From positions 1 to 36,677 of the forward strand of contig JALSME010000106.1 of the NCBI GenBank assembly GCA_026987955.1: a stretch of DNA of 36,677 bases, in the 5' to 3' direction. The position numbers and the translations under genes are program-made. The stretch's first letter is position 1. Each line of letters starts with the position of its first letter. This stretch comes from Sulfurospirillum sp. (lineage in GTDB: Bacteria; Campylobacterota; Campylobacteria; Campylobacterales; Sulfurospirillaceae). Positions 1-36,677 of the stretch are shown one piece after another. The notes under the pieces were generated by a model. That model made no database searches. It was not told the DNA's origin and saw only the letters and a list, made by a program, of their open reading frames with translations.

Positions 1-1199
1 GTTCTTGGTCTGTTCCTGTTTCTTGAGTTGCTTTTTTTCTTTACTGGTTCTGGTTTTATGGTTGGATCTGGCTCAAAACCTTCAACTCTTTCTTGTGGGA
101 TTTTTCTTTTTATAAGTTTTTCTATATCTTTTAAAAACTGGAGTTCGTCCACACACACTAAAGATACTGCTTCACCTTCGCTTCCTGCTCGTCCTGTTCT
201 TCCTATGCGGTGTACATAGTCTTCGCTTATGTTTGGTAACTCAAAGTTTACAACATGAGGAAGCTGATCTATGTCAATTCCTCTTGCAGCAATATCTGTT
301 GCAACTAAAACTCTAATACTTCCAGCTTTAAAATTTGCCAAAGCTTTTGTTCTTGCTCCTTGGCTTTTGTTTCCGTGGATTGCAGCTGAGCTTATGCCAT
401 CTTTTTCTAGTTGACCGCTTAGCTTGTTTGCTCCATGTTTTGTTCTTGTAAAAACCAAAACTTGTTTCCAGTCTCCTTTTTTAATCAAGTGCGAGAGGAG
501 TGCCCTCTTCTTTGCTTTGTCTACTGGGTGAACTAACTGTTCTACAAGTTCTGAAGCTGTGTTTCTTTTTGCAACTTCTATAAGTGTTGGTGAGTTTAGT
601 AGACTATCCGCAAGTCTTTTAATATCATCTGAAAAAGTTGCCGAAAACAGTAGGTTTTGTCTCTTCTTAGGAAGAAGTGCTAAAACTTTTTTGATATCAT
701 GAATAAAACCCATATCAAGCATACGATCAGCCTCATCTAGAACTAAAAATTCTACTTTTGATAGATCTACGGTTTTTCTTCCTATATGGTCTAGAAGCCT
801 TCCTGGAGTTGCTACGACTATATCTACCCCTCTTCTAAAGTTTCCTATCTGAGGGTTGATACCAACTCCACCAAAGACTACTGTTGATTTGTATGGTAGG
901 TACTTACCATACTCTTTTACACTTTCATGTACTTGTGTTGCTAACTCTCTTGTTGGAGTCAATATGAGTGCTCTTACAGGACTTTTTCCTTTTGATTGGG
1001 CATGTTCGCCTAGTCTTTCTAGCAAGGGTAGTGTAAAACCAGCAGTTTTTCCTGTTCCTGTTTGTGCTCCTGCTAAAACATCTTTTTTTGAAAGTATTAT
1101 AGGGATTGCTTTTGATTGAACTGGTGTTGGCTTTGTGTAGCCTTGATCTTCGATTGCACGAAGAAGAGGCTTTGATAGCCCTAGTTTTGTAAATGACAT
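1..1199 (-). CDS. rhlE: DEAD-box ATP-dependent RNA helicase, RhlE-like (3' end truncated by window edge)
   Basis: Minus-strand reading frame from ATG at 1199: [33 protein letters not shown]...[21 protein letters not shown]...PTRELA...[11 protein letters not shown]...SATFSDD...[13 protein letters not shown]; absent from the ORF track because it runs off the window. Confidence 0.93.
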
Positions 1200-1254
1200 T
1201 AATGTTCTTCTTTATTAGTTAATTTGGAAGGGGATTATAGCGTAATAATGATAT

Positions 1255-1287
1255 AAAAGAGGAAGGCATGTCTATCTTCCTCTTTTT
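1255..1287 (-). terminator. Putative rho-independent terminator for the minus-strand operon 3498-1610
   Basis: Perfect 11-bp stem AAAAGAGGAAG / CTTCCTCTTTT with 10-nt loop, T-rich on both strands; lies between the operon 3' end and rhlE. Confidence 0.7.
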
Positions 1288-1340
1288 AGTGCCTCTAGTT
1301 GTATGTAGTATTATGTGTTAAATTTTATGTAAATAGGTTA

Positions 1341-1613
1341 ATAACTGACCTTACACACCATCTATACTTTTAGATGGTTTATCTTTGCTTTTAGTGCGAG
1401 GCAAAGTCTTGAAATCCTAGCCTTAGCTAAGATGAAAGACTTTAACGAAGCAATAAAGGCAAAGATAAGCCACCCTTTGGGTAAAAGCATAAGATATCAA
1501 CTGCTTCGTTAAGTTTGCTCACCTTAGCTATTGCTAGGCTCTCGCAAACTTGCCTTGCATTTGACATCTTCTGCTTTTATCTAAAAATATAGATGGTGCT
1601 TAAGGTCAGTTAT
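1341..1613. repeat. Candidate MITE-like / palindromic intergenic element with ~34-bp terminal inverted repeats and two internal hairpins
   Basis: Left end ataactgaccttacacaccatctatacttttaga versus reverse complement of right end ataactgaccttaagcaccatctatatttttaga; symmetrical without gaps about position 1477 (ACCC-TTT-GGGT at the exact centre). Confidence 0.75.
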
Positions 1614-1918
1614 AAAGAGCCACCAAGCTTCTCTTTTACTTCATCGCTAGCCATACTTATGTTCCACTCTGGCTCCCATACTACTATAGCTTCTGCATTT
1701 TTTGCATCTGGTAGTTCTCTTAGGACAGCTTCTTCTACCCATTGAATTATCATCTGATGAAGTGGGCATGCTTTGGTTGAGAGAGTCATAGTAACTGTTA
1801 CATTGCCCTCTTCGTCACAAACGGCATCGTATATGAGTCCAAGTGCTACTAGGTTAAACCCAACTTCAGGGTCTATTACTGTGCTAACTGCTTCGAAAAT
1901 TTCTTCTTTTGTATACAT
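1610..1918 (-). CDS. DUF59 / MIP18-family iron-sulfur assembly protein (SufT/PaaD-like)
   Basis: MYTKEEIFEAVSTVIDPEVGFNLVALGLIYDAVCDEEGNVTVTMTLSTKACPLH: typical VxDPExxxNxVxLGLIY and TxxACPLH motifs. Confidence 0.88.
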   Translation of the reverse strand: MYTKEEIFEAVSTVIDPEVGFNLVALGLIYDAVCDEEGNVTVTMTLSTKACPLHQMIIQWVEEAVLRELPDAKNAEAIVVWEPEWNISMASDEVKEKLGGSL

Positions 1919-1927
1919 GATTATCCT

Positions 1928-3166
1928 TTATCTAAATCGTATCATAAACATTAAGTTTTTAAATAAAAACAGGCTTCCAATGCTTAAAAATGAAGCCGCC
2001 ACCATCTGTAAAGTGTTGCTTTGAAAAAAGATTGCAAATGAGTACAAAACTATACCAACTGTTGTAAGATAGATCTGAAAGTTTGCACTCTTTTCTGGAA
2101 CCATATCTCCTAGCATCGGTACTTTTTGTTTTCCTACGAGTGGTGAAAATCTTTCATACCATACTAAAAAAGGAACTATTTTATAAAGATGTCCAGATAT
2201 CATGAATCCAATAAAACCAACAAACAAAAGCCATCCTGAAAGAAGAGCATATCTCTCATCACCTACAAATATATACAATGCTCCAAATACAACTGCTATA
2301 GCAAAAAATACAAATGCTAAAAACAGAGAGATGATGTACATATCATTTTGTTTTCTTGCTCTTGTTTTATCTATTGTGTAGACTAAGTAAAAGTAGATTA
2401 AAACTGATAAAAAGCTAAAAAAGTATCCTACTTTTACGAGTATTTCTATATCTAAAAGTGATGATATAAACACTAAAACAACTGCAAAACTTTGCATACC
2501 AACTGCTACATGTAGAGGTCTTTTTGAAAAACCATGTGATAGTCCAAACATAGGTATAAGTATATATGAAAATGACATGATTGTAATAAGAACATAACCT
2601 CCAATAAGAAGGTATAGATGTGCTTTTAAAAGAGCTGTAACATCTGTGCTGATAAACCCAGCAAAAGTTAGTGCCATGATGAGTCCTACTACAACACCAA
2701 TACTCAAAAATATGTTAGAAAGAACTACACTTATAGCTACTATATCAAATTTTGCAACACTTTTTAAGGTTAAAAATGTTTCAAAAACAAAAATAAGCAT
2801 AGCAACTAGAACTAAACCACCTCCAAATGAGAGAACCACATAAGAGTATATAAAACCATATACCATCATAAGTACACCAATACTCAAAATAGGGTAAATC
2901 AAGTAGTACAAATCTACACTAAAATGCCCTTTTTCAAGAACTACAGGTATGAGTTGAGCCATAGCACCAAATATAACCATCATAACAAAGCCGAGCAAAA
3001 AAAGATGAGCCCAGCTAACGATAGACATATTGGCATGAGTGCTTATGTCATTGATATCTATCCCAAATAGTGCAATATTGCTTATCATATAAAATATAGT
3101 CCCTATTATAAAATAGGGAGCTATAAGTTTAAAAGGCGGTGCAAAATCTCTAGTTATACTTACCAT
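1928..3166 (-). CDS. Polytopic membrane protein, heme-copper oxidase subunit I-like / NnrS-like
   Basis: 412 aa, about 12 hydrophobic segments with intramembrane histidines (WAHLFLLGFVMMVIFGAMAQLIPV; LLKAHLYLLIGGYVLI; ISGHLYKIVPFLVWYERF). Confidence 0.6.
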   Translation of the reverse strand: MVSITRDFAPPFKLIAPYFIIGTIFYMISNIALFGIDINDISTHANMSIVSWAHLFLLGFVMMVIFGAMAQLIPVVLEKGHFSVDLYYLIYPILSIGVLMMVYGFIYSYVVLSFGGGLVLVAMLIFVFETFLTLKSVAKFDIVAISVVLSNIFLSIGVVVGLIMALTFAGFISTDVTALLKAHLYLLIGGYVLITIMSFSYILIPMFGLSHGFSKRPLHVAVGMQSFAVVLVFISSLLDIEILVKVGYFFSFLSVLIYFYLVYTIDKTRARKQNDMYIISLFLAFVFFAIAVVFGALYIFVGDERYALLSGWLLFVGFIGFMISGHLYKIVPFLVWYERFSPLVGKQKVPMLGDMVPEKSANFQIYLTTVGIVLYSFAIFFQSNTLQMVAASFLSIGSLFLFKNLMFMIRFR

Positions 3167-3168
3167 TT

Positions 3169-3498
3169 TTATCCACTACAACTTGTTTGTGTGAAGTCTG
3201 TGCTATTTTTTGCATCTTCTTTTCTAGTAAAAACCACTTTTACTTTACCATTTTCATCAAGCTCAATTACCTCATAATCAAAATCAGCCTCCACTTTAGG
3301 GAAAAGACCCATCGGTGCTTTGTGATTTATCATTTCTAGTCGTTGGTTATCTTGTGTTAAAAGTTGTAACCCACACATGCCGTTTACCATAGGCTCTGGT
3401 GGCTGACAAGCCGATGTATCAAATGTAAATACTGTTGTATCTCCATCTAAAAACTTAAAAAAATCTACTGTTGAACCAGTTACTTCTATCTTTTCCAT
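3169..3498 (-). CDS. DUF2249 domain protein
   Basis: DTSACQPPEPMVNGMCGLQLLTQDNQRLEMINHKAPMGLFPKVEADFDYEVIELDENGKVKVVFTRKE matches the DUF2249 pattern (PPEPM, NH..P..LFP..E). Second in-frame ATG (3498) preferred over the 3510 ORF start because GGAG precedes it at normal spacing. Confidence 0.72.
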   Translation of the reverse strand: MEKIEVTGSTVDFFKFLDGDTTVFTFDTSACQPPEPMVNGMCGLQLLTQDNQRLEMINHKAPMGLFPKVEADFDYEVIELDENGKVKVVFTRKEDAKNSTDFTQTSCSG

Positions 3499-3525
3499 TC
3501 TCTTCTCCATTTATTGAATAAGAGA

Positions 3526-3531
3526 ATTTTA
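3526..3531 (-). promoter_or_regulatory. -10 element (TAAAAT) of the DUF2249 operon promoter
   Basis: Minus-strand TAAAAT starts exactly 29 nt after the centre of the TTGAT-N4-ATCAA box, i.e. the class II (-41.5) geometry. Confidence 0.65.
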
Positions 3532-3553
3532 GTCTTATTGATAAGTGTTTTCA

Positions 3554-3567
3554 TTGATTGTAATCAA
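3554..3567. promoter_or_regulatory. CRP/FNR-family operator (FNR/DNR-type box TTGATTGTAATCAA)
   Basis: Perfect match to TTGAT-N4-ATCAA in the divergent intergenic region of the DUF2249 operon and xerH. Confidence 0.75.
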
Positions 3568-3570
3568 GTA

Positions 3571-3579
3571 TGTTATAAT
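3571..3579 (+). promoter_or_regulatory. Extended -10 promoter element (TGTTATAAT) of xerH
   Basis: TGn-TATAAT, 5 nt upstream of the xerH ATG at 3585. Confidence 0.6.
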
Positions 3580-3584
3580 ACTTT

Positions 3585-4646
3585 ATGAGATACTCAATAA
3601 ACCACAAAAAAACTTTTAATGATAATCTGCTCTTTTGGCTGGATAGATTTGTCAAATCAAAACTTACTTCATTATCTAATAGGTATGTTAATAACAATGA
3701 AAAACTTTCCATCATAATAGGAAGATTAAACCAAGGTACAAGCAGTATAGATGAGCTTAAGCAGCTATGTAAAGATGCAAGAAACATAGGGCTCATTGGC
3801 ATAAATACCTACATAAATCCTCTATATAAGTTCTACATGTATATTATAAATTTTTCATTTGATAGCCTAAAAGAGCTTGATGAAGAGGTTTTGAGTGAGT
3901 TTTTAGCTTCTCAAACTGGCTCACTTAGTGATGCTACCAAAAAGAACTATCGTATGGCTGTTGTTGCTTTTTTTGGTTTTATCGACAAGCAAAATGAAGA
4001 TAATACTGGGAATGCTCATCAGTTTAGGATTGAGTTGAAAAACTGGGGTGGACTTAAAACAACTCATGCCAATAAACTTCCGTCACACATGCAAGATAAA
4101 GAGCTAAAGCGTTTTTTAAAAGCTATAGACACAACAGAGTTTAAGGAGTATGCACAAGCCAAAAATAGGCTTCTTATAAAGACCATACTTTATAGTGGTA
4201 TGCGTGTTAGTGAAGCTTTAGGTCTACATGTAAAGGATATGGTTGCAGAAGATGGATTCTATATTTTTCAGATACGAGGAAAAGGAAATAAGCCAAGAGT
4301 TGCTATGATAAAACAACACTATATCAAAAAAGATCTGCATGAGTGGCTTGAGTTTAGAGATATAAACTCCCCTCTTCTTTTTCAAAGTCGTACAGGTAAA
4401 GCCCTTACTCAGTCATATGTAAGTTATATCATGGACAAAATCCTACTTAAAGCAGGAGTAAGAAAAGAGAAAAATGGTGCACATATGCTTCGCCATACTT
4501 TTGCCACTAAACTGTATCAAAAAAATAGAGATTTAGTTCTAGTGCAAGAAGCACTAGGTCATGCCGATATCAATACTTCAAGAATCTATACACATTTTGA
4601 TAAAGAGAGATTAAAAGCCGCTGCTAGTACACTTGATGATATTTAG
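3585..4646 (+). CDS. xerH: Tyrosine recombinase XerH
   Basis: 353 aa; resembles Helicobacter XerH (NLLFWLDRFVKSKLTSLSN; LIGINTYINPLYKF; GAHMLRHTFATKLYQKNRDLVLVQEALGHADINTSRIYTHFDKERL) with R..HxxR..H/Y catalytic motifs. Confidence 0.93.
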   Translation: MRYSINHKKTFNDNLLFWLDRFVKSKLTSLSNRYVNNNEKLSIIIGRLNQGTSSIDELKQLCKDARNIGLIGINTYINPLYKFYMYIINFSFDSLKELDEEVLSEFLASQTGSLSDATKKNYRMAVVAFFGFIDKQNEDNTGNAHQFRIELKNWGGLKTTHANKLPSHMQDKELKRFLKAIDTTEFKEYAQAKNRLLIKTILYSGMRVSEALGLHVKDMVAEDGFYIFQIRGKGNKPRVAMIKQHYIKKDLHEWLEFRDINSPLLFQSRTGKALTQSYVSYIMDKILLKAGVRKEKNGAHMLRHTFATKLYQKNRDLVLVQEALGHADINTSRIYTHFDKERLKAAASTLDDI

Positions 4647-5143
4647 GTTATATCATGTTTTTTTGGGTAATCAAAAAATATAATTTTGCCACTCTCTTCT
4701 TCTATATCTTTAAAACTTTTAACATCAAACTCTATGCAAACGATAGAACATGTTGGGATATTTGTTAGTATAGCTCCACTAAGCCTTTCGCCTACTTCTG
4801 TAAGAGTTGGGTTGTGAGCCACTATAAAAACTGAATTAAACTTTTCATCGAGAGAGTCTAAAAGATATCTATATGCTGTATATGAGCTATCATATAGCGA
4901 CTCTTCATAAGATATCTTATCACATGGATACCCAATAGTTTCTGCTAATACTTTTACGGTTTTTTTTGCTCTTTTTGCTGGACTTGATAGTATCAAATCT
5001 GGTTTGATTCCAAACTTTTTAAGTCTTTGAGCCATAAAAGGAAGGTCTTTTTTTCCTCGTTTGTTTAAACTTCTCTCAAAATCGCTTCTATCTTCTTCAC
5101 TCCAATCTGACTTAGCATGACGAATTAGATATAATTTTTTCAC
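4643..5143 (-). CDS. SixA-like phosphohistidine phosphatase (histidine phosphatase superfamily)
   Basis: MKKLYLIRHAKSDW...LNKRGKKDLPFMAQRL...ILSSPAKRAKKT...VFIVAHNPTLTEV: RHAKS and HNP motifs. Confidence 0.88.
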   Translation of the reverse strand: MKKLYLIRHAKSDWSEEDRSDFERSLNKRGKKDLPFMAQRLKKFGIKPDLILSSPAKRAKKTVKVLAETIGYPCDKISYEESLYDSSYTAYRYLLDSLDEKFNSVFIVAHNPTLTEVGERLSGAILTNIPTCSIVCIEFDVKSFKDIEEESGKIIFFDYPKKHDIT

Positions 5144-5154
5144 ATTTATCTCCG

Positions 5155-5415
5155 CTAAAAAATAAAATTTTCAATCATCCAGTTTCTGACTAGCCTTCTG
5201 TTGGTAGCGAAAAAAGGTAGTTCATACTTCAGCATCTGCTCAAGTTTTTTTACTAGATACTCATCTTTAAGTGCTAGTTTATCACAAATTTCATTCATCA
5301 TAACTTTCATCTGTTTTTTAGACTCTGTATTAAAAGGCAAACTACCTTCTTCTTCAAAGTAGCTAATTTTATCTATAGGTTCATCTAGAACTTCATATGA
5401 GAATTGTAGTTCCAT
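5155..5415 (-). CDS. Small hypothetical protein
   Basis: 86-aa ORF with ATG, tightly spaced behind sixA-like gene on the same strand. Confidence 0.5.
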   Translation of the reverse strand: MELQFSYEVLDEPIDKISYFEEEGSLPFNTESKKQMKVMMNEICDKLALKDEYLVKKLEQMLKYELPFFATNRRLVRNWMIENFIF

Positions 5416-5443
5416 ATTATTTTTTTTCCATATTATTTTTTTT
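5412..5443. repeat. Exact 16-bp tandem duplication (ccatattattttttt-type unit, x2) over the start codon of the 86-aa ORF
   Basis: ccatattatttttttccatattattttttt read directly at 5412-5427 and 5428-5443. Confidence 0.85.
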
Positions 5444-5517
5444 ATCTAATAATGTTTTTTCAGCCTTTTTAATTTGAAACTTATATATCAAAACTTCTCC
5501 TTCTAGATACTTATAGA

Positions 5518-7404
5518 TTAGTTTATCCTTTTATGTACTTTTATCGCTTTTTTTAATTCTAATATAAGCTCTTTTTGTCTTTCATACATATACTTTAAAA
5601 GATATGAATCATATGGTGATTCAAGATTTATCATAACAATAACTTTACTTTTTGTTGCATCTATATCACCAATATTAACAACTTTAGCTGTTATATCCAT
5701 AAGCGCAAATCCATCATTCATAGATTCATCAGGTAATTTAAACTGTAGCCCTACCTCTTTTGATACTATTTCATCACTCAAAGAATGGTTAAACTTCATA
5801 GCAATAGCTTGTGTAGATATATCTAAAATTTCTCCTTGATATGAGTATCTAAGGTATTTAAATGTAATAGGAGTTCTAATACTAAGTTGTACTCTAGTAT
5901 GTTGCCTATTGTTTGCACTAAATTCAAGATAATGCAGGTTTTCTAAAATTGCATATTTTTTTTCAATATTGACATACTTGATATCTGCCTCAATGTCTTT
6001 AGGCAGATCTGCTGATTGTATTACTGTTTTATTATCAAACTTCATTGAATATGCTTGAAGGTTTTCGCAGTGTAAAAAATAGCTATTTTCTTTGATTTGA
6101 ATTACTCTAGAAGCTGTGTTTATACATAATCCTTTATAAATATTTAAAAGTTTTATAGGTGTTTTATTTGGTATACAACTTTGCAAATAATGCTCAATCT
6201 GCTCATTTTCTTCAAGGTAGTCGCTAAAGTGATTGATTTCAAAGTAGTCACTACTATTAAAGTCTTTAGCTTTAAATTCATGTTGTGATATTTGGTCTAT
6301 AGATGATATTATATCATTGATTTCTAGCTTATTGATACACAAAGCTGATGATGTGATGATAGGAGAAATTTTATCATCTAACTCACTATAAATAAGCTTT
6401 TGATGCATAGAGTCTAGTTCTTCTTTAGTATGTTTAAAGCTTTCTGCTTCTACTAAAAATACAAAAAAACTAGGTGTCCATTGCGATAAGTCTTGGCAAG
6501 TATTTTTATAAAAGCATAATTTTTCTATAAATTTTTTAACAAAATCATGAACTGCAATGCTGCCACTAACGCTTAATAATTTATTATAATTTGATATATT
6601 TATACATACTATAGAAGTTGGTATATTGTTTATATCATTTTGAACTAATCTATCCTTTAGTTTTTCTATAAACATAAATCTGTTTATGGTAGTTAAAAAA
6701 GACTCATTTTTTTCAACTTTATTTTGTGTTACAATAGTTATAAGTTTATCTACTCCATTTTCAAATATATCAAGAAAAAACTCATAGTTCCAGTCCTCAC
6801 CAGAACTATTTTTCATAACAAAATCAATCTTACCATTTTCTTCTTGATTTAGAAGGTCAGAAATTTTTTCACTGTTTTTAATTATATTATCAATAGAGCT
6901 TAGATCATTACAGTCAAAAAGTTTTTTGGTTTTATCATTAACAAACACTAGTTTGTCATTGTGAAATAGCATAAGTGCAAAAAATGAATTAATCTTTTTA
7001 CTAATCTCAATCTGTAGTTTTTCACTATTTTTAATATCTATATTTTTTGATATACTCTTTAGTAGTTTTTCAATGTTCTCATCACTTTCACTAAGTAGAT
7101 GAAGTTTATTGAGTGAAAAATGAAGTGCATATTTTAATAAAAATTTATTTTCTACATCTTCACAAAATATAAAAACTTCTTTTGAAGAACATTTCTTAAT
7201 GATATTGTTTAAAATCTTAACATACTCTTTTGTAAGCTTATCAATTTCAAAAATAATAATATCAGAAAAGATGATATTGTCACTATCTTCCAATAAATCA
7301 TATGCATAGTAGCTAGCAAAACTTTTTTCTATCTTTTTAACATAAGTTAATTTTAGATTTGAAAAATAAAAATGACTTATGTTTAAGTTATCAAATTTGT
7401 TTAT
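5518..7404 (-). CDS. Multidomain signalling protein: receiver-like N-terminus, PAS-like segment, degenerate GGDEF-like domain, C-terminal PilZ domain; probable ATA start
   Basis: PilZ: RQHTRVQLSIRTPITFKYL...GEILDISTQAIAMKF (RxxxR). The listed TTG start (7293) truncates a beta-alpha repeat; frame is open 37 codons further to ATA (7404-7402), preceded by AGGAGG at 6-nt spacing. Confidence 0.7.
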   Translation of the reverse strand: MNKFDNLNISHFYFSNLKLTYVKKIEKSFASYYAYDLLEDSDNIIFSDIIIFEIDKLTKEYVKILNNIIKKCSSKEVFIFCEDVENKFLLKYALHFSLNKLHLLSESDENIEKLLKSISKNIDIKNSEKLQIEISKKINSFFALMLFHNDKLVFVNDKTKKLFDCNDLSSIDNIIKNSEKISDLLNQEENGKIDFVMKNSSGEDWNYEFFLDIFENGVDKLITIVTQNKVEKNESFLTTINRFMFIEKLKDRLVQNDINNIPTSIVCINISNYNKLLSVSGSIAVHDFVKKFIEKLCFYKNTCQDLSQWTPSFFVFLVEAESFKHTKEELDSMHQKLIYSELDDKISPIITSSALCINKLEINDIISSIDQISQHEFKAKDFNSSDYFEINHFSDYLEENEQIEHYLQSCIPNKTPIKLLNIYKGLCINTASRVIQIKENSYFLHCENLQAYSMKFDNKTVIQSADLPKDIEADIKYVNIEKKYAILENLHYLEFSANNRQHTRVQLSIRTPITFKYLRYSYQGEILDISTQAIAMKFNHSLSDEIVSKEVGLQFKLPDESMNDGFALMDITAKVVNIGDIDATKSKVIVMINLESPYDSYLLKYMYERQKELILELKKAIKVHKRIN

Positions 7405-7501
7405 AGTATACCTCCTACCGCATTTAAAATAATACCTAAATAAGCTAAAATTAACCTATATTTTAGATACAATACTACTAATAAAAAAGGAAATAACATA
7501 A

Positions 7502-8764
7502 ATGAACTATTTATCAATAAAAGGTAATCAAAAACTACAAGGTTCTGTAAGAATATCAGGGGCTAAAAATGCTGTTTTACCACTTTTAGCAGCATCTCTT
7601 CTTTCAAAAAATAAAATTACAATTACAAATGTCCCAGCAGTTGCGGATGTTAAGACACTTTTGACACTTCTTAAAAATCTAGGCTCAACATACATCTATG
7701 AAAATAGTTGTGTTGAAATTGATACAACAAAAGTAAAGTCAGCTTGTGCCAATTATGATATAGTAAGAAAGATGAGAGCTTCTATACTTACTTTAGGTCC
7801 TCTTCTTGCTCGCTTTGGTCATTGTGAGGTTTCTATGCCTGGAGGTTGTGCTATTGGGCAGCGTCCAATTGATTTGCATTTAAGAGCACTAGAGCAAATG
7901 GGAGCTAAGATAGAATTAAAAGATGGATATGTTCTTGCAACTGCAAAAGATGGTCTAAAAGGTGCAACCATTATATTTGATAAAGTTACTGTTACGGGAA
8001 GTGAAAATATCATAATGGCTGCATCATTAGCTCATGGTGTAACAAAACTTTTAAATGTTGCAAAAGAACCAGAAGTCGTTCAACTTTGTGAAGTTCTTCA
8101 AGAAGCTGGAGTAAAAATTGATGGTATAGGTACGGCAAATTTAACAATTGTAGGAAGCTATGGAAAGCTACTTGATATGAAAAATTTTAGAGTTATACCA
8201 GATAGAATTGAAGCAGGAACATACTTATGTGCTGGAGCAATTACGAATTCAAAGATTACATTAACAGATGTAAATCCTAAGCATATGGAGGCTATTACAC
8301 TTAAGCTAGCTCAGATGGGTTTTGGTATTGAATGTACAGAAGATACTATTACGATTATTCCTACAGACAAAATATTGCCTGTAGATATTGAAACAACAGA
8401 GTATCCAGGCTTCCCAACAGATATGCAAGCACAGTTTATGGCACTATGTACTCAAGCAGATGGAACAAGTATTATCGATGAAAGATTGTTTGAGAATAGA
8501 TTTATGCATGTGAGTGAGCTTAGTAGAATGGGCACAATAATCAAGTTAAAAGGTCATAGTGCAACAGTTGAAGGAAATATGAAATTAAACTCCGCAGATG
8601 TTATGGCGACTGACTTAAGAGCAAGTTCAGCACTTATTCTTGCTGCTTTTGTGGCAAATGGGACAACAAAAATACATAGAATTTATCACCTTGATCGTGG
8701 TTATGAAAACCTAGAAGGTAAGTTCTCATCACTTGGAGCAAAAATAGAAAGGTTAGAAGAGTAA
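7502..8764 (+). CDS. murA: UDP-N-acetylglucosamine 1-carboxyvinyltransferase
   Basis: [31 protein letters not shown]...[24 protein letters not shown] (catalytic Cys loop). Confidence 0.97.
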
Positions 8765-9954
8765 TGTTAAATATAGTTGATTTTGATGAAGCAATAAAAA
8801 AGTCGAGAGAGTTAGTAGTTAATAAAAATCCAAAAGAGTATGTAGCACTTTTTGATGCTCTTGGTAGAGTATTAGCAGAAGATATAATTTGTCGAAAGAA
8901 TCTTCCATCTTTTAATAACTCTGCTATGGATGGATTTGCTTTTAAACATAGTGATAGTGGCAAAAAACTTAAAATAAATCAGACTATATATGCTGGAATG
9001 AGTATAGATGCTTGTCTAAAAGAAGATGAGTGTTATAAAATTATGACTGGGGCCAAAGTACCAAAAGATGTTGATACTATTGTTCCATTTGAAAATACAA
9101 TAAAATATGATGATACATATGTAGAGGTAGGCAATAGTATTAAAAAAGGAAATGCCCTTAGACTTCAAGGAGAAGAACAAAAACTAGGGAGTATCCTTTT
9201 TGAAAAAGGCATCAAAATAGACTCAAGTCATATCGCTATGTTGGCATCTCAAGGTATTAGTAGTATTGGTGTTTATAAAAAACTTAGCATTGCAATTTTT
9301 TCAACAGGAGATGAGCTAAAAGAGCCATGGGAAAGTGCTAATGAAGATGAAATATATAATGTGAACTCATCTGCTCTAGTATCATTACTTCATGAGCATG
9401 GTTTTAGTGCAGACTACTGTGGAGTAATTCCTGATAATCTTGAAGAGAGCATAGAGTATTTTAAAAATATGAAAAAATATGATGCCATAGTTACAACTGG
9501 CGGCATAAGTATGGGTGAAGCAGATTTTGTTGAAGATGCACTAAAAGCAAATGAACTAAAAGTTGCCTTTCATGGTATCAATATAAAGCCTGGTCGTCCA
9601 ACTATGATGGGTACAATGCAAAACACAATAGTTGCTTCAATGCCTGGCAATCCACTTGCAGCTTATGTAAATGCATTTTTATTTTTAATTCCAACTTTAA
9701 GACAACTGCAGGGCATGTCAAAGGTAAATCACAATAAAGTAATAGCAAAAAATATAAAAGAGTTTAAAGTTAAACCTGGCAGAGTAAATCTTGCATTGGG
9801 GTCTCTTGTTGATGGAAATTTTTTAGTATTTGAAAACAATAGATACGGCTCAGGTATGATTACTCCTATTGTTTCAAGTAATGCAATATTGGTAACATCA
9901 AATAACGATAGTGTAATTCAAAAGGATAGTCTTATAGAAGTTATAATTTTTTAA
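8764..9954 (+). CDS. moeA: Molybdopterin molybdotransferase
   Basis: LAEDIICRKNLPSFNNSAMDGFAF...IMTGAKVPKDVDTIVPFE...FSTGDEL...NVNSSAL...TTGGISMG...PGNPLAAYV. Confidence 0.95.
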   Translation: MLNIVDFDEAIKKSRELVVNKNPKEYVALFDALGRVLAEDIICRKNLPSFNNSAMDGFAFKHSDSGKKLKINQTIYAGMSIDACLKEDECYKIMTGAKVPKDVDTIVPFENTIKYDDTYVEVGNSIKKGNALRLQGEEQKLGSILFEKGIKIDSSHIAMLASQGISSIGVYKKLSIAIFSTGDELKEPWESANEDEIYNVNSSALVSLLHEHGFSADYCGVIPDNLEESIEYFKNMKKYDAIVTTGGISMGEADFVEDALKANELKVAFHGINIKPGRPTMMGTMQNTIVASMPGNPLAAYVNAFLFLIPTLRQLQGMSKVNHNKVIAKNIKEFKVKPGRVNLALGSLVDGNFLVFENNRYGSGMITPIVSSNAILVTSNNDSVIQKDSLIEVIIF

Positions 9955-10074
9955 CAAACCTGAATTTGCATTATGGGTTAAATATGGGGTACCTCTAAAT
10001 AATAAGAAGAGATTGATGTATTTAAGATATAACATTTACTAAATGTGTTAAAATACCAATGTTCTAACAAATAT

Positions 10075-10104
10075 TTGACAAAGGAGCTCTTTTTTTGATA
10101 AAAT
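10075..10104 (+). promoter_or_regulatory. Sigma70-type promoter for tRNA-Gly
   Basis: TTGACA (10075-10080), 18-bp spacer, extended -10 TGA-TAAAAT (10099-10104), about 19 nt upstream of the tRNA. Confidence 0.8.
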
Positions 10105-10122
10105 CTCAATTCTTTTTAACAT

Positions 10123-10196
<74 letters not shown>

Positions 10197-10197
<1 letters not shown>

Positions 10198-10856
10198 TAT
10201 TTTTTTTATTAACAATTACAACTTTATTAACTGCAAATATAACAGATACTATAGCTGAAGCTGTTTTAGTAGAGTTTGAAGCAAAATATCCATGCCTTGA
10301 TGCTAACCTTCCAAAAGTAAAACCTGCATCTCCTCTCCCTCGTGACTTTAAAGAGTACAAATTTTTGATGATAGATCTTAAGCCTAGTCAACTCAGAAAA
10401 AGAAAAGGAATTTTTAAAGTTATATTTAAAACAAAAGATAGAGAGAAAATTTTACATTATAGATTTGAAATAGATGGAACAATTGATGTTTTTAAAGCAA
10501 AGCATAAACTCTATAACGATAAAATCATCTCTAAGAATGACTATGAAAAAGTTAAACAAAAAATCGATAAGCTTCCTTCAAAAATCATTGCATGTAATAT
10601 GCCGAAAAAACTTATGAGTAAAAACTATATTAGTGCTGGTTCTATTTTAACTATGAATAAATTTAAGTACAAAAAAGATGTTTTAAGAGGTACTCATATA
10701 CGAGCTTTCATTAGGGATGGTATGCTTGTTTTAGAAATTGAAGCAACTGTGTTACAAGATGGAGATATTGGTGAAGTAGTTAAGATTAAAACTAATAAAG
10801 GTAAAATTTTTCATGCAAAACTTATTTCAAAATATAAGGCGATAATACTAGAATGA
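10197..10856 (+). CDS. flgA: Flagellar basal body P-ring formation protein FlgA; start codon non-canonical or uncertain
   Basis: C-terminal SAF/FlgA-like: [67 protein letters not shown]; signal-peptide-like [16 protein letters not shown] begins at the tRNA 3' end; no in-frame ATG/GTG/TTG between the tRNA and position 10360. Confidence 0.75.
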
Positions 10857-11374
10857 AAATTATAATTGGAATTAGCGGTGCAAGTGGAGTTGCTTTGGCA
10901 CAAAAATTTATTGAAAAATTACCTAAACATATTGAGATATTTGTTATTGCATCTGAAAACTCAAAAGTAGTTTTAAAAAAAGAGCAAAATCAAACAATAC
11001 TAGATGATAGAGATATTGGAGCCATAACAGCATCAGGATCTTTCAAATGTGATGCAATGGTAGTAATACCATGCAGTATGAATACTCTAGCCAAAATAAG
11101 CTATGGAATTGCAGATAATCTTTTAACAAGATCTGCTGCTGTGATGATTAAAGAAAATCGCCCTCTTCTTTTAGCTCCTAGAGAGATGCCATTTTCTGCT
11201 ATTGGACTTGAAAATATGTTGAAGTTATCTCGTCTTGGTGTAATTATAGCACCTCCTGTAAGTGCCTACTATGCAGATATTGAAACACTTAGCGAAATGG
11301 AAGATTTTTTTATTGGGAAGTGGTTTGATTTATTAAAAATTGAGCACAATTTATTTAAGAGATGGGAAGGATAG
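10853..11374 (+). CDS. ubiX: Flavin prenyltransferase UbiX
   Basis: [19 protein letters not shown]...VVIPCSMNTLAKISYGIADNLLTRSAAVMIKENRPLLLAPREMPF. Confidence 0.94.
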   Translation: MKIIIGISGASGVALAQKFIEKLPKHIEIFVIASENSKVVLKKEQNQTILDDRDIGAITASGSFKCDAMVVIPCSMNTLAKISYGIADNLLTRSAAVMIKENRPLLLAPREMPFSAIGLENMLKLSRLGVIIAPPVSAYYADIETLSEMEDFFIGKWFDLLKIEHNLFKRWEG

Positions 11375-11380
11375 AAAATA

Positions 11381-11857
11381 ATGTGTAAAAAAGTTGCCAT
11401 ATATCCTGGTACATTTGACCCTATTACAAATGGACATGTTGATATTATAAAAAGGGCGTCTGCGATTTTTGATAAGGTTTTTATTGGAATTGCACCCTCA
11501 GAGACCAAAAAACCAATGTTTGATTTACTAAAAAGAGTTGAAATGGTTAAGCTTTCCACTAAAAAAATATCAAATATTGAAGTTATATCTTTTGATGGAC
11601 TTCTAGTTGATTGTTGTAAAAATATTGGTTCAAAAACAATTGTTAGAGGGCTTAGGGCAGTTAGTGACTTTGAATATGAACTACAAATAGGCTATGCTAA
11701 TGCTTCACTTGACAGTGAAATTGATACAATTTATCTTATGCCAAGCTTAGAAAGTGCATTTATAAGCTCAACAGTTGTAAGAGATATACTTAGGCATAAG
11801 GGCAATGTAAAACATCTGATACCAAAAGAGATAGTAGACCATGTATATAGTATTTGA
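11381..11857 (+). CDS. coaD: Phosphopantetheine adenylyltransferase
   Basis: AIYPGTFDPITNGHVDIIKRA...IVRGLRAVSDFEYE...ISSTVVRDI. Confidence 0.97.
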   Translation: MCKKVAIYPGTFDPITNGHVDIIKRASAIFDKVFIGIAPSETKKPMFDLLKRVEMVKLSTKKISNIEVISFDGLLVDCCKNIGSKTIVRGLRAVSDFEYELQIGYANASLDSEIDTIYLMPSLESAFISSTVVRDILRHKGNVKHLIPKEIVDHVYSI

Positions 11858-12425
11858 AGGAATTGATACTTGTGGAAAAAGTACACAAGTAGAACTTTTT
11901 ACAAAAAGGCACAGTGATGTGCTTCCTACTAAAGAGCCAGGTGGTACTAAAGTTGGAGAAAAATTTAGAGAAATTTTGCTTCAGAGTAATGAAAAACTAA
12001 GTACAAATACGGAACTCCTTCTTTTTTTAGCAGATCGTGCTGAACACTATGATAAAGTAGTTAAACCATTTTTACATAGTAGATATATTATAAGCGATAG
12101 AGGACTAATATCAGGCATATCATATGCATTAGTCAATCACCCTGAGCTTGACTATGATTTTTTATTGCAGCTAAATAAGTTTGCTTTGAGTGGAAACTTG
12201 CCAGATAAAATTGTTCTTTTTAAAACGAATCATAGACTTATTACATCAAGATTAGGTAATAAAGATAGAGATACCATAGAAAAAAGAGGAATCAAATATC
12301 TTTTAAAAGTACAAGATTTAATGAAAAAGATAACTGTTGATCTTGATATCGAGTTTTTAGAAGTCGATTCAAATGATACAATAGAAGAAATATATAAACA
12401 AATAGAGGGATACATATATGATTAA
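11841..12425 (+). CDS. tmk: Thymidylate kinase
   Basis: MYIVFEGIDTCGKSTQVELF...PTKEPGGTKVGEKFREILL...LLFLADRAEH. Confidence 0.95.
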   Translation: MYIVFEGIDTCGKSTQVELFTKRHSDVLPTKEPGGTKVGEKFREILLQSNEKLSTNTELLLFLADRAEHYDKVVKPFLHSRYIISDRGLISGISYALVNHPELDYDFLLQLNKFALSGNLPDKIVLFKTNHRLITSRLGNKDRDTIEKRGIKYLLKVQDLMKKITVDLDIEFLEVDSNDTIEEIYKQIEGYIYD

Positions 12426-13623
12426 TCCATTAAGAGGTATGAAAGATACTGTTGGAGAGTTTAGCGAAAAATATATCTATTTTATAGAAAATGCGTCACG
12501 CATAGCAAAAAACTACGGTTTTAGCTACATAGAAACTCCAATTCTAGAAGAGACGGCACTCTTTAAAAGAAGTGTTGGTGAGAGCAGTGATATTGTGGGT
12601 AAGGAGATGTATCAATTTACAGATAAAGGCAACAATGATGTTTGTATGCGTCCAGAAGGGACAGCAGGTGTTGTTAGAGCATTTATTTCTCAAAAATACG
12701 ATAGAGCGGGTGGAGTTAAAAGATTTTTTTATCATGGACCAATGTTCAGATATGAAAGACCACAAAAAGGAAGACTTAGGCAGTTTCATCAATTTGGCGT
12801 TGAGACTTTTGGTGTTCAGAGTGTAAAAGAAGATGCTATGATAATTCTTATGCTAAGAGATATGTTTGAATTTTTTAGCATAAAATATTCACTTCAAATT
12901 AACTCTCTTGGTTGTCCTGATTGCATGCCAACATATAGAGAAAATTTGGTTAAGTTCTTAGACAGTATAGATGGCCTTTGTGAGGACTGCCTAAGAAGAA
13001 AAATCACTAATCCAATTAGAGTTTTGGATTGTAAAAACGAAAACTGTCATAAACTTCTTGAAAGTGCTCCAATGCTTTTAAGTAATATATGCTCTACATG
13101 TAGAGCTGATTTTGATGAACTAAAAAGTATACTTAAAAGTTTTGGTTTAGAGTACGAAGTAAATACAAAGCTTGTTCGTGGACTAGACTACTATAACAAA
13201 ACAGCATTTGAGTTTATAAGCAATGAAATTGGTGCACAAAGTGCCATAACAGGTGGTGGTAGATATGACAAACTTGTGGAGTATTTAGATGGTCGCTCAA
13301 CTCCTGGAGTAGGATTTGCTATGGGAATTGAGAGACTTATTGATTTAGTTAAAATGCCTGAAAATAAAAAAATTGGTTATTATATAGGTGCGATGAGTGA
13401 TGAAGCAATCAAACAAGTAATGCATCTAGTAGTTAAATTAAGAAAAAGTAATGTAGTACATACCCAATACTCTTCAAAAAGCCTAAAAGCCCATATGAAA
13501 GCTGCCGATAAAGTAAATGCAAAGAAGTTTATCTGTATAGGTGATAGTGAGTTAGAAACAAAAACATATGTTGTAAAAGATTTGGATACGAAAGAAGAAA
13601 TAAGTGTTGAATTACGGGATTAA
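12418..13623 (+). CDS. hisS: Histidyl-tRNA synthetase
   Basis: NPLRGMKDTVGEFSEK...MCMRPEGTAGVVRAF...FYHGPMFRYERPQKGRLRQFHQFGVE...LVRGLDYYNKTAFE. Confidence 0.97.
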   Translation: MINPLRGMKDTVGEFSEKYIYFIENASRIAKNYGFSYIETPILEETALFKRSVGESSDIVGKEMYQFTDKGNNDVCMRPEGTAGVVRAFISQKYDRAGGVKRFFYHGPMFRYERPQKGRLRQFHQFGVETFGVQSVKEDAMIILMLRDMFEFFSIKYSLQINSLGCPDCMPTYRENLVKFLDSIDGLCEDCLRRKITNPIRVLDCKNENCHKLLESAPMLLSNICSTCRADFDELKSILKSFGLEYEVNTKLVRGLDYYNKTAFEFISNEIGAQSAITGGGRYDKLVEYLDGRSTPGVGFAMGIERLIDLVKMPENKKIGYYIGAMSDEAIKQVMHLVVKLRKSNVVHTQYSSKSLKAHMKAADKVNAKKFICIGDSELETKTYVVKDLDTKEEISVELRD

Positions 13624-15436
13624 TATTTGGGGTAATCAAAATTATATCCTTGAAAATGGTAAAGTAAAATTAAATATTCTTAGCAAACCTGCTCTTATAA
13701 ATATAGTTGAAGATATTAGAAAAAGTGGTCATACAGGACCTCTTCTTTTAAGATTTCCACATCTTATTGAAAAGCAAATTGAGTCAATATATAATCAATT
13801 TAAAAGAGCTAGAGATGAGTTTAAATATAAAGGGAAGTTTCAAGCACTATTCCCTCTAAAAGTAAATCAATACCCTCAATTTGTTAAAAACATTGTTAAA
13901 TTAGGAAATAAATATAATTATGGTTTAGAAGCAGGTAGCAAAGCAGAACTTCTTCTTGCAATGGCATATAATAATCCAAATGCACCTATAACAGTTAATG
14001 GATTTAAAGATAAAGAGATGATAGCCTTGGGGTTTATAGCTGCAGAAATGAGTTACGATATTACTCTAACTATTGAAGGGCTAAATGAGCTTAAAACTAT
14101 TATTGAAACTTCAAAAAGTAGATTCGGATCTATTCCAAATATTGGCCTTAGAGTTAGGCTTCATAGTTCTGGCATTGGTATTTGGGCTAAAAGTGGTGGT
14201 ATTAATTCAAAGTTTGGATTAACTTCTACTGAGCTAATTAAGGCGATAAAACTACTTGAGAAAAATAATTTATTAGATAAATTTAGTATGATTCATTTTC
14301 ATATTGGCTCACAAATAACGGAGATTCCTCCAGTAAAAAAAGCACTTCGTGAGGCTGGAAATATATATGCTGAATTAAAAAAATTAGGTGCAAAAAATCT
14401 AAATTCTATCAATCTTGGTGGCGGTTTAGCTGTTGAATACTCGCAAGATGAAAGCAGAGTTGCTAGAAACTATACACTCAGCGAATATACAAATGATGTT
14501 GTATATCTTTTAAAAGAGATTGCATTAAAAAAAGGTGTTGATGAGCCTGATATTTTTATAGAATCTGGAAGATATATAGCTGCACATCACGCTGTTTTGG
14601 TAGCTCCAGTCTTAGAATTGTTTTCAGGTGAATATACGGAAGAAAAACTTATAGAAAAAACAAATCCTCCACTTATTCAGGAACTTTATGATTTGTATGA
14701 AACTATCAACAAGGCAAATGCTTTAGAGTTTTTGCACGATAGTATCGATCATATGGAGTCACTTCTTACTCTTTTTGATTTAGGATATATTGATTTGCAA
14801 GATAGATCAAATACTGAAGTTTTGGTAAACCTTATCATAAAAAAAGCAGTAATTTTACTAAAAGATAAACATTATAAAGAGCTTTTAAGTATACAGGAGA
14901 GAGTTCAGGAGAGGTATTTGGTAAATTTTTCGATTTTTCAAAGCATTCCAGACTTATGGGGTTTAGAACAGCATTTCCCAGTTATGCCTCTTGATAAACT
15001 AGATGAGAAACCTACTCGTTCAGCTTCAATTTGGGATATCACTTGTGATAGTGATGGAGAAATTGGATTTAATCCCCAAAAGCCTCTGTTTTTACATGAT
15101 GTTGATTTAAGCAAAGATGATTACTTTTTAGGGTTTTTTCTAGTAGGTGCATATCAAGAGGTTCTTGGTATGAAACATAATCTTTTTACTCATCCTACAG
15201 AGGCTACAATTCAAATTACAAAAGATGGATATGATATAATAAATCTAACTGAAGCCCAAAGCATCTGTGATATCTTTGAGGATTTAGATTATGATACTAA
15301 AGAGATAAGTAAAAACTTAAATATTAAAATTGAACATTCAAATTTATTAAAAAACAATGAAAAAGAGTATATTTTAAATGAGATTAAATCACTCTTAAAT
15401 GATAACGGTTATTTAAAAAATGAGGAGTATAGATGA
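13604..15436 (+). CDS. speA: Biosynthetic arginine decarboxylase
   Basis: NYGINIWGNQNYILENGKVKL...LKVNQYPQFVKNIV...NYGLEAGSKAELLLAMA...FHIGSQI; GTG start overlapping hisS. Confidence 0.94.
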   Translation: MLNYGINIWGNQNYILENGKVKLNILSKPALINIVEDIRKSGHTGPLLLRFPHLIEKQIESIYNQFKRARDEFKYKGKFQALFPLKVNQYPQFVKNIVKLGNKYNYGLEAGSKAELLLAMAYNNPNAPITVNGFKDKEMIALGFIAAEMSYDITLTIEGLNELKTIIETSKSRFGSIPNIGLRVRLHSSGIGIWAKSGGINSKFGLTSTELIKAIKLLEKNNLLDKFSMIHFHIGSQITEIPPVKKALREAGNIYAELKKLGAKNLNSINLGGGLAVEYSQDESRVARNYTLSEYTNDVVYLLKEIALKKGVDEPDIFIESGRYIAAHHAVLVAPVLELFSGEYTEEKLIEKTNPPLIQELYDLYETINKANALEFLHDSIDHMESLLTLFDLGYIDLQDRSNTEVLVNLIIKKAVILLKDKHYKELLSIQERVQERYLVNFSIFQSIPDLWGLEQHFPVMPLDKLDEKPTRSASIWDITCDSDGEIGFNPQKPLFLHDVDLSKDDYFLGFFLVGAYQEVLGMKHNLFTHPTEATIQITKDGYDIINLTEAQSICDIFEDLDYDTKEISKNLNIKIEHSNLLKNNEKEYILNEIKSLLNDNGYLKNEEYR

Positions 15437-16161
15437 GCCACATATCAATTTGGCAACTTATTAAAGAGGACTTTTCGCAACCAGTAAAAAAAGATCCTGC
15501 ATTAAATTCAAAATTTGAACTTTTTTTCAATTACCCTGGTGTATGGGCACTTGTTAATTATAGATTTGCACATAAACTGTACAAAAAAAAATTTAAAGTA
15601 ATTGCAAGAATGATTATGGGTATTACTCAAATTATTACAAATATTGATCTTCACCCTGCTGCTATTATTGGTAGAAGAGTCTTTTTTGACCATGCTTTTG
15701 GTCTTGTAATTGGTGAGACAGCGATAGTAGGTGATGATGTACTTATATATCAAGGTGTAACTCTTGGTGGGGTTACACTAGATAGAGGTGTCAAGAGGCA
15801 TCCAACTGTTTTAAATGGTGCCGTTATTGGGGCGGGAGCAAAAGTTCTTGGAGATATAACTATAGGTCGTAATTCTCGTATTGGTTCCAACTCTGTTGTT
15901 GTAAAAGATGTTCCAGATGAACTTACAGCAGTAGGGATACCAGCTCGTGTTATAACAAAAGGACGAGATAAAAGTCAAATGGCTCACAACAAGATACCAG
16001 ATATCAATAAAGAGCTATTTGGGTATCTATTTAAAAGATTAGAAATTTTAGAAAGAGCAATGGGAACATGTGACCAAAAAACATGCAACAAAGATATTCT
16101 AGAAAAGGATATAGAGCTAGAAAAAATATACGACTTATATATAAAAACTCTAAAAGATTAG
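15433..16161 (+). CDS. cysE: Serine O-acetyltransferase
   Basis: Left-handed beta-helix hexapeptides: IDLHPAAIIGRRVFFDHAFGLVIGETAIVGDDVLIYQGVTLGGV. Confidence 0.95.
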   Translation: MSHISIWQLIKEDFSQPVKKDPALNSKFELFFNYPGVWALVNYRFAHKLYKKKFKVIARMIMGITQIITNIDLHPAAIIGRRVFFDHAFGLVIGETAIVGDDVLIYQGVTLGGVTLDRGVKRHPTVLNGAVIGAGAKVLGDITIGRNSRIGSNSVVVKDVPDELTAVGIPARVITKGRDKSQMAHNKIPDINKELFGYLFKRLEILERAMGTCDQKTCNKDILEKDIELEKIYDLYIKTLKD

Positions 16162-16188
16162 ATATAATAAAAATAAAAGGATAAAATT

Positions 16189-17361
16189 ATGATCTCAAAA
16201 CGCATGGGTGAACTTTCAGATTCTATCACAATAGCAATTACAACATTGGCTCGCGAACTTAAAGATAGTGGAAAAGATATTTTAAGTTTTTCTGCAGGCG
16301 AACCGGATTTTGGTACTCCACAAGTTATAAGAAAAGCTGCAATTGATGCTATAAATGAAGGAAATTCGGGATATACAGCAGTTCCAGGTACTCCAGAAGT
16401 TCTAAAAGCAATTCAAACAAAACTAAAAAGAGACAATGGACTTGAATACGAAACAGGAGATATAGTAACAAATGTTGGTGCAAAACACTCGTTGTTTAAT
16501 CTTTTTCAAGCACTTATTGATGAGGGTGATGAAGTTATAATTCCAGCTCCTTATTGGGTTACATATCCTGAAGTTGTAAAATACAGTGGTGGTACACCTA
16601 TCTACATTGAGACAACAGATAAGAGTGAGTTTAAAGTAACACCAGAGCAACTTAAATCTGCAATTACAGATAAAACAAAAGTGTTTATACTAAATACTCC
16701 GTCAAATCCAACTGGTTCTGTATATACAAAAGAGGATTTAGAAGCTTTAGCAGAAGTTTTAGAAGGCACTGATGTCTTGGTTTTTTCTGATGAGATGTAT
16801 GAAAAAATTATGTATGATGGGTTAAAGTTTACCTCTGTAGCATCTATTAGTGAAGATATGTATCAAAGGACTATAACTATTAATGGGCTAAGTAAATCAG
16901 TTGCTATGACAGGGTGGAGATTTGGATACCTTGCTACTCCAATAAAGGAGCTTACAAGTGTTATTAAAAAGCTACAATCACAAAGTACATCAAATATAAA
17001 CTCTATAACTCAAAAAGCTGCAATTCCTGCTCTCTTAGGTGAAGCTGATGAAGATATTGAGATGATGAGAAAAGCATTTGAAAAAAGAAGAAACATAGCC
17101 CTTAAGATGTTTGGAGAGATAGATGGTCTGAGTGTTGTAAAACCTAGTGGAGCATTCTATCTATATGTTAATATAAAAAAATATACAGATGACTCTATTG
17201 AGTTTTGTAAAAAACTTTTAGCTGATAAAGGTGTAGCTACTGTTCCTGGCATTGGATTTGGAACTGAAGGTTACTTTAGATTCTCTTTTGCTACTGATGA
17301 AAAGAGTATCACAGATGGTATAGGTAGGATTAAAGATTTTATAAAAGATTACAACAATTAA
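16189..17361 (+). CDS. aspC: Class I aminotransferase (aspartate aminotransferase-like)
   Basis: FSAGEPDFGTPQVIRKAA...YTAVPGTPEV...INGLSKSVAMTGWRFGY (PLP lysine). Confidence 0.92.
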   Translation: MISKRMGELSDSITIAITTLARELKDSGKDILSFSAGEPDFGTPQVIRKAAIDAINEGNSGYTAVPGTPEVLKAIQTKLKRDNGLEYETGDIVTNVGAKHSLFNLFQALIDEGDEVIIPAPYWVTYPEVVKYSGGTPIYIETTDKSEFKVTPEQLKSAITDKTKVFILNTPSNPTGSVYTKEDLEALAEVLEGTDVLVFSDEMYEKIMYDGLKFTSVASISEDMYQRTITINGLSKSVAMTGWRFGYLATPIKELTSVIKKLQSQSTSNINSITQKAAIPALLGEADEDIEMMRKAFEKRRNIALKMFGEIDGLSVVKPSGAFYLYVNIKKYTDDSIEFCKKLLADKGVATVPGIGFGTEGYFRFSFATDEKSITDGIGRIKDFIKDYNN

Positions 17362-17380
17362 GTAAAAAATAGGAGTGACA

Positions 17381-18580
17381 ATGAACAAATACACTATAGA
17401 CTTAGCAAATACATGCTTAGGATGCAAAAAGCCATCTTGTCAAACAGGATGTCCAGTTGGAACACCAATAGAGACAATGATAAGGATGTTTCTTTCAGGT
17501 CAAATTGCAGAAGCTGGTGAAATGTTATTTAAAAATAATCCACTATCAGTGATTTGTTCTTTAGTCTGTCCTCATGAAAAACATTGTGAAGGACATTGTG
17601 TTTTAAATAAGAAAAAAACAGCTGTAAGTGTTGGTGCAATTGAGCACTATATTTCTGATTTTTATATGAATTCAAAAGACTTTGAGAAGCCAGAATACAA
17701 TGGGCATAATGTTGCTATCGTTGGAAGTGGTCCTGCTGGAATTGCTTTAGCATTTATCCTTGCATCAAAAGGGTATAAGATAACAATGTATGAGGGGCAA
17801 AGTAAAATTGGTGGAGTTTTAAGATATGGTATTCCTGATTTTAGACTTGATAAAAGAGTTTTAGATAAACTGATAGATAAACTAAAACAGCTTGGTGTTC
17901 AAATCAGAAGAAACATTATGATTGGTAAGCATCTCACTATTGATGATCTTTTTCGTGATGGATTTAAAGCAATTTTTGTAGGTATTGGTGTAAATATACC
18001 CAAAAAACTCAATATTAAAGGGGAAAGTTTAGGTCATGTTCACTATGCTACAAACTATTTAAAAGATCCGGCTTCTTATGATATTGGAAAAAAAGTGATT
18101 ATTCTTGGCGCAGGTAATGTTGCTATGGATGCCGCGAGAACTGCTGCAAGAAATGGTGCTAAAGATGTTACAGTTATGTACAGAAAGGGCGAAGAAAATA
18201 TGCCTGCAGAAAGACATGAAATAGAGTGTGCTAAAATAGATGGTGTAAAATTTGACTTTTACAAAGAGCCAGTAGAAATAGTTGATGATGGACTAATCTA
18301 TAAAAAAACAGATGAAAAAGATATCACAGGATTTGAACAGGCTGATTCAATATTTATTTCTATTAGTCAAAGTCCAAATGACATTTTAGTTAAAAATGCA
18401 AACATCAATGTAGATGATTATGGTCTAATAAGCCTTGATGATTCAGGTATGACTTCAAGACCTGGTGTATTTAGTGCTGGAGATATAGTAACAGGAGCAA
18501 GAACTGTTGTTGAAGCAGTTGCCTTGTCTAAAAAAGTTGCTGTATCTATTCAAGAGTATATAGCAAAAGAGTATACTTAA
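17381..18580 (+). CDS. GltD-like NAD(P)/FAD oxidoreductase with N-terminal Fe-S motif
   Basis: CLGCKKPSCQTGCPVGTPI...CSLVCPHEKHCEGHCV; VAIVGSGPAGIALA; VIILGAGNVAMDAARTA. Confidence 0.85.
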   Translation: MNKYTIDLANTCLGCKKPSCQTGCPVGTPIETMIRMFLSGQIAEAGEMLFKNNPLSVICSLVCPHEKHCEGHCVLNKKKTAVSVGAIEHYISDFYMNSKDFEKPEYNGHNVAIVGSGPAGIALAFILASKGYKITMYEGQSKIGGVLRYGIPDFRLDKRVLDKLIDKLKQLGVQIRRNIMIGKHLTIDDLFRDGFKAIFVGIGVNIPKKLNIKGESLGHVHYATNYLKDPASYDIGKKVIILGAGNVAMDAARTAARNGAKDVTVMYRKGEENMPAERHEIECAKIDGVKFDFYKEPVEIVDDGLIYKKTDEKDITGFEQADSIFISISQSPNDILVKNANINVDDYGLISLDDSGMTSRPGVFSAGDIVTGARTVVEAVALSKKVAVSIQEYIAKEYT

Positions 18581-18586
18581 ACTCTA

Positions 18587-18608
18587 GAGGCTCTACATGT
18601 AGAGCCTC
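18587..18608. repeat. Perfect 22-bp palindrome GAGGCTCTACATGTAGAGCCTC between convergent genes; possible transcription end signal
   Basis: Read directly; no adjacent T-tract, so terminator function is uncertain. Confidence 0.6.
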
Positions 18609-18616
18609 CAAAATCC

Positions 18617-18856
18617 CTACTTATCTCCAAACTGCTCTTTAGCAGCTTGTAAAGATTCAATAAGTTCATCTAGATTTTCATATGGTATATGTGCTTTCCA
18701 ATCTGGACTGCTACTGTCTCCCTTTAGAGAAATACCAATACTTACTACAGGAAATGATCCTGTACCATATGGTTCCTCAAGATGAGAAACTGATATAATG
18801 CCTTTTTTTGTATCTGCTAGTGCAAATGTCTTTAATACTGTATTTTTTCCGCTCAT
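18617..18856 (-). CDS. Small conserved-looking hypothetical protein (79 aa)
   Basis: ORF with ATG immediately downstream of lpxD on the same strand. Confidence 0.6.
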   Translation of the reverse strand: MSGKNTVLKTFALADTKKGIISVSHLEEPYGTGSFPVVSIGISLKGDSSSPDWKAHIPYENLDELIESLQAAKEQFGDK

Positions 18857-18859
18857 TTT

Positions 18860-19822
18860 TTATCCTTTAATTTTGTTATTTTTAAAATATTTAATCATTC
18901 TAAGTTGAGTTTTCAACCAATCCTTCTGTAGCATTAGTGGAAAACCACCATATATCTTTCCGCCTTCAATAGATTTTGTAACTCCACTTCTTGCAGCAAG
19001 TTGCGCAAAATCTCCTACATGAAGATGCCCTCCAACTGCACTTTGACCACCCATAACTACATTGCGTCCAAGTGTTGTTGAGCCTGCAAGTCCAGATTGT
19101 GCAACCATAATACAGGATTCACCAAGTTCACAGTTGTGTCCAATTTGCACCAAATTGTCAATCTTGGTATTCTTTCCTATTCTTGTCGTGCCAAAAACTG
19201 CACGATCAACAGTTGTATTTGCTCCAATTTCAACATCATCTTCAAGTACAACATTGCCTGAGTGATGTATCTTTATATGCTCACCAAGTTCAGTATGTGC
19301 ATATCCATAACCATCACTTCCGATGATAGCACCTGCTTGGATGAAACAATTATCACCTATGATAGTGTTGTCATAGATTACAACATTTGGAAATATTTTC
19401 GAATTCTTTCCAATTGTTACATTAGCACCAATCACAGCACCAGCCATAATGTATGCCCCATCTTTTACTATACTGCCATTACCTACAACTGCTTTTCTAT
19501 CAACAACTGCATTTTTACTAATACTACATGAACCCTCATTTAAAAAAGGCTCTTTTGCAAAGTATCCACTCATTCTTGCCATATCAAGATATGGATTTTT
19601 ACTTAAAATAGCTCTACATGTAGAGGGTAACATATCTATATGCTCCTCTTTAAGTATTACTACTCCAGCATTTGTAGTTTTTAAATCATCAACTAACTTT
19701 TCATCATTAAAAAATGATATTTGAGATTTATTAGCATCTTTTAGAGTCGCAAAAGATGAAACTTCGAAATCATCCTCACTATATGCTATATCTAAATCTT
19801 TTAATATACTAGCCAATCTCAT
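18860..19822 (-). CDS. lpxD: UDP-3-O-(3-hydroxymyristoyl)glucosamine N-acyltransferase
   Basis: Hexapeptide repeats with GSDGYGYA...[33 protein letters not shown]. Confidence 0.97.
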
Positions 19823-20292
19823 TAAACATCCAATGCCACTGAACCGCCACGAACCATATCTGTTGGATTATACTTTTTTATTGCTTTTAAGAAGTTGTCA
19901 ATTCTTTTTGCATCATCTGCAACCATTACAACAACAAAGTTCTCACCACTACTTGCTATTGTTCCATTATAAGCTTTTAGCATAGCATCGAGTCCATTAA
20001 AGTCTTCATTGAGTGGTATTTTCACAAGTGCCATCTCTTTTTCAACAAACTCTTCTGACTCTATAACTTTATATGTCGGTATGAGCTTATGTAGTTGTTT
20101 GACAATCTGCTCTAAAACTCTTTTATTTCCACTTGTAACGATTGTAAGTCTAGAAAATTCTGTATTTGGTACTGGCGCAACTGTTAGACTGTCTATATTG
20201 TAACCACGACCTGCAAAAAGTCCAGATATACGGGACAAAACAGCCTCTTCATTTATAACGATAACCGAAAGTACTCTTCTAACATTTTCCAT
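19822..20292 (-). CDS. ilvH: Acetolactate synthase small subunit
   Basis: [51 protein letters not shown] (ACT domain). Confidence 0.97.
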
Positions 20293-20295
20293 CAT

Positions 20296-21987
20296 CTACT
20301 CCTTGTACTCTAGCATCATATTGTATAGAGTTCCACCTGCTGGTACCATTGGTAGAACATTTTCTAGTCTATCTACTTGCACATCTATAAATGCAACCTT
20401 ATCACTATCTATAGCATCTTGAAGAGCTTTGTCAAACTCGTCTTTTGTTGTAACTCTATATCCAACACCACCAAAGCTCTCTACTAGCTTGACAAAATCT
20501 GGCTGAACTTCTATATCTGTTGAAGAGTATCTTTTGTCGTAGAAAAATGTTTGCCACTGTCTAACCATACCTAAAAATTTGTTATTTAAGATTATGTTGA
20601 TAACTGGCATATCAAACTCAACTGCTGTCATAAGCTCCTGAACATTCATCAAGATAGATCCATCTCCAGTAAAGTTGATAGAGATTTTTTCAGGATTTGC
20701 TTTTTTAACTCCCATAGCTGCTGGAAGTCCAAATCCCATAGTTCCTAGTCCACCACTTGTTACAAACTGTCTTGGAAAACTAAACGGATAAAATTGTGCT
20801 GTCCACATCTGGTGCTGTCCAACATCTGTACTTATAAAAGCTTTATCATCAAGAAGTTCACCAACTCTTTCTATAACCCATTGAGGCTTTAAAATAGTTT
20901 CTGAATCATCGTACTTTAGAGGGTGGATTTCATTGTATCTATTTAACAAATCCCTCCAGCTTTTGTATTTTGTTGGGTTTATCTTCTCTTTTGCTAGTGG
21001 TAACATACCTTCCACTACATTTTTTAAATCTCCAACAATAGGGTAGTCAATATCTACAATTTTTCCAATACTACTTGGGTCAATATCTACATGAATAATC
21101 TTTGCATGCTTTGCAAATTCACTTAGTTTGCCTGTAACTCTGTCATCAAACCTAGGTCCAAAAGCTATCATAAGGTCAGCTTCACTCATCGCCATATTCG
21201 CACTATAGCAACCATGCATTCCGAGCATTCCTAGAAGAAGTGGGTTTTCATCACCCATAACTCCTCTTGCCATTAGTGTTTCAACTGCAGGAATTCCTGT
21301 GATTTTAGCAAACTCTCTTACTTGTTCTGCCGCATTTGAATTAATAGCACCACCACCAATGTAAAGAACTGGTCTTTTAGAATTTGCAATTGCATCTACT
21401 GCTTTTTTTATCTGACGAACATTGCCTTTATATGTTGGCTTGTATGTTTGCATTGTTATGTTTTCAGGGTAGTGAAACTTTGCAACTTGGGCTGTAACAT
21501 CTTTTGGTATATCGACATGGACAGGTCCAGGTCTTCCACTTCTTGCAATATAAAAGGCTTCTTTTAGTACACGAGGTAGGTCTTTTGCATCTTTTACAAG
21601 GTAGTTATGCTTAACACAAGGTCTTGAAATTCCAACTGCATCAATCTCTTGAAATGCATCAGTACCTATCATTGTGATTGGAACTTGTCCACTTATCACA
21701 ACCATAGGAATTGAGTCCATATATGCTGTAGCAAGTCCTGTTACAGCATTGGTAAAGCCAGGTCCACTTGTAACAAATGCAACTCCAACTTCACCGCTAC
21801 TTCTTGCATATCCATCTGCTGCATGTATCGCAGCTTGTTCATGCTTTACCAATATATGTTGAAAATGGTCTTGCTTATATACTTCATCATAAACATTCAT
21901 TATTGCACCACCAGGATAGCCAAAGACTACACTTACATTCTCCTTCGCAAGTGCTTCAACAACCATTTGGGAACCGTTTAACTCCAT
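20296..21987 (-). CDS. ilvB: Acetolactate synthase large subunit
   Basis: VFGYPGGAIMNVYDEVY...VKHEQAAIHAADGYARSSGEVGVAFVTSGPGFTNAVTG; TPP motif GDGSILMNVQELMTA. Confidence 0.97.
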   Translation of the reverse strand: MELNGSQMVVEALAKENVSVVFGYPGGAIMNVYDEVYKQDHFQHILVKHEQAAIHAADGYARSSGEVGVAFVTSGPGFTNAVTGLATAYMDSIPMVVISGQVPITMIGTDAFQEIDAVGISRPCVKHNYLVKDAKDLPRVLKEAFYIARSGRPGPVHVDIPKDVTAQVAKFHYPENITMQTYKPTYKGNVRQIKKAVDAIANSKRPVLYIGGGAINSNAAEQVREFAKITGIPAVETLMARGVMGDENPLLLGMLGMHGCYSANMAMSEADLMIAFGPRFDDRVTGKLSEFAKHAKIIHVDIDPSSIGKIVDIDYPIVGDLKNVVEGMLPLAKEKINPTKYKSWRDLLNRYNEIHPLKYDDSETILKPQWVIERVGELLDDKAFISTDVGQHQMWTAQFYPFSFPRQFVTSGGLGTMGFGLPAAMGVKKANPEKISINFTGDGSILMNVQELMTAVEFDMPVINIILNNKFLGMVRQWQTFFYDKRYSSTDIEVQPDFVKLVESFGGVGYRVTTKDEFDKALQDAIDSDKVAFIDVQVDRLENVLPMVPAGGTLYNMMLEYKE

Positions 21988-22036
21988 GACTTCTCCTCTA
22001 CAAAAATATTTCTCTTAAAAAAGTTTTTAATTATAT

Positions 22037-22933
22037 CTAAAAAAGATTAATCTTAGATTTTAATGACCTTATATACAATCCAAGTAATATTAAAAAAAGT
22101 GCTATTATTGCATTTGAATTTGGTAATTCATCTAAGAATATCCATGCCCAAATAATAGCAAAAATAGGTATCAGATAAGAAACTTGTGACATAAATTGTA
22201 TACCCACTCTTTGTACAAGTTTAACTCTAACTAAAGAAGCTATAGCTGTAGGGACTATGGCTAAATATATTATGCTCATTACTGAAACACTTCTAAAATC
22301 AATACTCATAATTTCAACTATGGAGACAAATGGTAACATAACTAGTGTTGCTGTTAAAAACATAGAAGTTGAACATATAACTACATTTATATTGCGTACT
22401 TTTCGTATAAGAATACCAGATGATATATAACCAATAGTAGCTAAAAGAACGGCTAGTTGTCCATATATAGCATCAATATCACCTACAACAAAATCCCCTC
22501 CAATTAAGATAAAAACACCCAAAAAGCCAAGCAATACACCAATTAGCTTAAAGAGTGTTAGTTTTTCATCTTTAGTGGTATAGTGAGATAAAATAAGTGC
22601 TATAAATGGTCCAGATGAGAGCATAATAGAAGCAGTAGAGCTGCTAATATACTGCTGCCCCCAACTTATAAGATAAAAAGGAATAGCATTATTTAAAATT
22701 CCTGCTAAAATCAAGATAAGCCAAGACTCTTTATCCTTTGGAAATGTATATTTATTATAAAATACAATAAATAATAAAAATGTGGCAGCTAAACTAATGC
22801 GACCAAAAGCAACCATAAAAGGAGATACATCTTTTATGGCAACTTCAATAGCTAAAAAGGCACTACCCCAAATAGCAGCAAGAGTTAAAAGCTTTATATA
22901 GTCACTAATTTTTGGATTTTCTATTCTATTTAT
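22037..22933 (-). CDS. EamA/DMT-family transporter; probable ATA start
   Basis: Polytopic EamA repeat. TM1 LLTLAAIWGSAFLAIEVAIKDVSPFMVAFGR lies mostly upstream of the first ATG (22816); frame open to ATA (22933-22931), overlapping the TAA stop of the upstream ilvE-like gene (ATAA), GGAG 7 nt upstream. Confidence 0.75.
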   Translation of the reverse strand: MNRIENPKISDYIKLLTLAAIWGSAFLAIEVAIKDVSPFMVAFGRISLAATFLLFIVFYNKYTFPKDKESWLILILAGILNNAIPFYLISWGQQYISSSTASIMLSSGPFIALILSHYTTKDEKLTLFKLIGVLLGFLGVFILIGGDFVVGDIDAIYGQLAVLLATIGYISSGILIRKVRNINVVICSTSMFLTATLVMLPFVSIVEIMSIDFRSVSVMSIIYLAIVPTAIASLVRVKLVQRVGIQFMSQVSYLIPIFAIIWAWIFLDELPNSNAIIALFLILLGLYIRSLKSKINLF

Positions 22934-23790
22934 AGTGTTACTCCAGCAATATTTAGTGCAGACTCAATATACATCTCTCTCATCTTTTGAAAAACTGGTC
23001 CAGGTTTTCCAGTACCAATTTTTTTACCATCTATCTCTACGATTGGAAGTACAAAAGTAGTTGCACTAGATAAAAAAGCTTCATCTGCATCTAATGCTTC
23101 ATTTGGTGTAAAAGGTCTTTCTTCTATTTTTATATTATGCTTACTAGCAATATCGATTAAAAGCTTTCTTCTAATTCCTGGTAAAATTGAATTTGAAAGA
23201 GGTCTTGTATAAATTACACCATTTTTTACAATATATGCTGTTGAAGATGTTCCCTCTGTTATAAATCCATCTTCTACCATCCAGCCTTCATATGCACCTT
23301 TTCTCTTGGCCTGTTCTTTTGCGATGCATTGACCTAAAAGAGCTATTGATTTTACATCTCTTCTTTTCCATCTTATATCTTCAACAGTAACAACTTTAAT
23401 ACCACTTTTTGCTAATGGATTATTGATTACATCTTTTTTAAATCCAAAAGCAGTACATGTAGTTGGAGTATCTTTAGGATAAGAAAAATCACGAGGAGCA
23501 ATACCCCTAGTAACTTGCATGTAAACACCGCCCTCTTTAATGTCATTTCTCTTAATAATTTCATCTATCATAACTAAAAAATCATCCCCACTCATTGGCC
23601 AATCAAGCTCCAATTCACTCAAGCTTCTTCCAAATCTTTCTAAGAATGGCTCTCTATCTAGCACAGTGTAGTTCACAACAGGAACGACCTCATAAACACC
23701 ATCTCCAAACATATAACCTCTATCAAAAACAGATACTTTTGCATCATCCGCATTCATATACTCGCCATTTAAAAATACAATTCCATTCAT
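22930..23790 (-). CDS. Class IV aminotransferase (branched-chain / D-amino-acid aminotransferase-like)
   Basis: VFDRGYMFGDGVYEVVPVVN...WKRRDVKSIALLGQCIAKEQAKRKGAYEGWMVEDGFITEGTSSTAYIV. Confidence 0.88.
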   Translation of the reverse strand: MNGIVFLNGEYMNADDAKVSVFDRGYMFGDGVYEVVPVVNYTVLDREPFLERFGRSLSELELDWPMSGDDFLVMIDEIIKRNDIKEGGVYMQVTRGIAPRDFSYPKDTPTTCTAFGFKKDVINNPLAKSGIKVVTVEDIRWKRRDVKSIALLGQCIAKEQAKRKGAYEGWMVEDGFITEGTSSTAYIVKNGVIYTRPLSNSILPGIRRKLLIDIASKHNIKIEERPFTPNEALDADEAFLSSATTFVLPIVEIDGKKIGTGKPGPVFQKMREMYIESALNIAGVTL

Positions 23791-23805
23791 AATAATATCT
23801 CCTAT

Positions 23806-25434
23806 TTAAGACTTAAATTTCATTAATTCATTATTTAATTTTGTACTCATACTATTAAGTTCATTTGTTGCAATATTAACTTTTTGAATTAAACGACTAT
23901 TTTCTTCTGTTAATACATTAGATTTTTCAATTTCATCAACAATATAGCTTACTTTATCTGAAGTTTTGATATAGTCTTCTACTGACTTACCAGCAGCATT
24001 TACAGCACTATTTAGCACACCCACAACACTACTTATTGTTTCTTGAAGTTCAGCAGATATAGTTGTTAATTTTTCAACTTTTTTTGCATTTGCATTAATC
24101 TCATCAGTACTTTCCATCACACTTTGAACTACTAAGTTTGTTGTAGCATCAATCTCACCAAGTGATTTTTGTGTTCTCTCTGCTAAAGCCCTTACTTCAT
24201 CTGCAACAACTGCAAAACCACGACCATGCTCTCCTGCACGGGCAGCTTCAATAGCAGCATTTAATGCCAATAAATTTGTTTGATCTGCGATATCTCGTAT
24301 TACATCTAATACACTCTTAACTTCATTTGCGTTTTCTGATGCATTGGTAAGTTTTTCTTGTAAAGACAACTCACTTTCCATAGTTTCTTGCATTGCACTT
24401 TGTAGAATATCAACCTTTTTAGTCATATCATTCATCTGCTTATTTGTCATCGCCAACTCTTCTTGTGACTGCTTTGCACCAGCAACAGATGATTTTAACT
24501 CTTCACTAAGCTCTTTGCCATTTTGAGCGGTTCTATTTACATAATAACTTTGCTTCTCAGAATTTTTTTCTACATTTAATGTAGTTGATGAAAGCTCATT
24601 TGCAATAGTCGAGTTTTTATTAGACACTTCTTTTGAATTATTTATGATAATTTGTATTTTTTCTATAAATTTATTTGCGTTTTTAGTCACATCTATAAAC
24701 TCTTTTTCTAACCCTTTGCTCTCAAGTCTTGTTGAAAGATCTGCTTGTGAACCTGCAAGATTTTCAAATCTATCATTTAAAATAGTAGTAGATTTTTTAA
24801 CTGCTCTTCCTAAAAGAATAGAAAATAGAATAGATAATACGATACTTATAAGGGCAGTAATTATAAAGTTTCTTTTTGATTTTTCTAACAATTCAATAGA
24901 ACTTACAGATTTTTCATATGTAAGCTTTTCAGTCATGTTTCCTAAACTGTTAAAAGATTTTCTCAATTCTTCATAATTTTTATAATATGTTCCATAATAG
25001 TATTTTGTTGCTTGAAAAAGAGATACTTTTTTTACCATATTAGCTAAGTAATCCGTATCTTTTTTCCATATTTCAAATCTTTGATGGAATTTATCAAACA
25101 TATTCTTATGTTGTGGCATATACTTTTTCATAATTTTTTCAAATTTCATAAATTTATCATTTACTTGATTTAAATTTTTATAAACACCATTTTCTAGTAA
25201 AACCTTTAGATTTTTTTGTTGTGTGTTATTTGTTGCTTGTAAAATTGATATGTTAGATTGAAACATATTGGTTTCTAACTTCATAAGATAAGTAGAACTT
25301 TCAAAAAACTCATTATTTAATGATTTAACATTTTTACTTACATTTTGTAGATTGTTATAGGTTATGATATTTGCAATCACAAGTACTACAACAATAACTA
25401 AGTATGATCCAATAATCTTCATTTTAAAATTCAT
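23806..25434 (-). CDS. Methyl-accepting chemotaxis protein
   Basis: Signalling hairpin [51 protein letters not shown]-terminal TM and four-helix-type sensor. Start set at [12 protein letters not shown]. Confidence 0.93.
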
Positions 25435-25492
25435 TAATACATCCTCGCATAAAATATTTATAGATTTTACAAGCAACTAACTGTTTTTTTGA

Positions 25493-25498
25493 TAAAAT
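25493..25498 (+). promoter_or_regulatory. -10 element (TTTTTTTGATAAAAT context) upstream of pdxJ
   Basis: Shares the 15-nt string TTTTTTTGATAAAAT with the tRNA-Gly promoter; 26 nt upstream of pdxJ ATG. Confidence 0.55.
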
Positions 25499-25523
25499 AG
25501 AGAAAATAAACTAAAGGATTTAA

Positions 25524-26306
25524 ATGTTATTAGGTGTAAATATAGACCATATTGCAGTATTGAGAGAAGCAAGAAAGATAAATGATCCAGATCCACTTGA
25601 TGCAGTAAGCTTGGTTAAGCGTGCAGGAGCAGATCAGATAACTATACATCTAAGAGAAGATAGGCGTCATATAAATGATATGGATGCTCTTCGTATCATC
25701 GAAAATGCACAGCTCCCGATAAACCTAGAATGTGCTATTGATAGTGAGATTATTGATACAGTCATAGAGATGAATCCTCATAGGATTACTTTAGTACCTG
25801 AAAAAAGAGAAGAAGTTACAACTGAGGGTGGACTTGATTTGATTACAAACTTTCAAACAATAGATGATATTAGTAAAAGATTAAAAAAAGAGAATATAGA
25901 ACTCTCTGTATTTATAGATCCAAATATGTTTCAAATTAAAATGGCAAAAAGTTTAAATGCAGATTGGATAGAGCTACATACGGGACTATATTCAAACATA
26001 TATGCCATGCTTTTTTCAAATCTTAAAAATACAAATCACTCCATAAAAGAGTTAGATTTTCCTCGTGATATTCTACATAAAAAACTAGATGATGCTCTAA
26101 AAGAGTTATCTAAATCATCAAAGCTTGCTGATGAGCTTGGTATAAAGGTTGCAGCAGGCCATGGACTTAACTATCAAAATGTAAAAGCGATTACAAGTAT
26201 ACCTGAGATTATAGAGCTAAATATCGGACAAAGTATCATAGCTCGTAGTGTGTTTACTGGTTTTGAATGTGCCGTAAAAGAGATGATAGAGTTATGCAAA
26301 AACTAG
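25524..26306 (+). CDS. pdxJ: Pyridoxine 5'-phosphate synthase
   Basis: MLLGVNIDHIAVLREARKINDPDPLDAVSLVKRAGADQITIHLREDRRHINDMD. Confidence 0.97.
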   Translation: MLLGVNIDHIAVLREARKINDPDPLDAVSLVKRAGADQITIHLREDRRHINDMDALRIIENAQLPINLECAIDSEIIDTVIEMNPHRITLVPEKREEVTTEGGLDLITNFQTIDDISKRLKKENIELSVFIDPNMFQIKMAKSLNADWIELHTGLYSNIYAMLFSNLKNTNHSIKELDFPRDILHKKLDDALKELSKSSKLADELGIKVAAGHGLNYQNVKAITSIPEIIELNIGQSIIARSVFTGFECAVKEMIELCKN

Positions 26307-27181
26307 CCATAAGTATTGGCGATATCAATGGCATTGGTCTTGAGATAGCCCTTCTCTCTCATGAAACTATTAAAGAGTTTTGTGAGCCTATTTACTGCAT
26401 AAACAAAACTATGCTTTTTTGGGGTGCTGCTATGCTTGGTTTAGATGTTCCAGATGACTTTATTTGTAAAGAGTGTGGAGATATATTTGAGATTAAAGCT
26501 GGAGTTAGCACAAAAGAAGCTGGTAAACTCTCATATGAAAGTTTTCAAACAGCAGTAAGACTTGCAAAAAAAGGCAAAGTTAAAGGCATAGTAACACTTC
26601 CAATCAACAAAGAGTCATGGCAAAAAGCTGATGTACCATATGTTGGTCACACTGATGCACTTAGCAGTAAAGCTATTATGATGCTTGGTTGTGAGAAGTT
26701 ATTTGTTATTTTGTATACTCATCATATTCCACTTAAAGATGTTAGTGACACTATCAAAACTAAAAAACTAAAAAAGTTTCTTTTAACGGTTGCTAATTCA
26801 TTAAATACTAAAAATATTGCTGTTTTAGGATTAAATCCACATGCTGGAGATGGAGGAGTAATTGGAGATGAAGATTTCAAGATAGCAAAAGCTATTAAAA
26901 AAGCAAACAAAAAACTTAAGAAAAAGCTATTTGTTGGACCACTTGTCCCTGATACTGCATTTACTAAGTTTAACAAATACAAGCATATAGTTTGCATGTA
27001 TCATGACCAAGGACTTATACCTCTAAAATCACTCTACTTTGATGAGAGTATAAATGTAAGCTTGAATGCTGAAATTATGAGGACATCAGTAGATCATGGA
27101 ACTGCATATGATATAGCCTATAAAAATAAAAAACCATCAACTCTAAGCTATATCAATGCTATTAAATTTTTCTGCGATTGA
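26294..27181 (+). CDS. pdxA: 4-hydroxythreonine-4-phosphate dehydrogenase
   Basis: ISIGDINGIGLEIA...YVGHTDAL...GLNPHAGDGGVIGDED...CMYHDQGLIPLK; start at ATG 26294, overlapping pdxJ. Confidence 0.95.
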   Translation: MQKLAISIGDINGIGLEIALLSHETIKEFCEPIYCINKTMLFWGAAMLGLDVPDDFICKECGDIFEIKAGVSTKEAGKLSYESFQTAVRLAKKGKVKGIVTLPINKESWQKADVPYVGHTDALSSKAIMMLGCEKLFVILYTHHIPLKDVSDTIKTKKLKKFLLTVANSLNTKNIAVLGLNPHAGDGGVIGDEDFKIAKAIKKANKKLKKKLFVGPLVPDTAFTKFNKYKHIVCMYHDQGLIPLKSLYFDESINVSLNAEIMRTSVDHGTAYDIAYKNKKPSTLSYINAIKFFCD

Positions 27182-28159
27182 TTTAAGCTCAGCTAGAGCA
27201 CTATTTTCATCCTCATTAGAGATAACATAGTCAATTTTATTAGGTTTTCTATATACTTTATCGTAGTAATCCACCAAAAGAATCTCAGCTACAATATCTA
27301 AGTTACCTTTTTTATAGTGTTCAATTGCATCAAGTTTTGCACTTTTTTTTATGTATGGGGTAATTGTGTTCATAGATTTATAAAAATATTCATCATCAAT
27401 ATTTATGTAATCTTTTAAAATTCGCTCTACTCTTTGTTGTATTGGTGCAGTAATCTCTACTCTTATACCACTTTGAATACGCTTATATAATAAATCTGGC
27501 TGTATAATTGAGCCTATCTTTTTACTCTCAGCCTCAATAAATATAAAATATTTTGGGTTAATATTTTGTAGTTTAAATACTAGGTTATTTTGAAATGCCT
27601 TTTGATTTGGCTGATTACCATTCATAAGACCAAAAGTTGAACCAAAATGATTTGCTAACCCTTCTAAATCAATAGATGGTGAAAGTTTTTGTATAAGCTC
27701 ACTCTTACCACATCCAGTGTTACCACCAAGTGCAATAAAATTTTGATGTTCAAAATTTTCGATATAATTTAATACATACTGCCTATACTCTTTATAACCT
27801 CTATTAACTTTATAAACTCTATAATCAGCAAGTGAAAGAATTGTTGCAATAGAAGTTGATCTAAGCCCTCCTCTTGCACAATATATACCAATTTTTGATC
27901 CAATTTTTACATTTTTATTAAGCCATTTTAAGTGGTTTGATACATTGTTACATATATAACTAGCACCTAGAATCTTTGCATCTTGTTTAGATTGTTGTAC
28001 ATACATCTCACCTATTTCATGATGTTCTTCATCATTTAAAGCATATAAGTTATGTGATGTTGGTATGTGAGATTCTTTGTACTCTTTTGGGCTTCTAGCA
28101 TCTATAATTAGATCAAATTTATCATCATATAACTCATCTGCACTTATCTCTTTAAGCAT
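27143..28159 (-). CDS. mnmH: tRNA 2-selenouridine synthase (rhodanese + P-loop)
   Basis: LIDARSPKEYKESHIP...GIYCARGGLRSTSIATIL...LGGNTGCGKSELIQKL. Confidence 0.93.
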   Translation of the reverse strand: MLKEISADELYDDKFDLIIDARSPKEYKESHIPTSHNLYALNDEEHHEIGEMYVQQSKQDAKILGASYICNNVSNHLKWLNKNVKIGSKIGIYCARGGLRSTSIATILSLADYRVYKVNRGYKEYRQYVLNYIENFEHQNFIALGGNTGCGKSELIQKLSPSIDLEGLANHFGSTFGLMNGNQPNQKAFQNNLVFKLQNINPKYFIFIEAESKKIGSIIQPDLLYKRIQSGIRVEITAPIQQRVERILKDYINIDDEYFYKSMNTITPYIKKSAKLDAIEHYKKGNLDIVAEILLVDYYDKVYRKPNKIDYVISNEDENSALAELKSIAEKFNSIDIA

Positions 28160-28160
28160 A

Positions 28161-28646
28161 TTAGAACTTTTCTTCTATAAGTTTTTTAAGTTTTACATAA
28201 ATCATTTCAAAATCTGTTGAGTAGACTCTTGTATTGGCAATTGCTGTGATAAAGTTTGTATCTTTTTGCCATCTTGGTACAATATGATAGTGAACATGCT
28301 CTGCGATACCTGCACCACCACACTCTCCTAGATTCATACCGATATTGACCCCATGTGCACCAAAATCTTCTTTTAAAAGCTTTACAGATTTTTGTACCAA
28401 TTCACTCATCTCAAGCCAAACTTCTGATGAGAGTGATTCTATAGCATCAATATGTTTGTTTGGTATTACCATAAAATGACCAGGAGTATATGGGTACTTG
28501 TTCATCACTAAAAAACAGTTTTTAAAATAACCAAGTACATGCAAGTTCTCTTTCTTCTCAGGATTTTCAACAGCATAACAAAATGGGCAACCAATTTGTT
28601 CTTGAGTGACATACTCATCTCTCCATGGAGCATAAAGTCTATCCAT
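28161..28646 (-). CDS. HIT-family hydrolase
   Basis: [10 protein letters not shown]...[20 protein letters not shown]...[14 protein letters not shown] (HxHxH). Confidence 0.93.
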
Positions 28647-29430
28647 TAAATCTTACCAATTCTTTCAAGGATTCACTAATATTTTCTTTTCTCATAAAAT
28701 GCTCGCCAATCAAAAAGGCGTCAGCCCCTACACTGCTTAAGTGTTCAATTGTTTCTTTGTCATTTAATCCACTCTCAGCAACAATAATTTTACCATTTGG
28801 AATTAGTGGCATAAGTTTTTCTGTTAGGTCCATATCCATCTTAAATGTATCAAGATTTCTATGGTTAACTCCAATAATATTTGCTCCAGCAAAGATGGCT
28901 TTTGTTAAATCTTCTTTGTCATGTATCTCAACAAGGGCTTCCATCCCAAGTCTCCATGTATACTCTAGTAGATTTTTTAACTCTTTCTTGCTCAGTGCTT
29001 TTGCAATAAGTAGAACAAAATCTGCTCCATATGCTAAAGCCTCAACCAACTGATACTCATCAACTATAAAGTCTTTTCTCAGAAGTGGAGTGGAAACATA
29101 TCTTCTTATCCCAGAGAGGTACTCTATGTTACCTTTAAAATAATGTGGTTCAGTTAGTACAGAGATTGCACTTGCTCCACCTTTTTCATACTCTTGAGCT
29201 ATCATTAGAGGGTCAAAATCTTCTCGAATTATTCCTTTACTTGGACTTGCCTTTTTGACTTCCGCTATAATTCTATATGGGTTCTCTTTTGTTGCAGTTA
29301 TATATGGCTTTATATCTCGTGGCTGAAATGGATTAAAGGCAAGACTCCGTCCAAGCCAGTCCATTGTAAACTCTTTTTTTCTTCGCTCTAAGTCATACTT
29401 AGTTTTTTCTATTATCTCATCTAAAATCAT
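28639..29430 (-). CDS. trpC: Indole-3-glycerol phosphate synthase
   Basis: [21 protein letters not shown]...[28 protein letters not shown]...[10 protein letters not shown]...VAESGL. Confidence 0.96.
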
Positions 29431-30705
29431 CTACTTTTTACCTTTTTTAACACACTTGTTTATCTTCTTTGAATGCTCTATAAGTTCTTTTTCCTTACTC
29501 ACTTTTATGAGTTTGTCCATGATATCTTTAGCTTCAGTACATCTACCTAACTTATAATAACCCCATGCAATTGAGTCTAAATAAAATGGAGATTTCGGTT
29601 CTTTTAAGAGTGCCGCTTTAACTAGCTCTATACCTTTTTGAACATCTATATCATGATCAATCAACAGATACCCATAATAGTTAAAATAAAGAGGGTCATG
29701 AAGCTTAGATATTACTTTTTCAAACTTTTTAGAGATTGATTTCAATATTTTTTTATTCATTCTCTTTTTTTGAGATTCATACTCATATATTGCCATTCTA
29801 CCAAGATAGTTTAAATCTGAAGTCTTTTTATATAGTCGCTCCGCTACTTTATATGCCTCTGTATAATCATGTGATGAAGTGTATATATCAAGTAACATTT
29901 CCTGATTGTATCCACTTTTTTCTAAGAACTTAATAGCACCATTTTTATCCTTAATATAAAGAAGTAATTCAATAACTTTTTTAGCATACTCTTCATTTTT
30001 AAAGCGGTAATATAACTTTTTATATGTTGAAATTACACCATCTATATTTCTCTCTTTTCCATATATTTCAATAAGTTTATAACAAGTGTTTAATTCACAA
30101 GTATTTAACCTAATATGTGTTTCCAAAAGTGCAATTGCATCATCTTTTTTATTTAAATAATTATATAAAATATCAACTATATGAAGTAGTGATGCTTCGT
30201 CGTTTTGTAATCTATATGCACTTTCAAAATATTTTAGTGCAAGATTATAAGATTTTTTTTGTAAATATATACTACCAGCAATTTGAAGATTTCTTGCATT
30301 TTTATCATCTTTTAAAAGTTCTAAAACCTTTTTTTCTGCCTCTTTATATCTTTTTTCTTGAAGCAAAAAACCAATTTCTATTCGTCTTAGTTCACTATTT
30401 TTAGGGTTTTTACTTAGTGCCTGTGCTAGCAACTGTTCTGTTTGAGAAGAATCTTTAGATAAAAACGAAATTTTAGTTGCTTCAATCATATAATTTATTT
30501 TTCCACTTTTATTATAAAGTGCTTTATATATCTCCATAGCAGCCTTGTGATTGCCGATTTTTTGCTCTTCTAGTGCAGCTAAAATCATATAATCTTCATT
30601 TGCAAATGATTTTTTACCAACTAAATTCTTATTTGGCTGAGTTGTCGAGCACCCTGCAAAGAAAAAAACTATGACGATTGTGAAAGCTTGTATATACCTG
30701 GACAC
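29431..30705 (-). CDS. TPR-repeat lipoprotein
   Basis: GTG start; lipobox IVIVFFFAGCSTT; repeated TPR-like helices; 37-nt overlap with upstream gene. Confidence 0.8.
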   Translation of the reverse strand: MSRYIQAFTIVIVFFFAGCSTTQPNKNLVGKKSFANEDYMILAALEEQKIGNHKAAMEIYKALYNKSGKINYMIEATKISFLSKDSSQTEQLLAQALSKNPKNSELRRIEIGFLLQEKRYKEAEKKVLELLKDDKNARNLQIAGSIYLQKKSYNLALKYFESAYRLQNDEASLLHIVDILYNYLNKKDDAIALLETHIRLNTCELNTCYKLIEIYGKERNIDGVISTYKKLYYRFKNEEYAKKVIELLLYIKDKNGAIKFLEKSGYNQEMLLDIYTSSHDYTEAYKVAERLYKKTSDLNYLGRMAIYEYESQKKRMNKKILKSISKKFEKVISKLHDPLYFNYYGYLLIDHDIDVQKGIELVKAALLKEPKSPFYLDSIAWGYYKLGRCTEAKDIMDKLIKVSKEKELIEHSKKINKCVKKGKK

Positions 30706-31061
30706 TCTTCTTCTACCTCTCTTATATTGTTTTTAAAATGATCCCAAAAAGGAAATGTTCTGCACTGTGTTGGTCTTTGATCATAAACACTACATTGCTT
30801 TTTAACTGTATCAAAAAAGATACATCTAAAACCATCACCGTATTCTAACTCTTTAAGACTATAACGATACCCAATTTTAGATAAATAGTTTGTTATAAAC
30901 TCCTCTTTAGTCAATTTTAATTTTTTTTGTAGTTCTGCTATCTCACTTGGTTTTACCCAAATATAACCGCTCTCACCAATACAACACCTACCGCCGCACT
31001 CATCACATGCACTAGAATCAAATGCAAATGAAAAACCATCTTTTTTTAACAATGTTGGCAT
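30669..31061 (-). CDS. YkgJ/YcgN-type CxxxCxxCC metal-binding protein
   Basis: DSSACDECGGRCCIGESGYIWV...CSVYDQRPTQCRTFPFW. Confidence 0.88.
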   Translation of the reverse strand: MPTLLKKDGFSFAFDSSACDECGGRCCIGESGYIWVKPSEIAELQKKLKLTKEEFITNYLSKIGYRYSLKELEYGDGFRCIFFDTVKKQCSVYDQRPTQCRTFPFWDHFKNNIREVEEECPGIYKLSQSS

Positions 31062-31747
31062 AGTTGACTCTGTGTTTGTGTTTTATTGTATATTTCATTC
31101 ATTTCACTGCTATCCATAAAAAGTGGGGAAACTATTTTACATAAAGATTTTGAACTTTTTTTAGCATGAATTAAAACAAGAGATGCATCTTTAGTTTTTT
31201 TAGTATGAACAAAACGAATATCATTTACTTTAAATTTAAAATTTAAAAGTGTAGCTAAGAGCATATCAATCTGCTTTGCATCATAACAAAATATAAATGA
31301 TCCCCTTGGTGCTATTAGTGAAGATACTGACTTACAAAGCTCATCAAATGGAAGAGTATTCGCATATCTACTAATTTTTAAAGCAATATTTTTACTCTTT
31401 TGACTGCCCTCATTGTAAAATGGTGGATTTGAGAGAACAATATCGAACTTTTTTTCAAAATTTGCCTCTGTAATATCAAGTTCTAAAATTTCAGTTTCAA
31501 GATGATTTTTAGCTGCACTTTTTTTATTTAAAAAAACATGAGAAGTTTGAACATCAACTTGCGTAAGATCAATTGCTGGAAAATTACGCTTTAAAAGTAG
31601 ACCTAAAATTCCACATCCACTTCCAATATCTAAAACTTTTCCTTTAATATTGAATTTCGATATAAAATCATAAAGAATTAAAGAATCACTATTAAATCTA
31701 TATCCATCTTTATATTGAAATAGGTACAGTTTGTTATCTGTAGACAC
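31046..31747 (-). CDS. SAM-dependent methyltransferase, tRNA1(Val) A37 N6-methyltransferase-like
   Basis: YRFNSDSLILYDFI...KVLDIGSGCGILGLLLKRNFP...DIVLSNPPFY. Confidence 0.85.
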   Translation of the reverse strand: MSTDNKLYLFQYKDGYRFNSDSLILYDFISKFNIKGKVLDIGSGCGILGLLLKRNFPAIDLTQVDVQTSHVFLNKKSAAKNHLETEILELDITEANFEKKFDIVLSNPPFYNEGSQKSKNIALKISRYANTLPFDELCKSVSSLIAPRGSFIFCYDAKQIDMLLATLLNFKFKVNDIRFVHTKKTKDASLVLIHAKKSSKSLCKIVSPLFMDSSEMNEIYNKTQTQSQLCQHC

Positions 31748-33839
31748 GAATTACAAATCCCCTTTTACTTTTTGATTCTATGCTATATACAGTATAACTT
31801 ATCTTAACATCATCACCAAATTTTTCATGAATTAACCATCCACCCTCTTTTGCCCTATCTCGACCTAATCCAATATTTGAAAGCCTTGTCAATCTCTTTA
31901 TCTCACTATCACTAATTCCTAAGGTTCCATCTCTTTGCACCTTATTAAGTGAGGCAAAACCACCACTTCCTATAATAGGTATAACTTCAAAGTAATCTGA
32001 TTTGCTATATTGGCTTAAAAACTTATCTACTTTTTCTTTACATGTAGAGCTGATTTTAAAGTTTCCACTAATCATATCTCCACACTCTACTTTGCCTAAC
32101 AACTCGAGTTTAGATGCAGATTTAGAAGTCCTGTTTTTAGTTTCAATCTCTTTAATACTCTTTTTTAATGCTGTGATTCTTCTTATATATTCTCCGAGCT
32201 TTTCTTTATCTTTATCTCTTAATTTTAATTCATTTTTTATTAATGAAATTTTTTCATTTAATATAGCAATTTTTTCTATGTAGCTCTTTTCACTAGCAAT
32301 CATGCTATCTTTTGATGAAATTAAGTTTTTATTATTTGAAATTGTTTTATTAAGCTCAATCCCTAGTTTTTTATTTTTTTCTCTTAAATTTGCTATTAAA
32401 TCTCTATTTTCAATATTATTATATTTTATTTTCATCTCTAGTGACGCTATTTTTTGATTTAAAATACCATAGTTACTGTTATGCTTTTTTTCACTCTTTT
32501 TAATCTCTCTATCTATTTTAACTCTAGTATCTTCTTCCCCCTTTTCAAGCTCTTTAATCTTGTCTTGTAGTTGAAGTATTTTGTCATTTTTTTGTGATGT
32601 TTCTTTAATTTTTTCAGTCAAACTAGTTTTAACACTTTTTTCACTTATTTTTAATTTTTCAAGCTCTTTTTTTAATCTTTTAATTTCATCATTTGATCTA
32701 TTTATTTCTAATGCTTTTTGTTTTATAATTTTTTGAATATTTATTTTATTTGTCTCTTTAATATTATTACTCTCTTCTACTAGAGAATTATTTAGTTTTA
32801 TTTCTTTATTCAATTTTTTTATAAGATCATCAATCTCTTTTTTCTGTTCCATATCAATTTTTTTATACTTATCTTCAATTTTTTTAATAATCTCTTTATA
32901 TTTTTCCTTAATAGCCTCTTTTTCTAAACTACTATTTTTCACAATTTCATTAAATTCTTGAAGTTTTTTACTATTTTCAGATTCAATTTTTAAAATATCT
33001 TGTGAATTTTTACTTAAAAGTCTATTTTTTTCAAGCATCATTTCATGTATTTTATTTTCTAGCGAAAGAATATCTTGATCTTTTTTACTAAGCTCTTGTA
33101 CCATGACTGTATTCTTTGAATTAAGTCTATCTTTAAGTTCAGAAATTTGATTATTTAACGAGTTATTTATATTTTTCACTGAATTTAATTTTGACTCATA
33201 CATTGTATTTATCTCTTTTTCTCTTTTTAGAGACTCCCTTTTCTCCTTATCAAGCTCTTTTTTTAAGCTAATAACAATATCTTTTGAACTACTATTTTTT
33301 TGATTTAATTTTTGTGATAACTCAATATTTTCTCTATGAAGATCATTTATCTTTTGTGTAAGCTCACTTATGTTTTTATAATGCTGCTTCTCTGCTTCAT
33401 TAATTTTTTCAAGGTTGTTAGAGAGAAGTTTCTTTTGATTGGTACTATTTTTTGACTTCTCATACTCTACCATTTTAGCTAACTCATTTTTATCAGCGAC
33501 AAGCAAAATGTTTTCTCTCTCTAAAAATGATATTTTATTATTTAGTGAGTCAATTATATTGCTAGTTTCTGTTAAGGGGTTACCATTATCATCAAATATA
33601 TTTGTTTCTTGTTCATATATTTTAGTTAATTTTATATTGTTTTTATTAATATACTTTTTTTGTATATTTTCTGGTAGAGAGTCGAATGTCAACTCTTTTT
33701 TTAGAACATATTCATCATTTAATTCTTTTAAACTTATCCCACCTAAGTTACCAAATAGATAAAAAAGCAGTAGGCTACCTATAAAAAGTAGCCCTAATAC
33801 TATTGATAAAAAGAGTAAAAACGAATTGTTTCTCTGCAT
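31734..33839 (-). CDS. Membrane-anchored long coiled-coil protein with distinct C-terminal globular domain
   Basis: N-terminal TM (FLLFLSIVLGLLFIGSLLLFYLFG), about 500 aa of Lys/Glu-rich coiled coil, then VECGDMISGNFKISSTCKEKVDKFL...IGLGRDRAKEGGWLIHEKFGDD...RGFVIRVYR. Confidence 0.8.
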   Translation of the reverse strand: MQRNNSFLLFLSIVLGLLFIGSLLLFYLFGNLGGISLKELNDEYVLKKELTFDSLPENIQKKYINKNNIKLTKIYEQETNIFDDNGNPLTETSNIIDSLNNKISFLERENILLVADKNELAKMVEYEKSKNSTNQKKLLSNNLEKINEAEKQHYKNISELTQKINDLHRENIELSQKLNQKNSSSKDIVISLKKELDKEKRESLKREKEINTMYESKLNSVKNINNSLNNQISELKDRLNSKNTVMVQELSKKDQDILSLENKIHEMMLEKNRLLSKNSQDILKIESENSKKLQEFNEIVKNSSLEKEAIKEKYKEIIKKIEDKYKKIDMEQKKEIDDLIKKLNKEIKLNNSLVEESNNIKETNKINIQKIIKQKALEINRSNDEIKRLKKELEKLKISEKSVKTSLTEKIKETSQKNDKILQLQDKIKELEKGEEDTRVKIDREIKKSEKKHNSNYGILNQKIASLEMKIKYNNIENRDLIANLREKNKKLGIELNKTISNNKNLISSKDSMIASEKSYIEKIAILNEKISLIKNELKLRDKDKEKLGEYIRRITALKKSIKEIETKNRTSKSASKLELLGKVECGDMISGNFKISSTCKEKVDKFLSQYSKSDYFEVIPIIGSGGFASLNKVQRDGTLGISDSEIKRLTRLSNIGLGRDRAKEGGWLIHEKFGDDVKISYTVYSIESKSKRGFVIRVYR

Positions 33840-33842
33840 ATA

Positions 33843-34802
33843 TTATTTATTTTTTGTTTTTAGAATATGAGTTACTATATCGTGTGCATGATTTAGTGCA
33901 ATCGCGATAGATCCACCACTTTGAACAGCAATATCACCTGCAAGGTAGAGTCCTTTTGTCTTTGTTTCAAAGTTTTCATCAAATTCAGGCTTATTATTTT
34001 CATCAAATGTTACACCACAATTTCTTAAAAAATCTACAGGTGTAGTTCCACCAATGGCATATATTACTCTATCATATATAGTATAATATCCATCTGTAAA
34101 ATTAACTTTTACAAGTCCATTTTCATTCTCTAAAGATGTAACATCAACTCCCATTCTTAGTCTTAATTTTTCTTGTCCATTATACTCATATATCATTTTT
34201 TCATTGATCTCATTAAGTCTTGTAAACTTATCTCTTCTGTAGTTCAAAGTAACAGTATTTGTTTTTGAGAGCTCAATTGCATATTCGACAGCTGAATTTC
34301 CACCACCTACAAGTAGAAGTTTCTCTCCACTTGAACACTTGTCTAAGTTAAAATTTACTCTATCTTTAATTGATGGGGGTATTTTATAGCTTGGCTTATT
34401 TGGCTTACCCATAGTTCCAATTGCAATTATGACATTTTTTGATGCATAACCTGCGGTTGTTGTTATAATCTGAAAAATATCGCCATCTTTTTTGATCTTT
34501 TCAACTTCAGAATTAAATGCAGTATCTATCTTACCAGTATCTAAAAGCTCATCAAAGTAGTTTAGTGTACTCTCTTTTGTACCGTCTGTAAAATCAACAT
34601 TTCCTGAGAGTTCTATAACCTGACCTTTATAATCTTTATCAACTCTTTTGTTGTCTTTATAAAATTTTCTAATTGTCTGAGAGTGATTATCTCCTTTTTC
34701 AATCATAAGAATTTTATCTAGACCCATTACTTTTGACTCAACAGCAGCACCAATTCCTCCAGGACCTCCACCAATTATGACCATATCGTATACTTGTTGC
34801 AT
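33843..34802 (-). CDS. FAD/NAD(P)-dependent oxidoreductase, thioredoxin reductase-like
   Basis: MVIIGGGPGGIGAAVESKVMGL...LLLVGGGNSAVEYAIEL...GLYLAGDIAVQSGGSIAIALNHAH; no CxxC active site seen. Confidence 0.87.
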   Translation of the reverse strand: MQQVYDMVIIGGGPGGIGAAVESKVMGLDKILMIEKGDNHSQTIRKFYKDNKRVDKDYKGQVIELSGNVDFTDGTKESTLNYFDELLDTGKIDTAFNSEVEKIKKDGDIFQIITTTAGYASKNVIIAIGTMGKPNKPSYKIPPSIKDRVNFNLDKCSSGEKLLLVGGGNSAVEYAIELSKTNTVTLNYRRDKFTRLNEINEKMIYEYNGQEKLRLRMGVDVTSLENENGLVKVNFTDGYYTIYDRVIYAIGGTTPVDFLRNCGVTFDENNKPEFDENFETKTKGLYLAGDIAVQSGGSIAIALNHAHDIVTHILKTKNK

Positions 34803-34886
34803 TTTTACTTCCATATTTTGATTTAATCATTTATTATAGCAAAAAATAGTAAAATTAATTTTATATTGAATATTAAAGGCTTAAAT

Positions 34887-36122
34887 ATGCACAGTTTCTT
34901 AAATGAACTTAAAACTTCTAGCAGTAAACTTTCTACATTGAAATCTAGTAAGAAAAACATAGTTTTATTACAAATGGCAGCTTCTTTAAGAGATAATTGT
35001 AATGTTATATTAGATGAAAATGCTAAGGATATGGCAAATGGAGAAAAAAACCATCTTACAAAAGCTCTTCTTGATAGACTTTTTTTAGATAAACATAGAC
35101 TAGAAGATATGGCAAAAGCAATAGAAGATATTGCAATGCTAAAAGAGTCAGTAGGTCGTATATTAGATGGTTGGGTTGTACCAAGCGGACTTCGCATTGA
35201 GAAAGTTTCAGTGCCTATTGGTGTTGTTGCGGTTATATATGAGAGTCGTCCAAATGTAACAAGTGACACAGCTGCACTATGCTTTAAAAGTGGCAATGTC
35301 TGTGTTTTAAAGGGTGGCAAAGAAGCCCATTTTTCAAATCATATCATAGCAAAAACTCTTCAAGATGTCTTAGAAAAAAATAGTCTTCCAAAAAATATGA
35401 TATCACTTGTCCCTGATGAGACTAGAGAGGGTGTCTCAAAACTTATAAAGATGGACAAATACATTGATCTTATTATACCAAGAGGAGGAGCTGGACTTAT
35501 TCAATATATAAGTCAAAATTCAACAGTTCCAGTTGTAAAACATGACAAAGGTTTGTGTCACACCTACATAGACAAGGATGCAGACATCGAAACTGCTCTA
35601 AGAGTATCTATCAATGCCAAATGCAGAAGAGTTGGTATTTGTGGAGCAATGGAAACGCTTTTAATACATAAAGATATATCTGCAAAAATACTTCCTATGT
35701 TAAAAGAAAAGTTTAATTCAAATCAAACAGAGCTTTTAGGATGTGAAATTACAAAACAGATAATTGGTACAAAACTAGCAACCGAAGATGACTATAAAAC
35801 TGAGTATTTAGACAATATATTGAGCATCAAAATAGTTGAAAATTTTCATGAAGCTATAGCTCATATTGGAACATATGGTTCACATCATTCAGATGCGATA
35901 ATTACAGAAAATTACACAACAGCTGAAGAGTTTCTAAACTGTATAGATTCAGCATGTGTATACCTAAATGCAAGTACACAATTCACCGATGGTGGAGAGT
36001 TTGGATTTGGTGCAGAGGTTGGGATTAGTACAAATAAGCTACATGCTAGAGGTCCTATGGGTATCAATGAGCTAACAACATACAAATTTAAGATATACGG
36101 TAATGGCAATGTCAGAAAATAG
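34887..36122 (+). CDS. proA: Gamma-glutamyl phosphate reductase
   Basis: VSVPIGVVAVIYESRPNVTSDTAALCFKSGNVCVLKGGKEA...IIPRGGAGLI...GEFGFGAEVGISTNKLHARGPMGINELTTYKF. Confidence 0.96.
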   Translation: MHSFLNELKTSSSKLSTLKSSKKNIVLLQMAASLRDNCNVILDENAKDMANGEKNHLTKALLDRLFLDKHRLEDMAKAIEDIAMLKESVGRILDGWVVPSGLRIEKVSVPIGVVAVIYESRPNVTSDTAALCFKSGNVCVLKGGKEAHFSNHIIAKTLQDVLEKNSLPKNMISLVPDETREGVSKLIKMDKYIDLIIPRGGAGLIQYISQNSTVPVVKHDKGLCHTYIDKDADIETALRVSINAKCRRVGICGAMETLLIHKDISAKILPMLKEKFNSNQTELLGCEITKQIIGTKLATEDDYKTEYLDNILSIKIVENFHEAIAHIGTYGSHHSDAIITENYTTAEEFLNCIDSACVYLNASTQFTDGGEFGFGAEVGISTNKLHARGPMGINELTTYKFKIYGNGNVRK

Positions 36123-36677
36123 AGTGCTAGATGTCAAAGACTTAACATTTGGTTACAAAAACTCAAAAAATCTATATGAAAATCTATCTCTACATATAGA
36201 GGTAGGAGAGGTAGTAACTGTCCTTGGAGCAAGTGGTAGTGGCAAAAGCACTCTTTTTGAACTCATAACAAAAAACTTAAAACCAACTTGTGGAGCTATT
36301 ACATGTAGAAATATTGCACAAGTTTTTCAAGATCCATACAGCTCTTTTCATCCAACTTATACTATAAAAAATCAGATAAAAGATGTAGCCTCTTTAGAGG
36401 GATATGAAGAAATTTGTAATGCACTTGAGCTAGATACTACTTTTTTGGATCAAAAACCACATAAACTTAGTGGTGGACAACTTCAAAGATGCTCAATCCT
36501 TAGGGCACTTTTAATGAAACCAAAACTTCTTTTAGCAGATGAGCCTACAAGTGCACTAGATAATGTAACTCAACTAGAAGTCATGAGACTTCTAGTAAAG
36601 TTTTTAGATAGAGTCGGAATCCTACTTATCACCCATGATGAACATCTAGCATCATGGTGCAGTGACAGAATTATAAG
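36103..36677 (+). CDS. ABC transporter ATP-binding protein (oligopeptide/nickel-type), truncated by window edge
   Basis: VLDVKDLTFGYKNSKNLYENL...VTVLGASGSGKSTLFELIT...QVFQDPYSSFHPTYTI...HKLSGGQLQRCSILRALLMKPKLLLADEPTSALD. Confidence 0.92.
   Translation, partial: MAMSENRVLDVKDLTFGYKNSKNLYENLSLHIEVGEVVTVLGASGSGKSTLFELITKNLKPTCGAITCRNIAQVFQDPYSSFHPTYTIKNQIKDVASLEGYEEICNALELDTTFLDQKPHKLSGGQLQRCSILRALLMKPKLLLADEPTSALDNVTQLEVMRLLVKFLDRVGILLITHDEHLASWCSDRII

Follow-up and report, generated by a model that had tools for sequence, protein, structure and literature searches.

Integron attC sites are imperfect hairpins of variable sequence that are recognised by their conserved mismatches and by strand, and in the terminal hairpins of parvoviruses such as AAV a palindrome folds into a stem with two side arms. 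Bacterial MITEs (ERIC, RUP and Correia/CREE; reviewed in PMC10969869) are non-coding, high-copy intergenic repeats with terminal inverted repeats, AT-rich targets and a short target duplication, and the ends of IS200/IS605 elements and of the REP/REPIN-RAYT systems form strand-specific DNA hairpins in which conserved unpaired bases act as recognition elements (PMC8266576, PMC6006769). We describe here an element of about 270 bp that is like each of these in part. It is short and non-coding, with terminal inverted repeats and many dispersed copies, as MITEs are; its inner arms are imperfect hairpins of variable sequence with a conserved mismatch and strand, as in attC; strand-specific hairpins with conserved unpaired bases are shared with the IS200/IS605 and REP systems; and its general outline may resemble that of the parvovirus terminus. 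No description of it was found in the open-access literature searched.

Position and fold of the element

The element was found in a 36,677-nt stretch of a Sulfurospirillum sp. genome (contig JALSME010000106.1, forward strand), here called the window, where it is flanked by two minus-strand genes, one for a DEAD-box helicase and the other for Fe-S assembly (Table 1). An earlier note, made from the letters alone, had described a multi-hairpin with terminal inverted repeats, and its coordinates, terminal repeats, inner stems and centre (ACCC-TTT-GGGT, 1472-1482) all proved to be as it claimed. The terminal arms (1338-1375 and 1579-1616) are 89 % complementary, the two halves, inverted about position 1477, pair at 72 % over 58 nt, and the self-pairing inner stems are 87 % (1375-1397 with 1450-1472) and 83 % (1476-1504 with 1557-1585) complementary. 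Compared with dinucleotide shuffles, either strand folds better by 12 to 15 standard deviations (z = -12.0 and -14.8 for the two strands as DNA, -13.6 and -15.5 as RNA), and none of 200 shuffles folds as well. A gene inside 1341-1613 is not likely, in keeping with the earlier reading that the segment codes for nothing obvious. The TTA at 1610-1612, at the end of the element, reads on the minus strand as TAA, the stop codon of the adjoining Fe-S assembly gene; several other copies (L045 and L028, for example) likewise appear to adjoin or provide stop codons. A tyrosine recombinase gene with a Phage_int_SAM_6 domain lies 2 kb away (window 3585-4643, plus strand) and probably encodes a chromosomal XerH-type recombinase.

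Table 1. Parts of the element, in window positions
Feature	Position	Strand	Remarks
Whole element	1341..1613	.	Homologues full-length at 264-275 bp in many genomes
Proper element	1344-1610		Provided that TA is the target duplication
Possible target duplication TA, left boundary	1342..1343	.	Flanks of 30 copies; left consensus TTnnTA-A
Possible target duplication TA, right boundary	1611..1612	.	Same 30-copy flank comparison
Left terminal inverted repeat, 5' strand of outer stem	1344..1375	+	Starts ACTGACCTTACACACCATC
Arm 1 hairpin	1377..1470	+	Folds on plus strand; helices A (17+3 bp) and B (8 bp) separated by a conserved internal loop and capped by an apical hairpin; R1 94.1 bits, E 3.8e-22
Arm 1 5' box TGCGAGGCA	1395..1403	+	AGGCA columns invariant in alignment A1 and across phyla
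Arm 1 3' box TAACGAAGCA	1443..1452	+	TAACGA columns invariant
Central mini-hairpin CCC-TTT-GGG	1473..1481	.	3 bp and a 3-nt loop
Arm 2, homologous hairpin, inverted	1484..1577	-	Folds on minus strand; R1 91.5 bits, E 1.8e-21; own-strand wobble test
Arm 2 3' box TAACGAAGCA	1502..1511	-	Read on minus strand
Arm 2 5' box TGCAAGGCA	1551..1559	-	Read on minus strand
Right terminal inverted repeat, 5' strand of outer stem	1579..1610	-	Outer stem 5' strand on minus strand

Copies, subfamilies and target sites

When the element's own genome (~2 Mb) was searched by blast, 43 matches were returned, many of them ending at contig ends; four copies are 96-100 % identical over the whole length, and others are at 79-80 %. 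The covariance model R1 found 72 arms in the same genome, at about 56 loci, and over these the identity of full copies is given as 79-97 %. Sequence-level matches occur in 13 of 60 relatives, and the box pattern AGGCA(25-54)TAACGAMGC matches in 27 of the 60, with up to 25 matches in high-copy carriers against none for the reversed control, lone matches in other genomes often being due to chance. Under strict filters R1 arms are present in 64 of 397 Campylobacterota genomes and in 24 of the 68 genera sampled. Terminal sequences that are unrelated to one another (TAACTGACC, AAGTACCTAACC, TAGACTTCTTGC, AGGGTACCTCT, TATTGCCAACATG and AAACTGACCTTGC) mark at least six subfamilies, and all copies read have one architecture and one length range, 264-275 bp. 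The left terminal repeat of the window copy, ACTGACCTTACACACCATC..., is common to copies L001-L004, L017 and others.

Transposition is shown for the subfamily with GGGNACC ends, which also occurs in the window's genome (L065). Elements of this kind in genome G295 face empty sites in the complete genome G256, with flank identity above 90 %, as at L358 (duplicated AAAT) and L365 (TCTA), and an exact 4-bp flank duplication accompanies 14 of 34 end pairs against 1.6 expected; this set also contains short relics joined end to end and a small number of chance pairings. The window subfamily has the target TTnnTA-A[CTGACC...GGTCAG]T-TAnnAA, and about 60 % of 30 copies have TA at both boundaries, which is compatible with a TA duplication; an exact duplication of the type found in the GGG-ended subfamily was not seen. 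The outermost bases vary by copy with their complementarity kept (AACTG/CAGTT, ATCTG/CAGAT, AGCTG/CAGCT). We infer that the window subfamily moves like its GGG-ended sister.

The mobile repeat proposed in the earlier note is thus borne out by dispersed copies, empty sites and 4-bp duplications, the last two in the sister subfamily; an empty site for the window copy itself was sought in five congeners and none was identified, the flanks being too diverged. Its further, speculative suggestion of an IS630/Tc1-type TA element, made from the TA dinucleotides that are indeed present at both boundaries, is not supported. An ordinary palindromic MITE of this type, like ERIC, RUP or Correia and with inner stems that are incidental, would account for the TA flanks and symmetric target (TTnnTA..TAnnAA) of the window subfamily and for a palindromic, AT-rich, intergenic element, but it is improbable, since TA is found at both ends in part of the copies only, the sister subfamily has 4-bp duplications, and the inner arms, rather than the differing ends, are what is most conserved across phyla. 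DDE_3 (IS630) is moreover missing from the genome of the window and from nearly every carrier; genomes G000, G002, G004, G015, G021 and G023 were each without it.

Several further features of the copies may be recorded. Bare end-to-end palindromes of 26-51 bp occur in the window's genome (L017 1487-1537, L018) and in G256 (979323-979372, 1079029-1079054 and 1191796-1191822), some of them flanked by a 4-bp duplication, and these look like full elements that were internally deleted between short direct repeats. The insertion at L366 is the same as that at G256 740221-740492, with flanks about 95 % identical, which shows vertical inheritance of some copies, and at the L363 site G256 has only a short right-end remnant. 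At about 1763639-1774470 G256 carries a five-gene cluster, with cytochrome-like and ferredoxin-like ORFs, in three tandem repeats that are 99-100 % identical.

Conserved arms and strand polarity

The element consists of an outer stem, an arm 1 of ~94 nt, a mini-hairpin CCC-NNN-GGG, an inverted arm 2 and the closing outer stem. In each arm a mismatch-bearing helix A (17+3 bp) is followed by an internal loop of TGCGAGGCA and TAACGAAGCA, a helix B of ~8 bp and a variable apical hairpin. Among 26 non-redundant arms, 93.4 % of cells pair, against 62.8 % when shuffled and 34-45 % when slid; double changes are found at 32 of 36 pairs, in 284 cells where shuffles give 89. The covariation score reaches 0.82, compared with 0.24, a value as high being obtained in none of 500 shuffles. 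The helix sequences are replaced almost completely with their pairing kept, and the bases of the internal loop are near-invariant. The compensatory changes that had been noticed between the two halves of the window copy are thus quantitative across homologues and, together with the fold energies of both strands, strongly support a selected fold. The earlier note had named a single copy, or a lack of covariation, as arguing against its reading; the BLASTN and covariance-model searches that it proposed gave the opposite on both counts.

This arm is not confined to the Campylobacterota. The pattern TGCGAGGCA(36-44)TAACGAAGCA is present in at least 119 stretches of genome contigs, the matches listed including Clostridia, Lachnospiraceae, Streptococcus, Endozoicomonas, Verrucomicrobia and Aminicenantes as well as Acidobacteriota, Desulfobulbaceae, Desulfovibrio, Bacteroidota, Phycisphaerales and Paceibacterota. 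These loci were chosen by box sequence alone, and among the matches listed nearly all fold as the same arm with helices unrelated in sequence; box-bearing arms were found in Clostridia, Desulfobacterota, Verrucomicrobia, Aminicenantes, Bacteroidota and Endozoicomonas. Double changes occur at 33 of 36 pairs (673 cells against 208 shuffled), and neither the lengths of the helices nor the bases of the loop vary from phylum to phylum. The inner arms are the most conserved part of the element over this distance and its ends differ; in some of these elements the boxed arm is present at one end only and the second hairpin is a different one.

The arms also have a polarity. A G.T pair on one strand of a duplex is A.C on the other, so that equal numbers of the two are expected if neither strand is preferred. 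Read in the orientation of the boxes, however, the ratio of G.T to A.C is 296:30 in Campylobacterota and 211:23 in other phyla, and in two-armed elements, whose arms lie on opposite strands, both arms are biased (118:6 and 137:12). An independent count, in which the covariance model had no part, took arms by their box sequence and kept those able to fold; it gave 148:14, with 54 arms against 1 (p = 3e-15). Each arm therefore uses its own strand for folding, namely that with its 5' end at the terminus concerned. The loop pair beside the boxes is G.A (42), T.C (8) or A.A (6), and is Watson-Crick in none of 56 arms against 12.9 expected.

Paired changes can arise by themselves through template-switch correction between the halves of a hairpin, a process known in long DNA palindromes, and such quasi-palindrome correction, with no selection on the fold, would also suit terminal bases that differ among copies but stay complementary. 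It is nevertheless highly improbable here, as correction would erase mismatches and the loop pair is never Watson-Crick, the tenfold excess of G.T over A.C lies on one strand, and helix lengths and loop bases do not change across phyla.

The mini-hairpin (3 bp and 3 nt) bears on whether DNA or RNA is folded. It follows 112 of 122 Campylobacterota arms, and 109 of these 112 have a purine-N-A loop (GNA or ANA type) or its complement; in other phyla, where the boxed arm is mostly on one strand, the loop is GNA in 13 of 19 cases and GNA outnumbers TNC by 13:3. GNA loops closed by C-G form unusually stable mini-hairpins in DNA, and the preference for them is accordingly taken as favouring DNA as the acting molecule, without proving it. 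Should the fold instead act as RNA, transcription from either side would make the first arm that the polymerase reaches, which is always in box orientation, a structured regulatory or protective RNA, and the copies would be spread by a transposase that reads the terminal repeats only. G-U tolerance suits RNA as well as DNA, two-armed elements begin with a sense arm on every strand, one strand of the mini-hairpin has UNCG-type loops, and the RNA fold energies are very low. We consider this reading rather unlikely all the same, since both arms of one element, on opposite strands, show own-strand wobble, and no single transcript can satisfy the two. The one-strand GNA preference also weighs against it, as does an Rfam search in which no family scored above the gathering threshold. 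Nor is there a preference in the orientation of the genes around 11 elements (4 co-directional, 4 divergent and 3 convergent), and insertions come within a few bases of start or stop codons on either side; the same lack of bias speaks against a role as transcription terminator or 3'-UTR. The fold thus presumably acts as DNA.

Candidate mobilising enzymes and known systems

The search for an enzyme covered several candidates, and none of four transposase or nuclease families (Y1, IS630, PDDEXK_2 and DDE_Tnp_1) tracks the carriers. No gene-bearing copy was found by end spacing among the matches listed for 41 genomes, clustering of ORFs near 80 loci from many phyla gave no partner gene, and no autonomous copy was seen in 2.0 of the 2.22 Mb (~90 %) of G256, where a 724-bp end pair at 1026485 encloses an ORF that we read as phosphodiesterase-like and no transposase. 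Multi-copy insertion sequences are lost from draft genomes, so that absence of a transposase there is weak evidence, and absence from complete or near-complete carriers weighs more. The DDE_Tnp_1 transposase of IS4/IS5 is in none of G000, G002, G004 and G012, and a PDDEXK_2 gene, suggested by work on Rpn (PMC4853749), is absent from all carriers of the window's family f1. A phage or plasmid origin was rejected, as the searches gave no match, and one viral contig only.

A REP/BIME-like repeat moved by a Y1 (RAYT) transposase, with the inverted hairpins as a REP pair, would fit the REPIN-like pair of hairpins with a bulge. Y1/RAYT-like genes do occur 2 kb from one element copy of G295 (L365 343-873) and in G256 (918109-918576), with no wider co-occurrence. 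This reading is very improbable and largely refuted by co-occurrence, as Y1 genes are lacking from six carriers, G002 (98 % complete), G021, G023, G052 (2 contigs), G045 and G042, and the non-carriers G003 and G005 have 2-3; 94-nt arms and terminal repeats with a target duplication are also foreign to REP.

We think it reasonably probable that the element is a non-autonomous, MITE-like DNA transposon with ends that serve for recognition as folded single strands or cruciforms. It would be moved in trans by a separate enzyme, presumably a transposase. Each terminus would comprise a terminal inverted repeat and a ~94-nt arm, the latter folding from the strand that runs 5' to 3' inward when this is single-stranded or when the palindrome is extruded as a cruciform. 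The enzyme would most likely read the internal loop, where GAGGCA faces TAACGA and one mismatch is obligatory, together with the fixed lengths of the helices, much as an integron integrase reads folded attC or the IS200/IS605 transposase its foot hairpins. Insertion is at intergenic, AT-rich sites and makes a short duplication, of 4 bp in the GGG-ended subfamily. A fold common to unrelated bacteria with differing repeats points to an unrecognised family of shape-read jumping DNA. More tentatively, the two-arm core may be a conserved structural module that is joined in many phyla to varied terminal repeats and duplications, and an undescribed class of enzyme may recognise it at both transposon ends as DNA folded from a single strand.

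If this is correct, there is a mode of transposition in which a target-duplicating element with terminal repeats requires strand-specific DNA hairpins. Intergenic repeats that are palindromic tend to be written off as dead MITEs; here an inner hairpin is kept over great evolutionary distance by its pairing and not its sequence, and the obligatory mismatch and polarity are the mark of a molecule read by shape. R1 is a ready covariance model for surveys of bacterial genomes and gives a concrete handle on the mobilising enzyme.

What is new in comparison with known systems is that the inner arm, and not the terminal repeat, is deeply conserved, the same arms occurring with different terminal repeats and duplication lengths. 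Unlike MITEs (PMC10969869), the element has inner arms with invariant loop motifs and a geometry fixed across phyla despite differing ends, folds strand-specifically and has no known parent IS. It differs from IS200/IS605 ends and REP/REPIN-RAYT (PMC8266576, PMC6006769) in arms that are about twice the size or more and are inverted at both ends, in its target duplication, and in carriers that need no Y1 gene. The complementary RYYYAAC/GTTRRRY box pair of attC is lacking, the boxes in alignments A1 and A2 being GAGGCA and TAACGA, and the element is dispersed singly with terminal repeats; in contrast to the parvovirus and AAV hairpins, it is a chromosomal repeat and does not stand at the ends of a linear genome.
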